This document shows positions 1 through 36,670 of a stretch of 36,670 bases of DNA, piece after piece; the first letter of the stretch is position 1, and every line of letters starts with the position of its first letter. The position numbers and the translations under genes are program-made. The DNA is from a virus. The DNA lies in the IMG/VR virus record IMGVR_UViG_3300009514_000059, positions 1 through 36,670 of that record; one strand, given 5' to 3'. Under the pieces are notes generated by a model. That model had not been told where the DNA came from. It did no database searches and saw only the letters and a program-made list of their open reading frames with translations.

Positions 1-1392
1 GGAACCAACAACAATGACAAATTTTCACTGACACACTCGCCAAGCGGCACCAATCTGCGCCTGACGCTGTATGACTCATCAGGGGTTCTCGTGTTGGGGC
101 CGGCATTATCTCTGGCCGGATGGTCTCCAACGGCGGCTCAGGAATATGAGGTTGAGGTTGTTATTGATGCAACGTCCGGACTAGTGCGCGTGTTTGTTGA
201 TGGTGTCCTGTTGGGTACGTCATCACCTGGCGCATGGACCCGAGGCAGCGCTACAAGGTATTACCTCGGCGCATCGCCGGCCATTTACAACTTTGCCGAT
301 GGCAGCTTTGACGATTTCATTGTGTTCACCGGAGCCCAGCACACCACAAGCTACACGCCAGGCTACACCATAGACCCAACGATCTACGGTGAGGATACGA
401 TTGATCTGCCATTACTGGCGTACGGCGAACCAATCGGTGCCATTCAGAGTTTGCAGTCAATGGCAATCACCGAGGCCGGATCACCAAAGTACACGATCAA
501 GGGTCAATATTGGAGCGGTGCCGCATGGGTAGCATCTGACGGCAGCTATTCACAATCAAACACGCTTGCCACCATCAATGCCAACATCGGAACGCTGGAT
601 GTTGATGAGGATTCTGACGTGGCCGTGCAGGTAGTGTTTCCTGGCTCGAACACCCTGGCCAGCGTTGACGCTCTTTCGATCACGTATACCGGCCAGGAAT
701 ACCCTAGCGAAGCCACGATCCTGACAAACAACAGCCTCATTGCCAAGGATTTCCCGGTGCCGGCGATGGCCGCAAGCGTCACAGTGCCCGCCAACACTGA
801 CATCCGATATATCATCAACGTCAATGGCGCAGATTTCTATTGGGATGGGGCATCATGGTCATCATCTGACGGTACGTTTGCACAGGCAAACACAGAGGCA
901 GACATCAATCTACAGGCTCAAAACGTTCTCAGCGCCAACTCAACCATCAAGATCAAAATCGTGCTGCAATCCACAGACAATGTCACCTCGCCATCGATTG
1001 AAGAGCTAAGCGTGTTTTACGATTATGGAGTCCTAGCGCCAACGGCTCCGGCAACGTGTCAGGTGTATGGGTTTTTGCTCAACATCAACGGCATGCCGAT
1101 CTCAGGTGCCACGATCACGTTCAAGCTCAAGTGTGACCTTGGAGTCTACGCCGAGGCCGCAAGCTACGTGATTGCATCATCCGTCAGCGCCGTGACTGAC
1201 GTGAACGGATTTTTCAACGTTGCGCTCATCCGCTCAAGCGAATTCGAGGGCGTCAACAACAGCAAATACACGGTTGATATCGATGTTCCAGCATTGGCGA
1301 GCGCTGTAAACCGCAATCGATACGCCAAGTTGCAAATCACCGTGCCTGACGCCACAGAGGTCAATATCACCGATCAGATCGCCGTGTTGTGA
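1..1392 (+). CDS. Tail fibre/adhesin-like protein, C-terminal part (5' end outside window)
   Basis: The frame is open from base 1, so the true start lies upstream; the first in-window start-like codon (GTG at 91) falls inside a domain. The first ~120 residues look like a LamG/concanavalin-type jelly roll (a VDGVLLGTSS strand, then YYLGAS and FDDFIVF). Two tandem ~100-residue beta modules follow, each with a W-x-G-A-x-W-x-x-SDG core followed by Q-x-NT and IN. The last ~110 residues resemble a carboxypeptidase-regulatory/Ig-like fold (GFLLNINGMPISGATITFK). This architecture suits a virion receptor-binding or fibre protein placed just before the lysis genes. Function is inferred from architecture and position. 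Confidence 0.7.
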   Translation, partial: GTNNNDKFSLTHSPSGTNLRLTLYDSSGVLVLGPALSLAGWSPTAAQEYEVEVVIDATSGLVRVFVDGVLLGTSSPGAWTRGSATRYYLGASPAIYNFADGSFDDFIVFTGAQHTTSYTPGYTIDPTIYGEDTIDLPLLAYGEPIGAIQSLQSMAITEAGSPKYTIKGQYWSGAAWVASDGSYSQSNTLATINANIGTLDVDEDSDVAVQVVFPGSNTLASVDALSITYTGQEYPSEATILTNNSLIAKDFPVPAMAASVTVPANTDIRYIINVNGADFYWDGASWSSSDGTFAQANTEADINLQAQNVLSANSTIKIKIVLQSTDNVTSPSIEELSVFYDYGVLAPTAPATCQVYGFLLNINGMPISGATITFKLKCDLGVYAEAASYVIASSVSAVTDVNGFFNVALIRSSEFEGVNNSKYTVDIDVPALASAVNRNRYAKLQITVPDATEVNITDQIAVL

Positions 1393-1421
1393 CATCAGGC
1401 GGTTATCGGTATGATCGAGAC

Positions 1422-1835
1422 ATGACCGATCTTGCCGCGCCTCACGCCTCAGAGCCAAACGAAAGCCCACAGGCCAACATCATGCGCCAACATTGGCTCA
1501 AGGCCGTCATCGGCGCCGTGGTGGCCGCCCTGTCAGCCGGGGGGACCTACGCCGGCAACATGGTGCTTGAGCATGAAACAAAGCTGGCTGGCATTGAGGC
1601 ATCTGCCGAGGCGCACAAAGAGGCCCTCAATGCTCAGGTCATGGCAACCAAGGAAATGAAAAAAGAGATCCTCAAGGCCCTGGATGACAACAAGGCGGCA
1701 GTGGCCGGGGCCGTTGCAGAAACCCGCATGAGGGCCAAAGAAGATTCTGAAGAGCTCAAAGAGCAAGTGCAGCGCATGGACTCCAAGATCGAAAAATTGC
1801 AATGGAGAGTGATCCGAGGAATGAAAGAGCGATGA
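1422..1835 (+). CDS. Small membrane protein with coiled coil (holin/spanin-like candidate)
   Basis: About 137 residues. A short hydrophilic N-terminus precedes one transmembrane segment (WLKAVIGAVVAALSAGGTYAG), followed by a long charged helix rich in K, E and A that should form a coiled coil. An in-frame GTG at 1389 overlaps the previous stop; I prefer the ATG at 1422. The stop overlaps the next start as ATGA. A single membrane anchor plus coiled coil just before a DUF1353-like gene and an amidase suits a lysis accessory (holin or inner-membrane spanin type), but no family motif proves it. Confidence 0.6.
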   Translation: MTDLAAPHASEPNESPQANIMRQHWLKAVIGAVVAALSAGGTYAGNMVLEHETKLAGIEASAEAHKEALNAQVMATKEMKKEILKALDDNKAAVAGAVAETRMRAKEDSEELKEQVQRMDSKIEKLQWRVIRGMKER

Positions 1836-2269
1836 CGGCCCATATCTATTACACCAGCCTGCATGGGTACAAATACAGGGTGCATGAGACGTACCTGCAT
1901 CAGTGCGCATTCAAGGGCCTTGGTGCGTACAGTCAGGCGCTCACCAATGGGTCCAAGGTGGATTTGTCCCCCAGTGGCCTCCTGACCATTCACGCCGGGT
2001 TCATGTATGACGGCCCATCTGGCCCCACCAAGGATGACAAAACCAACATGCGCGGCGCGGCAGTGCATGATGCGCTGTATGCCATGCTGCGCCACTCTAA
2101 GCTGCCTAAGCGTTTCCGCAAGCTGGCCGATCAGGAATTCCTGCGCTGCCTCAAAGAGGATGGCATGTGGTGGTGGCGGCGCCGGATGTATTTCATGGGC
2201 GTGCGGCGGTTCGCAGCCTTTGCCGCCAAGCCCAGAAAAAATGGTGAAAAGGTATACAGGGCCCCATGA
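1832..2269 (+). CDS. DUF1353-like phage protein
   Basis: 145 residues from the ATG at 1832, which overlaps the preceding stop (ATGA); an earlier in-frame ATG at 1802 lies inside the upstream gene. The core has the DUF1353 pattern: a beta-rich start, then HAGFMYDGPSGPTKD, then RGAAVHDALYAML, then a C-terminal W-rich and R-rich helix (MWWWRRRMYFMGVRRFA). DUF1353 proteins are frequent in phage lysis regions, but their molecular role is not established. The stop overlaps the next start. Confidence 0.75.
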   Translation: MTAHIYYTSLHGYKYRVHETYLHQCAFKGLGAYSQALTNGSKVDLSPSGLLTIHAGFMYDGPSGPTKDDKTNMRGAAVHDALYAMLRHSKLPKRFRKLADQEFLRCLKEDGMWWWRRRMYFMGVRRFAAFAAKPRKNGEKVYRAP

Positions 2270-2832
2270 TCAAAATGATCGATCGCATCAAGGCGTGCAT
2301 GGACAGGCGCCGGCGCGAGCGAGATCTTGGCATTCTCAACGCAACGATCATTCACCGTATCAGGCTGTCTGGGCTGCAATCTCATCCCATCGGTGATAAT
2401 GAGCTTGACGCAGAGCTGCTGTGCCAGGCATTTCAAAAGCATCCCGAGCTCATGGGGGTAACCGGCAGAGAGAATCCGTACCACGTGGTGGCGTCGCCAT
2501 TTGGCCGGCTCGAGCAAGCGATCGAATTGGCTGATTGGGGGCATCACTCGGGGTGGGATTGGAACCGTCACACCGTGAGCGTTGCCTGCATCGGTGATTT
2601 TCGTTTCTGGCGGCCGCGTGTTGAGCAATGGGATGCCGTCGCAGAGCTCTGTGCGCTTCTGCAGGCCTGGGGGTGCCCGCCGCTAGGACACAGCGAAGTG
2701 GCCACCAAGGAGTGCCCTGGCTACAAGTGGGACATGGATCTGTTTCGCGAAGAGGTCAACGCACATCCGTTGTCTAAGCTGCTGCCGTTCGAGGCAGAGC
2801 AAAAGCTCATTGAGGTTGGCGTTGTTTTTTGA
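2266..2832 (+). CDS. Endolysin, N-acetylmuramoyl-L-alanine amidase (Amidase_2/PGRP, T7 lysozyme type)
   Basis: 188 residues, expected to cut the amide bond between MurNAc and L-alanine in peptidoglycan. Likely zinc ligands are His30 (TIIHR), His142 (LGHSEV) and Cys150 (KECPG); Lys148 sits two residues before the Cys as in T7 lysozyme. PYHVV at 71-75 and WGHHSGWDWN at 91-100 match the family's substrate-groove signatures. There is no signal peptide, so a holin or other route is needed for export. Its 3' end overlaps the convergent gene ending at 2807 by 26 bases. Confidence 0.9.
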   Translation: MIKMIDRIKACMDRRRRERDLGILNATIIHRIRLSGLQSHPIGDNELDAELLCQAFQKHPELMGVTGRENPYHVVASPFGRLEQAIELADWGHHSGWDWNRHTVSVACIGDFRFWRPRVEQWDAVAELCALLQAWGCPPLGHSEVATKECPGYKWDMDLFREEVNAHPLSKLLPFEAEQKLIEVGVVF

Positions 2833-3022
2833 TCTCGAGCTCTAGCGCTTCGATCTCGGCCTTGGTGTACACCTTGACCGGCCCATGCAGACACTCGAAA
2901 TGCGGCGCCAGCATGTCAGCAAATTCTTTGGCCGCCGGATTGCGCAGTGACTCGCCACGTTTCCGCTTTGGCCACACGCGCATGATTGCGTCATAAAGAC
3001 TCGGGTCTGTCCCAACCTTCAT
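2807..3022 (-). CDS. Hypothetical protein, last gene of the leftward cluster
   Basis: 71 residues with no recognised family; charged and helical, ending in a Glu/Lys-rich helix (KAEIEALELEIKKQ). The ATG at 3022 has a good ribosome-binding site (AGGGG, six bases upstream). The start lies 32 bases inside the lipoprotein gene upstream and the end runs into the convergent endolysin gene. The strong RBS and compact packing are the main reasons to believe it. Confidence 0.6.
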   Translation of the reverse strand: MKVGTDPSLYDAIMRVWPKRKRGESLRNPAAKEFADMLAPHFECLHGPVKVYTKAEIEALELEIKKQRQPQ

Positions 3023-3242
3023 AGATTGCCCCTATCTGTGCTGCCCAATACCACTTGCCGAGCACGCACACCCACAACTTGCCATCCTGTGTGACGGCTG
3101 GATCTTTGGTTTCGCACACAGATGGCAGCTCAGCGTAGAATGGTATGCGGTATGCGCCCGTCTGATCGGTGACAACCATGTAAGCGGGCGGCGCGTGTGA
3201 GCATGCGCTAGCAATCAACGCGAGCATCAATAGAGATCTCAT
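2991..3242 (-). CDS. Small lipoprotein (o-spanin-like size)
   Basis: 83 residues from the ATG at 3242, chosen because GGAAAGG lies just upstream and a lipoprotein signal begins there (MRSLLMLALIASAC, lipobox ASAC). The mature chain of ~68 residues has two further Cys and a W-rich stretch (LWVCVLGKWYW). An outer-membrane location follows from the lipobox if the host is Gram-negative. Being next to a single-TM gene upstream (3208-3507), the pair could be a spanin system near the endolysin, but the mature part lacks the usual Pro-rich spanin look. Confidence 0.65.
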   Translation of the reverse strand: MRSLLMLALIASACSHAPPAYMVVTDQTGAYRIPFYAELPSVCETKDPAVTQDGKLWVCVLGKWYWAAQIGAIYEGWDRPESL

Positions 3243-3507
3243 GCAAGTGCCTTTCCATATGTTCTTGGCAGAAATGGTGGCCAAAAAAATCCACCGTTGG
3301 CGCATTGACGCACTTGTGGGCGCGGCAAAACTTGGGGTGATTGTTGTCATAGATCGGAAACGAATATGTGTGGCGCGCGCGACGTATCAGCCTCGCCCTG
3401 GCCATATCGGTTCGATGCCACAGCATGCATGTGTGCCTGACGGCAATGATTGTCATCAGGAAAAACGACACCAAAAAAACGGTCAATGCAACATAGGTAA
3501 TCAGCAT
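3208..3507 (-). CDS. Small membrane protein with C-terminal Cys/His cluster
   Basis: 99 residues. An N-terminal transmembrane helix (LITYVALTVFLVSFFLMTIIAV) is followed by a basic stretch and then a Cys/His cluster (FCRAHKC, then HHFCQEHMERH) that could bind one zinc ion on the cytoplasmic side. It overlaps the downstream lipoprotein start by 35 bases. The RBS is weak. I recognise no family. Confidence 0.6.
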   Translation of the reverse strand: MLITYVALTVFLVSFFLMTIIAVRHTCMLWHRTDMARARLIRRARHTYSFPIYDNNHPKFCRAHKCVNAPTVDFFGHHFCQEHMERHLHEISIDARVDC

Positions 3508-3565
3508 GGCTCATCGGGTTGGTGGCGACCGGCCCCGCCAGCCAGCCGCCACCTTGCACCCACCC

Positions 3566-4000
3566 TCAGGATACCCCTGTCGATCCGAACCCCTTGGAGC
3601 CTCGATCCGTATCATCCGACACAGCGCCGGGTAAGAGGTGAAAATGTGGTTGATTCAAAAACAGCAACTGCGCCACGCGAGCACCGGCCTTGAGCTCGAG
3701 CTCATCGGCGCTAGCGTGAGACCCAAGCGTCAGCATGGCCATGATCTCGCCACGATAGTCAGAATCGATGAGACCAGGCGAATTGACCAACACCACACCA
3801 GCCCGGCTTAACCCTGACCTTGGCAGCACCAGTGCGCACCACCCTTCCGGCATGCTCAAGCGCACGCCAGTTGCCGCCATTGTGACCTTGCGGTGACTGA
3901 TGACGATGTCAGATGTCACGCGCAAATCCAGCCCGTTGGCGCCCGGGGTGGCTTGCACGGCGTCCCCCTGAATGATGATGGTGGTGGATTTTTCTGGCAT
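3566..4000 (-). CDS. dut: dUTP diphosphatase (dUTPase)
   Basis: Hydrolyses dUTP to dUMP and pyrophosphate, keeping uracil out of phage DNA and feeding dTMP synthesis. All five trimeric dUTPase motifs are visible in order: GLDLR, PRSGLS, GLIDSDYRGEI, AGARVAQLLF and the C-terminal RGSKGFGSTG. The ATG at 4000 is preferred because AGAGGG lies about ten bases upstream; a TTG at 4009 would be too close to that RBS. 144 residues is normal for the family. It follows the HTH regulator gene with only five bases between. Confidence 0.95.
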   Translation of the reverse strand: MPEKSTTIIIQGDAVQATPGANGLDLRVTSDIVISHRKVTMAATGVRLSMPEGWCALVLPRSGLSRAGVVLVNSPGLIDSDYRGEIMAMLTLGSHASADELELKAGARVAQLLFLNQPHFHLLPGAVSDDTDRGSKGFGSTGVS

Positions 4001-4005
4001 GCGGT

Positions 4006-4200
4006 TCAACCCTCTAAGTTATAGAAATCGCTAGGCATTACCTCGCCATCGGTGACATCAACGATCTTGGTCATGAATTTGGCTGATGGCAGGCGTTGCC
4101 CGTGAGCCCATCTCCACACAACCGGGGCCGTTGTCCCCACCATGATGCCGAAAGCGGCGTATGTGAAAGCGTTCTCCGTCAACCAATCCTCTAGCGTCAT
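4006..4200 (-). CDS. Cro/XRE-type helix-turn-helix regulator
   Basis: 64 residues, almost all one HTH domain. The stretch AAFGIMVGTTAPVVWRWAHGQRLPSA is typical of Cro-like phage repressors: helix, turn, then a recognition helix TAPVVWRWAHG. There is no dimerisation or cleavage domain, so it is a Cro-size rather than a CI-size regulator. It is the first gene of the leftward cluster and is read from the divergent control region, whose palindromic 15-mers are the obvious candidate binding sites. There is no Shine-Dalgarno before its ATG, and the predicted transcription start coincides with the ATG. Confidence 0.85.
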   Translation of the reverse strand: MTLEDWLTENAFTYAAFGIMVGTTAPVVWRWAHGQRLPSAKFMTKIVDVTDGEVMPSDFYNLEG

Positions 4201-4207
4201 GCCTATC

Positions 4208-4236
4208 AGTGTAGATTTTTTTTGTCAACATGGCAA
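4208..4236 (-). promoter_or_regulatory. Leftward promoter for the HTH-dut cluster, probably leaderless
   Basis: On the minus strand, TTGCCA (4236-4231) as -35, a 17-base spacer and TACACT (4213-4208) as -10 put the transcription start seven to eight bases on, at the ATG of the HTH gene (4200). No Shine-Dalgarno precedes that ATG. The -35 hexamer is one arm of the palindrome at 4222-4236, so the binding protein would block this promoter. Confidence 0.5.
4222..4236. promoter_or_regulatory. Operator O1 (TTGTCA-ACA-TGGCAA)
   Basis: A 15-bp near-palindrome with six-base arms and a three-base centre. It differs at only two positions from the perfect palindrome at 11856-11870 and shares its layout with the one at 4265-4279. 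It overlaps the -35 of the leftward promoter. It is probably bound by the adjacent Cro-like protein, by analogy with phage immunity regions. Confidence 0.6.
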
Positions 4237-4242
4237 TATGGC

Positions 4243-4271
4243 TTGACCGACAAGTTGCCATCAATTACCAT
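4243..4271 (+). promoter_or_regulatory. Rightward early promoter, probably leaderless
   Basis: TTGACC (4243-4248) and TACCAT (4266-4271) are separated by 17 bases. The expected start is at 4278-4279, which is the A of the ATG of the first rightward gene (4279). No ribosome-binding site lies upstream of that ATG. The -10 is inside the palindrome at 4265-4279. A lone half site TTGCCA sits at 4255-4260. Confidence 0.5.
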
Positions 4272-4279
4272 TGTGACAA
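4265..4279. promoter_or_regulatory. Operator O2 (TTACCA-TTG-TGACAA)
   Basis: A 15-bp imperfect palindrome with the same 6-3-6 layout as O1 and the distal copy at 11856. It covers the -10 of the rightward promoter and touches the start codon, a position where a bound repressor would block RNA polymerase. Confidence 0.5.
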
Positions 4280-4476
4280 TGAGCAAACATCAGTCAGAGG
4301 CAATCAAGCTGCAACTCGAGGCGGAGCGCTTGCGCACCAAGCTTGAATACGAGCGCAGCCTGACCATTGATGAGCGCGCGCTGATTCTGGAGCACATAAA
4401 GTGGTGCGACGATGAGGCAGCGTGGCACATCATGGCCGCCAACGCTGAACAACACAACAAGGATGGCAACGGATGA
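4279..4476 (+). CDS. Small helical hypothetical protein, first rightward early gene
   Basis: 65 residues, start ATG at 4279. The first half is a heptad-like charged helix (KLQLEAERLRTKLEYER), the second half acidic with one Cys and two His. An in-frame ATG-like start upstream at 4222 would lie inside the promoter/operator region and is rejected. It is the first gene after the divergent control region and its stop overlaps the next start (ATGA). No family recognised; an early phage regulator or host-takeover peptide is possible. Confidence 0.6.
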   Translation: MSKHQSEAIKLQLEAERLRTKLEYERSLTIDERALILEHIKWCDDEAAWHIMAANAEQHNKDGNG

Positions 4477-4874
4477 TAAATAAACGTGCAGTGGCTTATT
4501 GGTCATGGAATTGCGTCAACGATCAGGTGATGATGCCTGGCATGCTGGCAACTGTGGTGTATGAAAACAACGCATGGGAAGTCTGGCAGCCATTGGCGTC
4601 AGTCAATATCTCTGGTCAGGTTGGCGATTTGCCGGAGCTCACGCCGCCCAGCCGAGCGCCGGACTGGATCCGGCCTGGATGGTCATGGGACTCACACCGC
4701 CGCATCGTTGTGGCCACAACGCCTGAGTCAGAATGGAATGACGACACAATGCCTATGCGTATTCCGGTGATTGAGCCACCACGCGACAACCCGATCTGTA
4801 GATGCCTGTCGTATAAGCTCGCCCACCACGGGCATGACGACACATGCCCATTGCACCCTGACAACAAAAAATGA
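4473..4874 (+). CDS. Hypothetical early protein
   Basis: 133 residues, rich in Trp and Pro, with a His/Cys-rich tail (CRCLSYKLAHHGHDDTCPLH) that could hold a metal. AAGGA lies eight bases before the ATG, which also overlaps the previous stop. No family recognised. Confidence 0.65.
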   Translation: MINKRAVAYWSWNCVNDQVMMPGMLATVVYENNAWEVWQPLASVNISGQVGDLPELTPPSRAPDWIRPGWSWDSHRRIVVATTPESEWNDDTMPMRIPVIEPPRDNPICRCLSYKLAHHGHDDTCPLHPDNKK

Positions 4875-4888
4875 AAGGATCCCCCGCC

Positions 4889-5956
4889 ATGAAGATCAAA
4901 ATCCGACCATCCAAACGCCCGTTGTCACTGCTTTGTGCATCCAGCGTGCTGGATCCACAGTTTCCGATTTCATCGGACAACATCTATACCCGCAAAGGCA
5001 AAGGCGTGCATGATTCGATCGTGCTTGTTCTGCGTGACGGCATGGCGCCCGATGACGCGGTTGAGAAAGTTGCCACCAGGTATGGCATCAATACCGAAGA
5101 AGTGGCCGAGCTGTTGCACAACGCCAGGCGAGCTCTGGCCAACATTGAGGATCACTTGCCAGAGGGGACCGTGTTCTATGAGCGATCGCTCAGCCGGGGG
5201 ACCCCTGACTGGATGTTGGTGTCAGAGGATCTGATCGTGATCATAGATTGGAAATCTGGGATGCTCGAGACCGACGCCAAAGAACAGCTGACCGACTATG
5301 CAGATCAGGCCCGCGCTGAGTTTGGCAACAAGCCGGTCAAGGCCATTGCCATCAATCTGGCGGTTGGCTCGTCGTACACCCACGATATTGGACAGGACGA
5401 AATTGACGCCATGTGGCAACGCGATACTCAGGTGCAACGCAATGCCGGCAAAGAGTATGCACCCGGATCGCACTGCGGGTATTGCCCAATGCGGTACGAA
5501 TGCGAAGCACGCACGCAATATGCCCTGGCATGCATGTACGCACTGACGGATGCCACCATTGACGATCTGTCATATGAACACCTGTCGGCCCTGTACCCGC
5601 AGGTGCTGTTGCTCGAGAAAGTGCTTGATGACTATCGATCGGCACTGCGGGCGGCGGTCATTGATGCACAGCCATTGCCGCTGCCTGACGGGCGTGAGCT
5701 GGTTATGATCGATAAGAAAAAGATGCACATTGATCCGCGGCATGCGTGGCCTGTGTTGGCTCAACGGTTTTCTGAGGAGCAAATGCGCGCATTTGTGGCC
5801 ATCAAAAAAACAGCAGTGGTCAAGGCGGTCAAATCAAATGCACCGCGCGGCAAGGGCGCCGCTGCCGAGCGAGAATTTGTTAACCAGCTTGACAAAGCCG
5901 GCGCCGTCTCATACGTGTTGCAACGCTCCATATCGGCACGCAAACCGAAAGGATGA
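4889..5956 (+). CDS. PD-(D/E)XK nuclease with Fe-S cysteines (Cas4/AddB/RecB-like)
   Basis: 355 residues from the ATG at 4889, which has AAAGGA upstream; the earlier in-frame ATG at 4871 overlaps that RBS. Nuclease signatures appear in order: His41 (GKGVHD), Asp107 (TPDWML), Asp120-Trp-Lys122 (IIDWKSG) and a QxxxY motif (Q133-Y137). Cys16 plus Cys196, Cys199 and Cys205 (HCGYCPMRYEC) match the split four-cysteine iron-sulfur pattern of AddB and Cas4 exonucleases. It should resect DNA ends to give the single strands used by the RecT protein encoded immediately downstream. No cas genes are nearby, so a recombination role is far likelier than CRISPR adaptation. Confidence 0.85.
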   Translation: MKIKIRPSKRPLSLLCASSVLDPQFPISSDNIYTRKGKGVHDSIVLVLRDGMAPDDAVEKVATRYGINTEEVAELLHNARRALANIEDHLPEGTVFYERSLSRGTPDWMLVSEDLIVIIDWKSGMLETDAKEQLTDYADQARAEFGNKPVKAIAINLAVGSSYTHDIGQDEIDAMWQRDTQVQRNAGKEYAPGSHCGYCPMRYECEARTQYALACMYALTDATIDDLSYEHLSALYPQVLLLEKVLDDYRSALRAAVIDAQPLPLPDGRELVMIDKKKMHIDPRHAWPVLAQRFSEEQMRAFVAIKKTAVVKAVKSNAPRGKGAAAEREFVNQLDKAGAVSYVLQRSISARKPKG

Positions 5957-5961
5957 AACCA

Positions 5962-6765
5962 ATGACCAAGGCACTCACCAAGGCCAACGCCGCCTTGCAA
6001 GAAATCAACCGCTATTTCAAGACAAAACAGAGCAGCATTTTACAGGATGTTGCCGACAAGCCAGCGGCTCGCCTGGCCATACGATCAGCCATGATCCGCG
6101 TGGCCGAGCACGAAAAACTGAGGGAATGCACGCCGTCCAGCCTGGTGCGATCAGTGTCAAAGGCCGTCATCATGGGGCTCGATTTCGAGCGCCAGCATTG
6201 CTACCTGGTACCGTTTTACAACAAGAAAGAGCAAGCAAACGAGGCCACCTTGATGGTGAGCTATAGGGGATACCAGTTCAAGGCCGGCCAATCCGGGTAT
6301 CAAATCGTCGCTGAAACAGTTTACGATGATGAGGATTTTGAGCTCACCATAGCTCCCATGCACATCATGCATCGCCCAAACCTTGCAGGCAGCAAAGGCA
6401 AGCGCCTGGGGGCCTATGCGGCCGCATATCGCAATGGTACCTTGGTGGCAGTAACCTGGTGTACGAATGACGATCTAGACAAGGCGCGCAAGATGGCAGA
6501 GGCCCGCAAGCCATCTGGAGCGTGGCAGAATTGGCCCAAACGCATGGAGAGAAAGCTGCCAATCAGCCGCCTATGCAAAGAGCTGCCTGACCTGGATCGC
6601 AACCTTGTGGCATACGATCAGGCCGAGGATGAGGGCAGCGCCCATAGCGCAATCATTGATGCGCCGGAGGATTTGACGCCCGTAGTGCCTGACAAGCTGT
6701 CTGCCGGGAAATCATGGGGATTTGGCCCATCTGAGCTACCGGATTCGGAGCCGCCGGCCGCATGA
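5962..6765 (+). CDS. recT: RecT-family single-strand annealing protein
   Basis: 267 residues. The ATG at 5962 is eight bases after AAAGGA, whereas the ATG at 5953 overlaps that site. Family features include SLVRSVSKAVIMGLDF, then CYLVPFYN, then EATLMVSYRGYQFKAGQSG, the RecT core. The C-terminus is acidic and Pro-rich. RecT anneals single strands during homologous recombination and normally works with an exonuclease; here the Fe-S nuclease upstream is the likely partner. The stop overlaps the next start. Confidence 0.92.
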   Translation: MTKALTKANAALQEINRYFKTKQSSILQDVADKPAARLAIRSAMIRVAEHEKLRECTPSSLVRSVSKAVIMGLDFERQHCYLVPFYNKKEQANEATLMVSYRGYQFKAGQSGYQIVAETVYDDEDFELTIAPMHIMHRPNLAGSKGKRLGAYAAAYRNGTLVAVTWCTNDDLDKARKMAEARKPSGAWQNWPKRMERKLPISRLCKELPDLDRNLVAYDQAEDEGSAHSAIIDAPEDLTPVVPDKLSAGKSWGFGPSELPDSEPPAA

Positions 6766-7007
6766 CCCCAAAGATCGTCAAGATGGCCCTGGTGTGTGCC
6801 GTTATTACGGCGCTATTCGCCGCATGGATGCGTGCCGAGGCTGGCCGCGCCAGGGCGCTTGAGGATCTGAGTCGGATGTCTGGCCACAACATAGGGTGCG
6901 GTGATGAGCTCGAGGAATCCAGGCGACAGCTAGATCTGTGCAGCCGTTACTATGACATGTGCATGAGTATTGCTGACATGCCTCTATTGGAGCATCGCCC
7001 ATGGTAG
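6762..7007 (+). CDS. Small single-pass membrane protein
   Basis: 81 residues, ATGA overlap with recT. An N-terminal membrane helix (IVKMALVCAVITALFAAWM) is followed by a charged helix containing four Cys (GCGDEL, DLCSRYYDMC). A spanin- or Rz-like topology is possible, but it sits inside the recombination block, so the role is open. It overlaps the next gene by seven bases. Confidence 0.65.
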   Translation: MTPKIVKMALVCAVITALFAAWMRAEAGRARALEDLSRMSGHNIGCGDELEESRRQLDLCSRYYDMCMSIADMPLLEHRPW

Positions 7008-8725
7008 CCAAGCCCAACAAGCCGCTCACTGATCGTCAGATCGAAAAACTGATGAAAACAGCAGAGCCAGAATGGGGCGAGATTTTCCCCAAGCACTCAC
7101 TGAAGCATCTGCGCAAGATCAAGCGCGAGCTCAAGGGCCCCGTTGAGGCCGAGCATGAAAGGCAGCGCATTCGCACCGAGGCCAAGGCCCTGGCATTTGT
7201 CAAAAAGAATGGACGCATGCCGAAGCACTCTGAGCTGACAGACGCAAAAATCAGTGAGAGACAGGTGCGGCGCTACTTCGAAAACCTCAAAGGGCTCGAG
7301 GCTCACTTGCGTCAGGGCGCGCCTGATGCGTTTGGAGATGCGCCAACAGAGTCATTTTCTCAGCCGAGATTCAAGCGTGGCAAGATCAAGTCAAAGCATC
7401 GCAGCTTTTTCCTGACGTCTGCGGTTGTTGGGGCAGATGCAGATCTTGGCATGCTCAAGGCTATCGATGAATACTGCAACCGCAACAATGCAGAACCGAT
7501 CATTCTGCCATGTGCATACTCTGCGGCTCGAGTATCACCAAACGGCAGAGGGTACCTTGATAGCGCCCTCAAGCCGTATGGCGTTCTGAGGGATGAAACA
7601 AGCATCAATCGCAATCTGTTTCTGGCCAACGTTGAGCTGCAGGCCGCAGAGATCGATCCGTCAACAAGCCTGATGCGCATCGGCCAACGTGACGGATCGT
7701 TTGTGTACGCAAACCCGAAACAGCGATTGCGCTACACTTCGACATCCAACCACAAATGGCCGCACGCAGTGATGACGCCAGGCGCGTGCACTCGCCCCGC
7801 ATACAGCCCAAGCGAATATCGCAGCCTCAAGCGAGCCTACATTGCGACCCATGATCATGTGATGGGGGGCATTGTTGTTGACGTGCACGATGATCGCATT
7901 TTCCATTTCAGACAAATGCAGGCCGATGACATCGGTGGCATGGTTGACCTAGGGAAATATTACAGCGCAGACGGCATGCGTGACATCGAGTGTGAGGCCA
8001 TGGTGCCTGGCGATATTCATGTGCTCGAGACCGATCCGATGGTGGTCAAGTGCCTGAATGAGATACACGAGATTCTGAGGCCCAAGAGAACGTTTTTGCA
8101 TGATCTTTTTGGCGGCATTTCATGCAACCATTGGGAACGCAACCAAGAAATCACTCGAGCGCAAGACGCGATGGCGGACAAGCTGTCAATACAGGCAGAG
8201 ATCGCGGCCGTTGCTCAATTCTTGGATGAGCATCGACATTGGAACAATGTGATCGTGCCAAGCAACCATCATGCGTTTCTGTACAAATATCTTGAGCGCT
8301 GTTGGTTCAAGGGAGAGCCATGGAACCTGCGATATGCGCTCTATCTGGCAATCCTGTTGTGTGACGGTTACGACCCACTAGCGTATGAGGCCGAAAGGCT
8401 GGCGCCAGGATCTGCCGAGTGGTTGCCGCATGACCGCGCAGTTGACATCAAGATTGAGGGCATTCATGTCTCAGCGCATGGGCACAAGGGGCCACGCGGT
8501 GCCAGGGGTAACATCAAAAACCTTGAGATGGCGTTTGGCCAAATCATGTATGGTCATGAACACATCGCACAGATCCTGCGTGGCGCCTGGTGCGTGGGCA
8601 CATCATCGCACCGTGTTTTGCGTTTCAACGCAGAATCGCCAAGCGGTTGGACACAGACGCTCGGCCTGATATATCGCGGGGGATTTCGTCAGCTCATCAA
8701 TTGCCTTGATGGCGCTTGGAGGTAA
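7001..8725 (+). CDS. Calcineurin-like metallophosphoesterase, T5 A1/Mre11-like
   Basis: 574 residues. The first ~130 residues are basic and helical, with a putative HTH (HSELTDAKISERQVRRYF). The rest carries metallophosphoesterase motifs in order: GDIH (337-340), HD (367-368), NHH (422-424, in place of GNHE), HGHKG (493-497) and GHEH (518-521). The region before GDIH (MGGIVVDVHDDRIFHFRQ, then DLGKYY) resembles proteins annotated after phage T5 A1. Location between RecT and a helicase suggests an SbcD/Mre11-like DNA nuclease role; degradation of host DNA, as for A1, is the alternative. Metal-binding motifs are seen; the exact reaction is inferred. Confidence 0.75.
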   Translation: MVAKPNKPLTDRQIEKLMKTAEPEWGEIFPKHSLKHLRKIKRELKGPVEAEHERQRIRTEAKALAFVKKNGRMPKHSELTDAKISERQVRRYFENLKGLEAHLRQGAPDAFGDAPTESFSQPRFKRGKIKSKHRSFFLTSAVVGADADLGMLKAIDEYCNRNNAEPIILPCAYSAARVSPNGRGYLDSALKPYGVLRDETSINRNLFLANVELQAAEIDPSTSLMRIGQRDGSFVYANPKQRLRYTSTSNHKWPHAVMTPGACTRPAYSPSEYRSLKRAYIATHDHVMGGIVVDVHDDRIFHFRQMQADDIGGMVDLGKYYSADGMRDIECEAMVPGDIHVLETDPMVVKCLNEIHEILRPKRTFLHDLFGGISCNHWERNQEITRAQDAMADKLSIQAEIAAVAQFLDEHRHWNNVIVPSNHHAFLYKYLERCWFKGEPWNLRYALYLAILLCDGYDPLAYEAERLAPGSAEWLPHDRAVDIKIEGIHVSAHGHKGPRGARGNIKNLEMAFGQIMYGHEHIAQILRGAWCVGTSSHRVLRFNAESPSGWTQTLGLIYRGGFRQLINCLDGAWR

Positions 8726-8729
8726 ATGC

Positions 8730-10406
8730 ATGTCAAATCTGGAGTTGTTCGGACAACCGCAACCGGACACACCCGCCGCACAACCGTCAACATTCACGCC
8801 GCGTGACTATCAGCTCAAAGCCGCAGACGCGGCGCTGAAAGAGCTTGAGGATGTGCGAGCAACAATGCTCATCCTGGCGACTGGCACCGGCAAAACAGAG
8901 ATCGCATGTGACCTGATACGCCGCATCGGTGGGCGCACATGTTTCATCGCTCACCGTGAGTCGCTCATCAGTCAGGCTGGCGCGCGCATCGAGAAACGCC
9001 TTGGCATCAAGCCGTGCATTGAGATGGCGAGCCGATACGCCAACCTGACGCTCAACACGCCGGTGGTGGCCAGCATTCAGAGCCTGTCACGGCAGCGCAG
9101 GATCGCGCGCTATGAGCCCAATGACTTTGCGCTCATCATCATCGATGAGGTGCACCACGGGGCATCGGCAACCTATCGCGCCGTGTTGGATTATTTCAAG
9201 GGTGCCAAGGTGGTTGGGCTCACCGCAACGCCTGATCGCGCAGACGGCCTGGCCCTTGGTCAGGTCATCGATAGCGTGGCGTTTCAGTATGAGATCAACG
9301 ATGCCATCAAAGATGGGTGGCTTGCTCCCATCAAGATGCAAATGATCGCGATCAACAAGATCGATTTCATGGGTGTGAGAACCACCGCGGGGGATCTCAA
9401 CCAAAAGGATCTTGATGCCATCATGTCGCGTGAAGAGGCGATCCATGGGGTTGTGAAGCCAACGCTAGAGCTATCCGGGGATCGCAAGACGATGGTTTTC
9501 ACCACGTCAATAGACAACTCGAGACGCATGGCCGAGGTGTTCAATCGGTATCGAGACGGGTGCGCGACGTCGATTGACAGCAAAATGAGTATGGATGAGC
9601 GCAACGCCAACACGGCGGCATTTGAGCGTGGTGACTTTCAATATCTTGTCAATGTGGGGATCGCGACAGAGGGATACGATTGCCCGCCGGTCTCATGCGT
9701 TGCAGTGGCAAGGCCAACCAAGAGCCGATCATTGTACACTCAAATGGTGGGCCGCGGCACTCGGGGCGGGCCGAAATGCCCCATACCCGGCAAGAGCGAT
9801 CTTTTGGTGCTGGATTTTGTTGGCGCCACCGTGCGGCATGATATCGTCACGGCGATTGACGCTCTGGCCGGCGATGAAAGCGATGACGATGCGAGACTCA
9901 TCAAAGAGGTTGTGCGAGATGCGGGCCAGGCCATGGGGATGGATGAGGCCAAAGAGAAAGCCCAAGAGCTCAAGCGCATTCAACTTGAACGTGAGGCCCG
10001 CGATAGATCTCGCAGGCATGGCGTCAGGTCTGACGTTTCGTATCGGTCTTTTGACCCTGATCCATATTCCGATCTTGGCATTAAGCGAGATTTTCTGCAT
10101 CAAAAATACGGATACGCCGAGGCGACCGGGGCACAGATGGAAATGTTGCGAAAATCGTTTGGCAAGTATGCTGACAATTTGCCTGGCGATCTTGGTAAGA
10201 AAGAGGCCAGCCGGCTCATCGGAAAGATCGTTGACCGTCGCAAGGCGGGCCTCTGCACGATGCCTCAATTGTACGCCCTGCAAAAACGCGGCATCATGGC
10301 CCAAAATTTCACGTTTCAACAAGCCAGCCGGGTGCTCAGCGCTCTTGCCGGAAACCGTTGGAGACCACTGAATGATGCGCAGCTCTCAGCGGCCCTTGAG
10401 GGCTGA
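8730..10406 (+). CDS. Superfamily 2 DNA helicase
   Basis: 558 residues from the ATG at 8730, six bases after GGAGGT, the strongest RBS in the early region. Motif I is ATGTGKTE (50-57), motif II DEVH (139-142), motif III TATP (165-168) and motif VI QMVGRGTR (338-345), typical of the RecG/UvrB/type-III-Res group. The C-terminal ~190 residues are charged and helical and may bind a partner. A role in replication restart or branch migration fits its place before the primase gene. The next gene overlaps its end by 35 bases. Confidence 0.92.
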   Translation: MSNLELFGQPQPDTPAAQPSTFTPRDYQLKAADAALKELEDVRATMLILATGTGKTEIACDLIRRIGGRTCFIAHRESLISQAGARIEKRLGIKPCIEMASRYANLTLNTPVVASIQSLSRQRRIARYEPNDFALIIIDEVHHGASATYRAVLDYFKGAKVVGLTATPDRADGLALGQVIDSVAFQYEINDAIKDGWLAPIKMQMIAINKIDFMGVRTTAGDLNQKDLDAIMSREEAIHGVVKPTLELSGDRKTMVFTTSIDNSRRMAEVFNRYRDGCATSIDSKMSMDERNANTAAFERGDFQYLVNVGIATEGYDCPPVSCVAVARPTKSRSLYTQMVGRGTRGGPKCPIPGKSDLLVLDFVGATVRHDIVTAIDALAGDESDDDARLIKEVVRDAGQAMGMDEAKEKAQELKRIQLEREARDRSRRHGVRSDVSYRSFDPDPYSDLGIKRDFLHQKYGYAEATGAQMEMLRKSFGKYADNLPGDLGKKEASRLIGKIVDRRKAGLCTMPQLYALQKRGIMAQNFTFQQASRVLSALAGNRWRPLNDAQLSAALEG

Positions 10407-11214
10407 CGCAGAGGGCTTTCTAGGCGCCGTTGCGTACGGCGAGCCCTGCACATACCAGACATTTTCTGACCGCGGCAACGATCGACATCTGGCGCGCGTG
10501 CTGCACGGATCGTTTACCGAGGTTTGGCGCGAGCTCGCCAGGCTCAACAGCCATGGCGCAGGCGTGTTTTGGACGGTCAACCGGACGGATCTGGTGGCCA
10601 GGAGCACTCAAAACATCATCGGGCTGCGGGCTCTGTTCACCGATGATGACGGTGGCGGCAAGCGCTTTTTCAGCCGCCGCTGCCCACCGGCCGCCATCGT
10701 ATACAGCCCTGGCGGGCCGCACTGCTATTGGCGCCTGAGGCCCAACCAACCGCTGTGGCAGTTCAGGGAGGCACAGAGGCATCTGAGCGCTCATTTTCGC
10801 ACAGACAACAAGATCAACGATCTGCCTCGAGTCATGCGCCTGCCTGGGTTCTGGCACTGCAAAGAGCGCCCACGGCTGGTGCGATGGGTGCCAGTGGCGC
10901 CGGCGCTCGAGCATGACATTGGGGCCGTGCTGGCGGCGTACCCGCGGCCCTCTGCGGCCCCCCATTCCCCAGCGGCGAGCCGGGGACATGCCGGGGACAC
11001 ATCGCGCGCGTCATGGCGGCCATGGACCCGCATTATTGCCGAGGGCGGCCGCAACCACGCGGTCAACGCCATGGGGTACCACATGCTGCGTGAGGGCGCG
11101 TCATGGGCCGATGTCGAGCGTGAGGTGTGGCGCGTCAATTATGAGTGCTGCCGCCCACCTATGCCAGAGCATGAGGTTAAGAGAATCCTAAACAATCTCA
11201 GCCAAGTCAGATAA
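10372..11214 (+). CDS. RepB-type primase with PriCT-1 C-terminus
   Basis: 280 residues. The centre has the pattern of RepB-like archaeo-eukaryotic primases: FTDDDGGG (89-96) as the acidic metal site, YSPGGPHCYW (111-120), then RVMRLPGFWHCK (153-164). A Pro/Ala-rich linker (190-215) leads to a PriCT-1 module (GGRNHAVNAMGYHML to EVKRILNNL). It probably makes primers for phage DNA replication together with the helicase upstream. Two ATGs in tandem at 10372 and 10375 follow a GGAGA site. The palindrome-rich stretch immediately downstream is where an origin would be expected. Confidence 0.82.
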   Translation: MMRSSQRPLRADAEGFLGAVAYGEPCTYQTFSDRGNDRHLARVLHGSFTEVWRELARLNSHGAGVFWTVNRTDLVARSTQNIIGLRALFTDDDGGGKRFFSRRCPPAAIVYSPGGPHCYWRLRPNQPLWQFREAQRHLSAHFRTDNKINDLPRVMRLPGFWHCKERPRLVRWVPVAPALEHDIGAVLAAYPRPSAAPHSPAASRGHAGDTSRASWRPWTRIIAEGGRNHAVNAMGYHMLREGASWADVEREVWRVNYECCRPPMPEHEVKRILNNLSQVR

Positions 11215-11467
11215 TCCAAACAATATCCGCATGATGCATCACTATGATATTGCTGGCGAATTCTGTGACTCACCGCGTCATAAAATCATCAACGCAGTGC
11301 GTCAAGTCCGGTGCTCGCGCATGACTCACTGCGTCAAAGGGGGGTGCGTAAAACTTTTCGCACCTGGAGAATCATTGAGGTTTTGGTGCGTAAAAAGTTT
11401 CCCACTTGACGTCAAAAACATGGGGGATAAACCCGAAGGGTCAGGTTCTACGCTGGATGATCTAATC
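11215..11467. other. AT-rich, repeat-containing stretch after the primase gene (candidate origin, left part)
   Basis: No convincing gene. It starts AT-rich and carries GCGTCA or GCGTAA in one orientation at 11275, 11299, 11331, 11346 and 11388, with further copies at 11521 and 11689. The stretch GGTGCGTAAAA is directly repeated at 11343 and 11385. Placement just after a RepB-type primase gene and before a structured non-coding stretch suggests origin iterons; this is inference. Confidence 0.45.
11343..11364. repeat. 22-bp palindrome (GGTGCG/CGCACC arms)
   Basis: GGTGCG at 11343-11348 pairs with CGCACC at 11359-11364; inside, AAA pairs with TTT after one T-T mismatch. A second, degraded copy with the same left arm starts at 11385. 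No T-run follows, so it is not a typical terminator; a protein-binding site is more likely. Confidence 0.6.
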
Positions 11468-11644
11468 ATGAGTACAATCAAGGATGACATTACGGACCAA
11501 GGCCAAGGGAAATCAGCTGGGCGTCAAGGTCCCCCGGTTGACTGTCGTGATGTTTGTCCCGGCTGTGGTGCAATCATACAGCCGCAAAAGCAAAAGCTGG
11601 TCTGCCCAAAATGTCACCTGATCGTAGAGACTTGCTGCGGTTGA
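11468..11644 (+). CDS. Small zinc-ribbon protein
   Basis: 58 residues from the ATG at 11468, which has a weak GGATGA site upstream; in-frame ATGs at 11420 and 11231 would extend it into the repeat region. The C-terminus holds a clear zinc ribbon: CPGCG, then CPKCH about 15 residues later, then a terminal CC. Start and expression are uncertain because the surroundings look non-coding. Confidence 0.5.
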   Translation: MSTIKDDITDQGQGKSAGRQGPPVDCRDVCPGCGAIIQPQKQKLVCPKCHLIVETCCG

Positions 11645-11664
11645 TAGCATATTCGCTATGCTAT
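11644..11664. repeat. Perfect hairpin, 8-bp stem, 5-base loop
   Basis: ATAGCATA (11644-11651), loop TTCGC, TATGCTAT (11657-11664). It starts on the zinc-ribbon stop codon. No T-run follows. It could be a weak transcription end, an RNA-processing hairpin or part of the origin. Confidence 0.6.
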
Positions 11665-11778
11665 AAATGGCATGTCGAGTCAATTCTTGCGTAAATTCAC
11701 ATGTTTAGTTGCTTTCGCCTAGAACTGCACCGGGGGACCCTCAAGCAAGATCAAGGCCTTGGATGTTTTGGTCCTTGG

Positions 11779-11799
11779 ATGGTTGAGAAAATCAACCAT
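11779..11799. repeat. Perfect hairpin, 8-bp stem, 5-base loop
   Basis: ATGGTTGA (11779-11786), loop GAAAA, TCAACCAT (11792-11799). The GAAAA loop in a short stem is RNA-like. No T-run follows. Confidence 0.55.
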
Positions 11800-11855
11800 G
11801 CCCATCAGGAAAAATGACACCGTGTGCTTTTCCGTATTGACAACACGGCCTCTGT

Positions 11856-11870
11856 TTGCCAATATGGCAA
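11856..11870. promoter_or_regulatory. Distal operator, perfect palindrome TTGCCA-ATA-TGGCAA
   Basis: A perfect six-plus-six palindrome with a three-base centre, matching O1 at 13 of 15 positions. A perfect -35 hexamer TTGACA lies at 11837-11842; 17 bases on, CAATAT (11860-11865) is a poor -10 inside the palindrome. The site probably controls the operon that starts at 11961 through the same regulator as the divergent region. Confidence 0.6.
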
Positions 11871-11889
11871 TAGATACTGCAGCACAACA

Positions 11890-11936
11890 GAGCCGGTCGG
11901 GACGCCAATCAAGGCAGCGACTAACCCGACCGGCTC
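11890..11936. repeat. Strong hairpin with perfect 12-bp stem in the 11961 leader
   Basis: GAGCCGGTCGGG (11890-11901) is exactly complementary to CCCGACCGGCTC (11925-11936), with a 23-base loop that can form a small inner GCC/GGC stem. It lies between the distal operator and the RBS of the next gene, so in the transcript it would be a 5' leader hairpin. The lack of a T-run argues against an intrinsic terminator. Confidence 0.65.
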
Positions 11937-11960
11937 ATGTGCAGGAAAGGCAAACCGACC

Positions 11961-12146
11961 ATGGAAACAGGCACCCCGAACTATTGGCATGATCGAAAGT
12001 GGCGCCGCATCCGCAAGCGCTGGTTGAAGGCAGCAGATGAGGGCAATCCTCGTTGGGCCAGGATCTGGTTTAACGCCCTGGCCCAACTCGAGGGCGCAGA
12101 CCGTGGGGGGAGGTGGCTTGAGGTTTTGGGGGTAGACCATGACTGA
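11961..12146 (+). CDS. Small basic hypothetical protein
   Basis: 61 residues from the ATG at 11961, with AGGAAAGG upstream; an ATG at 11937 overlaps that site and is rejected. Rich in Arg and Trp (DRKWRRIRKRWLKAA), suggesting nucleic-acid binding. First gene after the distal operator and leader hairpin. Ends inside the start of the next gene. Confidence 0.65.
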   Translation: METGTPNYWHDRKWRRIRKRWLKAADEGNPRWARIWFNALAQLEGADRGGRWLEVLGVDHD

Positions 12147-12474
12147 CCAAATGACCGCCATTGAGCTCGAGTTTTCCGAGCTACGCAAAAAGCTCACCGG
12201 ACTGGCAACCGAAAACCGCAGCCTCAGAGCCACGGTGAATGAGCTGGCCACGCATCTCAAGATTGCCAAACAAGAGGCGGCAAGTCGCGCTCAGGAGTCC
12301 TTTGAGAACGGCGCCGAGGCCCAGGCGGGGATTGTCAATCGCCATCTTGAGGATGCCACGCGCAAACTCGAGGCCGCCACCGCCGCCCTGGTGCAGATTT
12401 CCAACATGAGCTATTCCGGGTTCGCTTCCGAGCTCGCAACCGTTTGCCTTAAAGAGATTGGTGAGATCGAATGA
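12139..12474 (+). CDS. Coiled-coil hypothetical protein
   Basis: 111 residues, predicted almost entirely helical with leucine/isoleucine heptads (LEFSELRKKLTGLATENRSL) and a second charged helix after residue 60. No family recognised; may be an adaptor or oligomerising protein. The stop overlaps the next start (ATGA). Confidence 0.65.
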   Translation: MTDQMTAIELEFSELRKKLTGLATENRSLRATVNELATHLKIAKQEAASRAQESFENGAEAQAGIVNRHLEDATRKLEAATAALVQISNMSYSGFASELATVCLKEIGEIE

Positions 12475-12605
12475 TTGAGGAAACCCTTGAAGATGCAGAG
12501 CTGTTTGACGAAACCTATCAGGATGCCCTTGCGGCTGCGCTGTTTTGGTATTGGCCGGCCGTCATGTCTGAGCCGAGCGAGGATGCAGATGACCAAGACG
12601 GATGA
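12471..12605 (+). CDS. Small acidic protein (44 residues)
   Basis: Begins with ATGA on the previous stop and ends at 12605. Very acidic at both ends, with a hydrophobic middle (ALAAALFWYWPAVM). Acidic phage microproteins sometimes mimic DNA or inhibit host enzymes, but nothing here shows that. Supported by coupling on both sides. Confidence 0.5.
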   Translation: MIEETLEDAELFDETYQDALAAALFWYWPAVMSEPSEDADDQDG

Positions 12606-12804
12606 TGATCCCAACAAGGTGTTCCTACAACTGTCGACCACCATCAACCTCGAGACCGGCAAGTTTTCAGCTGACCTCACGGTGCCACCAGGCCTGACGC
12701 CATCAGACGTGCATGATCTGTTGTGCCAGGTGCTGCACAAAATCACTGGCACAAGTACCGATGACGGTGATGAGCATCAGGTTACATTGAGCAAGGTGCA
12801 TTGA
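12589..12804 (+). CDS. Hypothetical protein
   Basis: 71 residues from the ATG at 12589, with a GAGG site upstream; it overlaps the 44-residue gene by 17 bases. Reads as a small alpha/beta domain (VFLQLSTTINLETGKFSADLTVPPGLTPSDVHDLL). No family recognised. A longer in-frame reading from 12475 runs through the small gene in another frame and is not credible. Confidence 0.6.
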   Translation: MTKTDDDPNKVFLQLSTTINLETGKFSADLTVPPGLTPSDVHDLLCQVLHKITGTSTDDGDEHQVTLSKVH

Positions 12805-12810
12805 TGAAAC

Positions 12811-13044
12811 ATGCCATACGGTGGGCGGCGGAGATCGCTGGTGGCTGATCGCATTTGGGTCTACACCGATCCGCGTGGTGGCAAGTGGTATTGGGATCAA
12901 GAGATGCTCGAGGCCATGGACGCCATTGATCGTGCGTTCCCTGATGCGGTGCCGGTGTACGCTCGGTGCTGCCGCAGCTCGAGGTGGCGCGAGATTTGGC
13001 CCTTGACCAATCCGGTAACAGATGATAAGGGACGCAAGAGATGA
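12811..13044 (+). CDS. Hypothetical protein
   Basis: 77 residues, rich in Trp, Arg and Asp with a central CC pair (YARCCRSSRW). No family recognised. Its stop overlaps the next tiny gene. Confidence 0.55.
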   Translation: MPYGGRRRSLVADRIWVYTDPRGGKWYWDQEMLEAMDAIDRAFPDAVPVYARCCRSSRWREIWPLTNPVTDDKGRKR

Positions 13045-13118
13045 CCAAGCGTGAAAAAGAGCTCAGGCGCATGCGGACATTATTGAAACGGGCCCACGAA
13101 ACGACGGAGAAGCAATGA
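13041..13118 (+). CDS. Very small basic ORF (25 residues)
   Basis: Starts with ATGA on the stop of the gene before and ends with ATGA on the start of the gene after. Basic and helical (REKELRRMRTLLKRAHE). Coupling on both sides is the only evidence of translation; it may simply carry ribosomes to the next gene. Confidence 0.4.
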   Translation: MTKREKELRRMRTLLKRAHETTEKQ

Positions 13119-13324
13119 GGCGCCAGCCCCTATGTGGTAGATGCAACCAGCCTGGCCACAACCGCCTGCGCTGCCCCAATGGCGATGGCCCCGTGATCGA
13201 CAGGCGCGAGCGCTATAAGATGCGCCAATACAGTGATGGGCTTTGCATTCTATGTCAGCGCGATCGAGTCAATGAGACGTACTGCGAATTTCATCGGCAA
13301 CAGCAACAGAGGCTTGCGAAATGA
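13115..13324 (+). CDS. Zinc-knuckle protein (CCHC)
   Basis: 69 residues. The N-terminus is a CCHC-type zinc knuckle (CGRCNQPGHNRLRC: Cys, Cys, His, Cys at spacing 2-4-4), usual for binding single-stranded nucleic acid. A second metal site is likely in the C-terminal half (CILCQRDRVNETYCEFH). Coupled by ATGA to both neighbours. Confidence 0.7.
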   Translation: MRRQPLCGRCNQPGHNRLRCPNGDGPVIDRRERYKMRQYSDGLCILCQRDRVNETYCEFHRQQQQRLAK

Positions 13325-13602
13325 CCTGGCCCAATCTTGAGAAACACCACGGCCATGCCTCACTTGTGTTTGGTTGTGGCGAGTGCCTGCGCATCCGTGA
13401 TGGGTGGACGTGTCACTGCGGTTGTCCCAATGCCAAGCTCGAGCGTCAATGCAGATCGTGCAGCGCAGAGAAGAAAGAGACGAAAGCGAAATGCACGTGC
13501 ACCCATGCGCGCGACAAGCACGATAGAATGATCGGCGCCTGCAAGTGCGGGTGCAAGCAATTCATGAGCTGGTCTGTGAAAGATCGCAAGCTAGGAGCCT
13601 GA
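13321..13602 (+). CDS. Cysteine-rich double zinc-ribbon protein
   Basis: 93 residues with 16 Cys. First site: CGEC to CHCGC and CRSC. Second site: CTCTHARDKHD to CKCGCKQF, a short zinc ribbon seen in other small phage and bacterial proteins of unknown role. Directly follows the zinc-knuckle gene. Confidence 0.65.
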   Translation: MTWPNLEKHHGHASLVFGCGECLRIRDGWTCHCGCPNAKLERQCRSCSAEKKETKAKCTCTHARDKHDRMIGACKCGCKQFMSWSVKDRKLGA

Positions 13603-13603
13603 T

Positions 13604-14089
13604 GTGTCCAATCCCAAACCACCCAAGATCCAAGACATGCGCACACCACAATGGCTGTTTGACTGGCTGAGCGATCGCTATGGCCCCTTTCAGCTCGATG
13701 CTGCAGCCACGGCCAAAAACGCGCTGTGTGATGAATACTACGATGAGGCCACCGACGCCCTGACGCATCCGTGGTATGACAAGACGTTTTGCAATCCACC
13801 GTTTGCCAAGTTTGGTGACTGGATTGCCAAGGCGGCACATGAGGCGGTTGAGCGCAACGTGCGCAGCGTACTGATCGCGCCGGTTGGGTGTTCGCAGAAA
13901 TGGTATCACCAGGTGGCGGCCAGGTGGACTGTTCTGGTGCCTGATCGGCGCATCAGTTTCTGCATGCCTGATGGCACGCCAACCTCGAGCGCTGATCGTG
14001 ATTCCATTTTTATTCTTATCGGTCCCGGTTGGGACAACACACACCAATACCAGTTTCGGTGCTTGCCGGTCACACTGCCAGCGCCGTAG
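13604..14089 (+). CDS. dam: DNA N6-adenine methyltransferase (phage Dam type)
   Basis: 161 residues starting with GTG, preceded by AGGAG. Hallmarks of the phage Dam family: TPQWLFDWL at 14-22, LDAAATAKNALC at 31-42 (SAM-binding side) and the catalytic NPPF at 64-67, a variant of DPPY. It transfers a methyl group to adenine N6 in DNA, commonly at GATC in this family, and can protect phage DNA from host restriction. Confidence 0.88.
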   Translation: MSNPKPPKIQDMRTPQWLFDWLSDRYGPFQLDAAATAKNALCDEYYDEATDALTHPWYDKTFCNPPFAKFGDWIAKAAHEAVERNVRSVLIAPVGCSQKWYHQVAARWTVLVPDRRISFCMPDGTPTSSADRDSIFILIGPGWDNTHQYQFRCLPVTLPAP

Positions 14090-14098
14090 GAGAGACAC

Positions 14099-14512
14099 AT
14101 GCAGATCTATGTTGCAACCCAATGGAAGCATCGGGGCCGTGTTGGTCAGTTCATGCAGGCCCTGCACGGTGCCGGCGTCAAGGCCACGCAAACATACGTA
14201 TGGGTGCACGGCACACATGAGGATGACGCGCTGACGGTCGCCAAGTCTGAGTTTGATGGCGTGGTGACCGCTGATGTGTGTGTTGTGCTGCTGCCGGGAG
14301 CCCAAGGCACACACTCAGAGCTCGGCATGGCGATTGCTGCCGGTGTGCCGACGATTATCGTTGACCAATCTGACAAAAGTCTGATATGGGGCGATGACGG
14401 ATGGCCGCTCTGCCCAGCATACTTGCTTGCCGATCATCGTGTTGGCACCGAGGCCGAGGCCATCGAAATCCTCAAGCAATACGAAAGGAACTTCAATGCT
14501 CAACAGCGTTAA
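14099..14512 (+). CDS. Nucleoside 2-deoxyribosyltransferase-like protein
   Basis: 137 residues with the fold pattern of the family: an N-terminal IYVAT strand, a central TADVCVVLLPGAQGTHSELGMAIAAG, then PTIIV. Glu74 in the THSELG motif is the expected nucleophile, and the start has GGAGA upstream. Members move deoxyribose between bases or hydrolyse nucleotides, which would alter the dNTP pool. Short members of the superfamily can have other substrates, so the exact reaction is uncertain. Confidence 0.75.
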   Translation: MQIYVATQWKHRGRVGQFMQALHGAGVKATQTYVWVHGTHEDDALTVAKSEFDGVVTADVCVVLLPGAQGTHSELGMAIAAGVPTIIVDQSDKSLIWGDDGWPLCPAYLLADHRVGTEAEAIEILKQYERNFNAQQR

Positions 14513-15017
14513 CCTGATCGGCCGTCTTGGCCAAGACCCCGAGCACAAGCACACACAAGGCGGCTCAACCGTTTGCAATCTGTCTGTGGCGACAAGCCGC
14601 AAAGACAAAAACGGGCAAGACGTCACGCAGTGGCATCGTGTGTCATGTTTCGGCAAGACGGCGGACAACGTGGCCAAGTATCTTGCAAAAGGCTCGCTGG
14701 TGCACATCCAAGGTGAGATCACCTACAGCAAATACACTGATCGTGAGGGCGTGCAACGATATGGCACAAACATTGTTGCGTTTCGTGTGCTGTTTCTCGA
14801 AAGTCGCAACGTTCGAGGCGGGCAACAGCAACAACCCAACCAACACGAGCAAGACAAGGCCAACGGGTATCAACAGCCGCCGCAACAGGTGGCTCAGCAA
14901 AACCCGCAGTATTGGCAGCAACCACAGCAAGGCTACCAGGGTCCCCCGGGTGCGCAGGTGCCGGTCAGTGGCGGCCCGTATGGTCCGCCGCCCATGGATG
15001 ATGACGTGCCATTCTGA
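14496..15017 (+). CDS. ssb: Single-stranded DNA-binding protein
   Basis: 173 residues from the ATG at 14496, six bases after GAAAGGA. The OB fold covers residues 1 to ~105 (LNSVNLIGRLGQDPE, then WHRVSCFGKTADNVAKYLAKGSLV). A Gln/Pro/Gly-rich linker leads to the acidic tip DDDVPF, used in bacterial SSBs to dock partner proteins. It probably works with the RecT, helicase and primase of this window. Overlaps the gene upstream by 17 bases. Confidence 0.95.
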   Translation: MLNSVNLIGRLGQDPEHKHTQGGSTVCNLSVATSRKDKNGQDVTQWHRVSCFGKTADNVAKYLAKGSLVHIQGEITYSKYTDREGVQRYGTNIVAFRVLFLESRNVRGGQQQQPNQHEQDKANGYQQPPQQVAQQNPQYWQQPQQGYQGPPGAQVPVSGGPYGPPPMDDDVPF

Positions 15018-15025
15018 GGTGCGAC

Positions 15026-15187
15026 ATGACCCAAGAGATTCAAGAGGAATGCACAAGCTGCGGTGACATCGCAGACATCTGGCTGACATGCCCAGAGTGT
15101 TGCGGCGTCTACTGCGAGCGGTGCACCAACAATGGGTTCACGTGCGATTGCGCTGAGCCCGATGAAACAGGTGATGAGTATGAGTGA
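15026..15187 (+). CDS. Small cysteine-rich zinc-ribbon protein (53 residues)
   Basis: ATG at 15026 with GAGGT upstream. Eleven Cys in pairs (CTSC, CPECC, CERC, CDC), consistent with two structural zinc sites as in a RING- or ribbon-like domain. The acidic tail ends just inside the next gene. No family recognised. Confidence 0.6.
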   Translation: MTQEIQEECTSCGDIADIWLTCPECCGVYCERCTNNGFTCDCAEPDETGDEYE

Positions 15188-15656
15188 CGGCAGAACGGAA
15201 TCTTGTGGCGTGGCGCCGATGGAAATCCACCCCATGCAACGTGAGATCTCAGAGGTTGAGCTTGACCACGCGATCCATCCACAAGATGAGCTCAAGCTGT
15301 CTGCGGGCGGCGCCGGCGAATTGGTTGACGCCGAGCCTGATCCGAATGATTTCCAGAAATGGGACAGCGACAAAACCAGTTTCATGGGCATGCCTCAGTG
15401 GATCTGGTGGGAAATGCTCAACGTGTCGCAGTTCGGCGCCCAGCGGTATGGGCAACGCAACTGGCAGAAATGCACGGACGTATCCAGATACGTTGATGCC
15501 CTGTATCGCCACTTGTTGGCCGTGGTCATGGGCCAAGAGATCGATCCAGACAGCACGTTGCCGCACCTGGCTCATGCCATGTGGAATCTGGCGGCGTTGC
15601 GTTGGTTCCAGAAAAACAAGCCTGAGCTCATGGATGGACTGGGGGATTTTCTGTGA
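15180..15656 (+). CDS. DUF5664-type protein (dATP/dGTP diphosphohydrolase-like)
   Basis: 158 residues from the ATG at 15180 (an ATG at 15174 is also possible). The C-terminal half carries the family's all-helical signature: GAQRYGQRNW, then RYVDALYRHLLAV, GQEIDPDSTLPHLAHAMWN. Related proteins are described as dATP/dGTP pyrophosphohydrolases, and one (MazZ) supplies the 2-aminoadenine pathway of cyanophage S-2L. I see no purZ-like gene in this window, so a general dNTP-pool or anti-defence role is equally possible. Confidence 0.72.
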   Translation: MSDGRTESCGVAPMEIHPMQREISEVELDHAIHPQDELKLSAGGAGELVDAEPDPNDFQKWDSDKTSFMGMPQWIWWEMLNVSQFGAQRYGQRNWQKCTDVSRYVDALYRHLLAVVMGQEIDPDSTLPHLAHAMWNLAALRWFQKNKPELMDGLGDFL

Positions 15657-16261
15657 TGCCTCGAGCCAGCAGAGCCAAGCCCAACGCCGTGCCGCACTAC
15701 CATCGTGCGCATGGTCTCAAGGACTTGAACGGCAACGCGCAGCACAGGCTGTTGTCCAAGTTGTTGGTGGATCGTGAAAGCGGATGCTGGCTGTGGCTGG
15801 GATACATCAAGCAGGGGTATGGGATCGTCTGTCAGCGTGTCGGCCCTCGGCGCGCAGGCAAGATCATCAAGGTGCCAGCGCACCGCGCAGTCTATGAGCT
15901 GTACCGTGGACCCATACCTGACGGCATGCTGTTGCGTCACAAGGTGTGCGACACAACCCAGTGCTGCAACCCGTATCACATGGAACCGGGAACCCATTCG
16001 GACAACATGCGCGATATGAGAGATGCAGGCAGGTCACTCACCAATGAACGCAACCCAAGGGCAAGGCTCACAGCAGCACAGGTTGACGCCATCCGAAGGG
16101 CCCGTCGGGGGACGTCCCCGACGCCTCTCAAGGTCTTGGCCAAGAAATACGGTGTGCACTTGGCAACAATAGACTATGCGGCTCGAGGCGGCACATGGAG
16201 TGGATGCAAAGAGCCGCCCGTGGCAACACGGCAACCCAAACCCCGAAAGGCAAAAAAATGA
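15656..16261 (+). CDS. HNH endonuclease with C-terminal DNA-binding region
   Basis: 201 residues from the ATG at 15656, overlapping the previous stop. HNH_3-type features: GCWLWLG, AHRAVYELYRGPIP, LLRHKVCDTTQCCNPYHM, then THSDNMRDMRDAG. The C-terminal third (NPRARLTAAQVDAIRRA to LKVLAKKYGVHLATIDYAARG) is an HTH that would choose the DNA target. This is the layout of free-standing phage homing endonucleases. An 8-bp GC hairpin (16103-16123) lies within the coding sequence between the two parts. Confidence 0.85.
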   Translation: MPRASRAKPNAVPHYHRAHGLKDLNGNAQHRLLSKLLVDRESGCWLWLGYIKQGYGIVCQRVGPRRAGKIIKVPAHRAVYELYRGPIPDGMLLRHKVCDTTQCCNPYHMEPGTHSDNMRDMRDAGRSLTNERNPRARLTAAQVDAIRRARRGTSPTPLKVLAKKYGVHLATIDYAARGGTWSGCKEPPVATRQPKPRKAKK

Positions 16262-16671
16262 AATCAATCATGGCGCTGTTGTTGTTTGTGGCTTTCATCT
16301 CAGGATCTGCATGGTGCATGGCAGATGCTGAGGCCGTCACGTTTCACGGTGATAGGCCTGGCGTGTTGGGCTCGATCAGTTTCACGGGGCAAACCGCAGC
16401 AACCATCAATCTCACCATGGACCTCATCCCGACTCAGATGGTTGCCGTCAACACTGAGACTGATGATGACGGCACGATGATGGCCGTGTACACGGTGACC
16501 ACATCGGGCATGGCTGACGCAGGCACGGTGACCGGCCGTATTCCAATCTATGCCGGCGAGTCAACGCGAGTCGCAGTGGCCGGGGCTTTCATAGAGATCC
16601 GGGGTGTGCCTGATTTCGCGTTCGCTGAGGCCGGGCCGGAGAGTGGTCCGGCCATTCAGGGGGGTGACTGA
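16258..16671 (+). CDS. Secreted protein of unknown function
   Basis: 137 residues from the ATG at 16258, which overlaps the HNH stop and has GAAAGG upstream. A classic signal peptide (MKSIMALLLFVAFISGSAWC, then MADAEA) leads to a ~115-residue beta-rich domain (VTFHGDRPGVLGSISFTG, ATINLTMDL) resembling an Ig-like fold. Destined for the periplasm or outside. First of a run of envelope-directed genes. Confidence 0.7.
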   Translation: MKSIMALLLFVAFISGSAWCMADAEAVTFHGDRPGVLGSISFTGQTAATINLTMDLIPTQMVAVNTETDDDGTMMAVYTVTTSGMADAGTVTGRIPIYAGESTRVAVAGAFIEIRGVPDFAFAEAGPESGPAIQGGD

Positions 16672-16892
16672 TGGCCACCAAGATCAACCCATCCGTGTGT
16701 GACAGGGGCGACGATAACGCCGAGCTCATCACCATCAGAGAGCTGATGGCCATGCAGATTGCCGCCGGCCTGTTTTCTGGCGGCCGCACCGCCACCGAGA
16801 TCATCCCCAGAGTCGCAGTGCGAAAGGCAAATGAGCTGATTGAAGAGCTTGAGAATTTCGAGGATCAAAGAGGCAAAGGCAGGCCAGGATGA
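16671..16892 (+). CDS. Small helical hypothetical protein
   Basis: 73 residues. Middle helix TIRELMAMQIAAGLF, then an acidic helix (NELIEELENFED). This layout resembles small phage proteins of unknown role found near early genes. Its ATG overlaps the previous stop and its own stop overlaps the next start. Confidence 0.6.
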   Translation: MATKINPSVCDRGDDNAELITIRELMAMQIAAGLFSGGRTATEIIPRVAVRKANELIEELENFEDQRGKGRPG

Positions 16893-17230
16893 GGCTTTTT
16901 GCGTTGATGATGATTGGCGCTGTAGGGTGCGCCTCTGCGTCAGCGCGATCGCCAAAGACTAGGGTTGGTGCGGTAGAGATTGCATACGGCAGTCCGTCTC
17001 AAATGCCGCGCCGCCCTAGTCACCTTGAGATGTGGATCGATATTGAGACGGGCATCATTTATCGCGAGCATGCTGGCGCGTGGCGCCTGTACGGATATCT
17101 GAGCTTTAGCTCATGCTGGCCTAGGCCAGACTTTGAAAACCCAAGCATTCCAGATGTTGAGGTTGAATGCGATGACGATGATGTGTGTGAATACGCGTGG
17201 CCGCCCGGAACCGATGGCGGAAACATTTGA
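16889..17230 (+). CDS. Lipoprotein, unknown function
   Basis: 113 residues. The signal MRLFALMMIGAVGC ends in lipobox AVGC, so the mature protein should be lipid-anchored. The mature part reads like a short beta-barrel decorator (LEMWIDIETGIIYREHAGAWRLYGYL) and ends acidic with two more Cys. ATGA-coupled to the gene before. Confidence 0.65.
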   Translation: MRLFALMMIGAVGCASASARSPKTRVGAVEIAYGSPSQMPRRPSHLEMWIDIETGIIYREHAGAWRLYGYLSFSSCWPRPDFENPSIPDVEVECDDDDVCEYAWPPGTDGGNI

Positions 17231-17245
17231 CGAAAGGATGACTTG

Positions 17246-17578
17246 GTGAGAAAACTGAAAAGATCGATGGCAAAGTTTCAGGGCGAGTTTCGCCGGCCGC
17301 ATGCGCTCAAGACTCGCACCTATGGGCCAATCGGTATGAGAACTGTCAGGCGAGCCCTGCCGGCACCCGTGCGCCCAACTCACGGCGCCAAGGTGGCCCC
17401 ATGGAAACGCGAGCATTTCAAGCTGATTCCGCGCCCTGGATGCCGATCTTGCCATGGGACCGGATCCCCTGGAAACTACTGTACTGTAGCAAACAACAAG
17501 ATCACGGCTCGGGTCAAGTTGGCCTGCGCGTGTCTTGCGAAACCGCCCACCAGGGCGATGCTGAGGATGGCGAAATGA
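17246..17578 (+). CDS. Basic protein with CxxCxG zinc motif
   Basis: 110 residues starting at the GTG at 17246, seven bases after AAAGGA. The N-terminal 60 residues are basic (RKLKRSMAKFQGEFRRP). A DnaJ-like half zinc site follows (GCRSCHGTGSPGNYC), closed by CAC near the end. Probably binds nucleic acid or folds around one zinc. Its stop overlaps the next start. Confidence 0.6.
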   Translation: MRKLKRSMAKFQGEFRRPHALKTRTYGPIGMRTVRRALPAPVRPTHGAKVAPWKREHFKLIPRPGCRSCHGTGSPGNYCTVANNKITARVKLACACLAKPPTRAMLRMAK

Positions 17579-18054
17579 CACGCATTGCGTTGAAATTTGT
17601 GTTTTGGTTTGGTGTTGGTCTGTGCCTCGGCATGATCATGGGCTGCGGTGATGATGGACCGCTAATTGATGACGGTATCTATCGAGTGACCATGACGCTG
17701 CAAAGCAATGAGCTACCGTCAATGTATTCTGTTGACTCAGAGGCAAAAGAGGTGTGGGAAATCTACTCAAACGATCAAGGGTATTGCTTCCGCCTGCCCA
17801 ATGAAGAGGTCAACGGCGGATGCAGCAAAGAGCAAAACGGATCTCTGACATTCTCATCCGAAAACGTCTGGAATGAAGAGTGCGGCGGCATCATAGAGAC
17901 AGCGATCAACATCAAGCCCAATCGATACGGATTCGCCGGCGATGCGTGGTGGCGTGGCACTCTGTCATGCAACCCTGACAGCGATTTTCGCGGACCGTTT
18001 ACCGTGAGGTGGAATGTGGTCGGCAAACAAACGCATGTTGAGTTTGTGAGGTGA
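17575..18054 (+). CDS. Lipoprotein, unknown function
   Basis: 159 residues from the ATG at 17575. Signal with lipobox IMGC (FWFGVGLCLGMIMGCGDDG), then a mature domain of ~130 residues with six Cys that may form disulfides (CFRLP, NGGCSKE, EECGGI, TLSCNPDSD). The beta-rich look with a final TVRWNVVGKQTHVEF strand suggests a compact extracytoplasmic domain. The second lipoprotein of this block. Confidence 0.7.
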   Translation: MTRIALKFVFWFGVGLCLGMIMGCGDDGPLIDDGIYRVTMTLQSNELPSMYSVDSEAKEVWEIYSNDQGYCFRLPNEEVNGGCSKEQNGSLTFSSENVWNEECGGIIETAINIKPNRYGFAGDAWWRGTLSCNPDSDFRGPFTVRWNVVGKQTHVEFVR

Positions 18055-18146
18055 GCTGTCTGCACTCAGACCTGGCAGTGATGCTGATCCTGGTGATCAT
18101 CGCCGTTGGGATCGTGGCCATGGGAGATGATGACTCATGGAAATGA
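18051..18146 (+). CDS. Membrane microprotein (31 residues)
   Basis: Starts with GTG overlapping the lipoprotein stop (GTGA) and ends ten bases inside the next gene. One hydrophobic helix, LAVMLILVIIAVGIVAM, with an acidic tail GDDDSWK. Size and topology are like known single-helix phage peptides (holin-like or exclusion peptides); function unknown. Confidence 0.5.
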   Translation: MSCLHSDLAVMLILVIIAVGIVAMGDDDSWK

Positions 18147-18391
18147 TCGGTTGGATCGGCGCGCTGTTTCTGAGTGCATGCGCAGTGCCGCAGGCGCACT
18201 ACTGCTGGCGCATGGGGCATGCTCGAGGCCTGTCTATGTCGTTTCTGATGCTTTGGGCCGGCGGCGAGATTGCCATGTCTGCCTACGTGGTGGCCGACCA
18301 TGCGGCCTCGGCCCCGCTGATGCTCAACTATCTTTTCAACATCGCCATGATTTGTGTGATGCTAAGGTACAAGCTATGGCCGAAAGCCTGA
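18137..18391 (+). CDS. PQ-loop-repeat membrane protein
   Basis: 84 residues with three membrane helices, the size of one triple-helix bundle. Helix one carries the PQ dipeptide (SACAVPQAHYCW), followed by the loop GHARGLSMSFLMLWAGGE, the usual PQ-loop signature of SWEET/SemiSWEET, cystinosin and PnuC-like carriers. GGAGA precedes the ATG. A dimer could form a small-solute carrier in the inner membrane. A phage-borne SemiSWEET-like protein is unusual. Confidence 0.7.
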   Translation: MEMIGWIGALFLSACAVPQAHYCWRMGHARGLSMSFLMLWAGGEIAMSAYVVADHAASAPLMLNYLFNIAMICVMLRYKLWPKA

Positions 18392-18615
18392 TCTTTTTCA
18401 TCGCCGGGCTGGCTGTTGGCGTCTGTGTGGGCGGTTGGTTCATTGGTCAATGGGTGTTCAACCAGGTGGCCGATGAGGCCACAGAGGCCATGGAAAAGAT
18501 TGCGCGGCGCGTCATCATGCATGGATTTGATCGCGACTATCTGCGCAACGCAGTCAATAAGTCAGGGTTTTTTAGCTGGAAAAGCGATCAGGACAAGCCT
18601 GAGCGGTACGGGTAG
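18376..18615 (+). CDS. Small single-pass membrane protein
   Basis: 79 residues from the ATG at 18376, overlapping the PQ-loop gene by 16 bases. A Gly-rich membrane helix (LIFFIAGLAVGVCVGGWFIG) is followed by an amphipathic, charged cytoplasmic part. No family recognised; translationally linked to the PQ-loop protein and so perhaps its partner. Confidence 0.6.
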   Translation: MAESLIFFIAGLAVGVCVGGWFIGQWVFNQVADEATEAMEKIARRVIMHGFDRDYLRNAVNKSGFFSWKSDQDKPERYG

Positions 18616-18624
18616 ACTTGCCGG

Positions 18625-19125
18625 ATGGGACAGGTTCGATGGCGACATGATGGCGATGCCCTGGCCTGGGGGACTGCTGGGATCAGCCCTGCTGGACTGA
18701 TGGCCGTTGCCAAGAGATATGCCAGGCCCATTCGCTTGCCCGTGGCCATTCATTCCGGCAGCGACATGGATAATTATGGCCACACGGTCAGCGACAAGCT
18801 AGGCCACGTTATCACGCTCAACGTGCCGTGTTGCATGTATGCCAAGGTCAGCATGGTTTGGAACACGTCCACACACAGGTTTAGCGGACAGCTGGCGCCG
18901 CTCGATGTGCATGACTCGATTGTGGTGACGGTCATGACGCTGATCCATGAGCTGCGTCATGCATGGCAGTTTGAAAAGTGGCCAGCCAAAGAGCATGAGG
19001 CACAGGTTGCCGAGATTCATTGCGATGCAATGCGTTTCAGTTTTTCCCGCATTGAGATGGATGCAGAGATCTTTGAGCGCAAACACCTTGCTCGAGCGCT
19101 CGAGATTTTCTATGCAAACGAGTGA
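18625..19125 (+). CDS. HExxH metalloprotease-like protein
   Basis: 166 residues. HELRHAWQFEKW holds the zincin motif HExxH (two His ligands and catalytic Glu); EHEAQVAEIHCDAMRF about 15 residues on offers the third ligand. The N-terminal half is a beta-rich region. It resembles small SprT/gluzincin-like phage proteins. No signal peptide, so it would act in the cytoplasm, although its neighbours are envelope genes. The RBS is poor and the start could be a later ATG. Confidence 0.65.
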   Translation: MGQVRWRHDGDALAWGTAGISPAGLMAVAKRYARPIRLPVAIHSGSDMDNYGHTVSDKLGHVITLNVPCCMYAKVSMVWNTSTHRFSGQLAPLDVHDSIVVTVMTLIHELRHAWQFEKWPAKEHEAQVAEIHCDAMRFSFSRIEMDAEIFERKHLARALEIFYANE

Positions 19126-19523
19126 TGAATCACTATGAATACCGGCTCACCATCAAGGGCCCCCCGGTGTCCTACAAGCGCCAGCGGCTCGGCCGGCGGC
19201 GAGCTCTGCCGGATGACGTGCGTCAGTGGCGAGACATGGCGATCATGCAACTGCGCCTGCAGTGGGGTGGTCGTGAGATTTTGACCGAACCGGTTGCCGT
19301 GACGGTGGCCGTGTACTTGGGCCATGGTCAGCGCATGGATGCCATCAACGCGGCGCAGGGTGCCCTTGACGTCATGCAGGAAAAGTGCGGCCGCACTCTT
19401 GGGGCGGGCATTGTCAAAAACGACAAGCAAGCCAAGGATGTCAGGATCCTCGAATTCAGAGACAAAAACGATCCCAGGATCGAAATAACCTTGCGCTCCT
19501 TTGACGGCTGTGTTACCGTCTAG
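19125..19523 (+). CDS. rusA: RusA-like Holliday-junction resolvase
   Basis: 132 residues. The family pattern is visible: an N-terminal IKGPPVSYKRQR strand, GQRMDAINAAQGALDVM (normally D-x-D-N-x-x-K-x-x-x-D), then GAGIVKNDKQAKDVRILEFRDK and a terminal RIEITL strand. The first Asp of the usual DxDN pair is replaced (QRMDAIN) and KNDKQ stands for DDxQ, so catalytic residues need checking. It would cut branched recombination or replication DNA before packaging. Overlaps the gene before. Confidence 0.78.
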   Translation: MNHYEYRLTIKGPPVSYKRQRLGRRRALPDDVRQWRDMAIMQLRLQWGGREILTEPVAVTVAVYLGHGQRMDAINAAQGALDVMQEKCGRTLGAGIVKNDKQAKDVRILEFRDKNDPRIEITLRSFDGCVTV

Positions 19524-19529
19524 GTAACA
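19511..19529. repeat. Perfect 7-bp inverted repeat across the rusA stop
   Basis: TGTTACC (19511-19517), spacer GTCTA, GGTAACA (19523-19529). The stop codon lies in the spacer. No T-run follows. Either a transcript-end hairpin or an operator for the gene at 19552. Confidence 0.5.
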
Positions 19530-19551
19530 TCAACCGAAAGGATTTTGCCCA

Positions 19552-19914
19552 ATGTCATCCAACGCAATGCCCATGGGCTACGGGGCAACAGTCATCGAGA
19601 CTCGTAACAGTATGGAGTCAATGATCGTCGACCTGATAAAGCAGGGAAAGAGCTATAAAGAGATTAAGGATGTGGTGAGCGGTCAATTTGGCCACTGTGG
19701 CCCTCGGGAGATTGCGGCCGTTAAGCGCAAGCACGGCTTTCCTATGAAGGCCAAGCCAAGGCCAGGCAAATCGAAACGCAAACCGCTTGAGAAAGCAATC
19801 AAATCGCTGATTGCCGTCATGAAAGATGCCGGATACACCAGCCTGTTGGTGAAATCTAACGGCGATGTCACCGGCGAGCGCACAACCACCAAGCGCCTCA
19901 GCATCGAGACTTGA
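19552..19914 (+). CDS. Hypothetical protein with HTH-like N-terminus
   Basis: 120 residues, with GAAAGGA well placed before the ATG. Residues 20-62 (MIVDLIKQGKSYKEIKDVVSGQFGHCGPREIAAVKRKHGF) look like a helix-turn-helix with a basic tail (KSKRKPLEKAIKSL). A DNA-binding role is plausible. The C-terminus is a short beta strand region. Confidence 0.6.
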   Translation: MSSNAMPMGYGATVIETRNSMESMIVDLIKQGKSYKEIKDVVSGQFGHCGPREIAAVKRKHGFPMKAKPRPGKSKRKPLEKAIKSLIAVMKDAGYTSLLVKSNGDVTGERTTTKRLSIET

Positions 19915-19916
19915 TC

Positions 19917-20117
19917 GTGAGTGAGCGCAAGTGCCACTGCACTGTGCGTGTGTGGATGGTTGTGGTTGCCGCGGTGGTTGCCACGGCCATCAACGCATGG
20001 ACAAACGCAAGAGAGACTCAGGGCCAAGTCAGAGACGCAGAATTGCGCTCGCTGAGGGCTTGCCGTCTCGAGTGCAAAACAAGACAGCCATCATGCCCAA
20101 GACTGCCTTTGCCATGA
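19917..20117 (+). CDS. Small membrane protein, tentative
   Basis: 66 residues from GTG at 19917, two bases after the previous stop. A CHC pair precedes one membrane helix (VWMVVVAAVVATAINAW), then a basic Cys-containing tail that overlaps the next gene. The RBS is weak and another frame is open here, so I am unsure. Confidence 0.4.
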   Translation: MSERKCHCTVRVWMVVVAAVVATAINAWTNARETQGQVRDAELRSLRACRLECKTRQPSCPRLPLP

Positions 20118-20317
20118 ATTGTTGGAAACGCTCTTTCAGAAGCAAGCGTTCGGCTGCGAGGGAGTGCAAAAAGATCCGCCGCAATCGCACAGCGTCAGAT
20201 CGCTACGCCCCCGAGCTGTTTCCGTACATGTGCAGGCGATGCGGGTTTTGGCACCTGTCATCACAGACAGATTTGAGAGCAAAAATCAGAAAGGATCGAT
20301 CCAATGTCAAACAATGA
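20093..20317 (+). CDS. Small zinc-binding phage protein
   Basis: 74 residues from the ATG at 20093. The layout is familiar from many phages: CWKRSFRSKRSAARECKK, a basic linker, then YMCRRCGFWHLSSQ, giving four Cys plus one His for a zinc site. Function unknown; basic charge suggests DNA or RNA binding. Upstream starts in the frame (19931, 19997) would overlap the membrane gene. Confidence 0.6.
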   Translation: MPKTAFAMNCWKRSFRSKRSAARECKKIRRNRTASDRYAPELFPYMCRRCGFWHLSSQTDLRAKIRKDRSNVKQ

Positions 20318-20534
20318 GGGAATGAATGCGCGATATCGAGCAATCAGTGTTGATGCCGAGATCACTTATCGAGAGTTGCGCGATGAGGGACTCACATCGC
20401 ATGAGGTTGCCGCATATGGTTTTGCCATCGTGCTGGCGGCCCTGAATGATGACGGCCATGATTTCCCAACCGGGGCAGGCGTTGACATCGTGCGCCAATT
20501 TGTTGACACGCTCAACGTCAAGGGGCTGCCGTGA
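20304..20534 (+). CDS. Hypothetical protein
   Basis: 76 residues, with AGAAAGGA a good distance before the ATG. Acidic helical protein (YRELRDEGLTSHEVAAYGFAIVL, then GVDIVRQFVDTL). No family recognised. Stop overlaps the next start. Confidence 0.6.
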   Translation: MSNNEGMNARYRAISVDAEITYRELRDEGLTSHEVAAYGFAIVLAALNDDGHDFPTGAGVDIVRQFVDTLNVKGLP

Positions 20535-20710
20535 TGGCGTATCTCAGGATCCCTGGACAGGTGTTGCACGTTGATGGCGAGCGCACGTGGCGACATGAGC
20601 AAGTGCTTGTGTTTGATGCGCTCGAGGATGCGCTTGAAATCTATCGGCACATCAAAGGCGATTTCACAAACATTCAACTAGGTGTCGGCAGGCACCACAG
20701 AGAGGATTAA
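20534..20710 (+). CDS. Small hypothetical protein (58 residues)
   Basis: ATG shares bases with the previous stop (TGATG). A beta-rich first half (YLRIPGQVLHVDGE) is followed by a helix (LEDALEIYRHIK) and a His/Arg tail. No family recognised; supported by position and coupling. Confidence 0.5.
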   Translation: MAYLRIPGQVLHVDGERTWRHEQVLVFDALEDALEIYRHIKGDFTNIQLGVGRHHRED

Positions 20711-20713
20711 CAC

Positions 20714-21022
20714 ATGTCAAAAACACCCAAGACAGATGAGGCACTCAGAGAATTCAAGAGCATCTATGGCGATCAGGCGACTCAGGTTGCACAACTTGCG
20801 GTTGATTGTCATAGATTCATCCAGCACCTGGAGTCTTGCTTTCCTGAGTGCACGGCATCGGTGATTCTGCGCAGCCGCAGTGATTCGCATTCGCCGATCT
20901 TTGTGTCACGCGATGACGCTCAGGACGTGGCAGATGCCCTGATGCGGTACAAGGATTTTTATCGCAAGCAAATGGAAGATCTTCAGGCTATTGAACAAGA
21001 GCGTCTATCGCAGCTTGACTGA
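20714..21022 (+). CDS. Hypothetical protein
   Basis: 102 residues, GAGAGGA upstream of the ATG. Acidic and mostly helical with a C-terminal coiled coil (YKDFYRKQMEDLQAIEQERL). The opening KTPKTDEALREF is common among small phage proteins of unknown role. Confidence 0.6.
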   Translation: MSKTPKTDEALREFKSIYGDQATQVAQLAVDCHRFIQHLESCFPECTASVILRSRSDSHSPIFVSRDDAQDVADALMRYKDFYRKQMEDLQAIEQERLSQLD

Positions 21023-21030
21023 GAATCGCC

Positions 21031-21390
21031 ATGACCAATCAAGAGATTTTCGAGAAAGTGGTGGCCCATCTGCGGCAACAGGGCGGGCCAGCCATGGCCC
21101 CAAGCGAAAAGGTGCCCAACCTAATGGTCTGCAGGTATCGCACACCAGATGGGCTCAAGTGTGCTATCGGGTGCCTGATCCATGATGATGACTACATTGC
21201 TGAAATCGAGGGCGCATGTGCCACTGATTCTGTTGTGGTTGGTCGTTTGCCGTTCAGTGTTGAGACAGATGATCGCCGTGGGCTGCTGGTTGATCTGCAA
21301 GAGGTGCATGATCACACCGATCCAGAGCAATGGGAAACGGCCTTGGTTGGTATCGCCCTGAAATACCAACTAGTCTATCCGCTGCCTTGA
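21031..21390 (+). CDS. Conserved phage hypothetical protein
   Basis: 119 residues. It has a pattern I recognise from many phages without a known function: an N-terminal helix (IFEKVVAHLRQQG), then CRYRTPDGLKCAIGCLIHDDDY and a helical C-terminus. The Cys residues may bind metal. Last small gene before the packaging block. Confidence 0.65.
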   Translation: MTNQEIFEKVVAHLRQQGGPAMAPSEKVPNLMVCRYRTPDGLKCAIGCLIHDDDYIAEIEGACATDSVVVGRLPFSVETDDRRGLLVDLQEVHDHTDPEQWETALVGIALKYQLVYPLP

Positions 21391-21422
21391 CGCATGGCCC
21401 TGATCCGTATCAGGATCATTGT

Positions 21423-22052
21423 GTGGGCCTCGATAAACAGACCGTCATAGACTCCCCCAAGCGCAGAGCCTGGGAACGCCAACCCAATGAGATTGAAGAG
21501 CATTGGATGGCATTCCTTGTGTATCGTGACATGGGGCTTGGCCGTTCGGTTGCCGCCGCTGGCAGGGCCGTAGGATTGCGCAAGGATGCAGTTTACAAGC
21601 TCAGCCGGTCATGGGACTGGCGAAAGCGTGTTGCCCTCTGGGATAAGTGGCGACACGATACTGCACAGACGGCAATGGCAGAGGAAATCAAGGCCGGCGC
21701 CAAGCAAATGGTGCGCACGCAAATCAGGCACGCCAGGCTCATGCAAAAGCTTGGCCTGGTTGAGCTCAAGAGATGGATGACATTGCTTGAGGTCAACACC
21801 AAACATCCTGATACGAAAAAGCGCCCATCCATTCCCCTGGATCAACTGCGAGCCCTGCTGGATATGGCGCACAAGCTCGAGCGATTGGCGCGCGACAAGC
21901 CGATCGAGATTCACGATCATCGCCATTCTGCAGAAAAGCTCAACTTTGACAATCTGACCATGGATGAGCTCAAACAGTTTCGGGCCCTGCGTGAAAAAGC
22001 TCTGGCCGCAGGCGATGAGCCACCAAAGGTGATCGATGCAACCATTGAGTGA
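21423..22052 (+). CDS. Terminase small subunit-like DNA-binding protein
   Basis: 209 residues from GTG at 21423, with AGGA about eight bases before; a TTG at 21387 would give a longer form. The HTH (SVAAAGRAVGLRKDAVYKLSRSWDW) and following WRKRVALWDKW are typical of small terminases, which recognise phage DNA for packaging. A long helix region and a C-terminal tail rich in charged residues should form the oligomer and contact the large subunit, whose gene overlaps by 17 bases. Confidence 0.72.
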   Translation: MGLDKQTVIDSPKRRAWERQPNEIEEHWMAFLVYRDMGLGRSVAAAGRAVGLRKDAVYKLSRSWDWRKRVALWDKWRHDTAQTAMAEEIKAGAKQMVRTQIRHARLMQKLGLVELKRWMTLLEVNTKHPDTKKRPSIPLDQLRALLDMAHKLERLARDKPIEIHDHRHSAEKLNFDNLTMDELKQFRALREKALAAGDEPPKVIDATIE

Positions 22053-23502
22053 GCAAGACGCAATCGGCATCCAGATAGACCAGGCCCAATGCAAAAAAGT
22101 TGGCGGGTTGCGCGTGTTCACAGAGCTTGCCTGGCCATTGGTTGAGCCTGCATCACCATTTCAATCCAACTGGCACATCGATGCAATCTGTGAGCACCTT
22201 GAGGCGTGTTTTCGTGGCCAGATCTCAAGGCTAGTCATCAACCAGCCGCCCGGCACTGGCAAAAGCCTGTTGAGCTCTGTGTTTTTTCCGGCGTACACAT
22301 GGGCCGTGGATCCGCGCACAAAATGGATCACCTCAAGCTATTCAGACATGATCGCGCGACGTGACTCGCTGCGAGCACGCATGCTCATGGAACATGAGTG
22401 GTATCGCCTGCGATGGGATGATTGGAACCCAAACCCGTACTCATGGACGGCATCACTGTACAGAAATGACAAGGGCGGTTTCCGTTTGGCGTCGACCGTT
22501 GGCGGTGGCATCACTGGCGAGCACGCCAATTTGCAGCTTGTTGACGATCCTATCAAACCGTTGGACGCGAGCACTTCCAAGGTCAGCACGGCCGAGATTG
22601 AAAAGGTGATCGAGTGGTGGGATCACACTATGGCCTCACGTGTTGTGGACGTACTAAACTCTGCCAGAATCATTGTGATGCAAAGACTGCACGAAAGAGA
22701 CCTGAGCGGCCATGTTCTCGAGCGTGGCGGATATGAGCACCTCATGCTGCCCATGCGCTATGAGGGGCCCCGCAAGTGCCATGTTGCCGTGACCGGATGG
22801 CAGGACCCTCGCGAGGATGATGGTGAACTAATGTGGCCCGACAGGATCGGAGAGGCGGCCGCAGACAAGCGAGCCGAGGAACTGGGCCCAAACGCAGCTG
22901 CCGGCCAAGAGCAACAAAGGCCAACCCCATCGGGTGGCGGCATCATCAAAGAGGAATGGGTTAGGCATTGGGATAAGCTGCCGGCCAAGTTTGACGCCAT
23001 CAGATTGTCATGGGATCTGAACATCGGCAAAAAAGATGTGCCAAAGGGTGCGTTTGTGGTTGGCCAGGCATGGGGATCGTTTGGCGGCAGGCATTACCTG
23101 ATCGATCAGGTGCGCGGTCGCTGGGGGCACTCACAGAACAAGCGTCAGGTGGTCAAGTTGGCCGAGCTTTTTCCGACCTACAGCGAGATCCTGATTGAAG
23201 AGGCCGCAGACGGTGCGCCTGTGCTCGATGATCTGGATGGCATCTTGCCCCGCATGAAACCAATCAAGCCAGTGGGTTCCAAAGAGCAACGCCTTGACTC
23301 AACATCATCCATGTGGGAATCGGGCCAGGTGCTGATACCGCCAAAGGATCGTTTCCCATGGGTTGAGGGATACGTGCACGAAATCACGGCTTTCCCATCA
23401 ACCGCATATGCCGATCAGGTAGACACAACAAGCCAATATCTCAACAGGGCCAGATCCAAGCTTGCGGCGCTCGAGAGGTTCAAGGCTCTGGGGAAAAGAT
23501 GA
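22036..23502 (+). CDS. terL: Terminase large subunit
   Basis: 488 residues. The ATPase half has Walker A PPGTGKS (71-77), an ITSSYS motif near 98-103 and Walker B LQLVDD (166-171). The nuclease half has an RNase H-like triad: LSWDLN, LIEEAADG and a late Asp in YADQVDTTSQ. It pumps DNA into the prohead and cuts it at the end. The type of packaging (pac or cos) cannot be read from the motifs. Confidence 0.95.
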   Translation: MQPLSEQDAIGIQIDQAQCKKVGGLRVFTELAWPLVEPASPFQSNWHIDAICEHLEACFRGQISRLVINQPPGTGKSLLSSVFFPAYTWAVDPRTKWITSSYSDMIARRDSLRARMLMEHEWYRLRWDDWNPNPYSWTASLYRNDKGGFRLASTVGGGITGEHANLQLVDDPIKPLDASTSKVSTAEIEKVIEWWDHTMASRVVDVLNSARIIVMQRLHERDLSGHVLERGGYEHLMLPMRYEGPRKCHVAVTGWQDPREDDGELMWPDRIGEAAADKRAEELGPNAAAGQEQQRPTPSGGGIIKEEWVRHWDKLPAKFDAIRLSWDLNIGKKDVPKGAFVVGQAWGSFGGRHYLIDQVRGRWGHSQNKRQVVKLAELFPTYSEILIEEAADGAPVLDDLDGILPRMKPIKPVGSKEQRLDSTSSMWESGQVLIPPKDRFPWVEGYVHEITAFPSTAYADQVDTTSQYLNRARSKLAALERFKALGKR

Positions 23503-23789
23503 TGCTGTGGACGGTTTGGGTGCAGGACGACTCGGGGGCGCGGCCGGTTCGCAAGCGCATCACGGGGGACCCTTTGGCGCTACTGGATGAATATCGGGCA
23601 CGGTTTTGTGGGGATGTCGTTTGGGTGCGCAAATACGGCGATCCACCGCCTGACCTGACTTTCCGCCAGGATCTTGCTAGGTTCGATTCTGGAGCCGAAC
23701 AAGCCACAAAAGGCGACTCATTGCGTGTGTTGTACAAGATCAGATCTTCACAACTCAAAAGCCGCCGCCGGAGAAAGCGCAAGCCATGA
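23499..23789 (+). CDS. Hypothetical protein between terminase and portal
   Basis: 96 residues. Small beta-rich N-terminus (LWTVWVQDDSGARPVRKR) and a very basic end (KSRRRRKRKP). It overlaps both neighbours by four bases. No family recognised. Confidence 0.6.
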   Translation: MMLWTVWVQDDSGARPVRKRITGDPLALLDEYRARFCGDVVWVRKYGDPPPDLTFRQDLARFDSGAEQATKGDSLRVLYKIRSSQLKSRRRRKRKP

Positions 23790-25144
23790 GCAAAAGCATT
23801 TTCAAGAGAGTCACTGACGGCTTTGAGAACATCGTGACCGGCCTTGGCCGATCTCAGGACAAACGCGAGGGCGGCCGCATCAGGGCAGCGGCTGACAATC
23901 TGTCAGAACAGCAATGGCTTGACCTATATTCAGGCGATGATGTAGCGGCATCGATCGCAGAAATCCCGGCGCGCGAAATGGTTCGCAAAGGGTTTGCGTT
24001 CAATGCTGCCGAACAACCCGATCTCACCGAATACGTCAACAACCGCCTTGAAGAGCTCAGGGTCAAGCAACACCTATACAAGGCCTTGCTGTGGTCGCGC
24101 GTGTTTGGTGCAGGAGTGACCATGATCGCCACTGATGAGCTCGAGGGTTTCGATGGCATGCAAACACCATTGCCTGATGGTGGCATGATTGAAAAGCTTG
24201 TCACGTTCAATCGTTGGTCATTTCATTTTTCAAACCAAGACGGCAACCCACTGTCTGACACCTATGGCAGGGGCACGGATCTGTCATTCATCAATCATGC
24301 TGGTGGCGTGACTGGCACCAAGCTAGACATGAGCCGTATGATGCTTGTGGAAACAGTTGACACTCCATTGCAACGCATCATTCGCAATGGTGGATGGGCC
24401 GACTCTGTTTTCATTCGCCTGTCTGAGGTCATTCGAGATTACGGCCTAGCATGGGGCACGGTTGGCAACCTGGTGCAAGATTTCTCTCAGATGGTCTACA
24501 AGATCAAGGACCTCGCAGAAATGTTGGCATCAGACAATGACGGCCTTGTGACAGATCGCTTGGCCACTATGGACATGTGCCGCAGCTCTTTGCGCGCAAT
24601 CCCATTGGACGCAGACTCAGAGGATGCAATGCGCATCTCAACCCCGATCACCGGGCTGCCAGATCTTTTGCAGGGGTATTCCCTGAGACTGTCTGCTGGC
24701 ACCCGCATCCCCGTGACGTTGCTGATGGGGCAGTCCCCCGCTGGGCTCAACGCAACCGGCGCCAGTGATATCAGGCTGTTTTACGACTGGATCAGCTCGA
24801 TGCAAGAGGCGTACCTATTGCCGCACCTGGAGACTCTTTGCAAATACATCATCAATGAGCCTGAGAGCCCACAGAGACAAGAGCCCGATGACTGGTGTGT
24901 TGAGTTTGAGCGGCTGTGGCAGCTTGACGATAAAGACCAGGCAGAGGTTGACAAGAAAGAGTCTGAGACGGCCAAGACGTATTTCGATATCGGCGCACTG
25001 GATGAGCCTGAGATCCGTGAGAGCATCAAGGACAAATATCCGCTGCAAGAGGTGCGGCCGGAACCAGAGCCAGAGCCAGAGTTGCCGGTCATGATTCCGC
25101 CGCCAATAGCTCAGCCGGTGCCGCCAGAAACAGATGACGAATAG
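23786..25144 (+). CDS. Portal protein, DUF1073 type
   Basis: 452 residues. It forms the ring at the capsid vertex through which DNA enters. DUF1073-like signs: AAADNLSEQQWLDLYSGDD near the start, AREMVRKGF, LWSRVFGAGVTMI, then PVTLLMGQSPAGLNATGASDIR and YDWISSMQEAYL. The end is a Pro/Glu repeat (PEPEPEPELP). Coupled to the gene before by ATGA and followed at once by a head morphogenesis gene. Confidence 0.9.
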   Translation: MSKSIFKRVTDGFENIVTGLGRSQDKREGGRIRAAADNLSEQQWLDLYSGDDVAASIAEIPAREMVRKGFAFNAAEQPDLTEYVNNRLEELRVKQHLYKALLWSRVFGAGVTMIATDELEGFDGMQTPLPDGGMIEKLVTFNRWSFHFSNQDGNPLSDTYGRGTDLSFINHAGGVTGTKLDMSRMMLVETVDTPLQRIIRNGGWADSVFIRLSEVIRDYGLAWGTVGNLVQDFSQMVYKIKDLAEMLASDNDGLVTDRLATMDMCRSSLRAIPLDADSEDAMRISTPITGLPDLLQGYSLRLSAGTRIPVTLLMGQSPAGLNATGASDIRLFYDWISSMQEAYLLPHLETLCKYIINEPESPQRQEPDDWCVEFERLWQLDDKDQAEVDKKESETAKTYFDIGALDEPEIRESIKDKYPLQEVRPEPEPEPELPVMIPPPIAQPVPPETDDE

Positions 25145-25146
25145 AC

Positions 25147-25944
25147 ATGACGTGGTTTCAACAAATGGTTGCGACGCTCAGGCAAAGCAACGCACTGCCG
25201 AAAGCTCGCCGCAGGCGCAGGCTCCCCAGGCCACGCGGGGTTGATGGTCAGGTCAGGGCCTATGCGGCCGCGCTGACTGGCATGATTGGCGACATGGCCG
25301 ATCGCATTGATAATCGAGTCACAAGCCGCCTTGAAGGCCTCAGGCCCGCCAGGCTTGATGGCCCGTTTGATGACGTGATTTCGGCAGAGATGGATCGAAT
25401 TCGCGACGAATACCAGAAAGAGCGCCTGAGGGATGAGGTGGCCAACGTTGGCCTGCAGGTTGGCACCAGGGTGAACCTTAGCACTAGAGAGCAGATTGTG
25501 AGTGTGCTTGGAGAGGTGCCTGTGCCAAACCTTAGGTTTGAGACATTGCGCGATCGTTTTGCCTCAGAAAATGCATCGCTCATCAAGTCACTCAGGGCCG
25601 AGCACGTTGGCAAGGTTGAAAAAGCCATCTCTCGAGCCTTTGCCGCCAACACGCCGCAAGATGAGTTGCGTGAGGAAATACGCAAGATCACTGGCGTATC
25701 TGAGGGCCGGGCCAGGGTGATCGCAGACGATCAGGTGCGTAAGCTGCAGGGCAGGATGACGCAACAGGCTCACGCCGAGCTAGGGGTTGATGAGTATGTT
25801 TGGCGATCCCAGAGAGACAATCGCACAAGGCCGGCGCATGCTGAGCGAGATGGGCGAACGTATAGGTGGGATGACCCGCCGGCGGATGGTCACCCGAGCG
25901 AGCCAATCGGGTGCCGATGCTATGCAGAACCTGTTGTAATCTGA
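25147..25944 (+). CDS. Head morphogenesis protein (SPP1 gp7/Mu F family)
   Basis: 265 residues. The C-terminal minor-head domain is clear: DEYVWRSQRDNRTRPAHAERDG, then YRWDDPPADGHPSEPIGCRCYA, the family's R-x-x-H to CRC signature. The N-terminal half is basic and helical. Proteins of this family join the portal to early head assembly and enter in a few copies. Starts three bases after the portal stop. Confidence 0.9.
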   Translation: MTWFQQMVATLRQSNALPKARRRRRLPRPRGVDGQVRAYAAALTGMIGDMADRIDNRVTSRLEGLRPARLDGPFDDVISAEMDRIRDEYQKERLRDEVANVGLQVGTRVNLSTREQIVSVLGEVPVPNLRFETLRDRFASENASLIKSLRAEHVGKVEKAISRAFAANTPQDELREEIRKITGVSEGRARVIADDQVRKLQGRMTQQAHAELGVDEYVWRSQRDNRTRPAHAERDGRTYRWDDPPADGHPSEPIGCRCYAEPVVI

Positions 25945-25968
25945 GGCCAGGTTTGCTGTCTTTGCGGT

Positions 25969-27114
25969 ATGGTCAGACGCTTTGACGCCTGCAGGCTTGA
26001 TGCTCATCAAAAGCTAGACAATGGCTATTTGAAGGCAGATGCAGCCATCACGCGCGTTGGTGTGTTCAACTATCGAAATGGAGACGGCACCGTCAGGCGT
26101 GAGCTGCGGTTGCCTTCCGAGGTGTTTCGGGCCGATGCGCTGGGCTCTTTCGATGGCGTGGCGCTGACCAACAACCATCCGCCCGTTCAGCTCGATACAA
26201 AGAACACGCACCAGTTTCAGGTGGGTACGGTTGGCAATGTTCGAGTTGACGGTGACAAGGTCTCATCCCTTATCACGGTGACGGATGAGTCAGCCATTGC
26301 TGATGTTGAGTCAGGCAAGACGCAACTGAGCTGCGGCTATGACTGTGAGCTTGAGACCGTGCCCGGCGTGACCGATGGGAGCGAGGGCTTGCCAGCCGGC
26401 TTGCGCTACGATGCGATCCAGCGCAATATTAGAGGGAACCATGTGGCCCTTGTGACAAAAGGAAGGGCCGGGCCCGATGTGGGCTTGCGTCTTGACTCTG
26501 ATGATGCTGTCTTGGATGAGTCGACAGGCAACGCGAAGCCTGAGGAGAAACAAATGGCACAACGCAAAATCGACGGTGTTGATATCGAATTCAGTGAGCA
26601 AGGCGCGCAAGCGATTGACAAGCTGACCGCTAAAGCCGATGAGGCTGTTGAACTCGCAGAGTCATATCGCAAGGATCTCGAGAAAGAGAAAGCGCGCGCT
26701 GACCAGGCCACAGAAGAGGCAAGCCAGGCCCGCAAGGATGCCGAAGCCGTGACCTCTCATGAGTCGATCCAGACCGCCGTCAAGGCGCGTTTGGACCTCG
26801 AGCGCAACGCCGGAAAGTATCTCAAGAATGACGTCAAGCTTGACGCCATGTCCGATGATGAGGTCAAGCGCGCCGTTGTGGTCGCTGTTTCGCCTGCCGC
26901 AGCTGAAAAGCTGGATGGATGTGACGCGGCGTACCTGCAGGCGAGATTTGACCAGGTGCTTGAATCGGCTCCGTCCGTCAAAAAGGATGGCTTTGCACCG
27001 CAGCCAACCGGGCGCACTGACGTTGCGCCGGAGCGCAGCGCAGACAAGGCCCGACAAGAAATGATCAAGCGTCATCGTGATGCTTGGAAAACCCCTGTGC
27101 AGGGAGAGGCATAA
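25969..27114 (+). CDS. Head maturation protease fused to scaffold (DUF2213 type)
   Basis: 381 residues. Residues 1 to ~170 are a DUF2213-like protease (LPSEVFRADALGSFDGVALTNNHPP, then GKTQLSCGYDCELE and GNHVALVTKGRAG, carrying the His and Ser expected for a prohead protease). Residues ~196-381 are a charged coiled coil (KADEAVELAESYRKDLEKEKARADQ), the scaffold. An internal in-frame start with a strong RBS occurs at 26554, suggesting that the scaffold is also made alone, as for lambda C/Nu3. Confidence 0.85.
   Translation: MVRRFDACRLDAHQKLDNGYLKADAAITRVGVFNYRNGDGTVRRELRLPSEVFRADALGSFDGVALTNNHPPVQLDTKNTHQFQVGTVGNVRVDGDKVSSLITVTDESAIADVESGKTQLSCGYDCELETVPGVTDGSEGLPAGLRYDAIQRNIRGNHVALVTKGRAGPDVGLRLDSDDAVLDESTGNAKPEEKQMAQRKIDGVDIEFSEQGAQAIDKLTAKADEAVELAESYRKDLEKEKARADQATEEASQARKDAEAVTSHESIQTAVKARLDLERNAGKYLKNDVKLDAMSDDEVKRAVVVAVSPAAAEKLDGCDAAYLQARFDQVLESAPSVKKDGFAPQPTGRTDVAPERSADKARQEMIKRHRDAWKTPVQGEA
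26554..27114 (+). CDS. Nested scaffolding protein from internal start
   Basis: 186 residues, same frame as the protease gene. The ATG at 26554 follows TGAGGAGA with six bases between, a better RBS than that of the full-length gene, and begins at the domain boundary (AQRKIDGVDIEFSEQG). The product would be the free scaffold around which the capsid protein assembles. Confidence 0.6.
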   Translation: MAQRKIDGVDIEFSEQGAQAIDKLTAKADEAVELAESYRKDLEKEKARADQATEEASQARKDAEAVTSHESIQTAVKARLDLERNAGKYLKNDVKLDAMSDDEVKRAVVVAVSPAAAEKLDGCDAAYLQARFDQVLESAPSVKKDGFAPQPTGRTDVAPERSADKARQEMIKRHRDAWKTPVQGEA

Positions 27115-27116
27115 TC

Positions 27117-27596
27117 ATGAGCCAGACTAGCTACAGCGAAACCCCGGCCAAGGCATTTCCTGGTCTTTTGGGCGATGGACCGCACAGTGTCTACAGCCGA
27201 GCAAACGGCTCAGGCGCTGAGCTCAAGTTTGGGGTGGCCGTCATCCCTGACGCGGTCAATGGCGACACTCAGGTTGAGGCATTTGCAACCGGCGAGACAG
27301 TGCTTGGCGTTGTGGCACATGAGCATCAAAATGCCGTGGCCGGATCCAGCTCGCTCAGTGACGAGGCGATGGCCTCCGTGGTAAGCAAGGGCCTGGTTTG
27401 GGTGCTCATCGATCAAGACGTTGCGGTGGGTGACCCTGTCTTTGTGCGGCACACTGCCGGTGCAGGCGAACACCTCGGAGCATTCCGCATGGATGCGGAT
27501 ACGGCCGATGCAGAGGAAATCACTTCTGGAGCAAAGTGGGTTGAGGGTGGCACTGCCGCCAACGGCTTCGCTTTGTTGGAGCTCAACTTGCCGTAA
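27117..27596 (+). CDS. Head decoration/cement protein
   Basis: 159 residues from the ATG at 27117, with GGGAGAGG upstream; a longer reading from 27084 overlaps the protease gene. All-beta sequence (YSRANGSGAELKFGVAVIP, GETVLGVVAHEH, GLVWVLIDQDVAVGDPVFVR) like structural cement proteins found between protease and capsid genes. It would stabilise the outer capsid surface. Confidence 0.75.
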   Translation: MSQTSYSETPAKAFPGLLGDGPHSVYSRANGSGAELKFGVAVIPDAVNGDTQVEAFATGETVLGVVAHEHQNAVAGSSSLSDEAMASVVSKGLVWVLIDQDVAVGDPVFVRHTAGAGEHLGAFRMDADTADAEEITSGAKWVEGGTAANGFALLELNLP

Positions 27597-27614
27597 GGCA
27601 TGGGAGATACTTAG

Positions 27615-28535
27615 ATGAGCGTTAGCAGATTCCTACGGCAAGACACTGATGAGGGCGTGTTTTTCTCTCGTCAGCTCGAAAGCATCGCGCAAGAGACGTA
27701 TGACACCAAGTTTCCGTCTCTCAAGCATCGACAGTTTATCCCGGTGGATGGATCCGATAGTCCTGGCGCAATGAGCACCACCTATCGCCAGTACACGGAT
27801 GCCGGCGAGGCTAAAATCATCTCTGGCAATGCAAAAGACATCCCGCGTGGTGACTTGAGCGGCGCAGAATTCAACCGGCCAGTGCGTGAGGTTGCAATGC
27901 ACTACGGCTGGACCTGGAAAGAGCTGCAGGCCGCCATGCTGGCAGGACTTCCGCTCAACGCGCGACGCGCGCAGGTTGTGGCCAAGGCCATCGAGCGCAA
28001 GCTTGAAGAGGTGGCGTGTTTCGGCTCAGCTGAGCACGGCATTGCCGATGGCGCTCTCAATGAGGGCAATGTTTCTGTCACGGCATCTGCCGGCGCATGG
28101 ACGGGCGAAACCCCTGACACCATCATTTCTGAGGTGGCCGGCATGAGGTCGCGCATTCAGGATGGCAGTCTTGAGGCCGAGACCCCCAACACGTTGCTGT
28201 TGCCAACTGAGGCGTATTTGCACATCGCGAACACGCCCCGCGGCACTGGCACCGATACCACGATCCTGCAGTTCTTGCGCAACGCCCATGCCGATATCGG
28301 CCTTGAGATTTTCTCTTGGTGGCGCTGCAACGATGCGGGCGCTGGCGGAGTTGGACGTGCGGTCATGTACGACCGCAGCCCGATGACGCTGGTGCAACGC
28401 ATCCCGCAAGAAATGCTGCAGTTGCCGCCGGAGGCCAAGGGGCTCGAAACCCTGGTTTACATGCTGGCGTCAACGGCGGGCACCGAGGTTCATTACCCGG
28501 GCGCCATGGATTACCTAGACGGCGTCAAGGCATAA
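27615..28535 (+). CDS. Major capsid protein, DUF2184 type
   Basis: 306 residues, GGGAGA upstream. HK97-fold family features: FPSLKHRQFIPVDGS near the start, MHYGWTWKELQAAMLAGLPLNARRAQVVAKAIERKLEE, TLLLPTEAYLHIA, and an ending LVYMLASTAGTEVHYPGAMDYLDGV. It builds the icosahedral head. Its position after decoration and protease genes is standard. Confidence 0.9.
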   Translation: MSVSRFLRQDTDEGVFFSRQLESIAQETYDTKFPSLKHRQFIPVDGSDSPGAMSTTYRQYTDAGEAKIISGNAKDIPRGDLSGAEFNRPVREVAMHYGWTWKELQAAMLAGLPLNARRAQVVAKAIERKLEEVACFGSAEHGIADGALNEGNVSVTASAGAWTGETPDTIISEVAGMRSRIQDGSLEAETPNTLLLPTEAYLHIANTPRGTGTDTTILQFLRNAHADIGLEIFSWWRCNDAGAGGVGRAVMYDRSPMTLVQRIPQEMLQLPPEAKGLETLVYMLASTAGTEVHYPGAMDYLDGVKA

Positions 28536-28867
28536 TGGCCCGTATCTTGAATCACGGTGGCCCCGTGTCTGTCGAAGGGCGCAAGCTTGACGGCAGGCGG
28601 GGCCACAAGCCCACAGAGGGCAGCTTGCCCGATGCGTTGCTTGAGCATCCCGTGATCAAGGCCATGCTTGCGAGTGGCAGGCTAGAGCGATTGGATGCAC
28701 CGGCGGCTGAGACCGCCGCAGATGCACCAAAGCCAGAGACAAAGCCAAAGTCAAAACGCAAGAGAGGGCGCAAGCCAAAGCCCAAGCCAGAGCCAGAGGC
28801 GTCAGCTCCGGCGCCAGAATCAGAACCTACGCCAGATCTGGAGCCCATGGATCCGGCAGAGGAGTAG
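28535..28867 (+). CDS. Low-complexity Lys/Pro/Glu-rich protein
   Basis: 110 residues; ATG overlaps the capsid stop (TAATG). The N-terminal ~50 residues are ordered (VEGRKLDGRRGHKPTEGSLPDALLEHPVIKAMLASG). The rest is repetitive: Ala/Glu/Pro, then basic KSKRKRGRKPKPKPEPE, then acidic. RGRKP is AT-hook-like and may contact packaged DNA. No family recognised. Confidence 0.65.
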   Translation: MARILNHGGPVSVEGRKLDGRRGHKPTEGSLPDALLEHPVIKAMLASGRLERLDAPAAETAADAPKPETKPKSKRKRGRKPKPKPEPEASAPAPESEPTPDLEPMDPAEE

Positions 28868-28870
28868 CCC

Positions 28871-29218
28871 ATGGCTACGCTGGCGGATTTCCAGGCCAAG
28901 TTTCCAACGCTAGGCAGCGAGGATGAGACGCTCATCACCGATTGCCTGGCCGAGGCCTCTCGAGAGGTTAGCGCCACAGCGTGGGGCACTAGATCCGACG
29001 ATGGGATCCTGTGGCTCGCTGCGCACATCCTGCAAAAACTATTGGATTCAGCCACCTCTGACGTTGGCGCGATCACTCAGATGAAAGTTGGGGATCGCAG
29101 CGTCAGCTTTGCGTCATCGAGCTCAAGCGGCGATGGCTCTGACTGGTATTCAACCACCAAATACGGAACGCGCTATATTGCTCTGAGAAAGCTTGTGTTT
29201 GGGAGTCGAAAGCTGTGA
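28871..29218 (+). CDS. Head completion/adaptor protein, DUF4054 type
   Basis: 115 residues, AGAGGAG six bases before the ATG. Opening LADFQAKFPTLGSEDETLITDCLAEASREV and the helix GILWLAAHILQKLL are typical of the family, which sits under the portal as a neck adaptor. Ends with TRYIALRKLVFG. Stop overlaps the next start. Confidence 0.82.
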   Translation: MATLADFQAKFPTLGSEDETLITDCLAEASREVSATAWGTRSDDGILWLAAHILQKLLDSATSDVGAITQMKVGDRSVSFASSSSSGDGSDWYSTTKYGTRYIALRKLVFGSRKL

Positions 29219-29694
29219 GCAACGTCAAAGACATCGATCTTGGGTACAAGCGCATCATGCGTGAGCTCGGATTCATGTCCAAGCACACGGTGGTTGCCGG
29301 CGTGACAGATGGCGGCAGCTTCAGTGACCTGTCTGACCGTGAGCCGGGGGACCTCAAGGGCGTCAATCGAGCCCTGTCGATCACAGAGATCGCCGCCGTT
29401 CAAGAGTACGGCACACAGGACGGCAAGGTGCCCTCACGGTCGTTTCTGAGGTCCACAATGGATGAGAATGAGGGCCAATACGTCAATCAGGTCAAAGCCG
29501 CTGTCAAGTCAATCATCAACGGCTCAGGGGCATCTAGGCAGCTTGATGCGCTGGCCGATGCAGTGACAAACGACATCAAGCGCAAGATCGACAGCGGGAT
29601 CCCGCCGCCGCTCAAGGATGGCTCCGGACGCACGCCGCTTAGGAAAACCGGCGATCTGTACAATGCCGTCACTGGCAAGGTGGTGCGTAAATGA
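29215..29694 (+). CDS. Tail completion protein, HK97 gp10/Mu gpG type
   Basis: 159 residues, GTG start overlapping the gene before. Signature: SITEIAAVQEYGTQDGKVPSRSFLRSTMDEN, then PLRKTGDLYNAVTGKV at the end. Such proteins join neck or tail ends during assembly. Coupled downstream by ATGA. Confidence 0.82.
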   Translation: MSNVKDIDLGYKRIMRELGFMSKHTVVAGVTDGGSFSDLSDREPGDLKGVNRALSITEIAAVQEYGTQDGKVPSRSFLRSTMDENEGQYVNQVKAAVKSIINGSGASRQLDALADAVTNDIKRKIDSGIPPPLKDGSGRTPLRKTGDLYNAVTGKVVRK

Positions 29695-30041
29695 GCGTTT
29701 TTGGCTCATATATCGCTGATGCGGTGACCTATTTTTCTGAGCCCGGCAAACTCTATCGCCGTGTGGCGCCGACCATCACCAATGGCCGCATGGTCTCAGA
29801 GGGCGCAGAGACGTCAACCGATGTGCAGATTTGCATTCAGCCAGCAAGTCAAAAGGATCTTGAGCAAGCGCCTGCTGGTACGATTAACCCGGGCGATGCC
29901 GTGGTATTCTGCAACACAGAGCTCATGCTGGCCGATGAGGTTGAGCTTGATTCCGAGGGCCAGCGATGGCACATCCAGCACGTCACTCACACGCCTGCGG
30001 CCTCGACATACAAGGGCTTTGCCAAGAGGTCTGAGCGATGA
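29691..30041 (+). CDS. Head-tail joining (stopper-like) protein
   Basis: 116 residues, beta-rich (LYRRVAPTITNGRMVSEGAETST, DVQICIQPASQKDLEQAP, QRWHIQHVTHT). The size, order and fold pattern suit the small neck protein found between gp10-like and terminator genes. No diagnostic motif, so the role rests on position. Confidence 0.65.
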   Translation: MSVFGSYIADAVTYFSEPGKLYRRVAPTITNGRMVSEGAETSTDVQICIQPASQKDLEQAPAGTINPGDAVVFCNTELMLADEVELDSEGQRWHIQHVTHTPAASTYKGFAKRSER

Positions 30042-30634
30042 CGGCCCTGTTTTTCGATCACAATGCCCAAGTGGTCAACGGCCTGGATCTCGAGCGCATT
30101 GAGGGCAAGCTGTATGAATGGGTCAACACGGTGCTCGGCATCCCTGTGCAATGGGCAAGGCAGGGGCTTGATCGCCCGGCCTACCCATACGCATCTCTTG
30201 ACATGATCGCCGGTCCAACCAAGCTTGGCGAGGATGAATCACAATTCACAACGTCAGGGCTCACCGTCAACCAGGTTATCACAGGTAAGCGCGCGTTTAC
30301 GCTATCAGTGCAGGTGCATGTTGACCCTGGATCAATCACGTCAGGCAACGATCGAGCTGTGGCAAGGTGCGAGATTTTGAGGGCTTCCCTCAAAAGCGAG
30401 GCTGTGCTGTCTTTGTTCCGTGAGGCGGGCGTTGCCGTTTCGACGGATTTGGGAGTGTTGGACTTGACGCAACTTGTCGCAGATCAGTGGCTGGATCGAG
30501 CAAGCTTTGACTTGCGCTGTGAGGCTACGGCAATTTATCGCGACTCGAGCACCTACATCGAAACGGTCGAAACCGATGGCACGCTTGGCGGCGCAGCCGG
30601 TGGCGACATCACAGAAACCGAGACTTTGGGCTAG
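30038..30634 (+). CDS. Tail terminator/neck protein
   Basis: 198 residues. Pattern of phage neck-terminator proteins: LYEWVNTVLGIPVQWARQGLDRPAYPYASLDMI at the start, then a beta sheet (KRAFTLSVQVHVDP) and helices. It probably caps the tail tube at its head end. Directly precedes the sheath gene. Confidence 0.72.
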   Translation: MTALFFDHNAQVVNGLDLERIEGKLYEWVNTVLGIPVQWARQGLDRPAYPYASLDMIAGPTKLGEDESQFTTSGLTVNQVITGKRAFTLSVQVHVDPGSITSGNDRAVARCEILRASLKSEAVLSLFREAGVAVSTDLGVLDLTQLVADQWLDRASFDLRCEATAIYRDSSTYIETVETDGTLGGAAGGDITETETLG

Positions 30635-30643
30635 GAGACTGCA

Positions 30644-31954
30644 ATGAGCCTGGTTGACGAAATTGTACAACTAACGATCACAGTGCAAGATGCCGCGCTG
30701 ACGGCTGACGGCTTTGGGACGCCGCTCATCATGGCGCATCATAGCGTTTATGGTCCAGAGCTTGTGAGGTCCTACTCAAGCACCACGGCCATGACCGATG
30801 ATGGTTTTGCGGCAACAGATCCGGCGGTGCTCACCGCTGCAAAGATTTTCAGCCAAAACCCCAAAGTATCGAGCATCAAGGTTGGCAAGCGCTCGAGCAC
30901 CCCAAGCGCCCAAAGCATCGTCATGACGGTTGACAGTGCTGTCAACGGACAACTGTACACGGTGAACATCAATGGCACTGACTTTGATTTCACCGCGGTT
31001 ACTGCAGTTGCAGCTGACATCGCGGCTGGCCTGGTGTCAGCCATCAACCTCGGCGCCGAACCGGTGACAGCTACTGACAATCTTGACGGCACGTTTGACC
31101 TTGACGCAGACGTGGCTGGCGATATTTTCACGCTCGCCGTTAACAGCCGCACCTTGCTGCAGTACAACGATCAAACGGCTGACGCCGGCATCGCTGCAGA
31201 CTATGCGGCGATCAAGTCAGAAGATAGTGATTTCTATGGTGTATTGCTCGAGTATTGTGCAACCGCAGAGGTCACGGCCCTGGCGGCGGCCGTCGAAGCT
31301 GACCGCAAGCTTTTCCTTGCAGAAACTGCAGACCAGAGCACGCTTGATGCAGACAGCGGTTGCCTTGGAGAGGTCTTGTCTTTGGCCGGGTATCATCGCA
31401 CATCACTGATTTGGTCAGGGTCCCCCCAGGACTCGGCCGGTTCCGCATGGATGGGCAACAGGTTCCCGAGCGATCCAGGTAGCTCCACATGGGCATTCAA
31501 GAGCCTGGCCGGGGTGACTGTCGACACGCTGACCGATACTGAGCGCGGCAACCTCGAGGGGAACAGCGTCAACTATTACGTTCAGGCCAAGGGGCTTTCG
31601 CTCACGATTGGCGGTTACGCTGCATCGGGTCGATTCCTCGACATCACGCGCGGCATTGACTGGCTGTTTTCGCGCCTGCAGGAAAGGATCCTTTCCCTGT
31701 TGGCGAACACAGAAAAGGTCCCCTATACCGATGCAGGCGTTGCCCTGGTAGAGAATTCGGTCAGAGCGCAATTGCGCGAGGCGGTCTCTCAGGGTGTTCT
31801 GGCAGGCGATCCAGAGCCAACCGTTTCAACGCCTTTGGTTGCATCGGTGAGCTCTGTGGATCGCGCAAACCGTCTCTTGCCTGATGTCACGTTTAGCGGG
31901 CAACTGGCCGGAGCCATTCACAGCATCGAGATCGATGGCACAGTGAGCGTCTAA
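30644..31954 (+). CDS. Contractile tail sheath protein, DUF3383 type
   Basis: 436 residues, TAGGAGA before the ATG. Family features: TPLIMAHHSVYGPELVRSYSS, DPAVLTAAKIFSQNPKVSSIKVGKR, an inserted beta domain (residues ~90-175), then DFYGVLLEYC and a C-terminal sheath core (GIDWLFSRLQERILSLLANTEKVPYTDAGV). Presence of a sheath shows a myovirus-type contractile tail. Confidence 0.92.
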   Translation: MSLVDEIVQLTITVQDAALTADGFGTPLIMAHHSVYGPELVRSYSSTTAMTDDGFAATDPAVLTAAKIFSQNPKVSSIKVGKRSSTPSAQSIVMTVDSAVNGQLYTVNINGTDFDFTAVTAVAADIAAGLVSAINLGAEPVTATDNLDGTFDLDADVAGDIFTLAVNSRTLLQYNDQTADAGIAADYAAIKSEDSDFYGVLLEYCATAEVTALAAAVEADRKLFLAETADQSTLDADSGCLGEVLSLAGYHRTSLIWSGSPQDSAGSAWMGNRFPSDPGSSTWAFKSLAGVTVDTLTDTERGNLEGNSVNYYVQAKGLSLTIGGYAASGRFLDITRGIDWLFSRLQERILSLLANTEKVPYTDAGVALVENSVRAQLREAVSQGVLAGDPEPTVSTPLVASVSSVDRANRLLPDVTFSGQLAGAIHSIEIDGTVSV

Positions 31955-31964
31955 GGAGAGACCC

Positions 31965-32405
31965 ATGAGCTACAATGACCGATTGACCACCTATGCCGGC
32001 GATGAGGTGCTGTGCACGTTTGGCCCCGTCATCATGACCGGGTTTGGCCCGGATGATTTCGTGAGCATCGAGCGCAACTCTGACTCATTTTCGCTGCAGG
32101 TTGGTGCCGATGGCGAGTCAACGCGATCCAAGTCAAACGATCGCAGCGCCCGCATCACAGTCACGCTCATGCAGAGCTCAAGCGCAAATGCGGCCCTTGC
32201 CACCCTGTTGGCGGCCGATGAGAACGCCCCCGGTGGCGCCAGCGTCCTGCCGTTGCAGATCAAGGACTCAAGCGGATTTAGCCTGCACGCGGCCGAAAAA
32301 GCCTGGATCGTCAAGCCGCCGGTCAGTGCCTACGGCAAGGAATCTGGCACCAGAGAATGGGTGTTTGAGACTCCCAACCTTGTGGATTCTCCTGGCGGCA
32401 ACTAA
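31965..32405 (+). CDS. Tail tube protein, DUF3277 type
   Basis: 146 residues, AAGGAGAG upstream, one of the strongest RBS in the window as expected for a high-copy protein. Beta-rich with the family's pattern: VLCTFGPVIMTGF, SFSLQVGADGESTRSKSNDRSARITVTLMQSSSAN, then DSSGFSLHAAEKAWIVKPP. Forms the inner tube inside the sheath. Confidence 0.88.
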   Translation: MSYNDRLTTYAGDEVLCTFGPVIMTGFGPDDFVSIERNSDSFSLQVGADGESTRSKSNDRSARITVTLMQSSSANAALATLLAADENAPGGASVLPLQIKDSSGFSLHAAEKAWIVKPPVSAYGKESGTREWVFETPNLVDSPGGN

Positions 32406-32414
32406 GATTGCCGC

Positions 32415-32861
32415 ATGGCACTTGAATCACGCACGAAACACATAGACGGTGAAGAGTATCGGGTCAGCCAGTTGCCGGCCCGGCAGGGCTTCAAACTACT
32501 GAAACGCCTGGCCCACATCATCTTGCCGGCGCTTGGGGATGGCGCCAACGCCGTTCTCAGGACTGGCAAGATCCCAAAATCCATGGCAGATCTTGACCTG
32601 GCCGCCCTGGACTTCAAACAGATCGCGGCCCTGATGCTGGATCGCGCTGATGAGGATCTAATCCTCGAGTGTGTGGATTGGATGGCTGAGCAAACGCTTG
32701 TTGATGGCAAGCACCTGGCCAAGCTGTTTGACGTGCATTTCGCCGGCAGAATGCAATCCATGCTCAAGTGGCTGGCTTTTGCCGTCGAAGTCAACAACCC
32801 GGATTTATTCGCCGTCTTGGCCGAAAGCGCCGGCGACCAAGACACAAAAGCCCAGGCGTAG
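32415..32861 (+). CDS. Tail assembly chaperone, first frame
   Basis: 148 residues, helical (RQGFKLLKRLAHIILPALGDG, then DFKQIAALMLDRADEDLILECVDWM). Between the tube and tape-measure genes, the place of tail assembly chaperones, which usually come as a short form and a frameshifted long form. The frame closes at 32861 and a second frame continues past it. Confidence 0.75.
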   Translation: MALESRTKHIDGEEYRVSQLPARQGFKLLKRLAHIILPALGDGANAVLRTGKIPKSMADLDLAALDFKQIAALMLDRADEDLILECVDWMAEQTLVDGKHLAKLFDVHFAGRMQSMLKWLAFAVEVNNPDLFAVLAESAGDQDTKAQA

Positions 32862-33028
32862 ACATTCCTGAGCACCTGCAGGATGACTGGCCCATGTGGC
32901 GCTGCATCCTGGCGGGCCTCGATACGCATACTGCCGTGTTTTCGCAATGGTCCATTGTCGATGTTCTGGACGCCAATGATATGCTAGATCTGAAAGAGAT
33001 CGCTGAGATGGAAGCGGCCAGGGGATAG
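32846..33028 (+). CDS. Tail assembly chaperone extension, reached by likely -1 frameshift
   Basis: The -1 frame is open past the first frame's stop and encodes about 59 more residues (SPGVDIPEHLQDDWPMWRC to KEIAEMEAARG). At 32846-32849 the run AAAA lets a Lys tRNA on AAA (32847-32849) re-pair one base back, giving an in-phase fusion DTK-SPG. The site (C ACA AAA G) is not a canonical X-XXY-YYZ heptamer. The alternative is separate initiation at ATG 32894. Confidence 0.55.
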   Translation, partial: KSPGVDIPEHLQDDWPMWRCILAGLDTHTAVFSQWSIVDVLDANDMLDLKEIAEMEAARG

Positions 33029-33031
33029 GCA

Positions 33032-34582
33032 ATGCCAACGATCAGAGAGCTATTTGTGGGCCTTGAGGTTGATGACAATGGGAGCATCGACCGATCCGAC
33101 AGGGCCATGAACAAGCTCAAGGGCGTTGCCCTGGCCATAGGGGCGGCGTTTGCCGGCGGGGCCGTTTATCGTGGCTTCAAGGTACTGATTGAGCAAGCTT
33201 CTGCAGCTCAGGAAAGCGCCAACAAATTCGGGGCAGTGTTCGGCGATGCTGCCGGGGCCACAGAGGCCAAGCTAAACGACCTGGCCGGCCAAACGGGTCA
33301 GAGCACGCTCAAGCTACGTGACTATGCCTCACAGATCGGTGCCTTGGTAAAGCCACAGCTAGGCAGCGCAGAGGCAGCGGGGGACCTTGCCGCCCAAATG
33401 ACTCAGCTCGCACTGGACGCAGCGTCATTCAATGACGCCACGCCAGAGGAGGCCCTTGTTGCACTGAGATCCGGGCTGATCGGATCTGCCGAACCATTGC
33501 AGCGATTCGGGGTTGATGTGCGCGTTGCCGCCATTGAGCAAGAGGCACTCAGGCAAGGAATCACAAAAACCTACAAACAAATGTCGGAAGGCCAGCGCAT
33601 TCAACTAAGGGCCGCTGCAATCTTTCGGCAGCTTGGTGCCCAAGGATCGGTTGGTGATGCAGCCAGAACGGCGAATGATTACGCCAACGCCATGCGCGGC
33701 ATGGACAGCCAGATCACTCAAGTGCAGGCGACCCTTGGTGCCCTGTTCTTGCCTGTTGTCACAAAGGCCGTTGTGGCGATGCGTGACATGGCAATGGCCG
33801 CCGCAACATTCATTGAGAACAACCCCGAGTTTGTCAAATTCACTTTCATTCTTGGCGGCGTGGCCGCGGCCGTGTTTGGGCTGTCTGTTGCCTGGCAGGT
33901 GATGGGGGTATCAGCAATCGCCGCATGGATCGCAACCGCTGGGCCAATCCTGTTGGTTGCCGGTTTGCTGGCCGTCATAGGAGTGGCCATTGCCGCAATC
34001 ATCCAAGACCTGTTCACCATGGGGGAAGGTGGCAGCTCCGTGATCGGTGGCCTGATTGGCGAGTTTCAATATTGGCTTGATGAGCTCGGTAGCATACCGG
34101 GTGCAATCTTGGCCATCCTGAACAATGCCCTGGTGTTCTGGTTTGAATTTTTTGCCAGAATGTTCGGAGCATCAAAACAGACCATAGAAGACATCAAAAC
34201 ATTGTTTTCAGTGTTGGCTGATTTCATCTTGCAGACGTTCAAGCTTGTGGCGGATCCGATTGGAGATTTGCTCAGCGCTGCCGGAAAGGCATTGAGTGGT
34301 GATTTGTCTGGCGCTCTTTCAAGTATCAAAAACCTGCAAGGCAGCTTTGGTGAAAATCTGTCTGGCTTTGGCGACATCCCCCTGACAACAGAGGCTCGCT
34401 TGCGATCTCAGGGATTGAGCTCTCAGCAAATTCAGATTCAGATGGGCGGCACCGTAGTGAACGCTGCGCCAGGCATGGATGAAAACCAGCTGGCCAAGAA
34501 AGTTGCCGCCGAGACCTCAAGCAACATCAACACACAACTCAGGGATGCCAAGGCACAGCTTGTCCCTGCGGGGGGTGGTTGA
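33032..34582 (+). CDS. Tail tape measure protein
   Basis: 516 residues, short for the family. It opens with TIRELFVGLEVDDNGSIDRSDRAMNKLKG, then an alanine-rich helical domain, then two or three hydrophobic segments (FILGGVAAAVFGLSVAWQV; GPILLVAGLLAVIGVAIAAI), typical of tape measures that help DNA cross the inner membrane. It sets tail length, so a short tail (order of 75 nm at the usual 1.5 angstrom per residue) is expected. Confidence 0.9.
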   Translation: MPTIRELFVGLEVDDNGSIDRSDRAMNKLKGVALAIGAAFAGGAVYRGFKVLIEQASAAQESANKFGAVFGDAAGATEAKLNDLAGQTGQSTLKLRDYASQIGALVKPQLGSAEAAGDLAAQMTQLALDAASFNDATPEEALVALRSGLIGSAEPLQRFGVDVRVAAIEQEALRQGITKTYKQMSEGQRIQLRAAAIFRQLGAQGSVGDAARTANDYANAMRGMDSQITQVQATLGALFLPVVTKAVVAMRDMAMAAATFIENNPEFVKFTFILGGVAAAVFGLSVAWQVMGVSAIAAWIATAGPILLVAGLLAVIGVAIAAIIQDLFTMGEGGSSVIGGLIGEFQYWLDELGSIPGAILAILNNALVFWFEFFARMFGASKQTIEDIKTLFSVLADFILQTFKLVADPIGDLLSAAGKALSGDLSGALSSIKNLQGSFGENLSGFGDIPLTTEARLRSQGLSSQQIQIQMGGTVVNAAPGMDENQLAKKVAAETSSNINTQLRDAKAQLVPAGGG

Positions 34583-35184
34583 TGGCACTGATTGAGCTAC
34601 TGTTGCGGCAAGATGCTGGCGTGAGACTCGGTGAGGAGGCCACAGAGGGAAGCGGCCCGGCCGTCATCGAGTTTGACGCCACATTGAGTCAGACACACAT
34701 CATGCAGGCGTCTGTGACCAGGCACCCGGTTGAGGATGGGTCAACGATCTCAGATCACATCGTAGATCAGCCTGATGCGGTGAATCTTGTTGGCGTGATC
34801 AGCAATACGCCGCTTGTGTTTCTGGGTTTCTTGGGAACGTCCCCCCGGCGCGCAGAGGAGGCCTTTGCCAAGCTCAAGGAAATCAAAGAATCCGGCAAGC
34901 TAGTTGAGATCGCAACCAGCCTGAAAAACTACACCAACATGGCAATCACATCGGTGAGATGCACGCGCGATGCGCCAAAGGGCAACATCATTGAGGTCAG
35001 CATTGATCTTGAAGAGGTCAAGATCGCCACCACTGCAACGGCAACGGTCGAGGAAAACCGAGGGCGCAAAAACCAGGGCAAAAAACGCAAAAATACATCC
35101 AAGGCAAAAAACCAGACAGCCGCAGAAACCAAGTCAGAGTCATGGCTGGCATCTAGCACAAACTTTCTCTTTGGGGCTCAGTGA
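34582..35184 (+). CDS. Baseplate/Dit-like tail protein
   Basis: 200 residues from the ATG at 34582 overlapping the tape-measure stop. Core pattern IEFDATLSQTHIMQASVTRHPVEDGSTISDHIVDQPDAVNLVGVISNTP matches the N-terminal domain of Dit-like proteins of contractile phages. The C-terminal 50 residues are basic and low in complexity (RGRKNQGKKRKNTSKAKNQ). Probably a hub ring linking tube and baseplate. Confidence 0.75.
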   Translation: MALIELLLRQDAGVRLGEEATEGSGPAVIEFDATLSQTHIMQASVTRHPVEDGSTISDHIVDQPDAVNLVGVISNTPLVFLGFLGTSPRRAEEAFAKLKEIKESGKLVEIATSLKNYTNMAITSVRCTRDAPKGNIIEVSIDLEEVKIATTATATVEENRGRKNQGKKRKNTSKAKNQTAAETKSESWLASSTNFLFGAQ

Positions 35185-35510
35185 TGCCATCGTTTGATCT
35201 GCCAGTGATTTCAGGTGGCGACCCTACGGAATATCGCTTTCAGGTGGATCTGGATGAGACCACTTATGAGCTCTATTTTACCTGGAATGATCGGGCCGGT
35301 GTTTGGTACATGGACCTTCTTGACGTTGATGGCAACTATATTCGCAGCGGCATCAAGGTTGTGACCGGAACGCCGTTGCTTGCCAGGATCTCTGCGAGCG
35401 ACAAGCCAATTGGTGATATCATCGCCATCGATCAGGAGGGAGAGGATTTTGACGCCGGCCTTGAGGATCTTGGGGATCGAGTTGTCCTGATCTATGGTGG
35501 CAACACCTGA
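35184..35510 (+). CDS. Baseplate plug-like protein
   Basis: 108 residues, ATG overlapping the previous stop. Compact beta domain (YRFQVDLDETTYELYFTWNDRAGVWYMDLLDVDG) followed by LLARISASDKPIGDIIAID, the pattern of small baseplate 'plug' proteins coded between Dit-like and hub genes. Confidence 0.72.
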   Translation: MPSFDLPVISGGDPTEYRFQVDLDETTYELYFTWNDRAGVWYMDLLDVDGNYIRSGIKVVTGTPLLARISASDKPIGDIIAIDQEGEDFDAGLEDLGDRVVLIYGGNT

Positions 35511-36352
35511 TGGCCAAACTGTTTAACAGAGATCTGTCGCTTGTTGTTGGTGGCGTAGAGATCAAAACCAGGCCGACAGATCAGGATGTGACCGCACCAA
35601 TTCTGCGCGTGACTTTCGAGGTGCAGCGCACGCTCAAGCCTGAGCCCAACACGGCAAAGATCACTGTCTACAATCTGTCTGCCGATACACGCAGCAAGCT
35701 CGGAGAGGAAATCAAGCTTGTTGAACTGATCGCCGGATACGTTGGCAACACTAGCAAGATATTTCATGGTGATTTGAATTTTGTTGCCAGCACGCGCAGC
35801 GGGGCAGACTGGATCACCACGATTGAAGCGAAGGACGGTGGTGACAGATACCGTAAGGCAAGATCCTCAATCTCTTTCAAGCCTGGCGTCAAAATCGAGA
35901 AAGTTGTTGGCGCCATGCTGGATGATCTTGGCCTGGCAAAAGACAACGCCAAGAAAAAACTCAGCGAGGGCGATTTCAGGGGATCGGTCACAGAGTTTAC
36001 GAAAGGTTTCTCAGGCAGCGGACAAACGTCCAAGCTACTCGAGCGCACGCTTCAGTCTGCCGGTCTGGATTTCAGTATTCAGGATGGAGAGGTTGTGTTG
36101 TTGAGATCCGATGAGGGTTTGCAGACCATCGTCAGCCTTGACGTTGGATCCGGCATGGTGGGATCACCAGAGATCGGTGAGAAAGGTATCTTTCGCGTAA
36201 GGTCGCTGATCTCAGAGGGTCTCACGCCAGGCAATAGGTGCAAGGTCAAATCGGCATCTGTTGAGGGAACGTTTCGCATTGAGCGATCCGTGTATACCGG
36301 CGACACCATGGGACAAGATTGGTATGTGGATCTGGAGATGAAAAGACTATGA
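35510..36352 (+). CDS. Baseplate hub protein (gpD/gp27-like)
   Basis: 280 residues. A beta-rich N-terminus (ILRVTFEVQRTLKPEPNTAKITVYNLS), then EAKDGGDRYRKA and KVVGAMLDDLGL, and a C-terminal RFRVRSL-like region with SVEGTFRIERSVYTGDTMGQDWYVDLEMKRL, all common in hub proteins that hold the tail spike. Stop overlaps the next start. Confidence 0.78.
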   Translation: MAKLFNRDLSLVVGGVEIKTRPTDQDVTAPILRVTFEVQRTLKPEPNTAKITVYNLSADTRSKLGEEIKLVELIAGYVGNTSKIFHGDLNFVASTRSGADWITTIEAKDGGDRYRKARSSISFKPGVKIEKVVGAMLDDLGLAKDNAKKKLSEGDFRGSVTEFTKGFSGSGQTSKLLERTLQSAGLDFSIQDGEVVLLRSDEGLQTIVSLDVGSGMVGSPEIGEKGIFRVRSLISEGLTPGNRCKVKSASVEGTFRIERSVYTGDTMGQDWYVDLEMKRL

Positions 36353-36382
36353 GCGTCACGCCAACATTGGCCGAGGTGATCC
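36349..36382 (+). pseudogene. Start of a baseplate spike gene, cut off by a join
   Basis: ATG coupled to the hub stop. The first residues, SVTPTLAEVIR, are those usual for Gp138-like baseplate spike proteins that follow the hub gene. After about 36382 the reading becomes unlike a phage protein (RPPGSVSLTPTGES), and the other strand encodes a bacterial PAS domain. Confidence 0.55.
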
Positions 36383-36670
36383 GTCCGCCGGGGTCCGTTT
36401 CGCTCACCCCGACCGGGGAGAGCTCAACAAGGTCCTTGTACCTCTCCTCCGATGCTTCGAGGGCATCGTGCGTCCGCCGGAGCTCAGTCATGTCTGTGGC
36501 GTAGCCCTCGATCGCAGTCAGGGTGCCTTCGGTGTCGTACACCCCACCGAGCCAGGCATGAAGATCGACCACCCCGCCGTCCTTCTTCCTCCACTCCAGG
36601 GCGCCCTCATAGCGACCCTCGTGCGCAAGGGCAGCGAACACGACGGACCGGGCGTCCGGGTCGATGTAGA
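36366..36670 (-). CDS. PAS/PAC-domain sensor protein fragment (foreign, both ends missing)
   Basis: Read leftward from the window's right edge: the end of one PAS domain and its PAC motif (EGALEWRKKDGGVVDLHAWLG, then GYATDMTELRRTHDALEASEERY) and the start of a second (LVELSPVGVSETDPGGRITSAN). This is the repeat pattern of bacterial sensor kinases or diguanylate cyclases. Base composition is visibly more GC-rich than the phage. The frame continues into phage sequence only by chance. Confidence 0.8.

Follow-up and report, generated by a model that had tools for sequence, protein, structure and literature searches.

The window analysed here is the whole of IMG/VR record IMGVR_UViG_3300009514_000059, a contig of 36,670 bases with a G+C content of 56%. 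The terminase, portal, major head protein, tail sheath, tape measure and baseplate genes present in it indicate a contractile-tailed phage, i.e. an uncultivated myovirus. In the phage collection, a DNA search with the first 25 kb of the window gave no close relative; for the large terminase, the best among the matches listed from that collection is Aeromonas phage 56, with 37% identity. Protein scans revealed no close relatives of the helix-turn-helix (HTH) protein described below, of the exonuclease or of the helicase in viral contigs, nor of the HTH protein in genome contigs. Neither tRNA genes nor Rfam families were found in the window. The locus of interest is the 78-base gap between two divergent start codons, ATG 4200 on the minus strand and ATG 4279 on the plus strand (Table 1).

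Table 1. Genes, promoters and predicted operators of the divergent region and of the region near 11.86 kb
Feature	Position	Strand	Sequence or remarks
dUTPase	3566-4000	minus	downstream of the HTH gene, same direction; searched as ORF 3566-4009
64-aa Cro/C1-type HTH protein (P0001)	4006-4200	minus	phrog_35 transcriptional repressor, E 4.9e-6
Promoter of HTH gene	4236-4208	minus	TTGCCA-17-TACACT, 9/12 to consensus, 7 nt before ATG 4200
Operator O1 (predicted)	4222-4236		TTGTCAACATGGCAA (TTGTCA ACA TGGCAA); over -35 of the HTH promoter
Promoter of right operon	4243-4271	plus	TTGACC-17-TACCAT, 9/12 to consensus, 7 nt before ATG 4279
Operator O2 (predicted)	4265-4279		TTACCATTGTGACAA; over right -10 and predicted start
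Separate perfect 13-bp palindrome	4269-4281		CATTGTGACAATG; overlaps O2 and the start codon
65-aa ORF (P0002)	4279-4476	plus	first gene of right operon; 4-bp overlap with next ORF
ORF of right operon	4473-4874	plus	no family match
Exonuclease (DUF2800/PDDEXK)	4889-5956	plus	Shine-Dalgarno GAAAGGA
RecT-like annealing protein	5962-6765	plus	searched as ORF 5953-6765
Weaker operator copy	11829-11843		TTTCCGTATTGACAA; over -35 of the 11837-11865 promoter
Promoter near 11.86 kb	11837-11865	plus	TTGACA-17-CAATAT, 13th best in the window
Operator O3 (predicted)	11856-11870		TTGCCAATATGGCAA, perfect palindrome; over -10 of the 11837-11865 promoter

The product of the leftward gene had been described as a Cro-like HTH protein in an earlier note on this DNA, and both the profile search and the fold model bear this out. 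P0001 groups with the Cro/C1-type HTH repressors of phrog_35 by its profile and by its predicted five-helix fold (AlphaFold pLDDT 94; helices 3-9, 14-21, 25-32, 40-49 and 56-59). Cro/C1-type HTH proteins head the Foldseek matches of the model, though at weak E-values, with P22 c2 (TM 0.75) among them; other structural neighbours, also at weak E-values, are C.BclI, C.AhdI, HigA antitoxins and the N-terminal domain of YdaS. No Pfam family matched P0001 at E-values up to 0.01. A search with the YdaS family (PF15943) at E-values up to 1 gave weak matches in all three A3 members, the best at 8e-4, and membership was rejected, the one score shown being 12.6 bits against a gathering cut-off of 30. 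Codon usage favours the P0001 frame. On the right side, the codon usage of P0002 (0.41 bits per codon) is the best of the six frames and is that of a real gene; P0002 matched no family, and a search of the phage collection gave no relatives.

A plain consensus scan of the 78-base gap identified a single promoter on each strand. With a sigma70 matrix based on approximate E. coli frequencies, from which those of the host may differ, the left and right promoters rank second and third in the whole contig, both strands included. Promoter matches of 9/12 are no more numerous in the contig than expected by chance; what is unusual about these two promoters is their position. A promoter of at least 10 bits is found 6-8 nt upstream of only 3 of 1,644 ATGs, namely 4200, 4279 and 1422. 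In dinucleotide shuffles of the 78-bp gap, the scores at the leaderless position have p-values of 0.001 (left, 10.4 bits) and 0.002 (right, 10.2 bits), and none of 20,000 shuffles reached both together; these p-values are uncorrected for the choice of this site in the earlier note. The scan, the matrix rank and the shuffles thus confirm the proposal made there that two sigma70-like promoters face away from each other within about 80 bp. On either side, 7 nt separate the -10 element from the ATG, so that +1 falls by standard numbering one base before the A (C4201 and A4278). Of the earlier expectation that both transcripts start on the A of the ATG, the leaderless geometry holds, and the start would be the A or the base before it; the predicted leaders would be 0-1 nt long on both sides.

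We also considered that transcription might start farther upstream, giving messages that are not leaderless and have short leaders devoid of a Shine-Dalgarno (SD) sequence, with SD-independent initiation. A weaker promoter-like site (CATATT) upstream of the HTH gene would indeed provide it with a predicted leader of 28 nt, but at gaps of 9-44 nt the best score for this gene is 7.0 bits, well short of that at the leaderless position, and nothing exceeds 2.6 bits for the right gene. Since the leaderless spacing is moreover conserved in relatives (see below), we regard starts farther upstream as unlikely and favour leaderless messages on both sides. GTG 4273, which is in frame with the right gene, was tried as its alternative start and discarded: it likewise lacks an SD sequence and is placed 1 nt past the -10 hexamer.

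The absence of SD sequences at both ATGs, stated earlier, was corroborated by the hybridisation energies with the 16S tail, which amount to -1.6 kcal/mol at the HTH gene and to -1.2 kcal/mol at the right gene. By comparison, selected ORFs, each taken at its best nearby start, have a median of -6.4, and random positions average -3.9. Both sides thus combine the two sequence features of leaderless genes, a -10 element some 5-8 nt before the ATG and no SD sequence. That most other genes have GAAAGGA-type sites is true in the sense of a 4-nt SD core, found at 32 of 54 starts; GAAAGGA itself precedes just five of the 54.

The best sigma70-like promoter in the window is found elsewhere, at 1387-1415 on the plus strand (TTGTGA-17-TATGAT), and ends 6 nt before ATG 1422. 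This codon opens a 137-aa ORF, the first in a group with DUF1353 and with an amidase gene as its last member. By its promoter position it is possibly a third leaderless gene, though its 16S-tail duplex energy is -7.3.

Relatives of the repressor were chosen by similarity of the Cro-like protein only, with the upstream DNA disregarded. Most of the first ten have the promoter signature 6-8 nt before the ATG (Fisher combined p 1.1e-7, for nine). Later relatives were fetched after this pattern had been seen; those used earlier were removed, and the set was thinned at 75% upstream identity to 38. The best promoter is located 5-8 nt before the ATG in 18 of these 38 distinct upstream regions, versus 30 of 276 control starts, which belong to the remaining ORFs of these loci (Fisher p 3.7e-7). 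One sharp peak, 5-9 nt before the ATG, dominates the mean promoter score of the 38 relatives, with a smaller rise 19-23 nt before it, and palindromes are enriched upstream of the cro-like genes (p 1.7e-6). In the exceptions, KLER1-1 and two Pelagibacter phages, the leaders are ordinary: SD-like sequences are present, and the promoters lie 27-34 nt upstream. That relatives share the geometry lends further support to leaderless messages in the window and, as judged from upstream sequences, expression of this kind seems to recur within the Cro-like repressor family. The two-sided form appears to be rarer, as a loose leaderless rule was passed by only 5 of 45 divergent ORFs opposite the HTH genes of relatives.

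By this loose motif rule, the loci L005, L051, L058, L066 and L073 are candidate switches that are leaderless on both sides. In five IMG/VR contigs (L049, L056, L060, L062 and L063), the cro-like gene faces that of a conserved protein of ~250 aa (LSASTINLWI...) that appears nuclease-like by eye; its copies in L062 and L063 matched no Pfam family.

A broader proposal, to which we incline a little less than evenly, is that leaderless expression might be ancestral or strongly selected in a large family of small Cro-like repressors of phages (MTLxDWL...VTxNDF type). Some members, like the present one, would be leaderless on both sides, and early regulators would be translated independently of the anti-SD sequence and with less dependence on initiation factors. 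In the literature covered, which comprised few of the subscription journals, we found no paper that ascribes leaderless expression to this family.

The two divergent promoters each carry a predicted operator, placed over the left -35 and the right -10 as described in the earlier note, according to which each is a 15-bp palindrome of 6-3-6 form. The 6-3-6 site of O2 is a poor palindrome, self-complementary at only 4 of 6 positions, but its bottom strand TTGTCACAATGGTAA (TTGTCA CAA TGGTAA) agrees with O1 at 11 of 12 arm positions, in inverted orientation. The 36.7-kb contig contains three matches to the degenerate pattern TTRYCANNNTGRYAA, versus 0.05 expected, and the number observed was reached in none of 100 shuffles. 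Because two of the three sites helped to define the pattern, the fair claim is that of one further site, with ~0.05 expected, located at a promoter. This site, O3, sits in an intergenic gap of 290 bases, outside the region described earlier. Its presence over a third promoter suggests that a single regulator serves three transcription units, and thus that the predicted sites O1, O2 and O3 form a small regulon.

The operators might instead be chance resemblances or be bound by another protein, so that only the promoters would matter. We consider this improbable: although O2 is imperfect, and a scan of viral contigs with the paired operator pattern gave seven matches that are mostly repeats in unrelated contexts, the arms of O1 and O2 are nearly identical in inverted orientation, and O3 is a perfect palindrome with the same consensus, over a promoter, in a window where hardly any match is expected. 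We therefore retain O1, O2 and O3 as putative operators of one regulator.

Additional features were found around O3 and in another phage. A perfect 12-bp inverted repeat, GAGCCGGTCGGG...CCCGACCGGCTC, is present at 11890-11937, just downstream of O3, and the RNA fold of 11872-11975 has a z-score of -4.5, with no U-tract after it; an attenuator or structured leader is conceivable here. The repeat CATCAGGAAAAAYGACACC is found at approximately 3453-3471 and 11802-11820, its second copy adjoining the O3 promoter. In phage contig L012, three operator-like sites, TTGTCAAGATGGCAA, TTGCCATGGTGGCAA and TTGCCATCGTGGCAA, lie at 4899-4990 upstream of a small ORF, possibly coding for an HTH protein; this ORF was located by the DNA pattern, not by protein similarity.

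The promoters, their spacing, the absence of SD sequences, the shared operators, the third site, the predicted HTH fold and the spacing in relatives together point to a compact divergent early-control region, leaderless in both directions, with a Cro-like repressor acting at O1, O2 and O3, a reading that we find rather probable. In such a region, the 64-aa, presumably dimeric repressor would be made from a leaderless message (0-1 nt) of its own promoter, and a second leaderless message in the opposite direction would open the operon with the small ORF(s), the exonuclease and RecT genes; initiation on both would be of the 70S type. By binding to O1 over its own -35, the repressor would limit its own synthesis, whereas on O2, over the -10 and the start, it would repress the recombination operon, and on O3 the promoter near 11.86 kb. 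Early transcription would thereby be tuned or shut down, which we infer to be the physiological role of the region.

Whether the region is a switch in the sense of the earlier note depends on the meaning of the term. Operators are paired and, going by the sequences of O1 and O2, shared by both promoters, as in a lambda-type switch. A switch between lysis and lysogeny would call for two divergent, mutually antagonistic repressors, the second of which might be P0002, be encoded elsewhere or have been missed. CI- or LexA-like repressors are indeed encoded opposite the HTH gene in several relatives; however, P0002 resembles no known family, and a search of window ORFs that included part of the small ones revealed neither an integrase nor a CI-type repressor, in a contig that may be incomplete. 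A classical two-repressor switch thus seems to us rather unlikely; the region probably controls early genes under autoregulation and is not a proven lysis-lysogeny switch.

Reports of leaderless repressor messages so far concern single cases, those of lambda cI, paaR2 and PY54. If leaderless expression held for the whole family, early regulation would be coupled to initiation of the 70S type, and with it to the state of the ribosomes and to stress, and the annotated starts of regulator genes could be checked by the position of the -10 element. In the window itself, three predicted operator sites make up a small regulon that is open to testing.

The closest precedent is the Yersinia telomere phage PY54, for which 5' RACE found only leaderless mRNAs of cI and cro, starting at the AUG (PMC4488713). 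The earlier statement that a switch leaderless on both sides would be unusual is weakened by this precedent, and the two-sided arrangement is not new in kind. PY54 likewise has divergent regulator genes, and the -10 element of its cro lies six nt before the ATG. It differs in that CI is encoded opposite cro and in that Cro has a single operator (OR3) and apparently does not repress itself; in the present phage, no CI was found, a recombination operon lies opposite, and predicted operators cover both promoters and a third. When PY54 was used as a control for the matrix, cro was recognised (p 0.0025) and cI was not (p 0.33); as cI has been mapped as leaderless, some real leaderless promoters escape the matrix.

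PaaR2 of the cryptic prophage CP-933P is leaderless, like lambda cI (PMC8630535). In both lambda, with cI expressed from PRM, and the PaaR2/YdaS region, a leaderless regulator gene adjoins a divergent promoter with operators, as here, but leaderless expression has been reported for one side only. The C.PvuII-dependent transcript is also leaderless (PMC2997769); C proteins of this type are small HTH autoregulators, and C.BclI and C.AhdI are among the structural neighbours of P0001 mentioned above. C.PvuII, however, drives a restriction-modification operon by positive feedback and is not divergent from phage early genes. In bacteria, 375 leaderless mRNAs have been described in Caulobacter (PMC4117421), and -10 elements adjoining ORFs are common in Deinococcus-Thermus (PMC12340547).

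Among phages with a homologous HTH protein, namely Rhizobium phage RHph_Y25, Mesorhizobium phage vB_MseS-P1, MT835519 and the IMG/VR relatives, many have no strong SD sequence and many have a promoter 5-8 nt before the ATG; several of them face a CI- or LexA-like repressor, and most of these repressors show no leaderless signature. In Pararheinheimera phage KLER1-1, the HTH gene is divergent from an exonuclease gene, as here, but has an ordinary leader. The HTH gene of Pelagibacter phage HTVC203P is divergent from those of a nuclease and an annealing protein, and the genes of HTVC010P are arranged alike, their products being unnamed; the HTH leaders of both are ordinary. Aeromonas phage 56 was rejected as a model of the early region, as its divergent HTH gene is preceded by GGAAGGAAAG, a leader with an SD sequence, unlike that of the window. 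Compared with the known leaderless systems, what differs here is the recombination operon, instead of CI, as the partner of the repressor gene, the predicted third operator and a leaderless layout that, as far as promoter positions indicate, recurs in the repressor family.

Follow-up and report, generated by a model that had tools for sequence, protein, structure and literature searches.

A run of eight co-directional genes at 16258-18615 of the viral DNA analyzed here (IMG/VR record IMGVR_UViG_3300009514_000059, 36,670 nucleotides; hereafter the window) may well be a co-expressed, functionally modular accessory cassette that acts on the envelope of the live host and combines a predicted small-solute transporter with orphan lipoproteins, a reading that we favor tentatively. 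Export or membrane signals, assigned from hydropathy plus visual inspection, mark six of the eight products (Table 1). These six envelope genes were all recovered in place as named in a preliminary description of this DNA, which had missed the two genes interleaved among them (16671-16892 and 17246-17578), whose products look cytoplasmic.

Table 1. Genes of the block and its immediate neighbors.
Feature	Position	Strand	Evidence
HNH endonuclease	15653..16261	+	PF13392 and PHROGs; 4-base overlap with first block gene (16258)
Putative secreted protein, 137 aa, orphan	16258..16671	+	N-terminal hydrophobic stretch, h=2.15
73-aa protein without hydrophobic segment, orphan, interleaved	16671..16892	+	Codon score 12.7
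Putative lipoprotein, 113 aa, orphan	16889..17230	+	Lipobox-like AVGC, atypical: Ala at -3
Basic protein, 110 aa, orphan, interleaved	17246..17578	+	GTG start, ribosome site, translation
Putative lipoprotein, 159 aa, orphan	17575..18054	+	Lipobox IMGC; mature part contains Cys
Single-helix peptide, 31 aa (probably coding)	18051..18146	+	h=2.69, GTG start, weak ribosome site
Three-helix PQ-loop protein, 84 aa, predicted SemiSWEET fold	18137..18391	+	Pfam PF04193, profile match, AF2 model, fold search
79-aa protein, one N-terminal transmembrane helix, orphan	18376..18615	+	h=2.41
Zincin-like protein, 166 aa, HELRHAWQ	18625..19125	+	DUF6782 below cut-off; motif-level profile match

The block is embedded in a tightly packed, operon-like run that extends from dATP/dGTP diphosphohydrolase and HNH genes to RusA and terminase genes, and its surroundings are the rightward (+ strand) DNA-metabolism genes of the phage. 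Four of the nine gene junctions between 15653 and 18625 are 4-base overlaps, a feature already pointed out in the preliminary description, and seven of the nine overlap to some extent. The overlapping start and stop codons suggest coupled expression, and the block genes are probably co-expressed with their neighbors. Codon usage backs seven of the eight block genes, the exception being the gene at 17246. The gene for the 31-residue peptide, which overlaps its upstream neighbor by 4 bases and its downstream neighbor by 10, is likely, though not certain, to be coding. Promoter-like sites within the block number three against a shuffle mean of 4.6, with no strong internal promoter among them, and terminator-like sites number 11 against 6.9 in shuffles, on both strands, none convincing. 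A moron, that is, a foreign insert acquired recently and driven by a promoter of its own, was considered and rejected, since the GC content of the block is the same as elsewhere in the window (0.557 and 0.560) and promoter-like sites do not exceed shuffles.

The PQ-loop protein is the best defined member of the block. It exceeds the curated Pfam cut-off of its family (40.3 against 22 bits), and its AF2 model (pLDDT 90.6) places helices at residues 2-26, 34-54 and 59-80, with the PQ motif (Pro18-Gln19) in helix 1. The model superposes on SemiSWEET with a Foldseek TM of 0.85 and a VIA Z of 12.9, and a profile of the protein matches SemiSWEET structures at E 7e-11. Pro18, Trp40, Glu44, Asn64 and Asn68 do not vary among the 25 viral rows, and these rows separate from the bacterial cousins sampled. 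Position 47, whose column aligns with the SemiSWEET pocket tryptophan (Trp50 of EcSemiSWEET), is Trp in none of the 25, and the invariant Asn64 falls one residue off the pocket asparagine (Asn66 of EcSemiSWEET) in the profile alignment with LbSemiSWEET. Most likely, such a half-transporter would form homodimers in the inner membrane and move a small solute.

Apart from this protein, the block consists largely of orphans. The putative secreted protein at 16258 has no family or tblastn match (PHROGs, Pfam, PADLOC and NCBIfam for families) and nothing significant in the PDB, and neither interleaved product has a family match above noise in PHROGs, Pfam or NCBIfam; the one at 17246 carries a cysteine cluster in its C-terminal half. 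A putative lipobox is visible by eye in both putative lipoproteins, which match nothing in PHROGs, Pfam, NCBIfam or PADLOC and, by these libraries, show no tie to known exclusion proteins such as those of the Llp/Cor type; the structure model of the one at 17575 was of low confidence (pLDDT 42.9) and was set aside. The 79-residue protein has no match above noise in PHROGs or Pfam. By tblastn against phage records, no relative was found for the products at 16258, 16889, 17575, 18376 and 18625 (those at 16671 and 17246 and the 31-residue peptide lay outside this search), and viral-contig scans returned none for those at 16889, 17575 and 18625; these single-protein scans require near-exact 8-residue words and thus exclude close relatives only. 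The statement that none of these is a known lysis or virion gene held for the block products tested: there was no lysis, virion or defense match in PHROGs, Pfam and PADLOC (PADLOC alone for the 31-residue peptide), and only the Pfam PQ-loop match rose above noise.

We picture a cassette of mostly orphan envelope-directed genes that would have been built into the rightward DNA-metabolism operon and whose function would be modular. Envelope change, superinfection exclusion and uptake are all possible roles. For the secreted protein and both lipoproteins, the most probable site of action would be the periplasm or outer membrane of a host that is still alive, and their likeliest use may be superinfection exclusion through receptor block. 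Five orphan envelope genes would suit a fast-changing interaction with the host.

An unlikely reading, though one with a fair claim to be weighed, is that the block has no joint function and that unrelated orphans have gathered where the accessory region tolerates them, with effects that are separate or slight. In random gene orders of the 63 genes, some 8-gene run holds at least six of the ten envelope genes with P=0.003, a value resting on hand labels for those ten, and this concentration speaks against chance assembly, as do the overlapping start and stop codons. Under a uniform, cruder caller, however, the window reaches four of eight, and at least four are found in 17 of 91 comparison loci and at least five in five of 91. 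The clustering is therefore real, but with hydrophobic-gene runs of like density in 17 of 91 loci by that one caller it does not stand out among phage accessory regions. That the PQ-loop gene turns up elsewhere in the absence of the others also favors this view.

A split lysis module, in which the PQ-loop protein or the small helical peptides would serve as holin and the lipoproteins and the 79-residue protein as spanin-like parts, is improbable. It is worth weighing because the membrane-gene cluster of the nearest named relative by terminase, Aeromonas phage 56 (Popoffvirus, 37% identity), is its lysis region. Hydropathy revealed no clear holin in 1389-2832, and the PQ-loop gene adjoins a muramidase gene in one other locus (L085) and lies near M15-type endolysin genes in two (L103 and L106). 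Against this, the endolysin-type amidase (Amidase_2, PF01510 above cut-off) lies at 2443-2721, 13 kb away, which bears out the earlier remark that the block is far from the lysis region; no endolysin gene adjoins the block as in a lysis cassette. Most viral PQ-loop loci examined are not evidently lysis regions. Next to the PQ-loop gene at +1 we found the muramidase in L085, a C39-like peptidase in L101 and a gp5/CHAP protein in L122, and we judge such lysis-type neighbors not clearly above expectation. Moreover, the polar residues of the PQ-loop protein are strongly conserved across viruses, which is not expected of holins.

The preliminary description read the six envelope genes as one multi-protein system whose parts act together. 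Gene order, overlaps and the common cell address of the products speak for it, but two cytoplasmic-looking genes are interleaved and the complete set was found in no other genome. The PQ-loop protein, the sole product with relatives, has them in 85 other viral records, many from unrelated viruses, and in none of these is the rest of the block present: PQ-loop matches occur in 124 of 136 fetched loci, and none of the 136 holds a homologue of any other tested block gene or of the zincin. Since the PQ-loop gene occurs without the others, a single system is unsupported, and we give this reading little credence. The block as a unit has no relative by blastn against phage records. A terminase scan returned seven loci; the nearest (L004, 42% identity) begins inside the terminase and the others are mostly at 29-34%, so none was usable for comparing the upstream region.

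The zincin-like gene, two genes downstream of the PQ-loop gene and outside the block as first described, encodes an HExxH zinc motif (HELRH); its product scores 19.3-20.5 bits against DUF6782, below the cut-off of 27, and gives a 23-column profile match (87.7%) to zincins adjoining other viral PQ-loop genes. We counted HExxH frames in 86 records, including the window and the 22 loci where the pattern was first noticed, and leaving out two short fragment matches (L109 and L110) and duplicate fetches of a contig. A frame shorter than 260 residues occurs somewhere in the fetched stretch in 68 of the 86; beside the PQ-loop gene the raw counts are 22/80 at +1 and 8/85 at -1. In L029, the -1 match falls in an exonuclease-like frame, and the motif there is probably spurious. 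Weighted by 25 clusters at 65% identity, one of which holds 45 of the 86 records, the rate is 0.15 at ±1 against 0.018 at a distance of at least four genes; the mean of draws is 7.0 against a null mean of 1.8, and shuffles reach the observed mean at a frequency of 0.0001 and the lowest draw at 0.023. Small zinc-peptidase-like genes are thus found next to viral PQ-loop genes at a rate above chance. As evidence for the favored reading, both this neighborhood and the argument from Glu44 are indirect.

It is tempting to speculate, although we consider it rather improbable, that phages carry a PQ-loop half-transporter clade of their own, its invariant acidic residue tuning it to amino-acid-like, peptide-like or proton-coupled cargo, and that a small zinc peptidase or another protease joins it in an infection module that recurs among them; the window would hold one such pair within an exported-protein cassette. 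That the pair scavenges, the downstream zincin yielding peptides or amino acids that the PQ-loop protein moves, is very unlikely: the enrichment at ±1, a Clp protease gene directly upstream of the PQ-loop gene in L104 and L113 and the invariant Glu at the position where cystinosin contacts its ligand favor it, but the window zincin sits at +2 and below the Pfam cut-off, most of these zincins lack an export signal, and the linkage was noticed first and tested afterwards.

Uncultured phages and giant viruses already have database entries under the name PQ loop, so the existence of viral PQ-loop proteins is not new. What is new here, as judged from sequence and model, is a PQ-loop protein with a predicted SemiSWEET fold, distinct viral rows, no pocket Trp and an invariant Glu. 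Among titles matching PQ-loop and phage, none is evidently about a phage-encoded PQ-loop protein; searches joining PQ loop with bacteriophage, or SWEET sugar transporter with phage-encoded, gave nothing, and no paper combining SemiSWEET or PQ-loop with a viral term was found among the matches listed. The words virus and phage are absent from two SemiSWEET surveys; in the accessible part of a cystinosin paper, "phage" refers to phage display. If the viral proteins form a separate transporter clade of wide distribution, many phages would remodel host membrane transport with about 85 residues, a size that suits mutational scanning and structure work, and the peptidase link offers a testable prediction of cargo. 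The orphan lipoproteins are candidate new receptor-blocking proteins.

Among known systems, Aeromonas phage 56 likewise has exonuclease, RecT, SSB and terminase-portal genes, and none of its genes matched the PQ-loop gene or the rest of the block. Llp of T5 is described as a small superinfection-exclusion lipoprotein that jams the receptor from the periplasm (PMC9586334). The block lipoproteins are small phage lipoproteins too, for which receptor jamming is likewise a candidate role, yet they are larger than Llp; searches of family libraries gave them no match, and they do not adjoin a recognized receptor-binding gene. Cystinosin, a PQ-loop amino-acid transporter, has seven helices and two repeats where the viral protein has a single repeat; its first two helices match without gaps (E 0.005 with a profile, weak with a single sequence), placing Glu44 at position 170 of the human protein, the ligand-contact equivalent of plant His56. 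SemiSWEET sugar transporters (EcSemiSWEET 4x5m, LbSemiSWEET 4qnc/5uhs) likewise have three helices, about 85 residues, a PQ motif and the fold predicted for the viral protein. The viral protein differs in scoring 18.9 bits against an NCBIfam subfamily cut-off of 80, in lacking the pocket-position Trp and in its invariant Glu44 in helix 2, features by which it appears to be a SemiSWEET-fold protein that is not a typical sugar SemiSWEET.

The 36.7-kb virus record carries recognizable terminase, portal, capsid protease, major head protein, tail sheath and tape measure genes, which make it a contractile-tailed phage. The nearest named phage by terminase is Aeromonas phage 56, at best 37% identical, and the block region (15000-20300) gave no blastn match among phage records. 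The six genes that the preliminary description read as a possible envelope system are all present, with two additional genes interleaved, in part of a single plus-strand run whose stop and start codons overlap or almost touch. Upstream lie dATP/dGTP diphosphohydrolase and HNH genes, downstream a zincin-like gene and RusA, and the GC content is that of the remaining genome. When envelope genes are labelled by hand (10 among 63), their clustering has P = 0.003. A uniform crude caller finds four hydrophobic products in an eight-gene run of the window, and 17 of 91 loci hold such a run with at least four. Such runs are therefore not rare. The clustering is taken as real, yet of an ordinary type, and the block is an ordinary accessory region unusually rich in putatively exported orphans.

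Features of the window and of viral loci fetched for comparison
Record	Coordinates	Strand	Feature
Window	1832-2269		Tail assembly chaperone in PHROGs, yet DUF1353 above Pfam cut-off; adjoins amidase
Window	2443-2721		Amidase above Pfam cut-off; marks lysis region
Window	2991-3242, 3208-3507	minus	Third putative lipoprotein (MRSLLMLALIASAC...) overlapping, out of frame, the 3' end of a 99-aa gene whose product has an N-terminal helix; leftward group with dUTPase-like and short HTH-like genes (by eye)
Window	6762-7004	plus	Small protein with N-terminal hydrophobic helix and Cys-containing tail, inner-membrane by appearance; between RecT and DNA transfer protein
Window	16258-18615	plus	Eight-gene block
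Window	18137-18391	plus	PQ-loop gene
Window	18625-19125		Zincin-like gene
L012 (LR756502, 642-kb phage)	4644-5258		PQ-loop part is C-terminal portion of 204-aa frame
L103	3623-5981		Two nearby PQ-loop-like genes adjoining M15-type endolysin, lipoprotein and coiled-coil-like membrane protein
L104	4202-5002		Clp protease gene directly upstream of PQ-loop gene
L106	3422-7429		PQ-loop gene flanked by lipoprotein zincin and BT1-type transporter; two secreted lysis-like proteins upstream
L113	4400-4972		As L104; different PQ cluster

Genes 16258, 16671, 16889, 17246, 17575 and 18376 (named by start coordinate) gave no match above noise in PHROGs, Pfam or PADLOC; the first five gave none in NCBIfam (18376 was outside that scan), and 16258, 16889, 17575 and 18376 had no tblastn match among phage records. 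Across 136 fetched loci (1.13 Mb), neither the block genes other than PQ-loop nor HNH, zincin and RusA were matched. The PQ-loop protein matched 124 of the 136, which is no measure of its frequency, as most were fetched with PQ-loop queries. The PQ-loop gene thus travels without the other block genes, and the proposal that the parts of the block work together as one system was not borne out.

The neighbours of viral PQ-loop genes were counted in 86 records (84 IMG/VR contigs, LR756502 and the window) forming 25 clusters. Cluster-weighted, zinc-peptidase motifs occur at a rate of 0.15 at ±1, 0.23 at +1 and 0.018 at four or more genes' distance, a pattern spotted before being counted, in a set half of which is one PQ cluster. 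These neighbours are of several sorts, including SprT-like (above or near the Pfam cut-off) and HAWQ types, and two (in L106 and L131) have lipoprotein-like beginnings. The window zincin, which scores below the DUF6782 cut-off, lies at +2 with the 79-aa gene in between, and shares the motif HELxHAWQxE with the HAWQ-type neighbours.

In a tree of 39 PQ-loop rows, the seven bacterial rows, a small sample drawn from two sequence patterns, fall together on one side of a branch (support 100/98), and the putative "virus-specific" clade is valid within this sample only. In bacterial rows the loop that joins helices 2 and 3 is longer than in viral rows, and the loop motif differs. Databases already name PQ-loop proteins of uncultured phages and giant viruses. 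Searches of open-access papers turned up none about a PQ-loop protein encoded by a phage and, as far as those searches reach, the distinctness of the viral clade, its invariant Glu and the nearby peptidase genes seem not to have been reported.

The evidence favours a small membrane transporter alongside a set of putatively exported orphans, co-expressed with DNA-metabolism genes; the block's placement among such genes suggests action before lysis. For the orphan lipoproteins and other exported orphans, receptor blocking would be the leading guess by analogy with T5 Llp, a small phage lipoprotein shown to block its receptor from the periplasm (PMC9586334).

The PQ-loop protein passes the Pfam PQ-loop cut-off, and its AF2 model (25-row alignment) has three helices at mean pLDDT 90.6. 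The top Foldseek matches are SemiSWEETs (best TM 0.85), with weak E-values (at least 0.0065) as expected at 84 residues. VIA-align against SemiSWEET gives Z 12.9 over 80 residues, alone indecisive for helical bundles, and the sequence profile agrees (E 7e-11). The protein nevertheless differs from SemiSWEETs: it fails the NCBIfam SemiSWEET cut-off, and the sugar-pocket Trp, judged by the EcSemiSWEET pocket residues given in PMC4309421, is found at the aligned position in 0 of 25 viral rows. All 25 share five invariant residues, including Glu44, which aligns without gaps with human cystinosin position 170. This residue, Phe170, is equivalent to plant His56, which with a lysine sandwiches the ligand disulfide (PMC9385667). 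The viral protein therefore probably has a charged residue pointing into its cavity.
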